Origin: Gammaproteobacteria bacterium
GTDB lineage: Bacteria > Pseudomonadota > Gammaproteobacteria > 21-64-14
Assembly: GCA_027013145.1 (NCBI GenBank)
Contig: JALUXX010000034.1
Location: 1 to 56,078 of the forward strand
Length of the DNA stretch: 56,078 nt
Direction of reading: 5' to 3'
Part shown: positions 1-56,078 of the stretch, in pieces
Layout of the letters: every line of letters begins with the position of its first letter
How positions within the stretch are numbered: position 1 is the first letter of the stretch
Notes under the pieces: model-generated
What the model was told of the DNA's origin: nothing
Databases searched by the model: none
The model's input: the letters and a program-made list of their open reading frames with translations, nothing else
Position numbers and translations under genes: made by a program

Positions 1-1641
1 AGCCATTAGACCCCACTGCCGTCTGGCGGCGGGTGTGTGAACACCTGATGACCATGCTGACGGGGGTGAACTGGCTTCGGCCTCCGCCAAATCGCCTGGC
101 AGGGGCAGGGTAATACACGTTTTTAGGGTGAAGAACGGCTCGAACACCTGCTGCGCGGTCGCCGGGTCGAGCCCCGGGCCGGGGTCGCGCACCTCGACGT
201 ACGGTGCCCCCGAGTCGGGTTCGCGGCCGGCCGCGAGCGTGATGCGCGCGCGCGTCTGTCCGGCGTTGCCGTATTCGAGCGCGTTGTGCGCGAGGTTCCA
301 CAGGACCTGGTGCAGGTGCGTCGCGTCGACCGCGATCTGGAGGTCCGCGGGCGCGACCTCGACCCGCACCTGGTCCGGCTCGAGCCGGTGCGTGAGGGCG
401 AACTCGCGCGCGAACGCGGCCAGCCAGGCGCCGATCGCCAGCGGCTCGGCCCGCGCCGGCCTGCCCCGCGAGAGCTGCAGGACGTTCTCGACGATGGTGT
501 TCACGCGCCCGGCCTGCTCGCGGATGATCCGCGTGAGGCGTTCGTCCTCGGCCTGCAGCCGCGGGGACTCGGCGAGGAGCTGGGCGGCGTGGCTGACCGC
601 GCCCAGCGGGTTGCGGATCTCGTGGGCGATGCTCGCGGTCAGGCGCCCGAGCGAGGCGAGCTTCAACTGCTGCGCCCGGCGCGCCAGATCGGCGGTGTCG
701 TGGAGGAACACGAGGGTCCCGGTGCGTCCGCCGGGACCCAGCGGCGTGAAGCGCGGCTGGAGCAGGGCGCGGCCCGGACCGGCCGGGAACGGCTCGGGCG
801 CCCGTTCGGGCCGGCGCCGCCAGTCCTCCAGGGCTTGCGCGAGTCCCGCCGACGCCGCCGCGAGCGCGGTGCCCGGGCGCACCGCGCGGATCCCCAGCAG
901 GCGGCGTGCGGCCTCGTTCGCCAGCCGGATGCCCCCGGCGCGGTCGACCACGAGGACGCCCGCCTCCAGCTTGCGGATGATGGTCTCATTGAGCCGCTCG
1001 AGTCCGGCCAGCTCCGCCCCGCGCCGTGCCGCCAGGGCCTCGCTCTCGCGCACCCGGCGGGCCAGGAGATAGGCGATGACGGCGGTGGCGAAGTAGGCCG
1101 CGCCGAGGATACCCGCCTGCGTGAAGCTGCCGCTGTCCCCGCCCTGCACGGTGGCGACGGTCTGCTCGGCGAGCACCGCCAGTGCGGCCAGCGCCGCGAA
1201 CAGGATCGCCATCCGCCCGGGGATCAGGAGGCTGCCCCCGGCGATGGTGATGACCAGCAGCACGCCGAGGCTGCTCGCGGTGCCGCCGCTGGCGGCCATC
1301 AGCAGCGTGAGGGCCGCGATGTCGACGAGGAGCTGGGCATGCACCTGGACCGAAAACCGGGGCACGCGGAGCTGGTGGACGATCACGGCGGCGATCGCGA
1401 ACGCCAGGTAGGCGAGCGCGACGGTCTCGAAGAGTCCGGGATCCTGCGACCCGAGCACGGCCGGGGGCACGGGACCCGAGAAGAAGGCAACCGCGATCAG
1501 CCCGCTCAGGGCCAGGCGGTAGAGGTTGAAGTAGCGCAGCGGCTTCCAGGTCTGGGCCTCCGGGGCCTCCGGGGACTCTGGGGCCTCTCGGGGTTCCCGG
1601 ACGGCGGCGGCTGCCACGCTGGCGGACGTCGTATGGGCCAT
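1..1641 (-). CDS. pilS: PilS-like sensor histidine kinase, 3' end disrupted
   Basis: Starts at ATG 1641 with MAHTTSASVA. The N-terminal third has about six hydrophobic segments (residues ~40-195), then a PAS-like stretch with VLVVDRAGGIRLANE, then a HisKA domain with the phospho-acceptor at about H340 in SIAHEIRNPLGA. The ATPase domain shows the N box (NLAHNALEYG), G1 (DPGPGLD) and F box (FEPFFT). This order fits PilS of the PilS-PilR system controlling type IV pilin. The expected G2 box (GTGLGL type) is absent: after residue T505, at about position 127, the sequence becomes unrelated, and the frame stays open to the window edge. The ATP lid is therefore lost and the kinase is probably inactive or altered. 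Pseudogene status depends on what lies further left, where pilR would be expected. Confidence 0.75.
   Translation of the reverse strand, partial: MAHTTSASVAAAAVREPREAPESPEAPEAQTWKPLRYFNLYRLALSGLIAVAFFSGPVPPAVLGSQDPGLFETVALAYLAFAIAAVIVHQLRVPRFSVQVHAQLLVDIAALTLLMAASGGTASSLGVLLVITIAGGSLLIPGRMAILFAALAALAVLAEQTVATVQGGDSGSFTQAGILGAAYFATAVIAYLLARRVRESEALAARRGAELAGLERLNETIIRKLEAGVLVVDRAGGIRLANEAARRLLGIRAVRPGTALAAASAGLAQALEDWRRRPERAPEPFPAGPGRALLQPRFTPLGPGGRTGTLVFLHDTADLARRAQQLKLASLGRLTASIAHEIRNPLGAVSHAAQLLAESPRLQAEDERLTRIIREQAGRVNTIVENVLQLSRGRPARAEPLAIGAWLAAFAREFALTHRLEPDQVRVEVAPADLQIAVDATHLHQVLWNLAHNALEYGNAGQTRARITLAAGREPDSGAPYVEVRDPGPGLDPATAQQVFEPFFTLKTCITLPLPGDLAEAEASSPPSAWSSGVHTPAARRQWGLMA
3..113 (+). 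mobile_element. C-terminal fragment of a possible transposase at an IS-like end
   Basis: An open frame enters from the left edge of the window and stops with TAA at 111-113, giving 36 residues that end in RLAGAG. About 14 bases after the stop, the opposite strand resumes recognisable histidine-kinase sequence in mid-domain. A coding end placed so close to a junction inside another gene is what the right end of an insertion sequence looks like. I cannot assign an IS family from this fragment, and the terminal inverted repeat cannot be tested because the other end lies outside the window. The transposase identity is inference; what is seen is a short frame abutting a broken gene. Confidence 0.3.
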
Positions 1642-2018
1642 GAGGGTGGACCGGCTCCTGCAACGGGCCCCGCGGGCGCGCGCCGGCGCCGCGTTCGGGG
1701 GCTGCTCCCGCCCTTGCTATCGGACCGCGGCGCGAATCCTATAGGCGGGCGCGGCCGCCGGCCGGTCAGGGGCAGCGGCCCGTCGGGGTCGGAGTCGGCG
1801 GCCGAGGGGCAGGATAAGGGGTCGGAGTCGGCGTCCATCAGCCCAGCGCCGAACTCCCGCGTCCTCCTCCGGCCGCCGACTCCGACCCCTCATTCGCGGG
1901 TGGGGCCGGGGTCAGAGTCGGCGCCCATCGGCCACAACGGCGAACTCCCGCGTCCTCCTCCGGCCGCCGACTCTGACCCCTTAATCCTGACTCCGACCCC
2001 TTATCCTGCCCCTGCGGC
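1642..2018. repeat. Intergenic region with inverted REP-like repeats
   Basis: No gene seen. The core GGGGTCGGAGTCGG or its GGGGTCAGAGTCGG variant occurs three times forward (near 1786, 1819 and 1910), and its complement occurs three times (near 1879, 1971 and 1990). The outermost pair extends to a perfect 25-bp inverted repeat at 1805-1829 and 1989-2013. Inside it, a segment of about 40 bp beginning GAACTCCCGCGTCCTCCTCC is duplicated near 1850 and 1940. Short palindromic repeats of this kind occur as dispersed REP-like elements in gammaproteobacterial intergenic regions. They could form hairpins in transcripts running out of either flanking gene. Confidence 0.7.
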
Positions 2019-2261
2019 TCAGCCCCCCCGCCCGCGACTCGGCCCGGCGTCGCGGTGCGGCGGCGAGCAGTAGCGGTGCTCGCCGTCGGTCACCGCCTCG
2101 CGCTCGGGGACGAAGACCCCGCAGTGGTCGCAACGCACCATGCGTTGCTCGGGCAGCGCGCGGTGGCGGGGCGGGCCGCCCACCGGGCGCGCCGACCGGG
2201 CCCCGCGGACCAGGCGGTAGACGACGATCGCGAGGAGCGCGAGCAGCAGGAGGCGGAACAT
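2019..2261 (-). CDS. PP_0621-family small membrane-anchored zinc-binding-like protein
   Basis: 80 residues from ATG 2261. The first ~18 residues (MFRLLLLALLAIVVYRLV) form one hydrophobic segment. The remainder carries MVRCDHCGVFVP and then HRYCSPPHRD, a CxxC...C-H pattern able to bind a metal. This matches small PP_0621-type proteins often encoded beside pilS; the function is not known. The start at MFRLLL is preferred over an upstream in-frame methionine because the hydrophobic segment then sits at the N terminus. The gene lies on the same strand as the kinase, separated from it by the repeat-rich gap, and is divergent from sucC. Confidence 0.7.
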   Translation of the reverse strand: MFRLLLLALLAIVVYRLVRGARSARPVGGPPRHRALPEQRMVRCDHCGVFVPEREAVTDGEHRYCSPPHRDAGPSRGRGG

Positions 2262-2383
2262 GGGCCTAGTCTCCGCATGCGGGATCGGGTGCGCAAGACG
2301 CACCCTGCCCGCGCGGAGGCCGCTTTGCGCGCCGCCCCGGATTCCGACAGAATAGTGCCCCTTTTCCGCCCGGTTACGACCCC

Positions 2384-3559
2384 ATGCACCTCCACGAACA
2401 CCAGGGCAAGACGCTGCTCGCGCAGATCGGGTTCCCGGTGCCGCCGGGACGCGTGGCGCGCACGCCCGCGGAGGCCGCCGCCGCCGCCCGCGAGGTCGGG
2501 GGGGACGCCTGGCTGGTCAAGGCGCAGGTGCACTCCGGCGGGCGCGGCAAGGCGGGCGGCGTGCGCCGCGCGGCCGGTGTCGCCGAGGTCGAGGACGCGG
2601 CGCGCGCGCTGCTCGGCACGCGGCTGGTCACCGCCCAGAGTGCGGGGCGCGGGCTGCCGGTGGAGGCCGTGCTGGTCGAACGCCCGATGGAGACGGTGCG
2701 CGAACTCTATCTGGCGATGCTGGTGGACCGGCGCCGCGAGCGCGTCGCGGTCCTGGCGGCGGGCGCCGGCGGCATGGAGATCGAGGCGCTGGCCGCGTCG
2801 GACCCCGCCGCGGTCGCCTCCGTGGTCGTCGAACCGGTCGCGGGACTGATGCCCTACCAGTGCCGGCGACTCGCCTTCGGACTCGGACTGGACGCGCAGG
2901 CGGGCGCGGCGCTGGGGCGCCGTCTGCCCGCGCTCTATCGTTTGTTCGCCGAGCGCGACCTGGCGCTGCTGGAGATCAATCCCCTGGGGATCACGCCCGC
3001 GGGCGAGCCGGTGGCGCTGGACGTGAAGATCCAGGTCGACGACAACGCCCTCTACCGGCAGCCGGAACTCGCGGCGCTGGCGGACGCGGGCCAGGAGGAG
3101 GCGGCCGAGCGCGCCGCGCGCACCTTCGGGCTGAACTACATCCGCCTCGACGGCGACATCGGCTGCATGGTCAACGGGGCCGGTCTGGCCATGGGCACCA
3201 TGGACCTCATCAAGCTCCAGGGCGGCAAGCCGGCGAATTTCCTCGACGTCGGCGGGACCGCCACCCCGGAGCGGGTCGCCGAGGCCTTCAAGCTGATCCT
3301 GTCGGACCCCGGGGTCCGCGCCATCCTCGTCAACATCTTCGGCGGGATCGTGCGCTGCGACGTGATCGCCGAGGGGATCGTACGCGCGGTGCGCGAGGCG
3401 CGGGTGACCGTCCCCGTGGTGGTGCGGCTCGAGGGGACCCACGCCGAGCAGGGGCGCGAACGTCTGCAGGCGAGCGGACTCGATCTGATCACCGCCGCGG
3501 ACCTCACCGAGGCCGCGCGCAAGGCCGTGGCGGCCGCGGGCGGCGGGCCGGTGCGGTGA
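2384..3559 (+). CDS. sucC: Succinate-CoA ligase beta subunit
   Basis: 391 residues, close to the 388 of E. coli SucC. Starts [20 protein letters not shown], the family N terminus. It has the ATP-grasp fold: nucleotide-binding region around [12 protein letters not shown] (~residues 47-58), [19 protein letters not shown] with the metal-binding glutamate and asparagine, then [18 protein letters not shown] and the C-terminal CoA-ligase domain with [12 protein letters not shown]. With SucD it makes succinate, CoA and nucleoside triphosphate from succinyl-CoA in the cytoplasmic TCA cycle. The stop codon overlaps the sucD GTG start, so the subunits are translationally coupled. Confidence 0.96.
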
Positions 3560-4425
3560 TCCTGGTCGACGCACAGACGCGCGTCATCTGCCAGGGCTTC
3601 ACCGGGAAGCAGGGGACGTTCCACTCGCGCCAGGCGCTCGCCTACGGTACGCGCCTGGTGGGCGGCGTGACCCCGGGCAAGGGCGGGCAGACCCACCTCG
3701 ACCTGCCGGTCTTCGACACCGTGCACGAGGCGGTCGCCGCGACCGGGGCGCAGGCGACCATGATCTACGTGCCGGCCCCGTTCGCCGCCGACGCCATCCT
3801 CGAGGCGGCCGACGCCGGCATCGGCTTGATCGTGTGCATCACCGAGGGCATCCCGGTGCAGGACATGATCCGCGTGAAGGCGGCGCTGCGCGGCGCCGAC
3901 GTGCGCCTCGTGGGCCCGAACTGCCCGGGCGTCATCGCCCCCGGTGCGTGCAAGATCGGCATCATGCCCGGGGAGATCCACGCCGAGGGCGTGATCGGCA
4001 TCGTCTCGCGTTCCGGCACGCTGACCTACGAGGCGGTGAGCCAGACCACGCGCGCCGGGCTCGGACAGAGCACCTGCGTGGGCATCGGCGGCGACCCGGT
4101 CCACGGGCTCGGCTTCGTGGACTGCCTGGCGTTGTTCGAGCAGGACCGCCAGACCAAGGGGATCGTGCTCGTCGGCGAGATCGGCGGCAGCGACGAGGAG
4201 GACGCCGCCGAATACATCCGCGCCCACGTGCGCAAGCCGGTCGTCGCCTATGTCGCCGGCCTGACGGCCCCGCCGGGGCGGCGCATGGGGCACGCGGGCG
4301 CGGTCATCCGCGGCGGGCGCGGCACCGCGCGCGACAAGGTCGCCGCACTCCAGGACGCGGGCGTGACGATCGCCCACAGCCCGGACGAGATCGGCGCGCG
4401 CATGAAGTCCTTCTTCAGCGGCTGA
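3556..4425 (+). CDS. sucD: Succinate-CoA ligase alpha subunit
   Basis: 289 residues, exactly the E. coli length, when read from GTG 3556, which overlaps the sucC stop as GTGA. Starts [20 protein letters not shown], the CoA-binding Rossmann domain. The catalytic histidine that is phosphorylated is H246 in RMGHAGAVI, at the same number as in E. coli. The CoA-binding cysteine lies in VGPNCPG. Longer upstream readings of this frame only shadow sucC. The gene forms the heterotetrameric ligase with SucC and is followed 7 bases later by nadE, so the three are probably one operon. Confidence 0.96.
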
Positions 4426-4432
4426 TCCCGCC

Positions 4433-6076
4433 GTGGCCCGTCCGCTGCGCATCGCCCTCGCCCAGCTCGACTTCCTGGTCGGCGACCTCGACGGCAACGC
4501 CGCGCGCATCCGCGCCGCGGCGCTGGAGGCCCGCGACCGCCTGCAGGCGGATCTCGTCGTCTTCCCGGAGCTGGCGCTGAGCGGCTATCCGCCCGAGGAT
4601 CTGCTGCTGCGCGCCGATTTCCGCCGCGGCGTGCACGCCGCCCTCGACCGCCTGCGCGCGGACGTCACGGGCATCGACGTCCTGCTCGGCTACCCGCACG
4701 GCGAGGACGGGCGGGTCTTCAACGCCGCCGCGCTGCTGCGCGACGGGGCGGTAGCGGCGCGTTACTTCAAGCACCGGCTCCCCAACTACAGCGTCTTCGA
4801 CGAGAAGCGCTACTTCGCCGCCGGCACCGAGCCCTGCGTGGTGGACGTCGGCGGCGTCGCGGTGGGGGTTACGATCTGCGAGGACCTGTGGGCGCCGGGG
4901 CCCGCCGCGCAGGCCGCCGCCGCGGGCGCGCGTGTGCTGATCAACCTCAACGCCTCCCCCTACCACATGGACAAGGCGCGCGAGCGCGAGCGCGTCGCCG
5001 CCGCGCGCGTCGCCGAGACGGGGCTGTCCGTGGTCTACCTGAACCTCGTCGGCGGGCAGGACGAGCTCGTCTTCGACGGGCAGTCCTTCGTGCTCGATCG
5101 CGACGCGACGCTGCGCCTGCGCGCACCCGCCTTCGAGGAGGGTCTGCACCTGGTCGAGGTCGCGCGCGCAGAGGCCGCCCCGCGACCGGGTCCCTGCGTC
5201 CCGCTCCTCGACCCCGAACCCAGCGTGTACGCCGCGCTGGTGCGGGGCGTGCGCGACTACATCCGCAAGAACGGCTTCGAGGGCGCCGTGCTCGGGCTCT
5301 CCGGCGGTATCGACTCGGCCCTGTGCCTGGCGCTGGCGGCCGATGCGATCGGGCCCGGAAACGTCCAGGCGCTGCTGCTGCCGTCGCGCTACACCGCCGC
5401 GATGAGCCTGGAGGACGCCCGGGCGCAGGCGCGCGCCCTCGGCGTCGACGCGCGCGTGATCCCGATCGAGGCGCCGTTCAACGCCTTCCTCGACGCCCTG
5501 CGCGAGGTCTTCGCCGGGCGTCCCCCCGACGTGACCGAGGAGAACCTCCAGGCGCGCTGCCGCGGGGTGCTGCTGATGGCGGTATCCAACAAGACGCGCC
5601 GCATCCTTCTGACCACCGGCAACAAGAGCGAGATGTCGGTCGGCTATGCGACCCTCTACGGCGACATGGCCGGCGGCTTCGCGCCCATCAAGGACGTCCC
5701 CAAGACCCTGGTCTACCGCCTCGCCCGCTACCGCAACGGGCTCGGGGCGGTGATCCCGCAGCGGGTCTTCGAGCGCCCGCCCTCGGCGGAGCTGGCCCCC
5801 GACCAGAAGGACTCCGATCTCCTGCCGCCCTACGAGGTGCTCGACCCGATCCTCGAGCGCTACGTGGAGCTCGACCAGGGGATCGAGGAGATCGTCGCAG
5901 CGGGCTTCGACCCGGCGACCGTGCGCCGCGTGGCCGAACTGGTGGACCGCAACGAGTACAAGCGCCGCCAGGCCCCCCCGGGCGTGCGCATCTCGCGCCG
6001 CGCCTTCGGGCGCGACCGCCGCTACCCCATCACCTGCGGCCACCGTCACGCCGGCGGGCCGGGATCCGATCCCTGA
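4433..6076 (+). CDS. nadE: Glutamine-dependent NAD+ synthetase
   Basis: 547 residues from GTG 4433. The N-terminal nitrilase-type glutaminase domain (1-~245) has the Glu-Lys-Cys triad: FPELALSGYP, the lysine in YFKHRLPNY, and VTICEDLW. The C-terminal synthetase domain has the PP-loop LSGGIDSA near residues 289-296 and TGNKSEMSVGYATLYGDM. It amidates nicotinic acid adenine dinucleotide to NAD+, using ammonia channelled from glutamine. It begins 7 bases after sucD. NadA, the first-step enzyme of the same pathway, is encoded separately at 19955-21055. Confidence 0.95.
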   Translation: MARPLRIALAQLDFLVGDLDGNAARIRAAALEARDRLQADLVVFPELALSGYPPEDLLLRADFRRGVHAALDRLRADVTGIDVLLGYPHGEDGRVFNAAALLRDGAVAARYFKHRLPNYSVFDEKRYFAAGTEPCVVDVGGVAVGVTICEDLWAPGPAAQAAAAGARVLINLNASPYHMDKARERERVAAARVAETGLSVVYLNLVGGQDELVFDGQSFVLDRDATLRLRAPAFEEGLHLVEVARAEAAPRPGPCVPLLDPEPSVYAALVRGVRDYIRKNGFEGAVLGLSGGIDSALCLALAADAIGPGNVQALLLPSRYTAAMSLEDARAQARALGVDARVIPIEAPFNAFLDALREVFAGRPPDVTEENLQARCRGVLLMAVSNKTRRILLTTGNKSEMSVGYATLYGDMAGGFAPIKDVPKTLVYRLARYRNGLGAVIPQRVFERPPSAELAPDQKDSDLLPPYEVLDPILERYVELDQGIEEIVAAGFDPATVRRVAELVDRNEYKRRQAPPGVRISRRAFGRDRRYPITCGHRHAGGPGSDP

Positions 6077-6590
6077 TCCGCCCCCGGGTGCCGGCATCGG
6101 CATGTGGGGCACCGTAGGGTCGGGCTTGCCCGACCAACCGGCCGACGCCGTGGCTCGGCGCGAGGCGGTTCGGGTCGGCGTCGTCGGCGGGCCGAGGCCC
6201 GCCCTACCGGTGCCGGGATCGGCGTGGGGTGGGGTAGGGCCGGGCTTGCCCGGCCGGCGGCCTGGATCGGCGTGACGCGGTTCGGGTCGGCGTCGTCGGC
6301 GGGCCGAGGCCCGCCCTACCGGTGTCGGGATCGGCGTGGGGTGGGGTAGGGCCGGGCTTGCCCGGCCGGCGGCCTGGATCGGCGTGACGCGGTTCGGGTC
6401 GGCGTCGTCGGCGGGCCGAGGCCCGCCCTACCGGTGTCGGGATCGGCGTGGGGGTGGGGTAGGGCCGGGCTTGCCCGGCCTACCGGCCGATGCCGTGGAT
6501 CGGCGCGACATCGTTCGGATCATGCGTCGTCGGCGGGCCGAGGCCCGCCCTACAGGCCGACGCCGTCGGAGCGGTGCCGTGCCCGCCGGA
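6077..6590. repeat. Tandem 112-bp intergenic repeat
   Basis: No gene seen. A unit beginning GGTGCCGGGATCGGCGTGG (or GGTGTCGGG...) recurs at about 6209, 6321 and 6433, a period of 112 bp. A diverged copy precedes it from about 6086 and a partial one follows to about 6572. Each unit holds two palindromes, GGGCCGGGCTTGCCCGGCC and GGCGGGCCGAGGCCCGCC, and ends in CCCTACC. The same palindromes recur at 15018-15540, so this is a dispersed element that has expanded here. It lies between convergent nadE and the nitroreductase gene. Confidence 0.85.
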
Positions 6591-7112
6591 TCAGGGATGG
6601 ATGACGATCTCGTCGAGGCGGCGGCGGGGGGTGGGTTCGGGCAGCTCCGCGGGATAACCCAGGCTGAGGAGGGCCACCGGCGTGAGTTCGGGGCCGAGGC
6701 CGAGGGCGGCGCGCACCTGCGCCTCGTCGAAGCGTCCGACCCAGGTCGATCCCATGCCCGCGGCCACCACGGCGAGCTGGGCGTAGGCGGCCGCGATCGT
6801 GGCGTCCTGCAGGGCATAGAGCCGCTCGCCGCGTTCGCCGAACTCCTGCGCCGAGCGCCGCGCCTCGGCGCAGAAAACCAGGCAGATCGGCGCCTCGGAG
6901 ATGAACGCCTGGTCATCGGCGGCGGCGCGCAATGCATCGCGCCGGGACCGCTCGGCGGCGACGACGATCCGGTAGGCCTGCAGATCGCCGGCCGACGGGG
7001 CGCTGGCCGCCGTCTCGAGGATGGCGTGCAGCTTCTCCCGCTCCACCGGCATGTCGGTGTGGTAGCGGCGTACGGAGTGGCGATGTCTGACGGTCTCGAA
7101 GAAGTCCCACAT
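6591..7112 (-). CDS. Nitroreductase-family FMN oxidoreductase
   Basis: 173 residues from ATG 7112 (MWDFFETVRHRHSVRRY). The RHSVRRY motif near the N terminus and AASAPSAGDLQAYRIVV are the FMN-binding signatures. The C-terminal AALGLGPELTPVALLSLGYP is the second FMN-contact region. These small flavoproteins reduce nitro compounds, quinones or enones with NAD(P)H; the substrate cannot be inferred. The gene lies 47 bases downstream of bamD on the same strand and may be cotranscribed with it. Its 3' end faces the tandem repeat. Confidence 0.85.
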   Translation of the reverse strand: MWDFFETVRHRHSVRRYHTDMPVEREKLHAILETAASAPSAGDLQAYRIVVAAERSRRDALRAAADDQAFISEAPICLVFCAEARRSAQEFGERGERLYALQDATIAAAYAQLAVVAAGMGSTWVGRFDEAQVRAALGLGPELTPVALLSLGYPAELPEPTPRRRLDEIVIHP

Positions 7113-7159
7113 CGACTGATTCCTCCCGGCGTTGCGCCCGCCGCCTGCGGCGGCGTCCG

Positions 7160-7957
7160 TCAGCCGCCCGAGCCGGCCTCCAGGCGCACCAGGGCCGGGT
7201 CCTTGGGATAGTTGAGTTTCAACACCCGCAACGCGTCCTCGGCGGGGCCCTTGAGGCCGAGACGCCGATAACCCTCGACGATCACCGCCAGTGCGCGCGG
7301 GGTCGCCGGGGTCTGCTGGTAGTGATCGACGACGTACTTGGCGCGGTCGATCGCCGCCACGTAGGCGCCGCGCTTCATGTAGAAATCCGCGATGTAGAGG
7401 TCGTACTTGGCGAGGCTGTCGCGCAGATAGATCATCCGCGCGCGTGCGTCCGGGACGTAGCGGCTGTCCGGGAAACGGCGGACCAGCTCGGCGAAGTAGC
7501 GGAACGCCTGGCGCTCCGGCTCCGGGTCCCGCTTCCAGCGTTTCATCCCGAAGACGCGTTGGATGAGGCCGCGCCCGCGCTGATATTCGGCCAAGCCCAT
7601 GAGGTAGTAGGCGTAGTCCACGTTCGGGTTGCGCGGGTACATTCTGACGAAGCGCTGGGCCTCCGAGACCGCGGAATCCGGCTCGTCCTGCTTGTAGTAG
7701 GCATAGGCGATCTCGAGCTGGGCCTGTTGCGCGTAGCGCCCGAAGGGGAAGCGGCCCTCGAGCTTCTCGAAGTAGCCGATGGCGGTCTGATAGTTTCCGG
7801 CGTTGAGCTGCTTCATCGCCTCGGCGTAGAGCTTTTCGACCGGCCACGCCTTGGTCTTGTCGGCCGATTTTCCGAACAGCGCGCAGCCGCCGAGGGCCAG
7901 CGTCAGGCAGGCCGCCACCAGGATGAAGGCGCCGCGGTACGGCCGCGTTCCGGACAT
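7160..7957 (-). CDS. bamD: Outer-membrane assembly lipoprotein BamD
   Basis: 265 residues. The signal peptide ends in the lipobox LALGGC (Cys ~25), followed by TPR-like helices: WPVEKLYAEAMKQLNAGNYQ, YFEKLEGRFPFG, AYYKQDEPDSAVSEAQRFVR, NVDYAYYLMGLA, DPEPERQAFRYFAELVRRFP and YVPDARARM. This is the BamD/ComL pattern, including the FPFG and YYLMGL signatures. It is anchored in the inner leaflet of the outer membrane and works with BamA in beta-barrel insertion. It is divergent from rluD with a gap of under 100 bases, the arrangement usual in gammaproteobacteria. Confidence 0.95.
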   Translation of the reverse strand: MSGTRPYRGAFILVAACLTLALGGCALFGKSADKTKAWPVEKLYAEAMKQLNAGNYQTAIGYFEKLEGRFPFGRYAQQAQLEIAYAYYKQDEPDSAVSEAQRFVRMYPRNPNVDYAYYLMGLAEYQRGRGLIQRVFGMKRWKRDPEPERQAFRYFAELVRRFPDSRYVPDARARMIYLRDSLAKYDLYIADFYMKRGAYVAAIDRAKYVVDHYQQTPATPRALAVIVEGYRRLGLKGPAEDALRVLKLNYPKDPALVRLEAGSGG

Positions 7958-8035
7958 GTTCGGGATGCTCTCGCGCAACGGGGGAAATTGCGGCACAGTA
8001 TACCCCAAGCCCGCGGCCGCGCGGGCGCGGCCGCC

Positions 8036-9010
8036 ATGTACCCATCCGCCCCCCTCACCGCCGAGATCCCCCCCGCCTGCGCCGGCCGGCGCCTCGATCA
8101 GGTCCTGGCCGAGCTGTTCCCGTGCTACTCGCGCAGCCGCATCCAGCAATGGATCCGCAGCGGCGAGGTGAGCGTCGACGGGCGTGCCTGGCGTGCGCGC
8201 GACCGCCTGGCGGGCGGCGAGCGCGTCGTCCTGCGCGTCGTCGCGCCGGCCCCGGCCGAGCCGTGCCGGGCGCAGCCGATCGGCCTGTCCGTCGTGTACG
8301 AAGATGCGGCCCTGCTGGTGGTGGACAAGCCGGCGGGGTTGGTCGTGCACCCGGCGCCGGGGCACCGCGAGGGGACTCTGGTGAACGCCCTCCTGCATCA
8401 CGACCCGGCGCTCGCGGGCCTGCCGCGCGCCGGGCTGGTGCATCGCCTGGACAAGGACACCTCCGGCCTGCTCGTGGTCGCGCGCACGCTCGCCGCGCAC
8501 AAGGCCCTGGTCGACCAGCTCCAGGCGCGCACGATGGAGCGCGAGTACGAGGCGCTCGTCCACGGGGTGATGACGGGAGGGGGGACCGTCGATGAACCGC
8601 TCGGGCGCCACCCGGTCGAGCGCAAACGCATCGCGGTGGTCCCGGGCGGGCGCCGCGCCGTCACCCATTATCGCGTGTGCGAGCGCTTCCGCGCGCACAC
8701 CCGGGTTCGCGTGCGTCTCGAGACCGGGCGCACGCACCAGATCCGCGTCCATATGGCCTGGCGGCGCCATCCGATCGTCGGCGACCCGGTCTACGGCGGG
8801 CGCTTCCGCGTGCCGGCGGCGGCGGGGGAGGAACTGCTCGCCGCGCTGCGCGCCCTGCGGCGCCAGGCCCTGCACGCGCGGCGTCTGGCCTTGCGTCACC
8901 CCGATACCGGTGTCGTGATGGAGTGGCGCTCGTCGCTGCCGCCGGACCTCGAGGGACTCGTCGCGCTGCTGCGGGCCGATGCCGCCGCGCACGCGGAGCG
9001 GGCGCGGTGA
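8036..9010 (+). CDS. rluD: 23S rRNA pseudouridine(1911/1915/1917) synthase
   Basis: 324 residues from ATG 8036. An N-terminal S4 RNA-binding domain (RLDQVLAELFPCYSRSRIQQ, SGEVSVDG) is followed by the RluA-type catalytic domain. The catalytic aspartate is D139 in HRLDKDTSGLLVVA, the same number as in E. coli RluD, with RTHQIRVHMAW and HPIVGDPVYGG further on. It converts three uridines in helix 69 of 23S rRNA to pseudouridine. The stop overlaps the GTG start of pgeF. Divergent bamD and downstream pgeF are the usual neighbours. Confidence 0.94.
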   Translation: MYPSAPLTAEIPPACAGRRLDQVLAELFPCYSRSRIQQWIRSGEVSVDGRAWRARDRLAGGERVVLRVVAPAPAEPCRAQPIGLSVVYEDAALLVVDKPAGLVVHPAPGHREGTLVNALLHHDPALAGLPRAGLVHRLDKDTSGLLVVARTLAAHKALVDQLQARTMEREYEALVHGVMTGGGTVDEPLGRHPVERKRIAVVPGGRRAVTHYRVCERFRAHTRVRVRLETGRTHQIRVHMAWRRHPIVGDPVYGGRFRVPAAAGEELLAALRALRRQALHARRLALRHPDTGVVMEWRSSLPPDLEGLVALLRADAAAHAERAR

Positions 9011-9825
9011 CGGACGGCGCAGGGACATCGCCGGAGTTCCTGTGCCCGGACTGGCCGGCGCCGCCCGTCGTCGCGGCCGCGGTCAGCACGCGCCGCGGGG
9101 GCGTCAGCCGCGGGGCCTATGCCGGGTTCAATCTCGCCGGCCATGTCGACGACGATGCGCACGCCGTGGCCGCGAACCGCCGCCGCCTGATCGAGGCGCT
9201 GGCCCTGCCGCGGCCTCCCGTGTGGTTGCGCCAGTGCCACGGCACCCGCGTCGTCCGCCTCGGCGGGGACGAACCCGAAGAACCGGAAGCCGATGCGGCC
9301 TGGACCGACCGCCCCGGGGTGGTCTGCGCGGTGCTCACGGCGGACTGCCTGCCCGTGCTGCTGTGCGATCGCGGTGGCACGCGCGTGGCCGCCGTCCACG
9401 CCGGCTGGCGCGGCCTGGCGGCGGGCGTCCTGGAGGCGGCGGTGGCGGCGCTCGGCGGCGCCGATCTGCTCGCGTGGCTCGGCCCGGCCATCGGACCGGA
9501 GGCGTTCGTGATCGGCGACGAGGTCCGCGCCCGTCTGCGCGCCGGCCCGGCGGCGCCGGACGGGGCGTTCCGGCCCGCCGGCCCCGGCCGCTGGTACGCC
9601 GATCTCTACGCGCTCGCGCGCGCCCGCCTGACGGCGGCGGGTGTCACGGCGGTCTATGGCGGCGGGGCTTGTACCGTCGGCGACGCCGGGCGGTTCTATT
9701 CCTACCGGCGCGACGGTGCGACCGGCCGGATGGCGAGCCTGATCTGGATCCGGGCCTCGGGCCGCCGCCCCGGGGCCACCCGCGGCGGGAAACAGGTGGC
9801 GGGCCCGGCGGCGTCCGGGCCGTGA
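9007..9825 (+). CDS. pgeF: YfiH/PgeF (LACC1-type) laccase-domain protein
   Basis: 272 residues from GTG 9007, overlapping the rluD stop. Family motifs are STRRGGVSRGAYAGFNLA, WLRQCHGTRV, LTADCLPVLL, VHAGWRGL and GPAIGPEAFVIGDEV. The Cys-His residues in TADC, QCHG and HAGW form the metal/active site. Members of this family act as purine nucleoside phosphorylases or adenosine deaminases, and as editing factors in peptidoglycan synthesis (PgeF), rather than as true laccases. Coupling to rluD is conserved across gammaproteobacteria. A run of about 25 C-terminal residues rich in Gly, Ala and Pro looks like a non-conserved extension. Confidence 0.9.
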   Translation: MTDGAGTSPEFLCPDWPAPPVVAAAVSTRRGGVSRGAYAGFNLAGHVDDDAHAVAANRRRLIEALALPRPPVWLRQCHGTRVVRLGGDEPEEPEADAAWTDRPGVVCAVLTADCLPVLLCDRGGTRVAAVHAGWRGLAAGVLEAAVAALGGADLLAWLGPAIGPEAFVIGDEVRARLRAGPAAPDGAFRPAGPGRWYADLYALARARLTAAGVTAVYGGGACTVGDAGRFYSYRRDGATGRMASLIWIRASGRRPGATRGGKQVAGPAASGP

Positions 9826-9922
9826 TCGGCGGGCCGTGATCGCCCGGCCGTGATTGATCGTCTCGCGGGGGCCGCCGCAGCGATGCCGCGGCCGAAATCG
9901 TTGTGCAGGCGGAGGTGAGGGG

Positions 9923-10441
9923 ATGGCGAACTGGTACATGCTCACGCTGGTCGGGCCCGATCGCCCCGGGATCGTGGCCCGCGTAACCGACGCGCTCTAT
10001 CACGGGGGGTGCAACCTGGGCGAGGCGTCGATGCTCCGCCTGGGCGGCAATTTCACCGTCAGCATGATGGTGCAGCACAGCGGCGACGCTGAGGCGCTCG
10101 CCGCCGCGGTGGCGCCCGCGGCGCACGATCTGGGGCTGCACCTGCACGTGGATCCCATCCGCGGGGAACTGCACCGCCACGTGGTGCCGGACGTGCGCGT
10201 GCGGGTCCACGGCGCCGACCGCCCGGGGATCGTCGCGCGCGTCACCGGCGCGCTCGCCGCCGCCGGCCTCGACATCACCGATCTCGAATCGGACGTCGCC
10301 GGCAGCGGTGAGCGCCCGCTCTACGTCCTGCGTATCGAGGGCGTGGCGCAGCACGGGGTGAAGGCCTTGCGCGCCGCCCTCGCCGGTCTCGGCGACGAGG
10401 TGGACGTGAGTCTCGAGCCCGTCGACACCGTGGTCGGTTGA
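9923..10441 (+). CDS. Double ACT-domain protein, GcvR-like
   Basis: 172 residues from ATG 9923 with GGAGGTGAGG just upstream as ribosome-binding site. Two ACT domains are visible: residues ~4-75 (YMLTLVGPDRPGIVARVTDA) and ~90-165 (VRVHGADRPGIVARVTGALA). The DRPGIVARVT motif is the same in both. This is the layout of GcvR, the repressor partner of GcvA in glycine cleavage, though other ACT-ACT proteins share it and no gcv gene is in view. The ACT motif suggests an amino-acid ligand. The stop region overlaps upstream in-frame codons of def, so the two are likely coupled. Confidence 0.75.
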   Translation: MANWYMLTLVGPDRPGIVARVTDALYHGGCNLGEASMLRLGGNFTVSMMVQHSGDAEALAAAVAPAAHDLGLHLHVDPIRGELHRHVVPDVRVRVHGADRPGIVARVTGALAAAGLDITDLESDVAGSGERPLYVLRIEGVAQHGVKALRAALAGLGDEVDVSLEPVDTVVG

Positions 10442-10452
10442 GGCCGGCGCGC

Positions 10453-10965
10453 ATGGCGGTGCTGCCGGTCCTGACCTATCCGGACCCGCGCCTCAAGCGG
10501 GTGGCGGAGCCCGTGGAGCGCTTCGACGACGAGTTGCGCGCGTTCGTCGCCGACCTGGAGTGCACCATGGAGGCGGGCCCGGCGGCGGTGGGGATCGCCG
10601 CCCCGCAGGTCGGGCGCCTGCAGCGCCTGATCCTCGTCGACGTCTCCTCGCGCCCGCGCGCCGCGGGCCACGGGCGCCTGGTGCTGATCAACCCGGAGAT
10701 CACCGCCTGGGAGGGGCACGTCGTCGGCCGCGAGGGCTGCCTGTCGGTACCCGACTACACGGGCAACGTCATCCGCGCCGAGCGCATCCGTCTCGCGGCC
10801 CGCGACGCCCACGGGGTCCTCACGGAGTACGCCATGGAGGGCTTCGAGGCGCGCGTCGTGCAGCACGAGATCGACCACCTGGACGGTCTGCTGTTCCTCG
10901 ACCGGGTGGTGAGCCGGCGCGCCGATCTGCGCCCGCGCGGCGGCCGCTCTCCAGCGGGCCGATGA
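10453..10965 (+). CDS. def: Peptide deformylase
   Basis: 170 residues from ATG 10453 (MAVLPVLTYPDPRLKRVAEP). An upstream TTG in frame would add five residues, but the ATG gives the family N terminus. The three deformylase motifs are present: GIAAPQVG, EGCLSVP with the metal-ligand Cys near residue 96, and HEIDHLDGLLF with the two His ligands and catalytic Glu. It removes the formyl group from nascent N-terminal methionine. It is not next to fmt here, so this may be one of several def genes in the genome. Confidence 0.93.
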   Translation: MAVLPVLTYPDPRLKRVAEPVERFDDELRAFVADLECTMEAGPAAVGIAAPQVGRLQRLILVDVSSRPRAAGHGRLVLINPEITAWEGHVVGREGCLSVPDYTGNVIRAERIRLAARDAHGVLTEYAMEGFEARVVQHEIDHLDGLLFLDRVVSRRADLRPRGGRSPAGR

Positions 10966-10997
10966 GAACGTCCGTTCCGGGATTTTTTCAACCCGCC

Positions 10998-11023
10998 GAA
11001 TCAGACACTTTCGCGTTCGATTC
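10998..11023 (-). ncRNA. Conserved hairpin with GAAA loop, copy 1
   Basis: Read on the minus strand this 26-nt element has 11-nt arms GAAUCGAACGC and GUGUCUGAUUC closing a GAAA (GNRA-type) loop. Ten of the 11 positions pair if G-U is allowed. Copy 2 at 38295-38320 has the same length, loop and outer stem with compensatory changes. A GC-rich hairpin (11024-11042) adjoins it, as in copy 2. On the plus strand two pairs become A-C mismatches, so a minus-strand RNA or a DNA cruciform fits better. The role is unknown. Confidence 0.45.
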
Positions 11024-11081
11024 GCGGGCGTCGTCGTCCCGCACCGCCTCAGGAGGCGGTCTTGCGACAACCCGCCAGGGG

Positions 11082-11108
11082 GTTGAAATCCGGCCATCGC
11101 CCCCAAAC
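11082..11108 (+). promoter_or_regulatory. Candidate heat-shock (sigma-32) promoter of clpB
   Basis: GTTGAAA at 11082-11088, a 12-bp spacer, then CCCCAAAC at 11101-11108. This resembles the sigma-32 consensus CTTGAAA / CCCCATNT. It lies about 40 bp before the clpB start, where a heat-shock promoter would be expected. The first -35 base and part of the -10 deviate from consensus. Confidence 0.55.
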
Positions 11109-11146
11109 TACAGGGTAACCCCGATTTCCGGTGCGGAGTCTCCGTG

Positions 11147-13744
<2,598 letters not shown>

Positions 13745-13825
13745 GGCGCGCGGCCGGGCGCGGAGCGGCCCCGGGGGGCGTGTGCGCCCCGGAGGCCGGT
13801 GCGGCAGCGAAGCGACGGAGGCGGT

Positions 13826-14980
13826 GTGCGGCCGGACTACGAGGGCGGCGGGCTGGTCAATCTGATGGTCTCGCTCGCCCGCGGCCTCGGCGCGCAGGGC
13901 CCGCCCTATGCGCCGTGTGCCTCCCTCGCCCCCGCCGAGGTGGCCGGGGCGCGCCACGTACTTCTGCTGCTGCTCGACGGCCTCGGCTACGAGTTTCTCG
14001 CCGCCCGCGGCGGTGCCCTCGCCGCGCACCTGCGGGCCCGGATGTCCTCGGTGTTCCCGCCGACGACCGCGGCGGCGGTGACCACCGTGCTGACGGCGAC
14101 CGCCCCGCAACGGCACGCGGTGACGGGCTGGTTCCAGTACCTGCGCGAACTCGGCCTGGTGAGCGCCTTCCTGCCGTTTCGCGCGCGCTGGGGCGGCCCG
14201 CCGCTGGAGCGGGCGGGGCTGTCGGTCGCCGACCTCGTCCCCGCGCCGCCGCTCCTCGACCGCCTCGACGCCGAGGCGTGGTGCCTGCTGCCCGCCGATC
14301 TCGTCGACTCGGCCTACAGCCGCGCCCTGGCCGGCACGGCGCACCGTGCCGGCTACCGGGGCCTGGACGACCTCGTGGCGCGCGCCGCGCACCTGCTCGA
14401 CGGGTCCGCCCCGCGGCGGCGTTTCGTCTACGCCTACTGGCCCGAACTCGACCGTCTCGCGCACATCCACGGGATCGGCGCACCCGCCGTGCAGTCGCAC
14501 TTCGAGCTCCTGGATGCGGCCTTCGCCCGCCTGCTCGCCGCGCTGCGGGGGTCCGACACGCTGGTGGTGGCGATCGCCGACCACGGCTTCGTGGACATCG
14601 GCCCCGGAGACGTCGTCCGCCTCGAGGATCATCCGCAACTCGCCGAGTGCTTGCGCCTGCCCTTGTGCGGGGAGCCGCGCACCGCGTATTGCTACCTGCG
14701 CCCGGGAATGGTGCGTCGCTTCGAGCGTTACGTCGCGGAGCGGCTGTCCGCGGAATGCGACCTCCACCCCAGCTCCGATCTGGTGGCCGCGGGCTGGTTC
14801 GGACCCGGAGAGCCGGCCCCCGCGCTGGCCGAGCGGGTCGGCGACTACGTGCTGCGGATGAAGGGCAACCGGGTGATCAAGGACCGCCTGCCGGGCGAGC
14901 CGGAGTTCCGCCAGATCGGCGTGCACGGCGGATCGAGCGCCGCGGAGCTGTCGATCCCGCTGGTGCTGGCGCAGTGTTGA
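13826..14980 (+). CDS. Alkaline-phosphatase-superfamily / nucleotide pyrophosphatase-like protein
   Basis: 384 residues from GTG 13826, with GGAGG a few bases upstream. The superfamily metal-site pattern is visible: LLLLDGLGYEFL (first metal aspartate), SVFPPTTAAAVTTVLTAT (nucleophile threonine), YAYWPELDRLAHIHG (Asp and His ligands), IADHGF (Asp-His pair), and the late histidine in GVHGGSS. There is no signal peptide, so it is probably cytoplasmic. It hydrolyses or transfers a phosphate or sulfate ester; the substrate cannot be told. It stands alone between clpB and a repeat-filled gap. Confidence 0.75.
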   Translation: MRPDYEGGGLVNLMVSLARGLGAQGPPYAPCASLAPAEVAGARHVLLLLLDGLGYEFLAARGGALAAHLRARMSSVFPPTTAAAVTTVLTATAPQRHAVTGWFQYLRELGLVSAFLPFRARWGGPPLERAGLSVADLVPAPPLLDRLDAEAWCLLPADLVDSAYSRALAGTAHRAGYRGLDDLVARAAHLLDGSAPRRRFVYAYWPELDRLAHIHGIGAPAVQSHFELLDAAFARLLAALRGSDTLVVAIADHGFVDIGPGDVVRLEDHPQLAECLRLPLCGEPRTAYCYLRPGMVRRFERYVAERLSAECDLHPSSDLVAAGWFGPGEPAPALAERVGDYVLRMKGNRVIKDRLPGEPEFRQIGVHGGSSAAELSIPLVLAQC

Positions 14981-15555
14981 GCGCGACGGCGTCGATCGGG
15001 CCGACGTCGTCGGGATGAGGCGTAGGGGGTGGGGTAGGGCCGGGCTTGCCCGGCCGGGGCCGCGGGAAGAGGCCACGGAATCCACGGAACGCACGGACCC
15101 CACGGAACGCACGGAATGAATGAAACCGGTCCGTGGGTTCGGTGGATTCCGTGGCGCCTTTTTCCGTCTCCGAGGGACGCGGCCACGGTCGGCGGAAATC
15201 GTGATCCCGGGCGTCGTCGGCGGGGGTAGGGCCGGGCTTGCCCGGCCGACGTCGCAGGAAGAGGCCACGGAACGCACGGAACCCACGGAAAGAATGAAAC
15301 CGGTCCGTGGATTCCGTGGCGCTTTTGTCTGTTTCGGAAGGTCCCCGCCGCGCTGGAGGGAAATTGCAATCCCCGGCGTCGTCGGCGGGCCAAGGCCCGC
15401 CCTACCGGTGCCCGGGTCGGCATGGGAGGGCACCGTAGGGTCGGGCTTGCCCGACCTACCGGCCGACGACGTGGGGCGGGGTGATACGGTTCGGGTCGAA
15501 CGTCGTCGGCGGGGCGAGCCCCGTCCTACCGGCCGACACCGTGTGACCGATCCGC
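14981..15555. repeat. Composite dispersed repeat, two copies
   Basis: No gene seen. TAGGGCCGGGCTTGCCCGGCC occurs near 15035 and 15228. Each is followed by an arm beginning AAGAGGCCACGGAA with runs of CACGGAA, then GAATGAAACCGGTCCGTGG, then TTCCGTGGCGC and a T-rich run, so each copy folds into a long stem with a terminator-like tail. Downstream lie CGTCGTCGGCGGGCCAAGG and further pieces of the 112-bp unit seen at 6.1-6.6 kb. The two copies are about 200 bp apart. Convergent genes flank the block, so it may also end transcripts from both sides. Confidence 0.8.
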
Positions 15556-16395
15556 TCAGCCGCGTGCGCCGATGCGCAGGAGGATGCGGTCGAGGGCGCG
15601 GTGGGTCAGGGTGCGGCGCAGGGTCGCGAACAGGTAGGTGGGGACGGTGACGTAGTAGCGCGGACGCGGGCGGCGCGCCTCGAGGGCGTGGCACAGGCGG
15701 CGCAGGACCGCCTCGGGCGGCCGGGTGAACGGCGCCGCCGGCCCGGGGTGCGCGAGCCGCGCCTCGAGCCGCTCGTAGGCGTCGCGGTGGACGCTGCCGG
15801 CGGGGTCGATATGCGCGCGGAAGGCGGTGTGGGCGTTGGCGCGCAGGCGGCTGGCGATCGGCCCGGGTTCGATCAGCGAGACGAACACCCCGCTGCCGGC
15901 CAGTTCCAGACGCAGGGTGTCGGCGATCCCCTCGAGCGCGAACTTGGTGGCGTTATAGGCCCCGCGGTAGGGCAGGGCGATGAGCCCGAGCACGGAGCTG
16001 TTGAAGACGATGCGCCCCGCCCCCCGCGCGCGCAGCGCCGGCAGGAGCCGGCGGGTCAGATCGAGCGCGCCGAAGACGTTGGCCTCGAACTGCGCGCGCA
16101 GGGCCGTGCGGTCGAGGTCCTCGAGCGCCCCCGGCTGCTGGTAGCCGGCGTTGTGAAAGACGCCGTGGAGGCTCCCGCCGGTGCGCTCGAGCGCCTCGCC
16201 CGCGGCACGCGCCACGGAATCCGGATCGGCCAGCTCGAGTTCGATCGCGTCGAGGCCGGCGTCCGCGAGCGCCGCGAGGTCCTGCGGGCGGCGCGCCGTG
16301 GCCAGCACCCGATAGCCGCGCGCCGCCAGGCCCAGCGCGCAGCAGCGCCCGATCCCGCTCGAGCAGCCGGTGATCAGGACCGCCCCGGCGCTCAC
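15556..16395 (-). CDS. Short-chain dehydrogenase/reductase
   Basis: 279 residues from GTG 16395, which overlaps the stop of the DUF1614 gene (GTGA). Classical SDR: cofactor motif LITGCSSGIGR (TGxxxGxG) at residues ~7-17, FHNAGYQQPG for NNAG, FNSSVLG with the catalytic serine, YRGAYNATKFALEG with the YxxxK pair, and IEPGPIASRL. The ATARRP after the second beta strand suggests NADP(H). Substrate unknown; the sequence style is like oxidoreductases annotated as retinol or 17-beta-hydroxysteroid dehydrogenase-like in bacteria. Coupled translation with a membrane protein suggests a shared pathway. Confidence 0.82.
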   Translation of the reverse strand: MSAGAVLITGCSSGIGRCCALGLAARGYRVLATARRPQDLAALADAGLDAIELELADPDSVARAAGEALERTGGSLHGVFHNAGYQQPGALEDLDRTALRAQFEANVFGALDLTRRLLPALRARGAGRIVFNSSVLGLIALPYRGAYNATKFALEGIADTLRLELAGSGVFVSLIEPGPIASRLRANAHTAFRAHIDPAGSVHRDAYERLEARLAHPGPAAPFTRPPEAVLRRLCHALEARRPRPRYYVTVPTYLFATLRRTLTHRALDRILLRIGARG

Positions 16396-17105
16396 GCCAG
16401 CAGTACCGCCACCAGTCCGGTGACGAAGATCCCGTCGAAGGTGCCCGCCCCGCCGATCGAGGCCACCGGGGCGCCGAGGCGGCGCACCTCGCGCAGGTGC
16501 AGGACGTCGGCCCCGAGCAGGACCCCCAGCGTGCCGCCGATGTAGGCGAGCGGCGCGCTGTGTGCCGGGTCCAGCAGCAGGGCGGTGAGCGCGGCGGTCA
16601 CCGGCGCCACCAGGATCGGCATGGCGATGCCGAGGCCGGGCACGGGGCGGCTGGTGTGGTAGGAGACCGCGGTCACCACCCCGATCGCCAGCGCCACCGA
16701 TACCGGGGCGAGCGGGTGATGCATCAGCAGGTAGGCCGAGAAGCTCACCGGGATCAGGCAGCCGCCCACGTTCACGGCGATCAGGGTGCGCCCGATGAAG
16801 GGATGTTGCGGCACGCGCAACAGACCGCGCACCGGGAACGGGCGCGCGTCCGGGCCCCGGGGGTCGGCCTCGACCGCGAACAGCGGCAGATTCACGCCGC
16901 TGCCGAACAGCGAGGCGAACAGCAGCAGCATGGCGGAGCCGGGGGAGAGCCCCAGCTTGTCGAAGGCGATGGTCAGCAGGCCCACCTGCACGAAGGCGAG
17001 CAGGAACCCCAGGGCCAGTACGAACAGGAGCAGGTACAGCGGGGAGAACGGCGATCGCACGCGAGGGCCCCCGGGCGGCCGGCGGTGGACGGGAGAGGCC
17101 GCCAT
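16392..17105 (-). CDS. DUF1614 membrane protein
   Basis: 237 residues from ATG 17105 (an ATG 18 bases upstream is also in frame). About seven hydrophobic segments, beginning YLLLFVLALGFLLAFVQVGL and ending GTFDGIFVTGLVAVLLA. Recognisable blocks are LFGSGVNLPLFAVEA, VNVGGCLIPV, VVTAVSYHTSRPVPGLGIAMP and SIGGAGTFDGIF, which fit the DUF1614 family of uncharacterised integral membrane proteins. Conserved polar residues inside the membrane segments suggest a transporter or enzyme, but no function is established. The last four bases overlap the downstream SDR start. Confidence 0.75.
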   Translation of the reverse strand: MAASPVHRRPPGGPRVRSPFSPLYLLLFVLALGFLLAFVQVGLLTIAFDKLGLSPGSAMLLLFASLFGSGVNLPLFAVEADPRGPDARPFPVRGLLRVPQHPFIGRTLIAVNVGGCLIPVSFSAYLLMHHPLAPVSVALAIGVVTAVSYHTSRPVPGLGIAMPILVAPVTAALTALLLDPAHSAPLAYIGGTLGVLLGADVLHLREVRRLGAPVASIGGAGTFDGIFVTGLVAVLLA

Positions 17106-17247
17106 GATGCCACAGCGGCGCACGGCCCGGCGAGCGGCCGCGACCGGCGTAGTCGGAGGAGCCCTTGATTTTGCTAAAATCGCCCCCAGACCGCCCCCGA
17201 CCGCCCATGAGGTGACCTCGGGCCCGGATCTTGCGAGGACAGCACCG

Positions 17248-17562
17248 ATGCCGATCTACGAATACCGTTGTACCGCGTGCGGCCACGAGCTGGAGGCGAT
17301 CCAGAAGATGAGCGACGAGCCGCTCACGGTGTGTCCCGTGTGCGGCGAGGCGACGCTGCAGAAGCTGATATCCGCCGCGGGCTTCCGGCTCAAGGGCGGG
17401 GGCTGGTACGAGACCGATTTCAAATCCTCCAAGCGGCGCAACGTCGTCGAGTCCGACGCCGGGGCGAAACCGGGCGCCGGATCGGGGGACAAGGCCAAAT
17501 CCAAGGCCGAGCCCAAACGCGATCCGCAGAAGAAGACCTCGACCCCGACCGGCAGCGACTGA
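17248..17562 (+). CDS. FmdB-family zinc-ribbon protein
   Basis: 104 residues from ATG 17248. MPIYEYRCTACGHELEAIQK and LTVCPVCGEATLQKLISA give two CxxC pairs of a zinc ribbon, with GGGWYETDFK completing the FmdB/CxxC_CXXC_SSSS pattern. The C terminus (~65-104) is a low-complexity Lys/Pro/Ala tail. FmdB was named as a regulator of formamidase, but the widespread bacterial members are uncharacterised. Placement directly before aspS is common in gammaproteobacteria and suggests cotranscription. A TAAAAT hexamer near 17175 may be the -10 of its promoter. Confidence 0.85.
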   Translation: MPIYEYRCTACGHELEAIQKMSDEPLTVCPVCGEATLQKLISAAGFRLKGGGWYETDFKSSKRRNVVESDAGAKPGAGSGDKAKSKAEPKRDPQKKTSTPTGSD

Positions 17563-17696
17563 ACGCCCGCGCCGAAGTTGCGCCGCCCCGGCCGGCGCCG
17601 TAACATGGCGGGCTCGCGGAAGCCCGTGGTTTTGCGGGCATTTCCAGATCGTTTCCCGGTCCCCTCAGGGGATCCTCTCAAGGGGTCTGCGGGCGC

Positions 17697-19478
17697 ATGC
17701 GCAGCCATTACTGCGGGCAGGTGGGCGAGTCGCTGCTCGATCGCGACGTGGTCCTGTGCGGCTGGGTGCACCGGCGCCGCGATCACGGCGGGGTGATCTT
17801 CCTCGACCTGCGCGATCGCGAGGGCCTGGTCCAGGTCGTCTTCGATCCCGACGCCCCGGAGAGCTTCGCCGTCGCCGAACGCGTGCGCAGCGAGTTCGTG
17901 GTGCGCGTGCACGGGCGCGTGCGCCGGCGCCCGGCCGGCACCGAGAACCCGGCGCTGCCCACCGGTGCGGTGGAGGTGCTGGGGCGGGAACTGGAGATCC
18001 TCAACGCCTCCGAGACCCCGCCGTTCCCGCTCGAGGACGAGAGCGTGAGCGAGGAGGCGCGGTTGCGCCACCGCTACGTCGACCTGCGGCGGGCGCCGAT
18101 GCTGGAGCGGTTGCGGCTGCGCGCGCGGGTGACGCGCTCGCTGCGCGCCTTCCTCGACGCGCGCGGCTTCATCGACACCGAGACCCCGATCCTCACCCGC
18201 GCCACGCCCGAGGGTGCCCGCGACTACCTGGTCCCGAGCCGCACCCATCCCGGGTCGTTCTTCGCGCTCCCGCAGTCGCCGCAGCTGTTCAAGCAGTTGC
18301 TGATGGTCTCGGGGCTGGACCGCTACTATCAAATCGCGCGCTGCTTCCGCGACGAGGACCTGCGCGCCGATCGTCAGCCCGAGTTCACGCAGCTCGACAT
18401 CGAAGTCTCGTTCCTCGACGAAGGTGAGTTCCTGCCGCTCATCGAGGAGATGATCCGCACGCTCTTCGCCGAGGTCCTCGACGTGCGGCTGCCCGATCCG
18501 ATCCCGCGCATGGATTACGACGAGGCGCTGGCGCGCTTCGGCAGCGACCGACCGGACCTGCGGATCCCGCTGGAGCTCACCGAGCTGACGGATCGGATGC
18601 GCGGCGTCGACTTCAAGGTGTTTGCCGGCCCCGCGAACGATCCCGAGGGTCGGGTGGCGGCGCTGCGCCTGCCGCATGGCGCGACGCTCTCGCGCAAGGA
18701 GATCGACGAGTACACCGCCTTCGTCGGGCGCTTCGGCGCCCGCGGGCTCGCCTACATCAAGGTCAGCGAGCGCGGCGCCGGGCGCCAAGGCCTGCAGTCG
18801 CCGATCCTGAAGTTCCTGCCGGACGCGGTGATCGAGGCGGTACTCGAGCGCACCGGCGCGGCCGACGGCGACCTGGTTTTCTTCGGCGCCGACCGCGCGC
18901 GGGTGGTCAACGAATCGCTCGGGGCACTGCGCGTGCGCCTCGGGCACGACCGCGGGCTGCTCGAGCCCGGCTGGCGCCCGCTGTGGGTCGTCGGCTTCCC
19001 GATGTTCGAGTGGGACGAGCGCGAGCGGCGCTGGACGGCGTTGCACCACCCGTTCACCGCACCGAGCGAGACCGACCCGCAGGCCCTCGCCGCCGACCCC
19101 GGTGCGGCGCGTTCGCGCGCCTACGATCTGGTCCTCAACGGCACCGAGATCGGCGGCGGTTCGATCCGCATCCATCGAGCGGACCTGCAGGCGGCGGTCT
19201 TCGGCCTGCTGGGGATTTCCGAGTCGGAGGCGCAGGAGAAATTCGGCTTCCTCCTCGAGGCCCTGCGCTACGGTTGCCCGCCGCACGGCGGGATCGCCTT
19301 CGGCCTCGATCGCCTGGTGATGCTGATGGCCGGGGCGGAGTCGATCCGCGACGTGATCGCCTTCCCCAAGACCCAGACCGCGGCCTGCCCGCTCACCCAG
19401 GCGCCGGCGCCGGTGGCCGATGCGCAGCTTCGGGAGCTGGGCCTCGCGCTGCGCCGCCCGCCCGGCGGGGGTTCGTGA
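17697..19478 (+). CDS. aspS: Aspartyl-tRNA synthetase
   Basis: 593 residues from ATG 17697 ([20 protein letters not shown]). The N-terminal OB fold binds the anticodon ([20 protein letters not shown]). The class II catalytic core has RHRYVDLRR, motif 2 [18 protein letters not shown], the bacterial GAD insertion domain (~290-410) and motif 3 [15 protein letters not shown]. It charges tRNA-Asp; whether it is discriminating or also charges tRNA-Asn cannot be told without knowing whether asnS or gatCAB exist. It is followed 10 bases later by the Nudix gene. Confidence 0.97.
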
Positions 19479-19488
19479 GGGCGGCCCG

Positions 19489-19950
19489 GTGGCGGCGCCG
19501 TCCGGCGGCCCGTGGAAGCGCCCGGAGTCGGTCCTGGTGGTGGTGTATACGGTCGCCGGCCGCGTGCTGATGCTGCGTCGGCGCGCGCCGGCGGATTTCT
19601 GGCAGTCGGTCACCGGCAGCCTCGAGTGGGGCGAGACGCCCGCCGCCGCGGCGCTGCGCGAACTGCGGGAGGAGACCGGGCTGGACGCGCAGGGACGGCT
19701 GCGCGCGCACCCCGGGCCGGTACGCTTCCCCATCCTGCCGGCGTGGCGGGCCCGTTACGCGCCGGGGGTGCGATATAATGTCGAGCATGCCTTTTCCGTG
19801 GAATACCCGATGACACCGACGATCCGACTCGATGCCCGCGAGCACGTGGCCTACCGCTGGCTCCCCTGGCGCGAGGCGCGGGAGCTGGCGGCCTCGTGGA
19901 CCGACCGCGCGGCGATCACCCGCAGTGCCGGCGGCGGCGCGGGGGACTGA
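19489..19950 (+). CDS. nudB: Nudix hydrolase, dihydroneopterin triphosphate diphosphatase-like
   Basis: 153 residues from GTG 19489, ten bases after aspS. The Nudix box is GSLEWGETPAAAALRELREETG (GX5EX7REUXEEXGU), here spelled GX4-5E...REL.EETG with the catalytic glutamates present. KRPESVLVVVYT at the N terminus, VRYNVEHAFSVEYP and HVAYRWLPWREA match NudB, which removes pyrophosphate from dihydroneopterin triphosphate in folate synthesis. The aspS-nudB order is the same as in E. coli and supports the call. Confidence 0.85.
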   Translation: MAAPSGGPWKRPESVLVVVYTVAGRVLMLRRRAPADFWQSVTGSLEWGETPAAAALRELREETGLDAQGRLRAHPGPVRFPILPAWRARYAPGVRYNVEHAFSVEYPMTPTIRLDAREHVAYRWLPWREARELAASWTDRAAITRSAGGGAGD

Positions 19951-19954
19951 GGCG

Positions 19955-21055
19955 ATGGCGGCCAATCCCCTGGCGTTGCAGACCTATGCGCTCCTCGACG
20001 ACGAGGACTGCGAGGCGCGCATCCGCGCCGCGAAGGCGGCCCTCGGCGAGCGGCTGGTGATCCTCGGGCACCATTACCAGCGCGAGGAGGTCTTCCGCCA
20101 CGCCGACTTCACCGGCGATTCGCTCAAGCTCTCGCGCCTTGCGGCCGGATCGGACGCCGAGTACATCGTCTTCTGCGGCGTGCACTTCATGGCCGAGGTC
20201 GCCGATATCCTCTCGCGGCCCGACCAGGTCTCCATCCTGCCCGACCTCGGCGCCGGCTGCTCGATGGCGGACATGGCCAGTCTGGCCAAGGTGGAGCGGG
20301 CGTGGCGGGAACTGGGGTCGGTGCTCGATCCGGACGCACACGTCACCCCGGTGACCTACATCAACTCCGCCGCCGATCTGAAGGCCTTCTGCGGGCGTCA
20401 CGGCGGGATCGTGTGCACCTCGACCAACGCCCGCGCGGTGCTCGAGTGGAGCTTCGCGCGCCGCGAGAAAGTCCTCTTTTTCCCGGATCAGCACCTCGGG
20501 CGCAACACCGCACACCGCATGGGGATTCCCGCGGAGCAGATGGCCGTGTGGGACTTCGACCGGCCGCTCGGCGGGCTGACCGAAGAGCGCATCCGCGCCG
20601 CGCGCATACTGTTGTGGAAGGGGTTCTGCTCGGTGCACCAGATGTTCCGGCCCGAGCACATCGACGCCTTCAAGGCGCGTTTCCCGGACACCCGCGTGAT
20701 CTCGCATCCGGAGTGTTCGTTCGAGGTGTGCGCGAAATCCGACCACGTCGGCTCCACCGAGTACATCATCCGCACCATCGCCGATTCGCCCCCGGGCACG
20801 CGCTGGCTGGTGGGTACCGAGCTCAATCTCGTCGACCGCCTCGACGCGCAGTTCCGCGCGCAGGGCAAGTCGGTGCACTTCATGTCGCCGACGGTGTGCA
20901 TGTGCTCGACCATGTTCCGCATCGATCCCCAGCACCTGGCCTGGACGCTCGAGAACCTCGTCGAGGGCCGTGTCGTGAACCGGATCGAGGTGCCCGAGGC
21001 GGTCGCCGATCCGGCACGTCGTGCCCTCGAGCGCATGCTGGAGGTCTCGCCGTAG
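19955..21055 (+). CDS. nadA: Quinolinate synthase A
   Basis: 366 residues from ATG 19955. Family blocks are VILGHHYQREEVFRHADF, DSLKLSRLAA, FCGVHFMAEVADIL, PDLGAGCSMADM, VTYINSAADLKAFCGRHGGI, FFPDQHLGRNTA, VISHPECSFEV and FMSPTVCMCSTMFRI. Three cysteines in GCSMAD, HPEC and the C-terminal CxC region are the candidate [4Fe-4S] ligands. The protein condenses iminoaspartate with dihydroxyacetone phosphate to give quinolinate for NAD. nadB and nadC are not in the window; nadE is at 4433-6076. Begins 4 bases after the Nudix gene. Confidence 0.95.
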   Translation: MAANPLALQTYALLDDEDCEARIRAAKAALGERLVILGHHYQREEVFRHADFTGDSLKLSRLAAGSDAEYIVFCGVHFMAEVADILSRPDQVSILPDLGAGCSMADMASLAKVERAWRELGSVLDPDAHVTPVTYINSAADLKAFCGRHGGIVCTSTNARAVLEWSFARREKVLFFPDQHLGRNTAHRMGIPAEQMAVWDFDRPLGGLTEERIRAARILLWKGFCSVHQMFRPEHIDAFKARFPDTRVISHPECSFEVCAKSDHVGSTEYIIRTIADSPPGTRWLVGTELNLVDRLDAQFRAQGKSVHFMSPTVCMCSTMFRIDPQHLAWTLENLVEGRVVNRIEVPEAVADPARRALERMLEVSP

Positions 21056-21081
21056 CGCGCCCGGGGGCAGGTGCGGGCGCC

Positions 21082-21735
21082 GTGCCGGTGGTCCTGTTGC
21101 ACGGGCTGTTCCTCTCCGGGTGGGTGATGAGGTGGCTGGCGCGGGCTTTGCGCCGCTGCGGGCTGCGCACCGCGATCTTCTCCTATCCGACCCGTCGCCG
21201 CAGCCCGGCGGAGAACGCCGCCGATCTCGCCGCCTTCATCGAGCGCCTGCAGGCGCCGCAGGTGGATCTCGTGGCCCACAGCCTCGGCTCCCTGGTGACC
21301 TTGCACCTGCTCGCGCGGTGCGACGCACGCCGGCGCGTGCGGCGTGTGGTGCTGCTGGGTCCGCCGCTGGACGGCTCCGTCGTGGCGCGCCGGCTGGCGC
21401 GCCGGGCCGCGGGGCGGTGGCTGTTGGGGCGCAGCCTGGAGCGCGGTCTGATCGGCGGGCGGCCGGCGGCGCCCGCGGGGGTCGACCTCGTGGTGATCGC
21501 CGGTGACCGCGGCTGGGGCTTCGGCTGGCTGCTCGGCGGGCTCCCGCGCCCCAACGACGGGACGGTCGCCGTCGCCGAGACCCGCGCCCCGGACTGCCCG
21601 CGCCACCGCGTCTGTTCCGTGAGCCACATGGGGCTGGTGTTCTCGCCGCGGGTGGCGCGGTGCGTGTGCCGTTTCCTGCGCGACGGGGCGTGGGGTGCGG
21701 CGGGCGCGCGGGACGATGTCGGCGCCGGGGCATAG
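21082..21735 (+). CDS. Alpha/beta-hydrolase, lipase/esterase-like
   Basis: 217 residues from GTG 21082; a second GTG at 21088 is equally possible. VVLLHGLFLSGWVMRWL holds the oxyanion HG, and DLVAHSLGSLVTLHL the nucleophile elbow (G/A-H-S-L-G). A late aspartate or asparagine (PNDGTVAVAE) and the histidine in VSHMGLVFS complete the triad. This fits small bacterial proteins related to EstA/lipase class 2 that act on ester substrates. No signal peptide is obvious. Located 26 bases after nadA, perhaps the last gene of the aspS-nudB-nadA group. Confidence 0.75.
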   Translation: MPVVLLHGLFLSGWVMRWLARALRRCGLRTAIFSYPTRRRSPAENAADLAAFIERLQAPQVDLVAHSLGSLVTLHLLARCDARRRVRRVVLLGPPLDGSVVARRLARRAAGRWLLGRSLERGLIGGRPAAPAGVDLVVIAGDRGWGFGWLLGGLPRPNDGTVAVAETRAPDCPRHRVCSVSHMGLVFSPRVARCVCRFLRDGAWGAAGARDDVGAGA

Positions 21736-21806
21736 CGGGTGATGGCGCGGCCGCCGACGCGGGCGCGTGATACACTTCGCGGCGAAACGGCGGCACGGGG
21801 CGGGTT

Positions 21807-22550
21807 ATGGCGGGTCACAGCAAGTGGGCCAACATCCAGCATCGGAAGAACGCGCAGGATGCCAAGCGCGGCAAGCTCTTCACCAAACTGATCCGCGAGA
21901 TCACGGTGGCGGCGCGCGCCGGCGGCGGCGATCCGGCGATGAACCCCCGCCTGCGCCTGGCGGTGGACAAGGCCTGGGCCGCGAACATGCCCAAGGACAA
22001 GGTCGAACGCGCCATCAAGCGCGGCTCCGGTGCCCAGGAGGGTGAGGCCTACGAGGAAGTACGCTATGAGGGCTACGGCCCGGGCGGGGTGGCGGTGCTC
22101 GTCGACTGCATGACCGACAACCGCAAGCGCACGGTGGCGGAGGTACGTCACGCCTTCTCCAAGTGCGGCGGTAACCTGGGGACCGAGGGTTCGGTCGCCT
22201 ATCTCTTCTCGAAGCAGGGCGTGCTCGGGTATCCCCCGGGCAGCGACGAGGACCGGATCATGGAGGCGGCGATCGAGGCCGGGGCCGAGGACGTCGCCGC
22301 GGCCGACGACGGCTCGCTCGAAGTGGTGACGGCCCCCGAGGACTTTCTCGCCGTGAAGGAGGCGCTGGAGTCGGCCGGGCTCGCGCCCGGATATGCCGAG
22401 GTGACGATGCGCGCCTCTGTGGCCGTTCCGGTGGAGGGGGAGGATGCGTCGCGGCTGCTGCGCCTGCTGGAACTGCTGGAGGACCTCGATGACACGCAAC
22501 AGGTGTACTCCAATGCGGACATCGACGAGGACGCGCTCGCCGCTTCGTGA
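21807..22550 (+). CDS. yebC: YebC/TACO1-family translation factor
   Basis: 247 residues from ATG 21807. [20 protein letters not shown] is the family N terminus; [41 protein letters not shown] and the C-terminal NADIDEDAL are further signatures. YebC-type proteins were annotated as DNA-binding regulators. YebC/TACO1 members are now linked to relief of ribosome stalling at polyproline stretches. Its position upstream of ruvC is the standard one. Confidence 0.95.
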
Positions 22551-22635
22551 GGCGGCGTTCGGCCGGTGATCCGCCGGTGACGCCCCGCACCGTCCGCCGG
22601 CACGCCTGTCCGCGCCGCGCCCGCAGGCCGGTGCC

Positions 22636-23157
22636 GTGACCCGTATCCTCGGCATCGATCCCGGCTCGCGCATCACCGGATACGGCGTCATCGACGTCGG
22701 CGGTGCACGCCTGCTCCATGTCGCCAGCGGCTGCATCCGCGTGCAGGAGGGGGATCTCGCCGCCCGGCTCGCGGAGATTTTCGAGGCGGTGCGCCGCATC
22801 GTGGACACCTACGAACCCCAGGAAGTCGCGGTCGAGCGCGTGTTCATGCATCGCAACGCGGATTCCGCGCTCAAGCTCGGCCAGGCGCGCGGTGCGGCGA
22901 TCTGCGCCGCGTCCCGCGGGGCCGTGAGCGTCGCCGAATACAGCGCGCGGGAGGTGAAGCAGGCGGTGGTGGGAACCGGTGCGGCCGCCAAGAGCCAGGT
23001 GCAACAGATGGTCCGGCACCTGCTCGGGCTCCGGGAGGCGCCGCAGAGCGACGCCGCCGACGCCCTCGCCGTCGCCCTGTGCCACGGCCACACCGGCTCC
23101 ACGCTGCGGCGGCTCCACGCCGCGGGGGCGGCTGCGCGCCGCGGGCGGCGGCGATGA
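22636..23157 (+). CDS. ruvC: Holliday junction resolvase RuvC
   Basis: 173 residues from GTG 22636, E. coli length. Catalytic acidic residues are visible: D in [13 protein letters not shown] (residue 7), E in VERVFMHRN (~66), and the aspartates in [10 protein letters not shown] (~138-141). [14 protein letters not shown] is the DNA-contact region. It nicks both strands of Holliday junctions within RuvAB-driven branch migration. The stop overlaps ruvA (ATGA). Confidence 0.96.
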
Positions 23158-23744
23158 TCGGGCGCGTGTGCGGGGTGTTGGCGGACAAGCACCCGCCGCA
23201 CCTGCTCGTCGACGTACGCGGCATCGGCTACGAGATCGAGGCGCCGATGTCCACCTTCTACGTGCTGCCGGCCGTGGGCGAGGAGGTCACGCTCTATACG
23301 CACCTGGTGGTGCGCGAGGACAGCCATGCGCTCTTCGGCTTCGCGCGTGAGAGCGAGCGGCGGCTGTTTCGTGCGCTGCTGCGCGTCAACGGCGTCGGTG
23401 CGCGCCTGGCGCTCGCGATCCTCTCCGGCGTGAGCGCCGATGACTTCGTGCGCTGCATCCAGGAGCACGACACCGGCGCGTTGACGCGGCTTCCCGGCGT
23501 GGGGCGCAAGACCGCCGAGCGCCTGATCGTGGAGATGAAGGACCGCCTCGGCGAGTGGGCGGGCGCGCCCGGCGCGGGGGCCTCCCCCGAGGCGGCGGCG
23601 GGAGCGGCCGGGGAGGCGGTGAGCGCGCTGGTCGCCCTCGGGTACAAGCCGCAGGAGGCCGCACGCATGGTGCGCGCGATCGATACCCGGGGCCTGGGCA
23701 GCGAGGAGATCATCCGCCGCGCGCTGCAGGCGGTGGCGCCGTGA
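23154..23744 (+). CDS. ruvA: Holliday junction helicase subunit RuvA
   Basis: 196 residues from ATG 23154, overlapping the ruvC stop. N-terminal OB domain ([31 protein letters not shown]), two helix-hairpin-helix motifs ([16 protein letters not shown] and [21 protein letters not shown]), an acidic/Ala-Gly linker (~145-165), and C-terminal domain III ([19 protein letters not shown]) that contacts RuvB. The stop overlaps the GTG start of an L,D-transpeptidase gene where ruvB would be expected; ruvB lies 2.2 kb further on. Confidence 0.96.
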
Positions 23745-24796
23745 ACGGCGCGGTCCTCGTCTGCGCGCGGGCGGCGGCGCTGCTCGCGGCGGTCGCGGCG
23801 GCGCCGGCCGCGGCCGCGACCTACCCGCTGCCGCCGCCGGGCGACGCCGTCGTCGGGCGGCTGCAATGGGTCGCCGCGGGTGCGCAGGACACGCTCCCCG
23901 ACATCGCGCGCCGCTACGACGTGGGCTACGACGAGCTGCGTGAGCTCAATCCGGGCGTCGATCCGTGGCTGCCGGGTACCGGTACGCGCGTGGTGCTGCC
24001 GACCCGGTTCATCCTGCCGCCGGGGCCGCGGCGCGGTATCGTCCTCAACGTGCCCGAGATGCGCCTGTACTACTTCCCGCCGGCGCGGCCCGGACAGGCG
24101 CGTGAGGTGATCACCTATCCTGTGGGGATCGGCCGCGAGGGCTGGCAGACGCCGGTCGGGGAGACGCGCGTGGTGGCGCGCATCCCGCACCCGGCGTGGT
24201 ATCCGCCGGCATCGATCCGGGATGAGCACAGCGCCGAGGGCGATCCCCTGCCGCGCTATGTCCCGCCGGGTCCCGACAACCCGCTCGGGCAGTTCGCCCT
24301 GCAGTTGGGTGTCCCCGGTTATCTGATCCACGGGACCAACAAACCCTACGGCGTCGGCATGGCGGTCAGCCACGGTTGCGTGCGCCTGTATCCGGAGGAC
24401 ATCCGGCCGCTGTTCCATTCGGTGCGCGTCGGCACCCGCGTGCGGCTCGTGCGCGAACTCTACAAGATCGGCTGGCACGACGGCGAACTCTACCTCGAGG
24501 CGCACCGGCCGGTCACGGCACAGGGCGCGGAGCAGGCGCGGGATCTCACGCCGGTGGTGCGCCGGCTGATGCGGGCGGCGCGCCGGCACACGGGCTATCG
24601 CATCGACTGGGCGCGCGTTCGCAGGCTGCTCGAGCACCCCCCGGGCATTCCCGTGGCGGTGGGGCTCGGGGAGCCTGGACTGCAGGCGGCGCTGGCGGCG
24701 GCCGTCCCGGCGGCGGCCCCCGGCGCATCGGCGACGGTCTCGAAAGACAAAAAAAACGCCCCGCGGGTGCGGGGCGTGAACAACACCGGGTCGTGA
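23741..24796 (+). CDS. Exported L,D-transpeptidase with LysM-like domain (ErfK/YbiS/YcfS type)
   Basis: 351 residues from GTG 23741, coupled to ruvA by GTGA. Signal peptide ([18 protein letters not shown]), then a LysM-like domain ([31 protein letters not shown] abbreviated here as its start and end motifs, ~45-80), then the YkuD domain with the active-site motif [20 protein letters not shown] containing the catalytic His and Cys. Enzymes of this architecture attach Braun lipoprotein to peptidoglycan or make 3-3 cross-links. An Lpp-like lipoprotein gene converges on it, which favours the anchoring role. The last ~50 residues are low-complexity and overlap the terminator of that neighbour. Confidence 0.88.
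24749..24776 (-). terminator. Intrinsic terminator of the lpp-like gene
   Basis: On the minus strand CGCCCCGC, loop ACCC, GCGGGGCG forms a perfect 8-bp stem (24757-24776) followed by eight T (24749-24756). It begins about 47 bases after the lipoprotein stop codon. It lies inside the 3' coding end of the convergent L,D-transpeptidase gene, so the two transcripts overlap there. Confidence 0.9.
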
Positions 24797-24823
24797 CGGC
24801 GGCGCGCGGCCGCCGGCGCGCCC

Positions 24824-25093
24824 TTACTTGTACATCGACTTCTTGAACATCCGGTTGATCTTCTCGTTGGTCGCGTCGATGGCCTTCTTGTTCGCCGCCG
24901 ACTGCTGCAGCGCTTCGTCGGCCTTCTGGTTGGCCTGATCCGCGGTGGTCTTCGCGGCCTGCGCGGTGCTCTGCGCATCCTGGGCCATTGCCTTGACGGC
25001 GTTCAACTGATCGGTCGTGGCGCAGCCGCCGACGAGCGCGACGGCGAGCGCCAGACCTGCGACCTTGACCGGCGTCCCTACTGACTTGCGCAT
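24824..25093 (-). CDS. Lpp/OprI-like murein lipoprotein
   Basis: 89 residues. Signal peptide with lipobox LVGGC (Cys ~24), then an uninterrupted helical region with heptad-like Ala/Gln/Lys spacing (~28-80), including AVKAMAQDAQSTAQAAK and QANQKADEALQQSAANK. It ends MFKKSMYK, with a C-terminal lysine as in Braun lipoprotein (YRK). It would form a coiled-coil trimer tethering the outer membrane to peptidoglycan through that lysine. Two L,D-transpeptidase genes flank it, one on each side, the enzyme class that makes this bond. Strong ribosome-binding site (AGAAGGAG) and terminator suggest high expression. Confidence 0.85.
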   Translation of the reverse strand: MRKSVGTPVKVAGLALAVALVGGCATTDQLNAVKAMAQDAQSTAQAAKTTADQANQKADEALQQSAANKKAIDATNEKINRMFKKSMYK

Positions 25094-25139
25094 ATCGATC
25101 GCTCCTTCTGCGAGGATGGACAGGACGTAACGGGGCGCA

Positions 25140-25170
25140 AGTATATCGGATTCGGCGGGTACACTTCCAA
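25140..25170 (-). promoter_or_regulatory. Candidate promoter of the lpp-like gene
   Basis: On the minus strand TTGGAA (25170-25165) and TATACT (25145-25140) are separated by 19 bp, upstream of the lipoprotein start at 25093. The -10 is close to consensus; the spacer is longer than the ideal 17 bp. Confidence 0.4.
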
Positions 25171-25202
25171 GGGAACCGCGCGGCCGCGGCCGCAGGTCCG
25201 GT

Positions 25203-25775
25203 TCAGCGCACGACCACCCGCGTTCCGATATGTACCCACTGCGCCAGGCGGTCGATCTGCGCGTTGGTCAGGGCGATGCATCCGCTGGTCCAGTTGATCC
25301 GGCGGTGGACCCAGGGGCTGGCGTCGCCGAGGCCGTGGATGCCGAGGTCGCCGCCCAGTGCCGTGTCCTGGGGCGGCAGGCGGTGGCCGCGCAACGCCCG
25401 GAAGATCCGGCGCACCGTCCGGGGGCCGATCAGGTCGTGGTCGAAGGCGCGCCAGACGTAGGCCGGGGTGGGGTAGTCGAAGCCGAAAAACCGATGAAAT
25501 ACACTATGATCGTTGATCCAGGCGATGCGGAAGGTCCCGAGCGGGGTGGCGTCGTCATTGCGTAGTCGCAGCCGCGTCACGCCGCCGCGGCCGATGGAGA
25601 TGCCCGGGAACCGCGCCTCCACGTGACCGTCGCGGATCACCGACAGGACGGCGGTCCGGGTGTCGACCAGCAGCCAGGCCGCACCCTGGGCGTGCGCGCG
25701 CGCGGCGCCGGCGCAGAGCAGGGCGATGAACCCCACGCGCGCCGCGCCTCGCGCCGCCCGCCGCCATGCCGTCAT
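25203..25775 (-). CDS. Exported L,D-transpeptidase (YkuD domain)
   Basis: 190 residues from ATG 25775; a TTG 33 bases upstream is in frame but gives a poorer signal peptide. The signal peptide runs through [17 protein letters not shown]. The YkuD domain follows: [19 protein letters not shown], the substrate-loop region, and the active site [13 protein letters not shown]...WTSGCIAL with catalytic His and Cys. No LysM domain is present, unlike the first L,D-transpeptidase. It is upstream of the lpp-like gene on the same strand, about 109 bases apart. Short YkuD proteins of this type may cross-link peptidoglycan or cleave the Lpp tether, so the two enzymes may have opposed roles. Confidence 0.82.
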
Positions 25776-25944
25776 CGATCGCCGCCAGGACAAGATTCCG
25801 CTTCGCAATACCGATCCCCGCCATAGGATAAAACGAGACCTGCGTCACAAAAAGCTCCCCGACCGGGCAGGCCGGGGGCGGCGGTTGCGCAGGCGGGCGG
25901 CGCGCGGCCGCGGTATGATAGCCGGGGCGCACGGGATGGAAGCG

Positions 25945-27003
25945 ATGACCGAAACGGACCGGCTGGTGAGCCCGCGGCTGGCGGGGGGCGAGGATGCGAT
26001 CGAGCGCAGCATACGCCCGCGCACGCTGGCGGAGTATGTCGGTCAGGCGCCGGTCCGCGAACAGATGGACGTGTTCATCCGCGCCGCCCGCGAACGCGGC
26101 GAGGCGCTCGACCACGTATTGATCTTCGGGCCCCCGGGGCTGGGAAAGACCACGCTGGCCCACGTCATCGCCAACGAGCTGGGCGTCAACCTGCGCCATA
26201 CCTCGGGACCGGTGTTGGAGCGCGCCGGCGACCTCGCGGCGCTGCTCACGAACCTCGAGCCGCGCGACGCCCTGTTCGTCGACGAGATCCATCGGCTCAG
26301 TCCCGTGGTGGAGGAGATCCTGTACCCGGCCATGGAGGACTATCAGCTCGACATCATGATCGGGGAGGGGCCGGCGGCGCGATCCATCAAGCTCGACCTG
26401 CCGCCGTTCACCCTGGTCGGCGCGACCACCCGCGCCGGACTGCTGACCTCGCCGCTGCGTGACCGCTTCGGGATCGTGCAGCGGTTGGAATTCTACGACG
26501 TCGAGGATCTGGCCGGGATCGTGGTGCGCTCCGGGCGGATCCTCGGAGTGGAGGTCACCGCCGCCGGCGCCGCCGAGATCGCCAATCGCGCGCGCGGCAC
26601 CCCGCGCATCGCCAACCGCCTGCTGCGCCGCGTGCGCGACTACGCGCAGGTCGAAGGTGACGGTCGTATCACGCGCGAGAGCGCCGCCCACGCCATGGAC
26701 CGGCTGAAGGTGGACGCGAACGGATTCGACGTCATGGACCGCAAGCTCCTCGGGACGCTGATCGAGAAGTTCGACGGCGGTCCCGTCGGCATCGACAGCC
26801 TGGCGGCGGCGATCGGCGAGGAGCGCGACACGATCGAGGACGTGGTCGAGCCGTTCCTGATCCAGCAGGGCTACATGATGCGCACCCCGCGCGGGCGGGT
26901 GGCCACGCGCGCCTGCTACGAGCACTTCGGGCGTCTGCCGCCGGCGCGCGCGGGCGCGGCACCGGACCTGTTCGCCGCCCCGCCCGGCGGCGCGGATGAG
27001 TGA
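25945..27003 (+). CDS. ruvB: Holliday junction helicase ATPase RuvB
   Basis: 352 residues from ATG 25945 ([20 protein letters not shown]); ATG 25936 is an alternative three codons earlier. AAA+ motor with Walker [15 protein letters not shown], Walker [12 protein letters not shown], sensor 1 LVGATTRAG, arginine finger [11 protein letters not shown], sensor 2 [15 protein letters not shown] and the C-terminal winged helix ([15 protein letters not shown]). It drives branch migration on RuvA. It is separated from ruvCA by three envelope genes, two of them on the opposite strand, so it must have its own promoter. Confidence 0.96.
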
Positions 27004-27063
27004 GGGGAGAGGGCGGCCCGCGCCCTCCGGCGCCCGGTACCGCGCGTGCCGCCCGTCGAGGCC

Positions 27064-28536
27064 ATGAGATTCTTCGCCCCCAAGTCGTTCCTCAAGCTGA
27101 TTCTCGTCGGCTTCGTGTTCGTCGCCCTGCCCCTGATCATCGCCCTCGGGCTCGCCGCGCTCGACGTCGAGCGCATCTCCGATCAGAGCCAGCACGCCAT
27201 CTACCAGGCCGTGCGCATCACCCGGACCAGTCGCGCACTGGTGGAGCAGATCCCGGCGATGGAACGCCCGGCGCGGCAGTGGCTGGTGGTCGCCGACCCG
27301 GCGCTGCTGCGGGCCTACACCCAGAAGCACCTCAAGTTCCAGCGCACCGCCGTCGCTCTCGCCGCGCTGCCGCTCGGCGCCGCGCAGAAGGCGGAGCTGG
27401 CGACGCTCACGCGCCGCGAGCAGCGCCTGTACGATGCGATGCGCGCGCACGCCTTCGCCGCCAAGGGCGATGAGACGAAGGCCGCGGACGCGTTCAACGA
27501 TCTCGCCACCCTGGCACGCGGAATCCTCGTCGACAGCAGCCGGCTGATCGACCGGGAGGTGGCGGTGCTGCAGCACGAGGCGCTGCGGGCGCAGCGCCGC
27601 TTCCTGTGGACGGCGGTTGCGTTCGTGCCCGCCACGGTGCTGTTCGGCGTGGTGTTCGCGTTCCTCCTCGCGCGGCCGATCCGGCAGATCGATCAGGCCA
27701 TCCGCCGCTTGGGCGCCGGGGAGTTCGAGAGCGCCGTCGAGGTCGCCGGTCCGCAGGACCTGCGCTATCTGGGCCGGCGGCTCGAGTGGTTGCGCGGCCG
27801 GTTGTTGGAACTGGAAGGGGAGAAAAACAAGTTCGTGCGCAACGTGTCCCATGAGCTCAAGACTCCGTTGACGGCGATCCGCGAAAGCGCCGAGCTGCTG
27901 GCCGAGGAGGCGGTGGGCCGGGTGAATCCGGCGCAGCGCGAGATCATCACCATCCTGCGCGACAATGCGGTGCAGTTGCAGCGGCTCATCGAGGGCCTGT
28001 TGAGTTTCGGGTTGCTGCATCGACGCGATTCGACGCTCCAGCTCGGCCCGGTGGATCTCGTACGCATCCTCGGGGAGGTCGCCGCCAACCACAAGCCGGT
28101 CATCCTCGCCAAGCGGCTGCAGCTTCGCACCGAGGTCGAGGCGGTTCCGTTCGAAGGTGACGAGGCGAAGCTGAGGACGATCGTGGACAATCTGCTGTCG
28201 AACGCCGTCAAGTATTCGCCCGCAGGCGGCGTGATCCGCATCGTCCTGCGGCGCGAGGACGGCGCGGTGGTGATCGAGGTCCACGATGCGGGGCCCGGCG
28301 TGGATGCGGCCGACCGCGAGCGGATCTTCGAGGCGTTTTATCAGGGGCGTATCGCCCAGCGCGGGCGGGTCCGCGGGACCGGGCTGGGGCTGGCGATCGC
28401 GCGCGAATACGCGGCGGCGCACAGCGGCGAGATCCGCCTGTTGGACGCACCCGCGGGCGGGGCGCGTTTCCAGGTGCGTCTCCCGTTGCAGCCCGCGCGG
28501 GAGCGCCGGTCGCGTCGCCGGAGGGATGCCGCATGA
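27064..28536 (+). CDS. glrK: GlrK-like sensor histidine kinase
   Basis: 490 residues from ATG 27064 (MRFFAPKSFLKLILVGFVFV). TM1 at ~8-32, a periplasmic helical sensor region (~33-180), TM2 at ~183-205 (WTAVAFVPATVLFGVVFAFL), then HAMP (RPIRQIDQAIRRLGAGEF), HisKA with H263 in NVSHELKTPLTAIRE, and HATPase with NLLSNAVKYSP, DAGPGVD and GTGLGLAIA, so all boxes are intact. Followed by a lipoprotein and a sigma-54 activator in overlapping frames, the layout of E. coli glrK-qseG-glrR, which responds to envelope stress and controls the glmY sRNA. Confidence 0.88.
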   Translation: MRFFAPKSFLKLILVGFVFVALPLIIALGLAALDVERISDQSQHAIYQAVRITRTSRALVEQIPAMERPARQWLVVADPALLRAYTQKHLKFQRTAVALAALPLGAAQKAELATLTRREQRLYDAMRAHAFAAKGDETKAADAFNDLATLARGILVDSSRLIDREVAVLQHEALRAQRRFLWTAVAFVPATVLFGVVFAFLLARPIRQIDQAIRRLGAGEFESAVEVAGPQDLRYLGRRLEWLRGRLLELEGEKNKFVRNVSHELKTPLTAIRESAELLAEEAVGRVNPAQREIITILRDNAVQLQRLIEGLLSFGLLHRRDSTLQLGPVDLVRILGEVAANHKPVILAKRLQLRTEVEAVPFEGDEAKLRTIVDNLLSNAVKYSPAGGVIRIVLRREDGAVVIEVHDAGPGVDAADRERIFEAFYQGRIAQRGRVRGTGLGLAIAREYAAAHSGEIRLLDAPAGGARFQVRLPLQPARERRSRRRRDAA

Positions 28537-29087
28537 GCGCGCGCATCGCCCTGCTTTGGGTTACCCTGTCGGCGGCGGTGGTGGCGGGCGGCTGCGCCGG
28601 GCTGTGCCGGCCGGGCGGCGTTGGCGCGGCCCGCCAGGGGGACGCCGCAGGCAGCGGTGCATCGGAGGTGGGCCGCCTGCTCGCCTACGCCGCGCAGCTC
28701 CAGGCCCTCCCGGCACAGGGCTTGCAAGACCGCTGGCAGGAGGAGGCGCAACGGGTCGAGGCGCGGCTGCGCGCGCACCCGGACGGGACCGAGCGGCTCC
28801 GTCTGGCGTTGCTGCTGACGCTGCCGGGCACACCCGCGGACGACGACCGGGCGCGCGCGCTGTTGCAGGACTACCTCGGCGGGCCCGTCCCGCCGCCCGC
28901 GGCGATGGGGAATCTTGCGCGCTGGTTGCTCCACGACATCGACGTTCGGGAGGCCCAGTACCGGCGGCTCCGTGCCGCGCAGGCGCGCAGCGAGGCTCTC
29001 CAGCACAAGATCGACGAACTGTTGAACATCGAGCAGAGCATCGACCGGCGGCCGAAGGCGCCGGTCCCGGAGGGTGGGAAGAAATGA
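28533..29087 (+). CDS. Lipoprotein of the glrK-glrR operon (QseG-like position)
   Basis: 184 residues from ATG 28533, overlapping the kinase stop. Signal peptide with lipobox VVAGGC (Cys ~21), then mostly helical sequence: VGRLLAYAAQLQALPAQGL, LRLALLLTLPGTPADDDRARALLQDYL and a C-terminal coiled-coil segment (~145-170, ARSEALQHKIDELLNIEQS). In E. coli the equivalent slot holds QseG, an outer-membrane lipoprotein that activates GlrK. The sequence is too diverged to prove homology by eye; operon position and size support it. Its stop overlaps the glrR start. Confidence 0.72.
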   Translation: MSARIALLWVTLSAAVVAGGCAGLCRPGGVGAARQGDAAGSGASEVGRLLAYAAQLQALPAQGLQDRWQEEAQRVEARLRAHPDGTERLRLALLLTLPGTPADDDRARALLQDYLGGPVPPPAAMGNLARWLLHDIDVREAQYRRLRAAQARSEALQHKIDELLNIEQSIDRRPKAPVPEGGKK

Positions 29088-30448
29088 CAGCCGAACGTGC
29101 CCGTATCCTCGTGGTGGACGACGACACCGATCTGCTGCGCCTGCTCTCGATCCGGCTCGAGTCGGCGGGCTATGCGGTCGCCGTGGCACGCAGCGGGGAG
29201 GAGGCCCTGGCCTCCATCGAAGTGGCCCGTCCGCGGGTGGTCGTCACCGATCTGAGGATGGACGGGATGGACGGGATGGCGCTGTTCGAGGCCGTTCACG
29301 CCAAGAATCCCGCGCTCCCGGTGATCATCCTCACGGCGCACGGCTCGATCCCGGAGGCGGTCGCCGCGACCAGCGGCGGCGTGTTCAGCTTTCTGACCAA
29401 GCCGTTCGACGGGCACGTGCTGCTCGAGCACATCGGGCGCGCGCTCGAGCTGTCGGGCCCGGCCGACACCGCGCCCCGCGGCGACGGGGAGGATGCCGAG
29501 TGGCGCAGCGGCATCATCACCCGCAGCCCGCTGATGGAGGACCTGCTGGCGCAGGCGCGCATGGTGGCGGCAAGCGACGTGAGCGTCTGCCTCTACGGCG
29601 CCAGCGGCACCGGGAAGGAGGTGCTGGCGCGCGCCATCCACCGCGCCAGCCCGCGCGCCCGCCGCCCCTTCGTGGCCGTCAACTGCAGCGCCATCCCCGA
29701 CACCCTGCTCGAGTCGGAGCTGTTCGGGCACGTCAAGGGCGCGTTCACCGGCGCGACCCGCGAGCACGAGGGGTTGTTCCAGGCTGCCCACCGCGGCACG
29801 CTGCTGCTCGACGAGGTCGGTGATATGCCGCTGGCGCTCCAGGCCAAGCTGCTGCGGGTGCTGCAGGAGCGCCAGGTGCGCCCGGTGGGTTCCACCGCGA
29901 GCGTCCCGGTCGACGTGCGCGTGCTGTCGGCGACCCACCGCGACCTGCAGGTCGAGATGCAGGCGGGCCGGTTCCGCGAAGATCTCTACTACCGGCTGAA
30001 CGTCGTCTCGCTGGAGATTCCGCCGTTGGCCGCGCGCCGCGAGGACATCCCGCTGCTCGCCGGTCACTTCCTGCAGGAACTGACGCGGAAACACGCGCGC
30101 AAGGCCCGGACCTTCGCCCCCGAGGCCCTGGAGGCGCTGCTGGCCGCGCCGTGGCCCGGCAACGTGCGCCAACTCCTCAATGTCGTCGAACAGTGCGTGG
30201 CCTTGTGTCCCACGGCGGTGATCTCTCTGGGGCTGTTGCAGAAGGCGCTGCGCTCCGATCCCGGCGAGGTCCCCTCCTTCGCCGACGCCCGCCAGCAGTT
30301 CGAGCGCGAGTACCTCGCGCGCCTGCTCAAGATCACCCGCGGCAATGTGAGTCAGGCGGCGCGACTCGCGCAGCGCAACCGCACCGAGTTCTACCGGCTC
30401 CTGCACCGCCACCGGTTGAATCCCACCGAGTTCAAGGGCGCGTCCTGA
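29084..30448 (+). CDS. glrR: GlrR-like sigma-54-dependent response regulator
   Basis: 454 residues from ATG 29084. Receiver domain 1-~125 with phospho-acceptor D56 ([13 protein letters not shown]) and K in [11 protein letters not shown]+ domain with Walker [14 protein letters not shown], the sigma-54-contacting GAFTGAT loop, and [13 protein letters not shown]-terminal Fis-type HTH ([24 protein letters not shown]). In E. coli GlrR activates the sigma-54 promoters of glmY and rpoE. A textbook sigma-54 promoter lies 176 bases downstream of this gene, which makes it the obvious candidate target. Confidence 0.9.
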
Positions 30449-30623
30449 CCCGGTGCGTCCCCCGCCGGCGACACAAAAATACCCATACGCTCAATCGATT
30501 GTCGGTTCTGAAGGCCTCGCCGTAGCCCCGGGGCGACGCTTTTCCGGGCGCCCATCGCCGCATGCGCCCGCGCGGGGGCGTGGTGCCACGCCAACCCCCT
30601 GAATCCTCTGCCCCATATCCTCG

Positions 30624-30639
30624 TGGCACCGGGTTTGCA
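30624..30639 (+). promoter_or_regulatory. Sigma-54 promoter
   Basis: TGGCAC at 30624-30629 and TTGCA at 30635-30639, with the invariant GG and GC exactly 10 bp apart, match the consensus TGGCACG-N4-TTGCW. Transcription would start near 30650, leaving a leader of about 70 bases before the small gene at 30724. In that leader a GC-rich hairpin (30679-30697) followed by TTT could act as an attenuator, or end a very short RNA. The activator is probably the adjacent GlrR. Confidence 0.8.
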
Positions 30640-30723
30640 CAGCGTGCATGCGGTGCGGACGCTACGCCCGCGCGATCCCGCCCCCCTCGGGTGGGCGTTT
30701 CCAGCGTGTGAGGAGAGGCAGAG

Positions 30724-31005
30724 ATGAAATCGCGTGCAATCGTCGTGTTGTCGCTGCTGTTGACCGGTGCGACGGCCGCCTGGGCGGCGGATCCGGCGCC
30801 GGTGCCTGCCGTGGTGGCGGCCGAGGCCGCGTCGTCCGGATCCGGCGCGGCTGCCGGAGAGCCGCGTGAGGAGCAGCCTTCGGCACCGGCCCCGGCGGAC
30901 GAAAACGCCGCGGAACCGTCCCATGACTCGACCGTGCCGGCGGCGCAGGACGGAGAAGATGCAACCCAGCCGGGCGGCGCGGCCCCCGCAGCGGACGGGG
31001 AGTAG
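30724..31005 (+). CDS. Small exported Ala/Pro/Glu-rich protein
   Basis: 93 residues from ATG 30724 with GGAGAGGCAGAG upstream. A clear signal peptide (MKSRAIVVLSLLLTGATAAWA, abbreviated: Lys/Arg start, Leu-rich core, AWA cleavage site) leads into a disordered, acidic region of Ala, Pro, Glu and Gly with no cysteine. No family recognised. It is the first gene after the sigma-54 promoter, so its expression should follow GlrR and envelope stress. Export to the periplasm is inferred from the signal peptide only. Confidence 0.65.
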   Translation: MKSRAIVVLSLLLTGATAAWAADPAPVPAVVAAEAASSGSGAAAGEPREEQPSAPAPADENAAEPSHDSTVPAAQDGEDATQPGGAAPAADGE

Positions 31006-31019
31006 CACTCGTGCCCGCT

Positions 31020-31051
31020 GCCGCCGCCGGGCCCCGGGGCCCGGCGGCGGC
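31020..31051. repeat. Perfect 32-bp GC palindrome
   Basis: GCCGCCGCCGGGCCCC at 31020-31035 is followed directly by its exact complement at 31036-31051. It lies between the two small exported-protein genes. In RNA it would form a very stable stem. No T-run follows, so it is more likely a processing, attenuating or 3'-stabilising element than a classical terminator. Confidence 0.8.
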
Positions 31052-31088
31052 CCTCGTTTGCCGACGGCCGACCCGAGGAGAACCCGAG

Positions 31089-31322
31089 ATGACGAAACGA
31101 GCCGCAGCGGTGCTGCTTCTGGCGCTACCTCTTTTTCTGACCGGGTGTGGGAACCACACCGATCGCAACCCATCGCCCTCGCGGGCGAGTCCCGGTGCAG
31201 TACCGGGATCCCCGCCCCCCACCGGCTCGGGTCAACCACCGTCCGACGGCGATGCCTCTCCCGGGGTGCCGCCCACGCATGGTGCGCCCGCGCCGTCGGA
31301 GTCGCCTTCGGGCCGGCCGTAG
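31089..31322 (+). CDS. Small Pro/Ser-rich lipoprotein
   Basis: 77 residues from ATG 31089 with GAGGAGAACCCGAG upstream. The signal peptide ends in lipobox LFLTGC (Cys ~20). The mature part is short, disordered, and rich in Pro, Ser and Gly (ASPGAVPGSPPPTGSGQPPS). No family recognised. It follows the exported small protein, separated by a strong hairpin, and is probably on the same sigma-54 transcript. The pairing of a soluble and a lipid-anchored disordered protein is unusual. Confidence 0.65.
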   Translation: MTKRAAAVLLLALPLFLTGCGNHTDRNPSPSRASPGAVPGSPPPTGSGQPPSDGDASPGVPPTHGAPAPSESPSGRP

Positions 31323-31451
31323 GCGGGGGCCGCGGGCCGGCCGCAAGAGACGCGCGGGCGGCCCGCGGGTGTTGTATCCGGACATGGAGACTTGCCCGCC
31401 CGTCCCGGGGCCCGTACAGTAGTCGCGACTCGGCGGGGCCCCGTCACGATC

Positions 31452-31868
31452 GTGAGCGTATTCGTCTGGCCGGTGCGGGTGTATTACGAGGATACCGACG
31501 CCGGCGGTATCGTGTACTATGCCAACTATCTGAAGTTCATGGAGCGGGCGCGTACCGAATGGCTGCGGACCCTCGGTTTTGAGCAGGACGCGCTGCGCGA
31601 GCGCGAGGGAGTGCTGTTCGCGGTACGCTCGGTATGTCTGGATTTTCTCAAACCCGCGCGTTTCAACGATCTCCTGGAGGTCTCGGTGCGGCCCGCGCAG
31701 CGGCGTCCTGCCAGCCTGGTGCTCGACCAGGAGGTACGGCGCGCGTCCGGACCGCAGGCCGCGCTCACCCTGTGCCGCGGCCGGGTGCGGATCGCCTGCC
31801 TCGACGCACGGGCGCTGAACCCCCGCGCCCTGCCGCGGTCCCTGTTTCAGGAGATGGCGCGTGAGTAG
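31452..31868 (+). CDS. ybgC: Tol-Pal-associated acyl-CoA thioesterase
   Basis: 138 residues from GTG 31452, near the family length of about 134; upstream in-frame codons give a longer N terminus that does not match. Hotdog-fold 4HBT motifs are VRVYYEDTDAGGIVYYANYL, with the catalytic aspartate in YEDTDAGG and FMERARTEWLR. YbgC hydrolyses acyl-CoA thioesters and interacts with acyl carrier protein. Its gene overlaps tolQ by 8 bases and opens the tol-pal operon here. Confidence 0.9.
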   Translation: MSVFVWPVRVYYEDTDAGGIVYYANYLKFMERARTEWLRTLGFEQDALREREGVLFAVRSVCLDFLKPARFNDLLEVSVRPAQRRPASLVLDQEVRRASGPQAALTLCRGRVRIACLDARALNPRALPRSLFQEMARE

Positions 31869-32598
31869 CGATCTGTCGATCCTGCATCTGGTGATGAACG
31901 CGAGCCCGCTGGCGCAGGCCGTGCTCGTGGTGCTGCTGCTCGCGTCGATCTTCTCCTGGACGGTGATTCTGCAGAAGCGCAAGGCGTTGCGACGGGCGCG
32001 TCTGGCCGCCGACGCGTTCGAGGATCGCTTCTGGTCGGGCACCGACCTCGGTGCGATCTACCAGCAGCTCGGGCGCCGCAATCACGAACTCGCCGGGATG
32101 GAGCGGATCTTCGAGGCGGGTTTCAAGGAGTTCGTACGCCTGCGCAAACAGCCGGGCGCGGAGCCCCGGGCGGTCGTGGAGGGGGCGCAGCGTGCGATGC
32201 GCGTGGTGCTCTCCCGGGAGGTCGACGAACTCGAGACGCATCTGCCGTTCCTCGCCACCGTCGGATCGACCAGCCCCTATGTGGGCCTGTTCGGGACGGT
32301 GTGGGGCATCATGGTCGCGTTCCAGAACCTCGGCGGTGTCCAGCAGGCGACCATCGCCCATGTGGCGCCGGGTATCTCCGAGGCCCTCGTGGCCACGGCG
32401 ATGGGCCTGTTCGCGGCGATCCCGGCGGTGATCGCCTACAACCGTTATATGACCGCGCTCGACCGGCTCGTCAACCGCTACGAGAATTTCATGGAGGAGT
32501 TCTCGACGATTCTACAGCGTCACGCCTTGAGCCAGCGGCGGGAGCCGGCGGCCGCGCCGCAGGCCCCGGCCGTGGGGCAGGCGGCGGAACAGGTCTGA
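31861..32598 (+). CDS. tolQ: Tol-Pal complex proton-channel protein TolQ
   Basis: 245 residues from GTG 31861. Three transmembrane segments: ~12-35 (AQAVLVVLLLASIFSWTVIL), ~140-160 (VGLFGTVWGIMVAFQNL) and ~172-195 (ALVATAMGLFAAIPAVIAYN). The MotA/TolQ/ExbB signature spans TVGSTSPYVGLFGTVWG. With TolR it forms the proton-driven stator of the inner membrane that energises TolA during cell constriction. Confidence 0.95.
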   Translation: MSSDLSILHLVMNASPLAQAVLVVLLLASIFSWTVILQKRKALRRARLAADAFEDRFWSGTDLGAIYQQLGRRNHELAGMERIFEAGFKEFVRLRKQPGAEPRAVVEGAQRAMRVVLSREVDELETHLPFLATVGSTSPYVGLFGTVWGIMVAFQNLGGVQQATIAHVAPGISEALVATAMGLFAAIPAVIAYNRYMTALDRLVNRYENFMEEFSTILQRHALSQRREPAAAPQAPAVGQAAEQV

Positions 32599-32614
32599 CA
32601 GCGGAACGCTTCCC

Positions 32615-33049
32615 ATGGCGCGCGCCTCCATGACCCGCCGGCGGCTGATGTCCGACATCAACGTCGTACCCTATATCGACGTGATGCTCGTGCTGCTGGT
32701 GATCTTCATGATTACCGCGCCGCTGCTCACGCAGGGGGTCAAGGTCGAACTGCCGCAGGCGGCCGCGCGCTCCCTGCCGCCCGAGGCCAAGGAGCCCCTG
32801 GTCGTGACGGTGGACCGCCAGGGCCGCTATTTCGTCAACATCGGCGACCATCCGCACCGGCCGGTCGATGCCGGCGTCCTGACTACTAGGGTGGCGGCGG
32901 TATTGAAGCTCCGTCCGGGCACCCGCGTCATGGTGCGGGCGGATGAGCGCGTCGACTACGGGACCGTGGTTCGGGTGATGGCGCTGCTGCAGGGCGCAGG
33001 CGTCCCCAGCGTCGGGCTGGTGACGGAGCCGCCGCCGCGGCGCCGGTGA
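32615..33049 (+). CDS. tolR: Tol-Pal complex protein TolR
   Basis: 144 residues from ATG 32615. Short cytoplasmic N terminus (MARASMTRRRLMSDINVVPY), one transmembrane helix with the conserved aspartate in YIDVMLVLLVIFMITAPLL, and a periplasmic ExbD/TolR domain (VKVELPQAAARSLPPEAKEP, ALLQGAGVPSVGLVTEP). The membrane aspartate carries the proton path with TolQ. The stop overlaps tolA. Confidence 0.95.
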   Translation: MARASMTRRRLMSDINVVPYIDVMLVLLVIFMITAPLLTQGVKVELPQAAARSLPPEAKEPLVVTVDRQGRYFVNIGDHPHRPVDAGVLTTRVAAVLKLRPGTRVMVRADERVDYGTVVRVMALLQGAGVPSVGLVTEPPPRRR

Positions 33050-33966
33050 GCATGTGGCAGCTGCTTCGGCGCGATCCGGCGGCGCTGTTCGGCGCCCTGG
33101 CCGTTCACGTCTTCCTCCTGGGGCTGCTGGTGGTGAGTCTGCAGCGGATGCCGCGGGTCGAGCCCGGCGGCCGATCGGGGAAACCGGTGATCCAGGCGGT
33201 CGCGGTCGACGCCAAACAGGTCGACCGGGAGGTCGAGCGGCTGCGCAAGGCGCAGGAGGCGAAACGCGCCCGCCGCGCCGCCGAGCGCCGCCGGCTCGCG
33301 GCCGAGAAACAGGCCCTGCAGCGTCAGCGCGAGCGGCAGGCGCGCGCCGCGGCGGCTCTGAAACGCAAGCAGGCCGAGGAGCGCGCACGCGCGGCCGCGG
33401 CCGCGCGGCTCGCGGCACAGCGCAAGGAGCAGGCGCAGCTTGCGGCCCGTAAACAGCAGCAGGAGGCCGAACGCCGCCGCGCCGCCGCACTCGAAGCGAA
33501 GCGCAAGGCCGAAGCGAAGCGCAAGGCCGAGGCGGAGCGGCGGCGGCGCGCGGAGGAGGCGCGCAAACGCCGCGAGGCCGCCGCCCAGGCCGCCGCCGAG
33601 AAGGCGTTGCAGGCACAGGCCGCGGCGGAGCAGGCCCAGGTCCAGGCCGCGCGCGCACGGGCGATCCAGTCGATCGTGGCCCGCTACACCCGGGCGATAG
33701 CCGCCCGCGTGGAACAGAACTGGTTGCAGCCTCCCGAATCGGTCGCGGGGCTCACGTGTACGGTGCAGGTGCAGTTGATCCCCGGCGGCGAGGTGACCGG
33801 AGTGAAGATCGTCAAGAGCAGCGGAGACCCGGTATTCGACCGTTCGGTGGAGACGGCGGTGCGCAAGTCCTCGCCGCTGCCGATGCCTTCCGATCCCAGT
33901 CTCTTCGGGCAGTTCCGGGAGATCACGTTCGTGTTTCATCCGCCGGGACAGGGAGGTGGGTCCTGA
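33046..33966 (+). CDS. tolA: Tol-Pal protein TolA
   Basis: 306 residues from GTG 33046; ATG 33052 is a near alternative. One N-terminal membrane anchor (~12-33), a long charged helix of Ala, Lys, Arg, Glu and Gln (~60-205) spanning the periplasm, and a C-terminal globular domain ([20 protein letters not shown]...[20 protein letters not shown]) that binds TolB/Pal. Shorter than E. coli TolA (421 residues), mainly in the helix, and lacking most of its glycine-rich linkers. Overlaps tolB by one base. Confidence 0.93.
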
Positions 33967-35273
33967 TGGGAATACTGCGCCGGTACGTGGTCGCCTTGCT
34001 GCTGCTCTGTGCCGTCTCTCCGGTGTGGGCCGGTCTCACCATACAGATCACGCGCGGGGTCGCGGGTGCGGTCCCGATCGCGGTGGTGCCGTTCTCCTGG
34101 AGCGGGCCGACCCCGGCACCGCCGCAGGATATCGGTGCGATCGTCGCCGCCGATCTCGCCCGCAGCGGGCGCTTTGCGCCGCTCGCCGACAAGGATCTCG
34201 TCGCGCATCCCACCGCGCCCGATCAGGTGAAACTCCAGAACTGGCGCGTGCTCGGGGTCAACGACCTGGTCATCGGCAGCGTACGGGTGCTGCCGTCGGG
34301 GCGTTATCAGGTGGAGGTATATCTCTACGACGTCTATCAGCCGCCGGCGCAGGCGCAACTGCTCGGGCAGCGCTTCGTGGTCGCTCCGGCGCAGTTGCGG
34401 CGCACCGCGCACCGGATCAGCGACATGATCTTCAAGCAATTGACCGGCCTGCCGGGTGCGTTCGACACCAGGATCGCCTATGTCACCATGTCGGGGACCG
34501 GAAAGGTCCACCGTTACGCGCTCAAGGTGGCGGATTCCGACGGCTACGATCCGCGTACGGTGCTCGAGTCGCCCGAGCCCATCATGTCTCCGGCGTGGTC
34601 TCCCCACGGTCGCCGCCTGGCCTACGTGTCGTTCGAGCACGGCCGCCCCGAGGTCTACATCCAGGATCTCGCGACCGGGGCGCGAAAGCTCGTCGCCTCT
34701 TTCTCCGGGCTCAACAGCGCACCGGCATGGTCTCCCAACGGGAAGGAACTGGCGCTGACCCTCTCGCGCCGGGGCAATCCGGAGATCTATACGCTGAACC
34801 TGGAGACCGGAAAGTTCCACCGCGTGACGCACAATCCGGCGATCGACACGAGCGCGGTGTGGACGCCGGACGGGCGCAATCTCGTTTTCACCTCCGACCG
34901 CGGCGGCGGCCCTCAGATCTATGAGGTGCCGGCGGCCGGCGGGCCGGTGACACGGCTCACCTTCGACGGTTCCTACAACGCCGCGCCGGCCGTCTCGCCC
35001 GACGGCCAGCGGATCGCGATGGTCCATGGCCAGGGCGGCGGTTACCGGATCGCCGTGCTCGATCTCAAGAGCGGCCTGTTTCAGGTCCTGACGGACGGAC
35101 CGCTCGACGACTCGCCGAGCTTTGCGCCGAACGGGCAGATGATCCTGTATTCCGCGCAATATCAGGGCCGGCGTGTGCTCGCCACCGTGACGGTGGACGG
35201 CCGCGCGGGCCAGCGCCTGTCTTCGCAGCAGGGGGACGTCCAGTCCCCGGCTTGGGGCCCGTACCGCAAGTGA
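33966..35273 (+). CDS. tolB: Tol-Pal periplasmic beta-propeller TolB
   Basis: 435 residues from ATG 33966 (TGATG with tolA). Signal peptide [20 protein letters not shown] ending in WA, an N-terminal alpha/beta domain ([31 protein letters not shown]), then six WD40-like propeller blades marked by repeats such as [48 protein letters not shown] and [15 protein letters not shown]. It cycles between TolA and Pal in the periplasm. Confidence 0.95.
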
Positions 35274-35319
35274 CGGACGCGGCGGTTTCATCGGTTCACA
35301 ATCAGGGGAGAATCGCGCA

Positions 35320-35859
35320 ATGACCAGACGGATAGTGAGCATCGGGTTGGCGGCGGTGGCGGCGTTGGCCCTTGCGGCGTGCGCGGGCACGGGCGGCGCC
35401 GGCGGGGGTCCGGGGGCGGCCGGGGGCGCGGGCGCGGGTGCCGGCGGGGGTGCGCAGAGCTACGGCGCGGGCGGCTCCGGATCGATCCAGGGCCAGGGGA
35501 TGGGCGGTGCGCAGCAGAACCCGCTCGAGCAGCGGACCATCTATTTCGCCTTCGACAGCAGCGCGATCGAAGCCAAGTACCGGCCGATCATCGCCGCTCA
35601 CGCGGCCAACCTGGTCGCGCATCCGAACGAGAGCGTGACGCTCGAGGGCAATACGGACGAGCGCGGCAGCGCGGAGTACAATCTGGCCCTGGGCGAGCGC
35701 CGGGCCGAGGCGGTCAAACAGATGATGCTGGTCCAGGGGGTGGCGCCGGCGCAGATCCGGACCATCAGCTTCGGCAAGGAGCGCCCGGTCTGCACCGCCC
35801 ACGACGAGGCCTGCTGGAAGCTGAACCGGCGCGTGGATATCGTCTATTCGAAGCAGTGA
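35320..35859 (+). CDS. pal: Peptidoglycan-associated lipoprotein Pal
   Basis: 179 residues from ATG 35320 with AGGGGAGA upstream. Lipobox LALAAC (Cys ~21), a Gly/Ala-rich low-complexity linker (~22-65), and an OmpA-like peptidoglycan-binding domain (TIYFAFDSSAIEAKYRPI, LEGNTDERGSAEYNLALGER, WKLNRRVDIVY). The aspartate and arginine that contact meso-diaminopimelate are present (NTDERGS, NRRVD). The glycine-rich linker is unusually long. Anchored in the outer membrane and bound by TolB or peptidoglycan. Confidence 0.95.
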   Translation: MTRRIVSIGLAAVAALALAACAGTGGAGGGPGAAGGAGAGAGGGAQSYGAGGSGSIQGQGMGGAQQNPLEQRTIYFAFDSSAIEAKYRPIIAAHAANLVAHPNESVTLEGNTDERGSAEYNLALGERRAEAVKQMMLVQGVAPAQIRTISFGKERPVCTAHDEACWKLNRRVDIVYSKQ

Positions 35860-35867
35860 GGATCGCG

Positions 35868-36698
35868 ATGGGTGTGCGCCGGACAAGGTGGGGGATCGCG
35901 CGGCGGACGGGGGTCGCATTGCTCGCCGCGGCTGCGTTCGCCGCGCCGGGGTCGGCCCCGGCCCAGCAGTTGTCGCTCGAACAGCGCGTGGAACGGCTCG
36001 AGCGCATCGTGAACGGGCCCGGGATGGCCGATATGTACAGCCAGATCCAGTCGCTCCAGCGGCAGATTCAGCAGCTCAACGGGCGCCAGGACGAGCTGCA
36101 GCACCAGCTCGAGGATCTCCAGCGCCGCCAGCGCGACCTCTACCTCGACATCGATCAGCGCCTGCGGCGCCTGGAGCTGCAGTCGGGCGCGGCGGGTGCC
36201 GCGCCGCCGGGAGCCGCCGGCGCCGGGGCGAGCCCCGGGGCTGCGCCCGGCGCGGCGGTCCCAGGTACCTCCCCGGGCGCGGCCGCGGGCGCCGCTGCGA
36301 CCGGCGCGCAGTTGCAGGCGCAGACCGACTACGAGAACGCACTCGCGCTGCTTCGCGCCGGCAAGTTTCCGCAGGCGGACGCGGCATTCCGAGCCTTCCT
36401 CAAGGCGCACCCGCAGAGCGTCTATGCCGCCAACGCCGAATACTGGCTGGGCGAGGCGAACTACGTGACGCGCAACTTCGCTCCGGCCCTCAAGGCCTTC
36501 CAGGCGGTGGTGCAGCGTTATCCGCGCAGCGCCAAGGTGCCCGACGCCCTGCTCAAGATCGGGTACATCCAGTACGAACAGAAGGACTGGAAGGGGGCCC
36601 GCAAGACCCTGACCGAGGTCATCGCGCGCTACCCCGACAGCGCCGCCGCCCGGCTGGCGGAACAGCGCCGCCAGCGGATGAAGGTCGAGGGCCACTGA
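35868..36698 (+). CDS. cpoB: Division coordinator CpoB (YbgF)
   Basis: 276 residues from ATG 35868. Signal peptide ending in APAQQ, a trimerising coiled coil (~25-95, LEQRVERLERIVNG and QIQSLQRQIQQLNGRQDELQ), an Ala/Pro/Gly linker (~105-150), and three TPR repeats (DYENALALLRAGKFPQADAA, AEYWLGEANYVTRNFAPALK, DALLKIGYIQYEQKDWKGAR). CpoB links peptidoglycan synthesis by PBP1B to Tol-driven outer-membrane constriction. It is the last gene of the tol-pal cluster. Confidence 0.93.
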   Translation: MGVRRTRWGIARRTGVALLAAAAFAAPGSAPAQQLSLEQRVERLERIVNGPGMADMYSQIQSLQRQIQQLNGRQDELQHQLEDLQRRQRDLYLDIDQRLRRLELQSGAAGAAPPGAAGAGASPGAAPGAAVPGTSPGAAAGAAATGAQLQAQTDYENALALLRAGKFPQADAAFRAFLKAHPQSVYAANAEYWLGEANYVTRNFAPALKAFQAVVQRYPRSAKVPDALLKIGYIQYEQKDWKGARKTLTEVIARYPDSAAARLAEQRRQRMKVEGH

Positions 36699-36743
36699 CG
36701 CCCGCCGGCGGTCATCGGACCCGACTCCTGCTACCATACGGCC

Positions 36744-37424
36744 ATGAGCAGCGTGCCGCGCGCGCGCGAACCGGCGCCTGCCGCGTCGGATTTGCGCGTG
36801 ACCGAGATCTTTCTCTCGCTCCAGGGGGAATCCCGGACGGCGGGTTGGCCCACCGTGTTCGTACGCCTTACCGGCTGCCCGCTGCGTTGCCGTTACTGCG
36901 ACACGGCGTACGCCTTTCGCGGCGGGCGGCGCATGGCGCGCGAGGCGATCGTGCAGGCGGTGCGCGACTATGGCGTGTCTCGGGTGACGGTCACGGGCGG
37001 GGAGCCGCTCGCCCAGCGCGGCTGTCTGGGCCTGCTCGCCGCGCTGTGCGACGCCGGCCACGAGGTCTCGTTGGAGACGAGCGGCGCCCTGGACATCGGC
37101 GGCGTCGACCCGCGCGTCGTCCGTGTCCTCGATCTCAAGACGCCGGGATCGGGGGAGTGCGCGCGCAACCGTTACGAGAACCTCGACCTGCTCGCGCCGC
37201 GCGACCAAGTCAAGTTCGTCTGTTGCGATCGCGCCGACTACGAATGGGCGCGCGAGCGCATCGCGCGCCACGCGCTGACCGGGCGCTGCGAGGTGCTGCT
37301 CTCGCCCAGCCACGGCGTGCTCGAACCGGGACGGCTGGCGGACTGGATCCTGGAGGACCGCCTCGCGGTGCGCCTGCAGATCCAGTTGCACAAGTATCTC
37401 TGGGGCGATGTCCCCGGGCGCTGA
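36744..37424 (+). CDS. queE: 7-carboxy-7-deazaguanine synthase
   Basis: 226 residues from ATG 36744. The radical-SAM cysteine motif CPLRCRYC is at ~50-57, preceded by FLSLQGES and followed by [13 protein letters not shown] (SAM contact) and DLKTPGSGE. It converts carboxytetrahydropterin to 7-carboxy-7-deazaguanine in queuosine synthesis. Codons at its 3' end overlap upstream in-frame sequence of queC, which follows immediately; queE and queC form an operon 46 bases after cpoB. Confidence 0.95.
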
Positions 37425-37434
37425 GGGGGGCGCG

Positions 37435-38169
37435 ATGCCCGATCGTGCCGACGCGGCGCCGTCCCCGGGTCGTGGTCGTACGGCGGTGGTCCTGCTCTCG
37501 GGGGGGCTGGACTCGGCCACCGCATTGGCGCTGGCGCGCGAGCGGGGTTTCCGTTGCCATGCCCTGAGTCTGGACTACGGGCAGCGTCAGGCCGCCGAGC
37601 TCGATGCGGCGCGTCGCATCGCCGCCGCACTCGGCGCGGTGACCCACAAGGTGGTGCGCGTCGACCTCGGCGCCATCGGCGGCTCCGCGCTGACCGATCC
37701 CGGAATCGCGGTACCGGACGCGCCCACGGACGGGATTCCAGTGACCTATGTCCCGGCGCGGAACACCGTGTTCCTGTCGCTGGCCCTCGGCTGGGCGGAG
37801 GTGCTGGACGCGCGCGATCTGTACATCGGGGTCAACGCCGTCGACTACTCCGGATACCCGGACTGCCGCCCCGAATACATCGCCGCGTTCGAGACGCTGG
37901 CGGGACTCGCGACGCGCGCCGGCGTAGAGGGGGCGCAGTTCCGCATCCACGCCCCGCTGATCGATCTCTCCAAGGCCGAAATCATCCGCGAAGGGCTGCG
38001 TCTGGGAGTCGACTACGCGCTGACCGTCTCCTGTTATCGGGCGGACGCGCACGGGCGGGCGTGCGGATCCTGCGACGCCTGCCGGCTGCGACGTGCGGGA
38101 TTCGCCGCTGCGGGGGTGGCGGATCCGACCCGTTACCGCCCCGGCCGCCGGCCGCCGGACGGACTATAA
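37435..38169 (+). CDS. queC: 7-cyano-7-deazaguanine synthase
   Basis: 244 residues from ATG 37435, preceded by TGAGGGGGG as ribosome-binding site. PP-loop [65 protein letters not shown], and a zinc site made by [20 protein letters not shown] (four cysteines). It turns the carboxyl group made by QueE into a nitrile (preQ0) with ATP and ammonia. Confidence 0.95.
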
Positions 38170-38294
38170 TTCCCCCCGGCCGGCCGCGGCGGCGAAATAA
38201 AGGGCGCGCCTGGTGCGTCTATCGGTGCGGTGAAAGGGTCCCGAGCGGGGCCCCTTCGAGCCGCGTCCGGCACGGGTCCGCGCGCGGCGCTGTA

Positions 38295-38343
38295 GAATCA
38301 AGCACTTTCGTGCCTGATTCGCGAACGGGGCGTTTCCGCCCCG
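38295..38343 (-). ncRNA. Tandem GAAA-loop hairpins, copy 2
   Basis: On the minus strand CGGGGCG-GAAA-CGCCCCG (38343-38326) is followed by GAAUCAGGCAC-GAAA-GUGCUUGAUUC (38320-38295). The second stem pairs at all 11 positions with one G-U; on the plus strand that pair would be an A-C mismatch. Its 26-nt hairpin is the counterpart of 10998-11023 upstream of clpB. The element lies between queC and the first YeeE/YedE gene. Function unknown; it could be a structured RNA, a terminator remnant or a dispersed palindrome. Confidence 0.45.
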
Positions 38344-38395
38344 CCCGACCGGCCCATGCGGCCGCCCGGGGTCGGTCATCCGTTGCGGAGGCACC

Positions 38396-39604
38396 ATGCA
38401 CCTTTCCATCGCCAATCAGGTTCTGCTGTCCGTGTTCGTCCTCGCCGCCGTCCTCGGGGCGGTGGCGTATCGCACCAATTTCTGCACCATGGGCGCGGTT
38501 TCGGACTGGGTCAACATGAACGACCGCGGACGGCTCGGTGCCTGGCTGTTCGCGATCGCCATCGCCATCGTCGGCGTGTTGGTCCTCGAGGGTTGGAAAG
38601 GCATCGGCCTGAATTCGACGCTCCCCCCCTACCGGACGCCCAACTTCGCCGTGCTGCGCTATATCGTCGGCGGCGCGCTGTTCGGGATCGGTATGACCCT
38701 CGGCAGCGGCTGCGCCTACCGCACCATGGTTCGCGCCGGTGCGGGCAACCTCAAGTCCGTCGTGGTGCTGATCACGATCGGCATATTCGCCTACCTGATG
38801 ACCCAGACCTCGTTCTACGAAAAGGTGTTCTACGGCTGGGTCAGTGCCACCACCATCAGCCTTTCCAATCACGGCATTTCGAGTCAGGCACTCGGGCCGC
38901 TGATCAGCGGGATCCTGCACGTCGGGGACGGTACGGTCCTGGAATACTGGATCGGCGGGATCCTGGCGCTCGCCCTCCTGGTGATGATCCTGCGCTGGGC
39001 GGATTTCCGCACGCGTTTCGACAATATTCTTGCCGGGGCGGTGGTGGGACTCGCGGTGATCGCGGCGTGGTACGTGACCGCGGGCCCTATGGGCCATGCC
39101 TGGAAGGACGCGGTCATGTTCATGGATACGCCTCCGAAGGACGTGATGTCGCAGTCGTTCACCTTCGTCAACCCCACCGGTGAGACCTTGGCCTTCCTCA
39201 TGTCGCCGCGCAACCCGGCGTTGATCACTTTCGGCGTCGTGTCGCTGGTGGGCGTGATCTTCGGCTCGCTGGTCTACTCGGTGGTGACGCGAAACTTCCG
39301 TTTCGAGTGGTTCCGGTCCTTTGGGGATTTCGTCCGCCATGTCGTCGGCGGGGCGCTGATGGGGATCGGCGGGGTCCTCGGGATGGGTTGCACTATCGGT
39401 CAGGGCGTCACCGGGTTTTCCACACTTTCGCTGGGGTCGATCCTCGCGTTCCTGTCCATCGTGTTCGGTAGCGCGCTGACGATGAAGGTCGAGTACTACA
39501 AGCTCGTTTATGAGGGTGAGGCGAGCTACTTCGACGCCCTGATCAGCGCGCTCGCGGACCTGCATCTACTGCCCCAGCGCGTGCGCAAGTTCGCGCCCGC
39601 CTGA
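38396..39604 (+). CDS. YeeE/YedE-family (TsuA-like) sulfur-compound transporter 1
   Basis: 402 residues from ATG 38396 with CGGAGGCACC upstream. Nine or ten hydrophobic segments. The three conserved cysteine motifs of the family are present: RTNFCTMGA (C30), LGSGCAYRTMVR and MGCTIGQGVTG. In characterised members (thiosulfate uptake protein TsuA) these cysteines relay the thiosulfate ion through the pore. Related YedE proteins are linked to selenium metabolism, and no selD or tusA gene is next to it here. A second paralogue follows 127 bases later, with a strong hairpin between them. Confidence 0.85.
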   Translation: MHLSIANQVLLSVFVLAAVLGAVAYRTNFCTMGAVSDWVNMNDRGRLGAWLFAIAIAIVGVLVLEGWKGIGLNSTLPPYRTPNFAVLRYIVGGALFGIGMTLGSGCAYRTMVRAGAGNLKSVVVLITIGIFAYLMTQTSFYEKVFYGWVSATTISLSNHGISSQALGPLISGILHVGDGTVLEYWIGGILALALLVMILRWADFRTRFDNILAGAVVGLAVIAAWYVTAGPMGHAWKDAVMFMDTPPKDVMSQSFTFVNPTGETLAFLMSPRNPALITFGVVSLVGVIFGSLVYSVVTRNFRFEWFRSFGDFVRHVVGGALMGIGGVLGMGCTIGQGVTGFSTLSLGSILAFLSIVFGSALTMKVEYYKLVYEGEASYFDALISALADLHLLPQRVRKFAPA

Positions 39605-39638
39605 GGCGCCCTCAACTTTTTCGCGCATCCGCCGCTAG

Positions 39639-39669
39639 CCCGACCGGGGTCGGAGCCGCCCCGGTCGGG
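39639..39669 (+). terminator. Hairpin between the two YeeE/YedE genes
   Basis: CCCGACCGGGG (39639-39649) and CCCCGGTCGGG (39659-39669) form a perfect 11-bp stem with a 9-base loop. Only GTCCGCTTGT follows, so it is a weak terminator or an attenuator that could lower expression of the second gene. Confidence 0.55.
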
Positions 39670-39731
39670 TCCGCTTGTGGCGGCCCAGGGATGGTCCGCA
39701 CGGATCCATGTACCCCTCCGGGGAGAGGTCG

Positions 39732-40946
39732 ATGGATCCGCAGACGCTCGCTCATCACGCCTTGGCGCTCGCCTTCCTGCTGGCACTGATCTTCGGGGCG
39801 GTCGCTGCGCGCACGGATTTCTGTACCCTGGGGGCCGTTTACGACGGGCTGATGCTGGGGCGATGGGGGCGCATGCGCGCGTGGTTGCTGGCGATCGCGG
39901 TGGCGGTGATCGGCGCCAATCTCCTCGATCTCACGGGCTGCGTCGATCTCTCACGAACCTTCTACGAAGCGGCTCAGATTCACTGGCTGTCCAATCTCCT
40001 CGGCGGGTTGCTCTTCGGTGTGGGCATGACCTACGCGACCGGCTGTGCCCATCGCAATCTCGTCCGCATCGGCGGCGGGAGCCTGCGCTCCCTGGTGATC
40101 GTCCTCGTGATGGGTGTCTCGGCCTACATGACTCTCAAGGGCTTGTTCGGACAGTGGCGGGTGGAGTGGCTCGACCCGGTCGCGCTGAACACACACGGTT
40201 TCGGGCGCAGCGGTCAGGATCTCGGCGCTCTGTTCGCCGGGGCCTTCGGCCTCGGCCGGCACACGATCCAGGCGCTGTTCACGGTTGCGGTGAGCGGCGC
40301 CCTGCTGTGGTGGGTCTTCCGCGATCGCGGCTTCGTTCACGACGGCCGCAACCTGTTCGCCGGCGTCGTGGTCGGTGCGCTGGTCACCGCCGGATGGTAT
40401 CTGACCGGCCACTTCGCCCGCTATGACGACGGCCTGCAGGTCCACTACCTGCTCGCCTACGGCGGCGGTACCGGCGCCCCGGAGTCCTGGACCTTCGTCG
40501 GCCCCGTGGCGTATACGCTGGAGTTGCTCATGCTCTATACGGACGCGTCGCTCCGCCTCACCTTCGGAATCGTCGGCGTGGTGGGAGTCGTCCTGGGTTC
40601 GTTCGCCTGGTCCCTCTACAGCGGCACCTTTCGCTGGGAGGGTTTCCGCGGCCTGCGCGATCTGCGCCGCGCGCTCGCGGGCGGCGTCCTCATGGGGGTG
40701 GGCGGGGTCACCGGGATGGGTTGCACCATCGGGCAGGGGATTACGGGCGTGTCGACCCTGGCCGTAGGCTCGGCCCTGGCCTTTGCCGGGATCCTGCTCG
40801 GGGCCGCGCTGACCTACCGGCTGCCCTATTGGTGGGCCGTCTACTGCATGAACCACGACGCCCCCTGGACCGCGCTGCGGGCGCGGCTGCGCCCTCCACA
40901 TCCCGCCGGGGGCCGCTTGCCATCCTCCCGGGAGCCCGTATCATGA
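39732..40946 (+). CDS. YeeE/YedE-family (TsuA-like) sulfur-compound transporter 2
   Basis: 404 residues from ATG 39732 behind GGGAGAGG; upstream in-frame ATG codons at 39708 and 39675 lack this. Same layout as its neighbour: RTDFCTLGAVYD (C31), YATGCAHRNLVR and MGCTIGQGITG, with nine or ten membrane segments. It differs from copy 1 in a larger loop after the middle (~240-270) and in extra cysteines (LTGCVD, YCMNH). It ends 16 bases before tRNA-Lys. The two may be an old duplication with different substrates, or may form a heteromeric pair. Confidence 0.83.
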   Translation: MDPQTLAHHALALAFLLALIFGAVAARTDFCTLGAVYDGLMLGRWGRMRAWLLAIAVAVIGANLLDLTGCVDLSRTFYEAAQIHWLSNLLGGLLFGVGMTYATGCAHRNLVRIGGGSLRSLVIVLVMGVSAYMTLKGLFGQWRVEWLDPVALNTHGFGRSGQDLGALFAGAFGLGRHTIQALFTVAVSGALLWWVFRDRGFVHDGRNLFAGVVVGALVTAGWYLTGHFARYDDGLQVHYLLAYGGGTGAPESWTFVGPVAYTLELLMLYTDASLRLTFGIVGVVGVVLGSFAWSLYSGTFRWEGFRGLRDLRRALAGGVLMGVGGVTGMGCTIGQGITGVSTLAVGSALAFAGILLGAALTYRLPYWWAVYCMNHDAPWTALRARLRPPHPAGGRLPSSREPVS

Positions 40947-40962
40947 CAGGCTGCACGCCAGC

Positions 40963-41038
40963 GGGCCGTTAGCTCAGTCGGTAGAGCACCGGACTTTTAA
41001 TCCGTGTGTCGCAGGTTCGACCCCTGCACGGCCCACCA
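40963..41038 (+). tRNA. tRNA-Lys (TTT)
   Basis: 76 bases including an encoded CCA. Acceptor GGGCCGT pairs with ACGGCCC; the D arm is GCTC-AGTCGGTA-GAGC; the anticodon loop is CTTTTAA with anticodon TTT; the T arm is GCAGG-TTCGACC-CCTGC. The tRNA is intact. Its 3' 48 bases are the left half of the direct repeat that bounds the integrative element, so it is the attachment site. Confidence 0.97.
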
Positions 41039-41042
41039 TTAA
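40991..41042 (+). repeat. Attachment site, left copy
   Basis: The 52-bp repeat begins GGACTTTTAATCCGTGTG within the tRNA-Lys anticodon arm and ends CCACCATTAA. This copy belongs to the complete tRNA. Confidence 0.93.
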
Positions 41043-41096
41043 AAACAGTCAGTTACGGCAGGACGCCGGAAGGATAGGTGCGCCGGGAGGCTCATT

Positions 41097-41120
41097 CGTC
41101 CCCATTGTGTCCCCGTTTGT
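41097..41120. other. Candidate integrase arm-type sites, left end
   Basis: Two direct repeats of GTCCCC (in CGTCCCCATTG and TGTCCCCGTTTGT) lie 55 bp inside the left attachment site. The 13-bp TGTCCCCGTTTGT is repeated exactly near the right end at 47446-47458, the pattern expected for integrase arm-binding sites. Confidence 0.6.
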
Positions 41121-41154
41121 CGGCGGCTTGAGGCAGATTCCGGGGCCTAGGGGC

Positions 41155-41448
41155 CTATTCGCGCTCCGGCGGATCAACGAATCGAACGCGGATCTCGTAC
41201 GGCTCCGCGCCCTCGCCGACGCCGATATGGTGCTCGGCGGGGATGAGTCGCGCGTAGAGTTTCCAGAACTCGGTGGGGTTCCGCTTCGCCCAGTCAGTCA
41301 GCGCCGCCACGCCGCCGATGCCCTCGGCCGCCATCATGAAGGCCTCCCGCGCCGCGCGCGTCGTCTTGTTCACGGCCCCCTTGGGCCGGCCCTTACCGGC
41401 GCGGCCCCGAAGATTAGGCGGGACACGGGTTTTCGTGGGCGTGGACAT
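41155..41448 (-). CDS. Small KGRPKG-type phage/island protein
   Basis: 97 residues from ATG 41448. The N terminus contains NLRGRAGKGRPKGAVNKTT, a basic patch seen at the start of phage and island proteins of the DUF5681 / terminase-small-subunit-like kind; the rest is helical (TRAAREAFMMAAEGIGGV, DWAKRNPTEFWKLYARLIPA). DNA binding is plausible. No terminase large subunit is present, so a packaging role on this element is not supported. It is the gene closest to the tRNA end. Confidence 0.6.
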   Translation of the reverse strand: MSTPTKTRVPPNLRGRAGKGRPKGAVNKTTRAAREAFMMAAEGIGGVAALTDWAKRNPTEFWKLYARLIPAEHHIGVGEGAEPYEIRVRFVDPPERE

Positions 41449-41504
41449 GTACGACCTCGCTATCTGCCCGTATTTTAATCCAGCCGAATCGCCGCGAGCA
41501 GCAG

Positions 41505-41867
41505 CTACCGGCGATTCGAGTTCGCCAGCCTCGGATCGTCGGCGCTTATGCAGCGGCCTTCCTGTGCCGCTTCGTAGCGGGCTCGCCTGCTCTTCACCAA
41601 GTCGATCTGGCTCCGCGGGTCCTTCTCAGTCTGAGTTAGGACCTCACCATCCACCTCAATTAGGGACGTCATGGCGTTCTCGCAACTCAGCGCCGAATCA
41701 AAGGCAAAGACTTGTCTCCACGCCGATAGGGGCTTACCGTCCAGAACTCGGCCGTGAATGCCGACTGGCGGCACCAGCAGATACCAGCCGCCAGCAGCGA
41801 ACGCGGCCGGCGCGGCTGCCATCATCGCGAACAACAACCCAGCCCTAACCACGCTCGCCGTCTTCAT
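41505..41867 (-). CDS. Unknown exported island protein
   Basis: 120 residues from ATG 41867. A signal peptide (MKTASVVRAGLLFAMMAAAP ending AFA) is followed by GGWYLLVPPVGIHGRVLDG and a helical, charged C-terminal half with two cysteines (SCENAM, GRCISAD). No family recognised. It overlaps the upstream unknown gene by 23 bases. A secreted protein in an otherwise replication-related island is the best candidate for cargo. Confidence 0.55.
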   Translation of the reverse strand: MKTASVVRAGLLFAMMAAAPAAFAAGGWYLLVPPVGIHGRVLDGKPLSAWRQVFAFDSALSCENAMTSLIEVDGEVLTQTEKDPRSQIDLVKSRRARYEAAQEGRCISADDPRLANSNRR

Positions 41868-42387
41868 CGTTCACCCTCCCGAAATGCGCGCCCTGCGGGA
41901 CGACGCGCCGGCCGGGGATAACCGCCAGCCTCGCAGGTCCCCACAATAGTTTATCCACGACCGCCATGCTGTCGGGCACCTCGGCGGCCAAGTCAGGCCT
42001 CGACGCTAGCGCCAGGCGCAGGGCACCCCACGGATAGCCTCGGTTGCGGGCCAGCGTGGCCGTCATGGCGGCGGCCTCGGCCTCGGCCTGCTCGCGCGGC
42101 AGGTGGGCGTCGTATTCCAGGATGGCCGCCCGCTCGGCGAAGTGCTCGGCCAGGTCCTCGACGGCTTCGGCCAACTCCGGCGTCGGCGTGGCGTCGGCGT
42201 CCAGCTCCCGCGCCACCTCCCGCCCGGGCGGGGGCTCCGGTTTGTGAAAAATTGGGGCGTCGGTGGCGTACGCAGAATACGCACAATACGCAGAAATCGC
42301 CGGTTCCCCTATTTTTGCGTATTGTGCGAATTGTGCGTAACGATTTCGGGACTCAAAATTGCCGTTCAGAATCTCGCGCCAACTCAT
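41845..42387 (-). CDS. Unknown island protein carrying iterons in its 5' part
   Basis: 180 residues from ATG 42387, 3 bases after the DUF3987 gene stop. Residues ~16-42 read RYAQFAQYAKIGEPAISAYC and so on, a peptide pattern produced by 9-bp iterons in the DNA rather than by a protein domain. The remainder (~45-150) is acidic and helical (ELAEAVEDLAEHFAERAAIL), with LARNRGYPWGALRLALASRP. No function recognised. It is plausibly a replication or plasmid-maintenance partner of the adjacent primase-like protein. Confidence 0.6.
   Translation of the reverse strand: MSWREILNGNFESRNRYAQFAQYAKIGEPAISAYCAYSAYATDAPIFHKPEPPPGREVARELDADATPTPELAEAVEDLAEHFAERAAILEYDAHLPREQAEAEAAAMTATLARNRGYPWGALRLALASRPDLAAEVPDSMAVVDKLLWGPARLAVIPGRRVVPQGAHFGRVNDEDGERG
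42269..42339. repeat. Two opposed triplets of 9-bp iterons
   Basis: Forward units TACGCAGAA, TACGCACAA and TACGCAGAA are contiguous at 42269-42295. After 17 bp (42296-42312), three contiguous units in inverted orientation follow at 42313-42339, reading on the minus strand TACGCACAA, TTCGCACAA and TACGCAAAA. The consensus is TWCGCASAA. A third triplet is at 43895-43921. Contiguous short iterons in opposed blocks resemble binding arrays of plasmid or satellite-phage replication initiators. Confidence 0.88.
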
Positions 42388-42390
42388 CGC

Positions 42391-44568
42391 TCAGCCCCCC
42401 ACCAGCTCCGGGCGCACCACCACCACCGGCGACGGCGGCCGCCCCCGGCTATCCCGCGGCGGCTCCTGGACGGTAATGTAGCCCCGTTCCACCAGGACGC
42501 CCAGGGCCTCGCGCAACGCTGACATACGCGGGAAGCTCCCGCGCAGGGCGTTGAAGGCTTCGCGCTCCGTAAACCGCTCCAGGCGCCCGCCCTGAATCCA
42601 CCCCCAAATAGTCCGGGCGGCGGCGACTGTTTCATCGGCCCCCATCAGCTCCAACGCGACGAGTGTGTGCCGACTCACGACGGCCAGAATGTCGAGCGCG
42701 GCCCCCATCGTCTCGGGCGTAATCTCCGTATCCCAGGGCTGCCCGTGCGCGTGCTCGATGCCGTGCAGCACTGCGGCCAGTCGCGCCGCGGCCCCTGGCG
42801 CCTTTCCCGCCCAATCCATGCAGTGCGCAAAGTCACCACCGGGACGCATCCGCACTTCTACAGCCCGAGAGAACTCTTCCCATACCTGGAGAGCCCCCGC
42901 GCTCAACCGCAGCAGGTGTGTCCGTTCGCGTCCGTTATCGTCCGCGGCAGGTTTCCAGTTCAGCATGGCGCCCAGCCCGGCCGCGTAGGCGCTGCGCACG
43001 CCTTCGGGGATGGCGGCCCCGCGCAGCGTTCGGAAACCCAGGTTCGACGGCGGGAGCAAGTAAAGAAACCGGGCCAGTAGCCCACGCCCCCGGAACCCCG
43101 GCTTAGCCGTCAGCCCGCGCAACACGTCCGGTTGCGGGCTTAACCCAACTGTGAGCCGGGGACATTGAACGAATACCGGCGGCCGGCTGCCCCTGTCCAC
43201 GCGCTCGGCATCGCCCGCGTGCGCCTTGAGAACCAAGTCGAGATTTGGGACACCATTAGAGTAGCGGCCGGCCAACAAGTCGAAGACACCGCCTTCGGAC
43301 GATAGCCAGCCCATACACTCATGATGTTCGGCGAGCAGCACCCCCAGTTTTTCGGGTGTCGCGTCCGACGTCCAGAGCCGGGGGGGTATCGGTATCTCGG
43401 GAAGTTCCGCTTCCATCTCGGCGGCACGGCGTGCGCACTCTTCGGGATTGGCGGGATTCGGCCCCTTCTTCCGCGGTGCGGCGGCCATTCTCCGAAACAC
43501 CTTGATTTGCTCTTCCATTGTCTTACGGGCGCTCGTTATGCGCTTGATTTCCGGCGCCAGAGCCGCGGCCTGCTCGCTCTCCCAGGTGAGCAGCGGCCCC
43601 GTCGCGCACTTCTGCACGGCGCTTTTCCGGCTACCCGACGGCAGCGCCACAAGCCACCACAGGTTGCACGGCTCAAAATAGTCAGGCCGCACCAGCACGC
43701 GCAGGCGGCGCGCGGCCGCGACTGAACAGGCAGCCAGCACCATTGCGGCGGATAGCTCTAAAGGCGTTTCGGTGTGTTCCGCTAGCGCGCGGGCGAAGTC
43801 TCCAGCCCAGCCCGGAAGCATTTCCGGCACAATGCGCGGCAACGTTGGTGCATCCAGCGGCACCAGCTCCGGCCATTCCTGGGCGCTCGATTCTTCCGCA
43901 GAATTCGCACAATTCGCAGAAATAGTGTTTCGCGGGAGCGTCATCACGTCCGCAGCGGTGGCGCTGGGGTGCGCCGTCAGCCAATCGACACAATCTCCGC
44001 CCTTCGGCAGCCCCAGTGCTTCCACGTCCACTATCTCGATACTGCACCCCAGGCCTTGCAGAACGCGCGCCACATCCTGCGCATACTTCGCGCCCGGCTC
44101 GTCGGCGTCGGGCCAGATGACAACATGGCGGCCCCGCAGCGGCGCCCAGTCCGCGCCAGCGGCGGAATTCGCCCCGCCGCTCGTGGTGGCGGCAATCTTG
44201 AGCCGTACCAGCTCCACAACGCACAGTTCGCCTTCCACGACGAACACCGGCGCGTCAGGCGGTGCGGCAACGATTCCGGGCAAGTTGAAAAGAGGCTTGC
44301 CCCCGGCCGGGAACGTCGGTTCACCGATCTCGAATCCGCCGCCGGCGGTGCGCCGCATGGGGCGAATCCACTTCCGGCCGTCAGGGTGCTTTGCACGAAT
44401 CCGCCAGAAGAAAGTGGAGCCGTCCGCGTCTCTGTAAGTAAACAGGCACTCCAGCCGGAACCCGTCGCGTAGGGCTCCAGCCTTTTCGGCCAGGCGCTGG
44501 GCGGCCTGCTGCGGGCTTTCGGCGTCGCGCGGCGTCTCGCGCCCTACTACACCGGCCGGGGCGCTCAT
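42391..44568 (-). CDS. Toprim-like / DUF3987 helicase-like replication protein
   Basis: 725 residues from ATG 44568, which overlaps the stop of the zinc-finger gene (TGATG). N-terminal part: VFVVEGELCVVELVRL and HVVIWPDADEPGAKYAQD are Toprim-type acidic motifs (EGE, DxDEPG), followed by GGDCVDWLTAHP. The middle and C-terminal parts match the DUF3987 type (MVLAACSVAAARRLRVLVRP, WWLVALPSGSRKSAVQ as Walker A-like, LSSEGGVFDLLAG, GRGLLARFLYLLP). This is the common replication protein of small islands. With the separate CHC2 finger upstream it would rebuild a primase-helicase. A 9-bp iteron triplet lies within its coding sequence. Confidence 0.8.
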   Translation of the reverse strand: MSAPAGVVGRETPRDAESPQQAAQRLAEKAGALRDGFRLECLFTYRDADGSTFFWRIRAKHPDGRKWIRPMRRTAGGGFEIGEPTFPAGGKPLFNLPGIVAAPPDAPVFVVEGELCVVELVRLKIAATTSGGANSAAGADWAPLRGRHVVIWPDADEPGAKYAQDVARVLQGLGCSIEIVDVEALGLPKGGDCVDWLTAHPSATAADVMTLPRNTISANCANSAEESSAQEWPELVPLDAPTLPRIVPEMLPGWAGDFARALAEHTETPLELSAAMVLAACSVAAARRLRVLVRPDYFEPCNLWWLVALPSGSRKSAVQKCATGPLLTWESEQAAALAPEIKRITSARKTMEEQIKVFRRMAAAPRKKGPNPANPEECARRAAEMEAELPEIPIPPRLWTSDATPEKLGVLLAEHHECMGWLSSEGGVFDLLAGRYSNGVPNLDLVLKAHAGDAERVDRGSRPPVFVQCPRLTVGLSPQPDVLRGLTAKPGFRGRGLLARFLYLLPPSNLGFRTLRGAAIPEGVRSAYAAGLGAMLNWKPAADDNGRERTHLLRLSAGALQVWEEFSRAVEVRMRPGGDFAHCMDWAGKAPGAAARLAAVLHGIEHAHGQPWDTEITPETMGAALDILAVVSRHTLVALELMGADETVAAARTIWGWIQGGRLERFTEREAFNALRGSFPRMSALREALGVLVERGYITVQEPPRDSRGRPPSPVVVVRPELVGG
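43895..43921 (+). repeat. Third 9-bp iteron triplet
   Basis: TCCGCAGAA, TTCGCACAA and TTCGCAGAA are contiguous. The order of variable cores (G, C, G at the seventh base) is the same as in the triplet at 42269-42295, although the two lie in different genes and reading contexts. On the minus strand they encode the peptide SANCANSAE in the DUF3987 protein. Confidence 0.85.
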
Positions 44569-44930
44569 CACAATGTCCCCCAGGCGCCGAGCAGCCGCGC
44601 GGCGTCCACAAAGCCAACGTCGTGCACCTTCTCGGTGAACGCGACAACATCGCGGCCCTTGGCGCCGCAGCCGAAACAACGGAAGGCCCCGGTTTCGACA
44701 TTCACCCGCAGCGAAGGCGTCTTGTCTGCGTGAAAGCAGCACGAGGCACTACGCCACGGGCCACGCCCTGGAAGCAGCTTCAGCCTCTCGGCATAAAACT
44801 GCTCGGGGGCCGGGAGCAGATCGCGCCTCAACCCCTCGCGTCGGCGTGGGCCGCCGTATAGGCGACTGAGTGCGGCCATCGTTGCGCCGCCGTGCGCCTT
44901 GTGGCGTCTCCAGTCGCGCCGCGCGGTCAT
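44568..44930 (-). CDS. CHC2 zinc-finger primase-like protein
   Basis: 120 residues from ATG 44930, overlapping the AlpA stop as ATGA. The C-terminal half has a DnaG-type CHC2 finger: ASCCFHADKTPSLRVNVETG then FRCFGCGAKGRDVVAF, giving C, H and CxxC ligands. The N-terminal part (MTARRDWRRHKAHGGATM) is basic. The catalytic Toprim region is encoded by the next gene in an overlapping frame, so the primase is split into two polypeptides. Confidence 0.78.
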   Translation of the reverse strand: MTARRDWRRHKAHGGATMAALSRLYGGPRRREGLRRDLLPAPEQFYAERLKLLPGRGPWRSASCCFHADKTPSLRVNVETGAFRCFGCGAKGRDVVAFTEKVHDVGFVDAARLLGAWGTL

Positions 44931-45136
44931 CGGCCCCTCTCCACATCCTGCGCCCGGACGCGTTCCGCGATCCAGCGCTCCACGGTGCTTTCCGGCCACG
45001 CAATCGCTCGCGGACCGATCTTTACGGGGGAGGGGAAACGCCCGGCCCGCATGTCGGAATAAATCGAAGACCTACGGCGCCCCGTCCGGCGCACGACTTC
45101 CGGGAGGCGAAGTAAAATTTCTGGGGTAGCAGACAT
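44927..45136 (-). CDS. AlpA-family excisionase/regulator
   Basis: 69 residues from ATG 45136. LLRLPEVVRRTGRRRSSIYSDM and AGRFPSPVKIGPRAIAWPES, then VERWIAERV, are the AlpA/MerR-like winged-helix pattern. AlpA proteins activate or steer integrase and excision in P4-like elements. An imperfect palindrome just upstream (45140-45175) may be its operator. The first gene of the replication operon. Confidence 0.85.
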   Translation of the reverse strand: MSATPEILLRLPEVVRRTGRRRSSIYSDMRAGRFPSPVKIGPRAIAWPESTVERWIAERVRAQDVERGR

Positions 45137-45139
45137 GTT

Positions 45140-45175
45140 TCGTGACCTCCGTTAGCGTTCATTACGGAGTCACGA
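45140..45175. promoter_or_regulatory. Palindromic operator upstream of alpA-like gene
   Basis: TCGTGACCTCCGT (45140-45152) and ACGGAGTCACGA (45164-45175) are complementary except for one extra C, with an 11-base spacer. It ends 4 bases from the AlpA start codon, a position suited to autoregulation or to a regulator encoded on the element. Confidence 0.55.
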
Positions 45176-45214
45176 TGGCACGGACAGGATTGCCCGCAAT
45201 CCGGTTTAATGTCG

Positions 45215-45733
45215 CTATTTTTCCGGATCGAGAACCGATCGCTTGAATATGGAGCGAAGGGCGGCCGCTTCTTTCGGCGTCCAAGGGGCGCCCGCCGCGG
45301 CGCGACCAAGCCTCATTGCCAGCAGCGCGGATTCCTTGCGGTTGTGCCAGGCGTCCTCAACTGCCGTTCGTTCTTTGCCGAAACCGATAGCCGCATCGGC
45401 GACAGCATCGATCTGTTTCTCGCCGGCGAGCCGCAATTCCAGGACATGAAGGGCGATTTCAACTTGCATCTGTTCCGACGCCCCGGGACGGCCCTTTTTT
45501 CGTCTCAGCCCCAGGCATGACTCCAGCGAACCCTCGCCGGCCGCGTATCTGGAAAATCCTTCCCGCAAGAAAGAGACTATTTCAGCGTCCACCTGCGAAT
45601 CGCTGACGCCATTACCAAAAGCCGTCAGCAGATCCCTTACGGCGCCGGGGTCCGCCGTTCCGGATTGAATCTCCAGCGCGATTTCCCGAACGGCCATCGG
45701 GGTAAGTTCTTCGGTACAATCTTTCACAGCCAC
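45215..45733 (-). CDS. Unknown island protein
   Basis: 172 residues from GTG 45733. Mostly helical, acidic at the N terminus (EELTPMAVREIALEIQSGTA), with a basic central segment (LGLRRKKGRPGASEQMQVEI) and a C-terminal PWTPKEAAALRSIFKRS. No family recognised. The gene is set apart by 78 and 136 bases from its neighbours, so it may have its own promoter. The basic patch suggests nucleic-acid binding, but this is weak. Confidence 0.55.
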   Translation of the reverse strand: MAVKDCTEELTPMAVREIALEIQSGTADPGAVRDLLTAFGNGVSDSQVDAEIVSFLREGFSRYAAGEGSLESCLGLRRKKGRPGASEQMQVEIALHVLELRLAGEKQIDAVADAAIGFGKERTAVEDAWHNRKESALLAMRLGRAAAGAPWTPKEAAALRSIFKRSVLDPEK

Positions 45734-45869
45734 GGCGCGCCACCTCGCGCTGTCGGTCAGGCGGCCCCGGGCGTGCCACCGCCCGGGGTCCGCCGATCAT
45801 TCTAGCCCCTTCGCGCAGATTCGGCCGCGTAGAATCGCGCAGGAGCCGCGATCTCGGCTCAGGCCTTAG

Positions 45870-46058
45870 TCAGGTATCCCCCTTCCGGCGCGCGCCCCTC
45901 GCGCCGAGCAGCGCGGCGAATGCGGACTCGCTAAGCCCCATCTGTTCGCGGATCGCCTTCACGTCTTTCGGCGCCTCCACGCTGCGGCGCTTGCCTTTCC
46001 CGCCTCTGATCTCGCGCAGCCCCGACAGGATTTCCCGCCCAATGTCTCGCTTCTTCAT
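45870..46058 (-). CDS. Truncated HTH (XRE/HigA-like) protein
   Basis: 62 residues from ATG 46058, overlapping the integrase stop (TTATGAAG). MKKRDIGREILSGLREIRGG followed by KAIREQMGLSESAFAALLGA matches the start of antitoxin-type XRE regulators. It stops after GARGARRKGDT, where the rest of the recognition helix and the following helices should be. I found no continuation in another frame. It is probably a remnant or an unusually short variant of the element's repressor. Confidence 0.6.
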   Translation of the reverse strand: MKKRDIGREILSGLREIRGGKGKRRSVEAPKDVKAIREQMGLSESAFAALLGARGARRKGDT

Positions 46059-47398
46059 AACGACTCAACCTCCCGGTTCAGTCGGCCGGCGAATGGCACC
46101 ACGTCCCCGCCAGCGCGCAAGCCCTCCAGATACGCGCCCCACCGGGCCAGGGCCTCGCGCTTCTCGCGCATGTAGTCGTGGCGGTCGTAATGACGGTCCT
46201 GCACGCCGCCGAGTCCGTGACTGAGCAGTTGCGCGCGCACGTCCTTGCTCACGCCCAGCGCCGCGAGTTCGGTTTCACAGGTGCGCCGCACGTCGCGCAG
46301 TTGGTAGGCGCCTTCCCCGATGCGGCGCACCAGGACGCTGAGGGTGGTCAGGCTCGGCGGGCGCTTGCCGTCGCTGCTGAACAGGCTCGGTGCGCCGGCG
46401 TTGGCGGCCAGGGGTTCGCGGATCAGGTCGGCCACGGGGTCGAGCGGCAGGACGTGCGCCCGCGGGCGCGTCCGGCGCCCCTTGCCGTCGTGCAGGGTGA
46501 TCGTGCCGCGGTCGGGGTCCACGTCCGCCGCCGTGATTCGCAGGACTTGCGCGGGACGCTGGCCGCCCAGGTAAATCGCCGTCAGGAGCGCCCGGGCGGG
46601 CATGGTATCGCTCGCGTGCAGGGCGCGCAGGAGTTCCCGCAGTTCGGCGCGGGACAGCACGCGGTCCCCGGGGATGGAAAGTTCGCTGTAGGTCGGCAAC
46701 GCGGCCACGGGGTTCGCGGTGACGACGAATCCCCGGAACACCGCCGGGATCGTGGACTTGAACGGCGCGCGCGCGGCCAGGGTATAGGCCGCGTGCAGGT
46801 GGGCGCGTACCTTCCCGAGCGCGCGCGTGCGGCCCAGCTCGACCAGACGGTCGAAAACGATCCGCAGGTCGGCGGCGGTGATCTCGTTCGCACGCCGCTC
46901 GGCCAGGTCGGGGAAGGGGTCGAGAACGTGGAGGGTGACCGCACTTTGCACGTCCTGCCACGACACGCGCCCCTGCTCGCGCAGGTGTTCGACATAGGCC
47001 AGCAGCAGCGCCCGCAGGGAGCCGGCCTGCTGTTTCTCCCGCGCTTCGGCCTCCCGGCGTCGGGCCTCCGCTTCCCGTCGGGCCTCGGCCTCCAGGTGCG
47101 CCCGCACGTCGCGCACGCCGCCCCGGTACAGCAGGCGCAACGCGTCCACGCGGTCCCGGGCGTCCTTCAGGCTCAGGCCGCCGCGTCCGTCCGGCGCGTA
47201 GGTCCCCAGCGGCAGGTCGTCGCGGCGCCCGCGTGGGTCGGTGTAGCGGTAGAAAAGCGCCACGTTGCCGCTCGGGTGAACGCGGACCCGCAGGACGCCG
47301 GCGCCGCGTCCCCGGTCGTCACTGGCGGTGACTGCGCGCCCTTCCTGCTGGGCGCGTTTGCGGAGGGTCTCGATGCTGCGGGCGGTCAGGGTGGGCAT
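46055..47398 (-). CDS. int: Tyrosine recombinase/integrase of the tRNA-Lys element
   Basis: 447 residues from ATG 47398 (MPTLTARSIETLRKRAQQEG); an upstream GTG/ATG would add 11 residues. An N-terminal arm-binding domain (FYRYTDPRGRRDDLPLGTYA) is followed by a charged helical linker (~105-130), the core-binding domain (LLLAYVEHLREQGRVSWQDV) and the catalytic domain with Arg in LGGQRPAQVLRI, RDVRRTCET, LLSHGLGG and the nucleophile region HYDRHDYMREK. The first catalytic HxxR histidine is replaced by Gln (YQLRDVRRT), as in a known integrase subgroup. It should recombine the 52-bp repeats. Confidence 0.92.
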   Translation of the reverse strand: MPTLTARSIETLRKRAQQEGRAVTASDDRGRGAGVLRVRVHPSGNVALFYRYTDPRGRRDDLPLGTYAPDGRGGLSLKDARDRVDALRLLYRGGVRDVRAHLEAEARREAEARRREAEAREKQQAGSLRALLLAYVEHLREQGRVSWQDVQSAVTLHVLDPFPDLAERRANEITAADLRIVFDRLVELGRTRALGKVRAHLHAAYTLAARAPFKSTIPAVFRGFVVTANPVAALPTYSELSIPGDRVLSRAELRELLRALHASDTMPARALLTAIYLGGQRPAQVLRITAADVDPDRGTITLHDGKGRRTRPRAHVLPLDPVADLIREPLAANAGAPSLFSSDGKRPPSLTTLSVLVRRIGEGAYQLRDVRRTCETELAALGVSKDVRAQLLSHGLGGVQDRHYDRHDYMREKREALARWGAYLEGLRAGGDVVPFAGRLNREVESL

Positions 47399-47402
47399 GG
47401 TC

Positions 47403-47458
47403 GCGTCCCCGTAATCCGTGTGTGTCCCCAAACTCGTCCCCGTTCTGTCCCCGTTTGT
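47403..47458. other. Candidate integrase arm-type sites, right end
   Basis: Four direct repeats of GTCCCC at about 47405, 47424, 47436 and 47447 lie between the int start and the right attachment site. The last sits in TGTCCCCGTTTGT, identical to the site at the left end. They also overlap the int promoter region, so integrase may repress itself. Confidence 0.6.
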
Positions 47459-47571
47459 AGCTGGCTCACGGTGGACATTAGCGGACGATGATGAACGGAT
47501 TATAGATTACGGTACAGCAACTTACAACACTTTCGGGGACACTGACGGACTACTGCGGACCCCGGTTTCTA

Positions 47572-47623
47572 GGACTTTTAATCCGTGTGTCGCAGGTTCG
47601 ACCCCTGCACGGCCCACCATTAA
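47572..47623 (+). repeat. Attachment site, right copy
   Basis: The 52-bp copy of the tRNA-Lys 3' part and flank, identical to 40991-41042. The upstream half of the tRNA is absent, so it is not a second tRNA gene. Confidence 0.93.
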
Positions 47624-47971
47624 GAAACACAGGTTGACCGTTCCCCTATCCTGGATCCTTCAGCCTTGCGCGAGCGGCGGGCAGGCGAAGGGAGAGGTAC
47701 GTCCTGATTCCGCAAAGGTTGCAATCGGAAGCCGCGGAACGGGCCACAACGATCGAGCCCGAAACGCTGCGCGCTTGTTTGCCGACGCGAGACCGACCCC
47801 CCCGTTCTGACCGGGACGTAAGGGGAGTGGTCCCGGGAACGGGGTCCCCGAAACAACCGCGGCGCGGTGCAGGAGCCAACCCGTATCGGAATGCTTGCGA
47901 AACACCCTTCGTAGCAAGGCTCGTCTGCGTTATCCTTGTAATTATGGAGCTTTTCCCCATAATTGCAAGGA
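47624..47971. other. Gene-free gap with a palindrome before the ATPase gene
   Basis: No convincing gene. The only structure I see is an inverted repeat CCTTGTAATTATGG (47934-47947) / CCATAATTGCAAGG (47957-47970), 13 of 14 positions complementary, ending 2 bases before the ATPase start codon. Its AT-rich arms stand out from the GC-rich surroundings. It could be an operator or a hairpin masking translation. Confidence 0.6.
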
Positions 47972-49135
47972 ATGATCCCGCGCCGGATGTCGCCTGAAAT
48001 CACCGCCGCCCTCGCCGAAGCCCCGGCCGTGGCGCTGCTGGGGCCCCGCCAGGTGGGCAAGACCACACTCGCGCTGGAGGTGGCCCGGACGCGGCCGTCG
48101 GTCTATCTCGACCTGGAATCCGAGGCCGACCGCGCCAAGCTCGCCGAGCCCGAGCTGTATCTGGCGCAGCACGCGGACAAGCTCGTCATCCTCGACGAGA
48201 TCCAGCGCACGCCGGGGCTGTTCCGCCCGCTGCGCGGGCTGATCGACGCCGGCCGCCGGGGCGGGCGGCGCAAGGGGCGCTTCTTCGTCCTGGGCCCGGC
48301 GTCCATCGATCTGCTCAAGCAGTCGAGCGAGTCGCTGGCCGGCCGCATCCGCTACCTGGAGCTGGGTCCCTTCGATGCCGGCGAGGTGGGTCGGGAGCGG
48401 CTGGACGCCCTGTGGCTGCGCGGCGGTTTTCCCGAGAGCCTGCTCGCCGATTCGGACGCGGCGAGCCTGCGCTGGCGGCTGGATTTCATCCGCACCTATC
48501 TGGAGCGCGACATCCCGCAGCTCGGCCCGCGCATCCCGGCGGAGACCCTGCGGCGGCTGTGGACCATGCTCGCGCATCAGCAGGGCGGCCTGCTCAATGC
48601 CGCGGCGCTCGCCCGCTCGCTGGCCGTGGACGGCAAGACGGTGGCCTCGTATCTCGATCTGCTGGTAGACCTGCTGCTGGTGCGCCGCCTCACACCGTGG
48701 CACGGCAACGTGAAGAAGCGGCTGGTGAAATCGCCCAAGGTGTATGTGCGCGACAGCGGGCTGGTGCACGCGCTGCTGGGGATCGGCGACCAGGAGGCGC
48801 TGCTCGCGCACCCCATTGCCGGCGCAAGCTGGGAAGGGATGGCGATCGAATCCCTGATTGCCGCCGCCCCGGAAGGCACAGAGGCCCATTTTTTCCGCAG
48901 CGCGGCCGGGGCCGAGATCGACCTGCTGCTCAAGCGTCCCGGTGAGCGCAGACCGTGGGCGATCGAGATCAAGCGGGGGCTTGCGCCGAAGATCGAGCGC
49001 GGCTTCCATCTGGCCTGCGAGACGGTCGGGCCGGCGTACCGGCGCGTGGTGTATTCCGGTACGGAACGCTTCCCGCTCGCCGAGGGCGTCGAAGCCGTTT
49101 CGTTGCCCGAGCTCTGCCAAGAGCTTGCCGCGTGA
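47972..49135 (+). CDS. DUF4143-type AAA ATPase
   Basis: 387 residues from ATG 47972; ATG 47987 is an alternative. Walker A is LLGPRQVGKTTLAL, Walker B LVILDEIQRTPGLF, followed by GRFFVLGPASIDLL. The C-terminal DUF4143 part has DFIRTYLERDIPQL, VASYLDLLVDLLLVRRL, KVYVRDSGLVHALLG, WEGMAIESLIAAAP and a restriction-endonuclease-like FFRSAAGAEIDLLL...WAIEIKRG. Proteins of this layout are widespread, often horizontally transferred, and of unknown function; links to toxin-antitoxin-like or defence behaviour are only suggested. It sits just outside the integrative element. Confidence 0.82.
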   Translation: MIPRRMSPEITAALAEAPAVALLGPRQVGKTTLALEVARTRPSVYLDLESEADRAKLAEPELYLAQHADKLVILDEIQRTPGLFRPLRGLIDAGRRGGRRKGRFFVLGPASIDLLKQSSESLAGRIRYLELGPFDAGEVGRERLDALWLRGGFPESLLADSDAASLRWRLDFIRTYLERDIPQLGPRIPAETLRRLWTMLAHQQGGLLNAAALARSLAVDGKTVASYLDLLVDLLLVRRLTPWHGNVKKRLVKSPKVYVRDSGLVHALLGIGDQEALLAHPIAGASWEGMAIESLIAAAPEGTEAHFFRSAAGAEIDLLLKRPGERRPWAIEIKRGLAPKIERGFHLACETVGPAYRRVVYSGTERFPLAEGVEAVSLPELCQELAA

Positions 49136-49150
49136 CGAGCCGCCACCCGC

Positions 49151-49242
49151 AGCCCGGATGCAGCGGAGCGGAATCCGGGGATGAAATGTCTTCCAACGCC
49201 GTGATTCCCGGGTTTCGGCCTGCGGTCCGCATCCGGGCTACG
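49151..49242. repeat. REP-like palindromic pair
   Basis: AGCCCGGATGCAGCGGAGCG followed by GAATCCGGGG, then about 30 bases later CCCGGGTTTCGGCCTGCGG and TCCGCATCCGGGCTACG. The two blocks are roughly inverted copies of the widespread proteobacterial CCCGGAT...ATCCGGG repeat. It lies between the ATPase gene and the 3' end of cyoD. Confidence 0.75.
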
Positions 49243-49289
49243 AGGCGGCCGTCAACCGGTTGCGCCGGCCTCAATAGTCCACGCGAGGC

Positions 49290-49625
49290 CTACAAGGCCG
49301 TCCGGCCATGGAGGACGGTCATCACCCACAGCGAGCCGGCCACCAGGATGACGATGATCAGGGCCGCGAACAGGATCGCGTTCAGGTTCCAGCTCTGGTC
49401 GGAAGAGCGGTCCAGATGGAGGAAGTAGTGCAGCTGCGCTACGATCTGAGCGATCGCCGCGGCGGCGATTCCGGCATAGATCCACGTGGTCGCAATGACC
49501 CCGCGCCCGTAGATCACCAGGGCGAAGGGGATGATCGTCAGAAGGACCGACAGGGTGAATCCGACGACGTAGCCCTTGAAGCTCGCGTGGCTGATTCCCG
49601 GGATATGGATCGCCTGTTGGTCCAT
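49290..49625 (-). CDS. cyoD: Cytochrome bo3 quinol oxidase subunit IV
   Basis: 111 residues from ATG 49625. Three transmembrane segments (SFKGYVVGFTLSVLLTIIPF, WIYAGIAAAAIAQIVAQLHY, ILFAALIIVILVAGSLWVMT) and the HYFLHLD motif of the COX4/CyoD family. A small assembly/stability subunit of the proton-pumping ubiquinol oxidase. It is the last cyo gene here; cyoE (heme O synthase), which normally follows, is not in the window. Confidence 0.92.
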   Translation of the reverse strand: MDQQAIHIPGISHASFKGYVVGFTLSVLLTIIPFALVIYGRGVIATTWIYAGIAAAAIAQIVAQLHYFLHLDRSSDQSWNLNAILFAALIIVILVAGSLWVMTVLHGRTAL

Positions 49626-49626
49626 T

Positions 49627-50247
49627 TCAGAGCACCCCCATCAGATAGACTACGGTGAACACGCCGATCCACACGACGTCCAGAAAATGCCAGAACATGC
49701 TCAGGCGTATCAGCCGCGACTGTACAGGCACGGATAGTCCCTTGCGCAAAACCTGAAATATCATCACCGCCATCCAGACCAGACCCAGGGTCACGTGGGT
49801 CCCGTGTGTCCCCACAAGCGTAAAGAATCCGCTTAGGAATCCGCTCCGATCCGGCCCGTACCCATGGGTGATCATGTGGTGGAACTCATTGATTTCCATA
49901 CCAATGAATCCCAGCCCCAACACGAACGTGACCCCGAGCCAGATGAGAACGCCGCGCTTGTCCATGCGGTTCATGGCCAGGACCACGAAGCCGTAGGTAA
50001 CGCTGCTCAGGAGCAGGAACATCGTCTCGCCGAATGCATACGGGAGGTCGAACAGCTCCCTTCCGGTGGGCCCCCCGGCGTACCGGTGGCTCATGACGGC
50101 AAACGCGGTGAACACCGTCGCGAACAGGATGCAATCGGTCATGATGTACAGCCAGAAGCCGTACACCGTTCGGGAGACCGACTCCTCGGGCCCGTGTGCC
50201 TCGTGCGACGCGGCGCCGGAATCGTGGATGGCGATGTCTGTGCTCAT
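49627..50247 (-). CDS. cyoC: Cytochrome bo3 quinol oxidase subunit III
   Basis: 206 residues from ATG 50247, overlapping cyoB. Five transmembrane segments; family motifs are [58 protein letters not shown] and [16 protein letters not shown]. Structural subunit of the heme-copper oxidase in the inner membrane. Confidence 0.95.
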
Positions 50248-52295
50248 GATTGTTGCACCTGATGAACAAGGATGACGGGGGTCTGTGCCGGGCCCCCACG
50301 ACCTTCGGAGAGCCGGCGTTCGCCTTCTTCGAGCATCCGGAATCGTTCGGCCTCCGTCTTTTCGACCTCAGCCGCCGGTATGAAGTAGTCGACGTCGTCG
50401 TTCATCGATCGTACGAGCAACGTCGTGAAGATCGCGAAGGCCATCGCACCCGCGAGCCACCATATGTGCCAGATGAGCGCGAAGCCGAGCACGAACGCAA
50501 GGCTGCCGATGACCAGTCCGGCCGGCGTGTTCCTGGGCATGTGAATGTCCGAGTAGCCGGCAGGCCGCTTGTAGGCGAGGCCCCGCTCCTTCAGGTACAT
50601 GAACTCGTCGATATCGTGCACGGGGTCGATGTGCGCGAAGTTGTACACCGGAGCCGGCGACGAGGTGGCCCACTCCAAGGTTCGGCCGTTTTGCCAGTAG
50701 TCGCCCGTGAAGTCGCGCAAGCGTTCCCGATCGCGGATACTTACAATCAATTCAATGACTTGGCATATAATGCCGTAGAGGATGACTACCGCACCGACAA
50801 ATGCGATCTCGAGCCAGGGGTGCCAGGCCGGGTTGGAATAGTGGTCGAGCCGGCGCGGCATGCCGAGGAAACCGAGCACATAGAGCGGCACGAACGCGAG
50901 AACAAACCCGATCGTCCATGCCCAGAAGGCGCGCCGTCCCCATTTGGGATCGAGCCCGAACCCCGTCGCCTTCGGAAACCAGTACTCATATCCTGCGAAC
51001 ATTCCGAACAGGACGCCTGGAATCAGCATATTGTGGAAGTGTGCGACCAGGAATTCGGTGTTGTGCAGGACGTAATCGGCTCCCGGCAGAGCCAGCATCA
51101 CGCCGGTCATGCCGCCGATCGGGAAGAGAACGAGAAAGGCCATCGTCCACAACATGGGCGTTTCGAACCGCACCTTCCCCTGGTACATCGTGAACAACCA
51201 GTTGAAGATCTTCACCCCGGTCGGAATGGCGATCAGCATCGATGAAATGCCGAATACCGAGTTGACCGTGGCGCTGGCCCCCATCGTGAAGAAGTGGTGA
51301 AGCCAGACGCTGAACGAGAGGACCGTGATGACGCCGGTCGCCCAAACCATCGTGGCGTAGCCGAACAGTCGCTTGCCGCAGAGAGTCGCGACGACCTCGG
51401 AATACACGCCGAAAGCGGGCAGAATGACGATATAGACCTCCGGGTGTCCCCAAACCCAGAACAGATTGGCGTAGAGCATCATGTCGCCGCCCATGCCGTT
51501 GGTGAAGAAATGCATGCCGAGGTAGCGATCCAGGGAAAGCATCGCCAGAGTCGCCGTCAGGGGTGGGAAGGCGAGCAAGATGAGGATGGCGGTGAACAGA
51601 GTCGTCCAGGTGAAGATCGGCATCTTCATCAGGGTCATCCCGGGCGCCCGCATCCGCAGGATCGTCGCGACGAAGTTGATCCCCGTGAGGGTCGTGCCCA
51701 GACCGCTGAGCTGGAGCGCCCAATCCCAGTAGTCGACGCCGGTATCGGGGCTGAAATGGATGCCGGACAGCGGTGGGTAGCCGATCCAGCCGGCACGCGA
51801 GAAATCGCCGACCCCCAGCGACACCATGATGAGCATCGCGCCGGCGGCCGTCAGCCAGAAGCTGAGTGAGTTCATGAACGGGAACGCCACGTCGCGCGCC
51901 CGGATCTGCAGCGGGACGACGATATTCATCAGGCCGACGATGAACGGCATCGCCACGAACAGAATCATGATGGTCCCGTGAGCCGTGAAGATCTCCTGGA
52001 AGTGCTGCGGCGGGAGATAGCCGTGATCGGGACCGAAGGCCAGAAGCTGTTGTGTGCGCATCATGATGGCGTCGCTGAAGCCGCGCAGCAGCATGATCAG
52101 CGCGAGGACGATATACATGATGCCGATCTTCTTGTGATCGACGCTGGTTAGCCACTCCCGCCACAGGTAGCCCCATTTCCCATAGACGGTGATCAATCCG
52201 AAGACGATGGCCGCACCGACGAGCGTGAAACCGACGGCGCCCATGATGATCGGATTGTCGTAGGGGATCGCGGAAAGGGTGAGTTTTCCGAACAT
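50244..52295 (-). CDS. cyoB: Cytochrome bo3 quinol oxidase subunit I
   Basis: 683 residues from ATG 52295. Heme-copper core with about 15 membrane helices. Ligands seen: His in [10 protein letters not shown] (low-spin heme), [14 protein letters not shown] (CuB His and cross-linked Tyr), HHFFTMG (two CuB His) and HFHNMLIPG (two heme His). Of the E. coli quinol-site residues R71, D75, H98 and Q101, the first three are kept (RGFSDA, PQHFQE), and the Q101 position is Glu. Base composition is clearly lower in GC than most of the window: the 60 bases from 51181 hold 31 G or C. Confidence 0.97.
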
Positions 52296-52308
52296 GGGTG
52301 CGCCCTCC

Positions 52309-53214
52309 TCAGCCGCCGAAGTGCGGGGTGGCGGGATTATGCAGCGGGTCCGATGCGAGCATCACACCGCCGATATACTTGCGGACGATATCGGCGAACA
52401 GATTGTCCGGCGCCACCGTGGAATAATAGGTGACCGGGTTATTCAGACTGGGCCTTTCAAGTCTCCGGTAGGTCACGATATCGAGCCGGTGCGGCGAGGA
52501 ACGCACCTTCGCGAGCCAGGCCTCGTAGCTACGATAGGGGGCTGCGATCACGTGGAAGTGCATCTTCGAGTACCCCTTGCCGCTGATCTGGGTGTTCACC
52601 CCGAAAAACGTTCCGGGGCTCGTCGCCATGAGGTGCAGGCGCGTGACCATACCCGCCATGGCGTAGATCTGCGTTCCGAGGCGCGGGATGAAGAACGCGG
52701 TCATCGGGGCATCGTCCGCCGTCAAGCGCAGATCGATGGGGGTATCGACCGGGACGACCAGTTGATTCACCGTGGCGACGCCTTGATCCGGGTAGAGGAA
52801 TAACCACTTCCAGTTCAGCGCCACCACATCGACGCGGAGTGGCTTGTGTGTGCCGGAGGCGGTTGCGAGCGGTCGGTACGGATCGAGCTGGTGGGTAGTG
52901 ATCCAGGACAGGATCGAGAGCCCGGTGACGATCAGGATCGGGACTCCCCAAACGATCGCTTCGATCGCCTTCGAGTGGGACCAGAACGGCTTGTAGGTCG
53001 CCGAGCGGTTGCTTGCGCGGTAGCGCCAGGCGAACCAGAAGGTCATGAAGATCACGGGCACGACGGGGATGAGCATCAGCAGGAAGGCGATCACGATCAG
53101 GTGCAGTTCGGATCGGCCGACCGGGCCGGCGGGGTCGAGCAACGGGTAGCTGGACAGGTTGCACCCGCCGAGGAAGAGGAAGGAGGAGAACAGCAGCCAA
53201 CGGGACGCCTTCAT
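52309..53214 (-). CDS. cyoA: Cytochrome bo3 quinol oxidase subunit II
   Basis: 301 residues from ATG 53214, chosen because it yields a lipoprotein signal peptide with lipobox FLGGC. Two membrane helices ([20 protein letters not shown] and [20 protein letters not shown]) precede a periplasmic cupredoxin domain ([40 protein letters not shown]). The CuA-binding cysteines of cytochrome c oxidases are absent, which confirms quinol as electron donor. It opens the cyoABCD operon. Confidence 0.94.
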
Positions 53215-54055
53215 GTATCGGATTCCAGCCACCTTTCGGTACCCCCGTAACGATTCAACCATGACCGCCGGCGGATAGGATGCGTACCTCCGCTCCAGTC
53301 CGCCAGTCGCGTGCACGCCAAGTCGCTCCCGCGACGGGCGGGGGACTTGCGCGCCGCTTCGCGATTTCGCGGGCGGCGGGCCGACAGGCTACGGCGTGTG
53401 CAATTCCCCCCCGCCGGTTGTCTACGGGCGCGAGGGACCAGGCAACGATTGCGGTCGGCTGCAGACCACGGACCGCACGTCGCAATACCCGGAAGCATCA
53501 TCGGGCATTCGGCTCGATATTCCTCGGGGTGTTCCGGGCGTCACGCGGGCCGCACAGTGCCGTCCCGCGTGCAGCGAAATCACCGACCACCCCAATCGGA
53601 ATTTCGCGCATTGCGGTGTGTTCATCCGCCCCGGGTAGTTGCTCGGAGGAATCGACTGTCCCGCCGGTCTCCGATCGGGTACGACACCCGGGACTCGGAA
53701 TGGTTGCGCAGGATAGCGGAAAAATAAGACGCATTGAAAAAAAAATTTTTCTGTCAGCCAGTGAAAAACTTTATGGCAGTCCAAGTCCGGATCACGGAAC
53801 CCTCACAAGGCTCGGAGGTCACAGGGAAACATTGCGGGCGGCCGGCGTACGTCGTGCGTTTGCGGCTCGAGTCCGGCGAAACGGCTGACGGAAAGGCGGA
53901 TCGGAAGGGGGCGCACAGCCAACGAATCCGCATCGAACAGGTGCGCGTGTCGTCGCTTTACCTGCGGTTGGGGCACGGTTTTGGTGACAGGCGGAGCGGG
54001 CGTATCTCGCCTGGGGTGGTGTTTTGTGTTGAGACGATCGGAGTCAGGAGGGGTA
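53215..54055. other. 841-bp divergent gap between cyoA and the Fur-like gene
   Basis: No gene I can support; several open frames exist but none has a domain, signal peptide or conserved block. The region holds the promoters of cyoABCD (leftward) and of the Fur-like gene (rightward). An A9T5 tract at 53737-53750 within an AT-rich stretch (~53718-53775) stands out and may be bent or a protein-binding region. No clear Fur box was seen. Confidence 0.6.
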
Positions 54056-54502
54056 ATGGGACTGGAGGAGGAGTTCGAAAGCGGCTTGTACGATGGCCCG
54101 CCCGCGAAGGATCTGTTGGTGCGCCTTCTGAAGGCCCGGCGGATTCGCCCTACGGAGCAACGGGTGGCGCTGGCGCGGCTGGTATTCTCCCGTCGGTGGC
54201 ATTTCGCGGCGGAAGACCTGGGGGAGTTGGCGAAGGGTTCGGGGTTCGCGGTGTCGATGCCGACGGTCTACAGCACCTTGAACCTGTTTGTTCGGAAGGG
54301 ACTTCTCAAGGAGCTTGTCGTGGATCCGCGTAGAACCCTCTACGACAGCAATATCCAGGAGCACTGCCACATTTGGGATGCCCGGACGGGTTCGATCGTC
54401 GATGTGGACATGGGGGCCGTGACGGTGCGGGACGCGGGGAAATGGGGGCTGGAGGGGGTGGAAACCTGCGACGTTCTCGTGCGAATACGGCGTTCGAGCT
54501 GA
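54056..54502 (+). CDS. Fur-superfamily regulator, Irr-like
   Basis: 148 residues from ATG 54056 with AGGAGGGG at ideal spacing. DNA-binding domain: LLKARRIRPTEQRVALARLV, HFAAEDLGELAKGSG, VSMPTVYSTLNLFVRKGLLK and DPRRTLYDSNIQ. The dimerisation part has EHCHIWDARTGSIVDVD where Fur has HDHxxCxxCG; no CxxC pairs are present, so it lacks the structural zinc site. HxHxxD...TG is closer to Irr, the heme-responsive Fur relative. It is divergent from cyoABCD, whose product needs heme, so control of that operon is a reasonable guess. Confidence 0.78.
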   Translation: MGLEEEFESGLYDGPPAKDLLVRLLKARRIRPTEQRVALARLVFSRRWHFAAEDLGELAKGSGFAVSMPTVYSTLNLFVRKGLLKELVVDPRRTLYDSNIQEHCHIWDARTGSIVDVDMGAVTVRDAGKWGLEGVETCDVLVRIRRSS

Positions 54503-54609
54503 GGCGTCGCGTTGCCCGGTCGGGACCCGAATCGCGCGGAACACCCGGGTGGGGACGGTCACTGCCCGGACTTCGCACGGCCGTTGCGGCCTGATCGAAG
54601 GGCCGGCGC

Positions 54610-55824
54610 CTACCCCCGTTGGGTCCCCAGCGTTCGGGTCGCTGCGTCCGCCCACGCGAGCGCATCGAGATGGAGTTCGGTGCATCGTCCCGGGGTCACC
54701 GCGGGGAAATCCGCCTCCTCCCACGCGCCGCGTTCGTAGGCGAGCGCACAGCGCAGCGCCGAACCGGCCGGGCCCTCGCGGTGGAGCAGCGCGGCGACGA
54801 TGTCGTCCGTGAACGGCAGTTGTGTGAGCACCTCCTCCATCGGAAGGTCCATGAGGGCGTCGACGGCGGAGAAAAGCCCGACGGTGAACCACGTGTCGGG
54901 GTGGGGTGCACCGCTTTCCAGCGCGAGAAGTTCGCACATGCGTGCCCGGATCATCGCGGTCGTCATCAGAGAGACCGGCTTGTCTCCGAGCCCAGCCAGC
55001 ACCAGCAGGCTGACCCAGGTGCGGATCGCCCGGGTGCCGAGGTAGATCACCGCCTGCCGGATGGAATCCACCTTGCGCGGCAGCGCGAAGAAGGCGGAGT
55101 TGATGTAACGCAGCAGCCGGTAGCTGAGGGTGACGTCGAGGCCGACGATCCGCTCGATCTCCGCTGCGCCCGCGTCGGGGTCCTGCAGGCGTGCCAGCAG
55201 CCGCAGCGCGTTCAGCCGGTTCGCCGGGATCTCGCGACCGCGAACGATATGCGGGCGGTTCAGGAAGTAGCCCTGGAAATACTCGAACCCCAACCCACTG
55301 CAGTACTCGAACTCCTCCCGCGTCTCGACCTTTTCCGCCAGCAGGTGCACCGGGAATCCGCGCAGTTGGCGGACCTCCCGTTCGATCCCCTCGCGTCCGA
55401 GCGCCAGGACGTCGAGCTTCACGATCTCCGCGGCCGCGAGCAGTTCACGCGCCTGCGGCCGGAAGACGAAGTCGTCGAGTGCGATGCGATAGCCCGCGCC
55501 CGCCAGCGCCTGCACCGACTCGAGAAGGCGCCGATCGATTTCGATGTCTTCGAGGACCTCCAGGATCACGCGATCGCGGGGGAAGGGCACCGGACCGCCG
55601 TCGAGGAGGAAGCTGCGCGTCAGATTCAGGAATGCGATACGGTCGCCGACCACGTGCTCGAGCCCGATCTCGAGGAATGCGTTGACGATCACACGCGAGG
55701 TCGCCTGGTCTCCGTCCGTCACACCGGCGCGATTTTCGGGGCCGCTGCGGTAGAGCAACTCGTAGCCGAAGATTTCGAGGTTTCGGGTGTAGATGGGCTG
55801 GCGGCCGACGAAGAGGTCCTGCAT
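54610..55824 (-). CDS. EAL-HDOD signalling protein (YuxH/CdgJ type)
   Basis: 404 residues from ATG 55824. N-terminal EAL-like domain (1-~200): LFVGRQPIYTRNLEIFGYEL has ELL instead of EAL, FLNLTRS, VILEVLEDIEI, ALDDFVF (G of DDFG lost), VKLDVL, LLAEKVET and FQGYFLN keep the acidic and Lys/Gln positions. The HDOD domain (~200-390) has IVGLDVTLSYRLLRYINSAF and IRQAVIYLGTRAIRTWVSLL. Such proteins act in cyclic-di-GMP-related control of motility; catalytic activity is doubtful because of the altered EAL and DDFG motifs. Confidence 0.85.
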   Translation of the reverse strand: MQDLFVGRQPIYTRNLEIFGYELLYRSGPENRAGVTDGDQATSRVIVNAFLEIGLEHVVGDRIAFLNLTRSFLLDGGPVPFPRDRVILEVLEDIEIDRRLLESVQALAGAGYRIALDDFVFRPQARELLAAAEIVKLDVLALGREGIEREVRQLRGFPVHLLAEKVETREEFEYCSGLGFEYFQGYFLNRPHIVRGREIPANRLNALRLLARLQDPDAGAAEIERIVGLDVTLSYRLLRYINSAFFALPRKVDSIRQAVIYLGTRAIRTWVSLLVLAGLGDKPVSLMTTAMIRARMCELLALESGAPHPDTWFTVGLFSAVDALMDLPMEEVLTQLPFTDDIVAALLHREGPAGSALRCALAYERGAWEEADFPAVTPGRCTELHLDALAWADAATRTLGTQRG

Positions 55825-56037
55825 GAGCGTCTGGAAGCCTGTCCTTCAGATTCTCGGGCTGGGCCCGTGGGCACCCGGCGGCCACCTCCGGCGGATTCGG
55901 CCGCGGGAGTAGTCGACACCCCCCAGCTTCGGTCCCGGTCCCGTCCACCGGTTCATCCTAGAAGCGTAGATTCACGCTGCCGTTTCTATGTAATCTGTTG
56001 TCCTGACGACACAATCTGCTGAGGAGGCGTTCACCCG

Positions 56038-56078
56038 ATGGGTGAGGCGAAAAGACGGGCCCAAGCGGCGATGGCGGC
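56038..56078 (+). CDS. Start of an unknown protein, cut by the window edge
   Basis: ATG 56038 follows GAGGAGGCG with good spacing and reads MGEAKRRAQAAMA to the window end. The MGEAKRR N terminus is found in several small uncharacterised proteobacterial proteins. Too short to assign. It is divergent from the EAL-HDOD gene. Confidence 0.45.
   Translation, partial: MGEAKRRAQAAMA

What the first reader, a model, noticed from the sequence alone, without database searches (positions are those of the whole stretch)
42269..42339. Opposed triplets of 9-bp iterons inside an island gene: possible replication origin
Six copies of TWCGCASAA form two contiguous triplets facing each other across 17 bp, inside the 5' coding part of an unknown gene next to the element's primase-like gene. 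Contiguous 9-bp spacing (three codons) with inverted symmetry is not explained by protein constraint, and produces the odd peptide YAQFAQYA / AYCAYSAY. Iterons in P4-like and plasmid replicons bind the initiator. This may be an origin or copy-control locus overlaid on a gene.
Basis: partly seen in the sequence, partly recalled or inferred. Interest (0 to 1): 0.8.

Follow-up and report, generated by a model that had tools for sequence, protein, structure and literature searches.

The report
Hypervariable nine-base origin repeats beside DUF3987
A small mobile DNA island carries two facing rows of a nine-letter repeat just after its helicase gene; many related islands have the same layout with different repeat letters that change together with the helicase's DNA-binding tip, so this is most likely the island's own replication start site, of a kind not found described for this helicase family.

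Summary
In the 3.28 Mb host genome the tandem motif occurs only in this tRNA-Lys island. The layout is general: 38 of 108 DUF3987 genes have facing contiguous 9-bp arrays around or just after the stop codon under a strict test, against 1 of 775 control windows, and none at spacings of 10-14 bp. The 9-mer differs between elements. It may be coding, straddle the stop codon or be non-coding, so the DNA, not the peptide, is conserved. Iteron sequence tracks the C-terminal winged-helix domain of DUF3987 better than any other segment, and two near-identical helicases with different winged helices have different iterons. The predicted structure is an MCM-like AAA+ helicase with a C-terminal winged helix. 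Best reading: an iteron origin bound by the DUF3987 protein's own winged helix, working like SaPI Rep/ori and Cch2, but in another helicase family, with hypervariable nonamers. Binding and replication are inferred, not shown.

The parts
42313..42339 (-). arm 1 of the array in gene orientation: TACGCACAA TTCGCACAA TACGCAAAA (peptide YAQFAQYAK)
   Evidence: inverted partner of arm 2, 29-nt arms 90% complementary
42269..42295 (+). arm 2: TACGCAGAA TACGCACAA TACGCAGAA on the + strand (read on the - strand as AYCAYSAYA)
42296..42312 (.). 17-bp gap between the arms, 41% A+T (surrounding 12 kb 34%), not a marked AT-rich element
43895..43921 (+). third triplet of the same 9-mer, in the linker between the Toprim and DUF3987 parts of the helicase ORF (peptide NCANSA on the - strand)
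   Evidence: own-matrix test
42391..44742 (-). Toprim + DUF3987 (MCM-like AAA+) helicase ORF with C-terminal winged helix; likely start is the ATG near 44568, overlapping the CHC2 ORF stop
   Evidence: PF13148 E=2.7e-96; model pLDDT 93.7; MCM fold Z 18.4
42394..42663 (-). C-terminal 90 residues of that protein: winged-helix domain, proposed reader of the 9-mers
   Evidence: covariation
41845..42387 (-). downstream ORF (MSWREILNG...) whose 5' codons carry the array; the rest is not conserved between close relatives
44568..44999 (-). CHC2 zinc-ribbon (DnaG-type) primase ORF
   Evidence: PF01807 E=1.8e-14
44927..45136 (-). AlpA-type regulator/excisionase
   Evidence: PF05930 E=6.9e-16
46055..47431 (-). 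tyrosine integrase of the island
   Evidence: PF00589, PF13356; phrog_1
40991..41045 (+). att direct repeat at the 3' end of tRNA-Lys (40963-41038)
47572..47626 (+). second att repeat (98% identical), giving an island of about 6.6 kb

Best explanation
The facing 9-bp arrays are iterons of the island's replication origin. The DUF3987 protein, an MCM-like AAA+ helicase encoded immediately upstream, would bind them through its C-terminal winged-helix domain; two inward-facing rows would seat two helicase assemblies in opposite orientation, open the DNA and start replication with the CHC2/Toprim primase parts after integrase and AlpA excise the island. Because the downstream gene starts right after the helicase stop, the origin overlaps its 5' codons. 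In each element the 9-mer and the winged helix have evolved together, so different elements carry different, probably non-interchangeable, initiator-origin pairs. Shown here: the arrays, their position and exact 9-bp spacing, their occurrence in many elements with different letters, DNA-level rather than peptide-level conservation, covariation with the winged helix, and a predicted fold. Inferred: physical binding, helicase loading, origin activity.
For: Position and generality: strict test (at most 1 mismatch per 9-mer, at least 2 tandem copies per strand, facing arrays within 150 bp) positive in 38/108 DUF3987 genes at -120..+480 of the stop, against 1/775 other 600-bp windows, p=1e-36; relaxed test 59/108, 0/432 shuffles, 1/108 inside the same genes. 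Spacing 9 bp: 30/95 positive; spacings 10-14: 0/95. DNA level: different peptides from one 9-mer; arrays straddling or beyond the stop, non-coding in two Psychrobacter plasmids and a Streptomyces plasmid. Separate binding sites rather than a hairpin: cross-arm mismatches 0.154 for hairpin partners, 0.159 for non-partners. Covariation, 54 loci: iteron distance with winged-helix distance r=0.566, partial given the helicase part 0.376, p=0.0003; highest of 107 equal-length segments, best one outside it 0.262. Natural swap: L082/L085 helicase distance 0.04, winged-helix distance 0.39, iterons AACTGCGCC and TGTCGCCAT. Fold: MCM AAA+ Z 18.4; C-terminal domain like the MCM4 winged helix Z 10.0. Precedent: SaPI Rep and Cch2 bind iterons directly downstream of their own genes with a C-terminal domain (PMC7581432).
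Against: No binding or replication data. About 45% of DUF3987 genes show no array under the relaxed test, E. coli K-12 yfjI among those without a convincing one. The gap is not AT-rich in the window or in most relatives, often a 4-8 bp G/C run, unlike the lambda origin. The helicase part also correlates with iterons (partial 0.261), so shared ancestry contributes, and Mantel tests do not fully remove it. The third triplet inside the helicase gene has a counterpart at that place in only 3 of 32 testable loci, the window included. Two small plasmids with the arrays also carry repM, so DUF3987 is not their only possible initiator. AlpA and integrase were not tested for covariation.
Confidence: 0.68

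Rival explanations
1. The arrays are operators or copy-control sites: the DUF3987 winged helix (or another island regulator such as AlpA) binds them to repress the operon or limit replication, and the origin lies elsewhere.
For: Another array of the island's own 9-mer lies inside the helicase gene, and some other loci have extra arrays too; covariation shows who is likely to bind, not what for.
Against: Position downstream of the helicase gene and inside or before the next gene rather than at a known promoter; multi-copy repeats right after a helicase gene are the published layout of SaPI and Cch2 origins.
Confidence: 0.17
2. RNA or cruciform hairpin: the two arms pair in the mRNA or extruded DNA to control translation of the downstream gene or act as a structural signal.
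For: The arms are 29 nt and 90% complementary.
Against: Copies that would pair are no more complementary than copies that would not (0.154 against 0.159 mismatches); unequal copy numbers in the two arms (2 against 7 in L050), extra one-sided arrays, and a strict 9-bp period.
Confidence: 0.05
3. Another DNA site of the element, such as a partition, packaging or transfer site, that happens to lie beside the helicase gene.
For: The island's genes (integrase, AlpA, DUF3987) resemble those of a phage satellite (PMC10803314), which would need a packaging site.
Against: No partition, relaxase or terminase gene was recognised among the nine island ORFs scanned with Pfam and PHROGs; covariation is with the helicase's own winged helix.
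Confidence: 0.07
4. Protein-level or low-complexity repeat with no DNA function.
For: 9 bp is three codons; GC-rich sequence gives relaxed-test hits elsewhere in the window.
Against: Different peptides from the same 9-mer on opposite strands, and non-coding cases; strict test 1/775 in control windows; motif confined to the island in the whole genome.
Confidence: 0.03

Closest known systems
SaPI Rep helicase and its origin (Staphylococcus aureus pathogenicity islands)
   Same: Island-encoded helicase whose C-terminal domain reads short iterons lying directly downstream of the helicase gene (as summarised in PMC7581432).
   Different: Pfam family differs (DUF3987 here); repeats are contiguous 9-mers in facing rows that may overlap the next gene; no AT-rich centre found; sequence hypervariable across elements.
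SCCmec Cch2 helicase and its downstream direct repeats
   Same: C-terminal domain of the helicase binds repeats (AAGTG) just after its own gene (PMC7581432).
   Different: 5-nt repeats in a 23-bp block, intergenic, D5-family helicase; not facing 9-bp arrays.
Lambda O protein and ori-lambda
   Same: Iterons lie inside a coding sequence, so origin and protein code overlap (PMC7466680).
   Different: Iterons lie in the middle of the initiator's own gene and are flanked by an AT-rich region; from general knowledge, they are longer and O is not a helicase.
PICMI satellites of Vibrionaceae
   Same: About 6 kb; integrase, AlpA and a DUF3987/DUF5906 primase are defining genes (PMC10803314).
   Different: Integrated downstream of fis; the word iteron does not occur in that paper; sequences not compared here.
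Dispersed CCACGGAAC element of the same genome
   Same: Facing contiguous 9-bp arrays.
   Different: 50 pattern matches spread over the host genome; in the window not linked to DUF3987.

Membership tests
DUF3987 (PF13148) helicases of mobile elements | Pfam model match over its cut-off | tested here: met
   323.3 bits, cut-off 27
DUF3987 (PF13148) helicases of mobile elements | AAA+ helicase core with C-terminal winged helix | tested here: met
   predicted model, pLDDT 93.7; MCM 6mii_B Z 18.4, rmsd 3.7, 272 aligned; winged helix alone against MCM4 (8b9d_4) Z 10.0
DUF3987 (PF13148) helicases of mobile elements | ATP-dependent unwinding | not testable with these tools
   biochemistry needed; predicted in PMC5862659
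Iteron replication origins (as a kind) | multiple short repeats next to the initiator gene | tested here: met
Iteron replication origins (as a kind) | repeat sequence tracks the initiator's DNA-binding domain | tested here: met
   swap
Iteron replication origins (as a kind) | AT-rich unwinding element beside the repeats | tested here: inconclusive
   gap not AT-rich; flanks not systematically tested; one clade has a conserved A/T-tract spacer
Iteron replication origins (as a kind) | initiator binds the repeats, and the repeats are needed for replication | not testable with these tools
   experiment needed
SaPI/PICI islands | SaPI-type Rep helicase | tested here: inconclusive
   helicase is DUF3987 by Pfam; SaPI5 primase-helicase 7ola appears only as a weak Foldseek row, E 0.26
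PICMI satellites | integrase, AlpA, DUF3987/DUF5906 primase | tested here: met
   definition in PMC10803314
PICMI satellites | integration next to fis | tested here: not met
   island sits in tRNA-Lys
P4-type replicons | P4 alpha-type primase-helicase | tested here: not met
   the only Pfam match of the helicase ORF is PF13148; the CHC2 zinc ribbon is in another ORF
Lambda-type origin | iterons within the initiator gene itself | tested here: inconclusive
   main array is in the next gene; a third triplet is inside the helicase gene

The most novel reading that the evidence does not exclude
A large class of origins not described in the papers searched: many different, probably orthogonal pairs of a 9-bp iteron array and a winged helix at the tip of an MCM-like DUF3987 helicase, exchanged as modules between otherwise near-identical helicases, often written over protein code. 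The hypervariability would define incompatibility groups among satellites and islands and would allow a recognition code for the winged helix to be read from sequence.
Probability: 0.45. Interest if true: 0.85.

Novelty: new variant of a known kind. Interest (0 to 1): 0.74.

Why it matters
DUF3987 (YfjI) genes are found in many small islands, satellites and plasmids, yet the papers found here do not describe where these elements start replication. If the arrays are their origins, the origin can be located in a sequenced element at once, elements that would compete for the same initiator can be predicted, and the natural series of winged-helix/9-mer pairs (including the L082/L085 swap) can be used to work out a DNA recognition code. 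It would also be a clear case of an origin laid over protein-coding sequence and kept as DNA while the peptide varies.

Tried and rejected
Hairpin reading: rejected for lack of partner-specific complementarity. Peptide-repeat reading: rejected because the peptide differs by frame and strand and some arrays are non-coding. Dispersed host repeat: the motif is confined to the island. A central AT-rich element: not found. Relaxed array test: too permissive on GC-rich sequence (many hits), so the headline numbers use the strict test with real-sequence controls. Third arrays as a general feature: own-9-mer pairs elsewhere in 9/58 loci against 70/962 for foreign matrices, and at the Toprim-DUF3987 junction in 3/32, so only suggestive. 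Small plasmids as proof of a replicon: the P. putida 19-kb plasmid gave no facing array by the test, the Bartonella plasmid mostly one-sided ones and a repC gene; the Psychrobacter plasmids have arrays but also repM; the Streptomyces circle has arrays. E. coli K-12 yfjI: no convincing array. Viral-contig scans with window-type queries found one locus only. Literature searches for DUF3987 or YfjI with iterons, tandem repeats or satellites found no description of such arrays; the library is open-access only. No solved structure matches a profile of the DUF3987 alignment.

Full report
Observation. One copy (42313-42321) departs from the stated consensus by one base. Shuffled sequence gives 0.69 matches against 7 found.

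Setting. The arrays lie in an integrated element of about 6.6 kb bounded by a 55-nt direct repeat at tRNA-Lys (40991-41045 and 47572-47626). Its recognised genes, all on the - strand, are a tyrosine integrase, AlpA, a CHC2 zinc-ribbon primase part, and a Toprim-DUF3987 protein, followed at once by the ORF that carries the main array. Apart from the first residues (M[SG]WR..L) and the array, the downstream ORF is not alike in the closest relatives: window, L005 and L009 have different C-terminal parts.

Generality. The two closest DUF3987 relatives found first, L009 (63%) and L005 (60%), have facing 9-bp arrays at the same place but with other letters (CCCACAATT; CCCAAAACC). I then gathered DUF3987 loci from genomes and viral contigs, giving 108 distinct genes with enough downstream sequence. 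Under a strict test 38/108 have facing arrays around or just after the stop codon, against 1/775 control windows from the same loci and the window; the window's dispersed CCACGGAAC element is the likely single control hit. Under the relaxed test 59/108, with 0/432 shuffles and 1/108 within the same genes. A spacing of exactly 9 is required: 30/95 positive, 0/95 at 10-14 and 2/95 at 15. Close relatives share the window's 9-mer type (L091, L092, L093: [TC]CGCA.AA), others have for example CTGACAAAA, CCGACAAAA, CTGCTATTC, CTGCGACAC, AACTGCGCC, TGTCGCCAT. Similar arrays occur in non-coding DNA after DUF3987 in two Psychrobacter plasmids (TGCTTAAAC) and a Streptomyces plasmid (CTGACAGAA).

DNA, not peptide. 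One 9-mer gives YAQFAQYAK, AYCAYSAYA and NCANSA in the window. In other loci the arrays straddle the helicase stop codon or have no open sense frame across them (7 of 48; sequences). The arms are not kept as a hairpin: copies that would pair mismatch at 0.154, copies that would not at 0.159.

Who reads it. The helicase ORF is the constant neighbour, because loci were chosen by it; the downstream ORF is not constant. The last 500 residues of the window's protein were modelled with high confidence (pLDDT 93.7): an AAA+ domain closest to MCM helicases (6mii_B Z 18.4, rmsd 3.7 over 272 residues) followed by a winged helix, which alone is closest to the MCM4 winged helix and others (Z 10.0, rmsd 2.2 over 73 residues). 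Across 54 loci iteron distance correlates with distance in the winged helix (r 0.566; partial given the helicase part 0.376, permutation p 0.0003); among 107 equal-length segments of the protein the winged helix ranks first, and the best segment outside it reaches 0.262 (sliding window). Jackknife range 0.358-0.407. The clearest case is natural: L082 and L085 have nearly the same helicase (distance 0.04) and similar flanking DNA, but different winged helices (0.39) and different iterons; L085 agrees with L078 in both, and L082 with L080 and L084. These tests do not fully remove shared ancestry.

Mechanism. The most likely reading is an iteron origin read by the winged helix of an MCM-like initiator helicase encoded just upstream. 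SaPI Rep and SCCmec Cch2 do this with their C-terminal domains and repeats directly downstream of their genes (PMC7581432), and lambda's iterons lie inside a gene (PMC7466680). DUF3987 was predicted to be a helicase family of mobile elements (PMC5862659), and a DUF3987/DUF5906 primase is a defining gene of PICMI satellites (PMC10803314). Facing rows could seat two helicase rings in opposite orientation; this step is inference. The third triplet inside the helicase gene could be a copy-control or accessory site; an own-9-mer array at that place is seen in 3 of 32 testable loci.

Membership. As a kind, this meets the sequence-level features of an iteron origin (repeats beside the initiator gene, repeat sequence tracking the DNA-binding domain); the functional features could not be tested. 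It is not filed as a SaPI, P4 or PICMI member: the helicase is DUF3987 and the island sits in tRNA-Lys.

Limits. No binding or replication was measured. Not all DUF3987 genes have arrays; E. coli K-12 yfjI has no convincing one. The gap is not AT-rich. The literature library is open-access only, so an earlier description in a subscription journal cannot be excluded.

Noticed in passing
window 15073-15317; 50 pattern matches across the host genome: Facing contiguous 9-bp arrays of CCACGGAAC, two units about 190 bp apart; the same arrays recur at many places in the genome (50 pattern hits, none in the reversed control). A dispersed repeat with the same design but not linked to DUF3987 in the window.
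   Followed up: partly
window 43895-43921: The triplet inside the helicase ORF lies at the junction of the Toprim and DUF3987 parts; in L005 and L009 DUF3987 is an ORF of its own, so the linker of the fusion seems to be made of iterons. L185 has its own 9-mer at the same place.
   Followed up: partly
L078, L080, L082, L084, L085 downstream of the helicase stop: In this clade the facing arms are separated by a similar spacer with A/T tracts (about GTGAAAAATNGGTTTTTGGNAAAAA), and the second arm has a 10-bp step in its middle.
   Followed up: no
L006, L057, L072, L142, L152, L185 arrays: In the CTGACAAAA-type clade the gap between the arms is only 4-7 bp and is mostly a run of G or C.
   Followed up: no
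window 41155-41448 (-): Small ORF matching phage families of unknown function (phrog_11043, E 6e-9) at the island's far end.
   Followed up: no
L207, L208 (Psychrobacter plasmids pA52P5, pA37P2): 10-13 kb plasmids that carry repM and also an integrase and DUF3987 with non-coding TGCTTAAAC arrays in two facing sets, as if two replicons were joined.
   Followed up: partly
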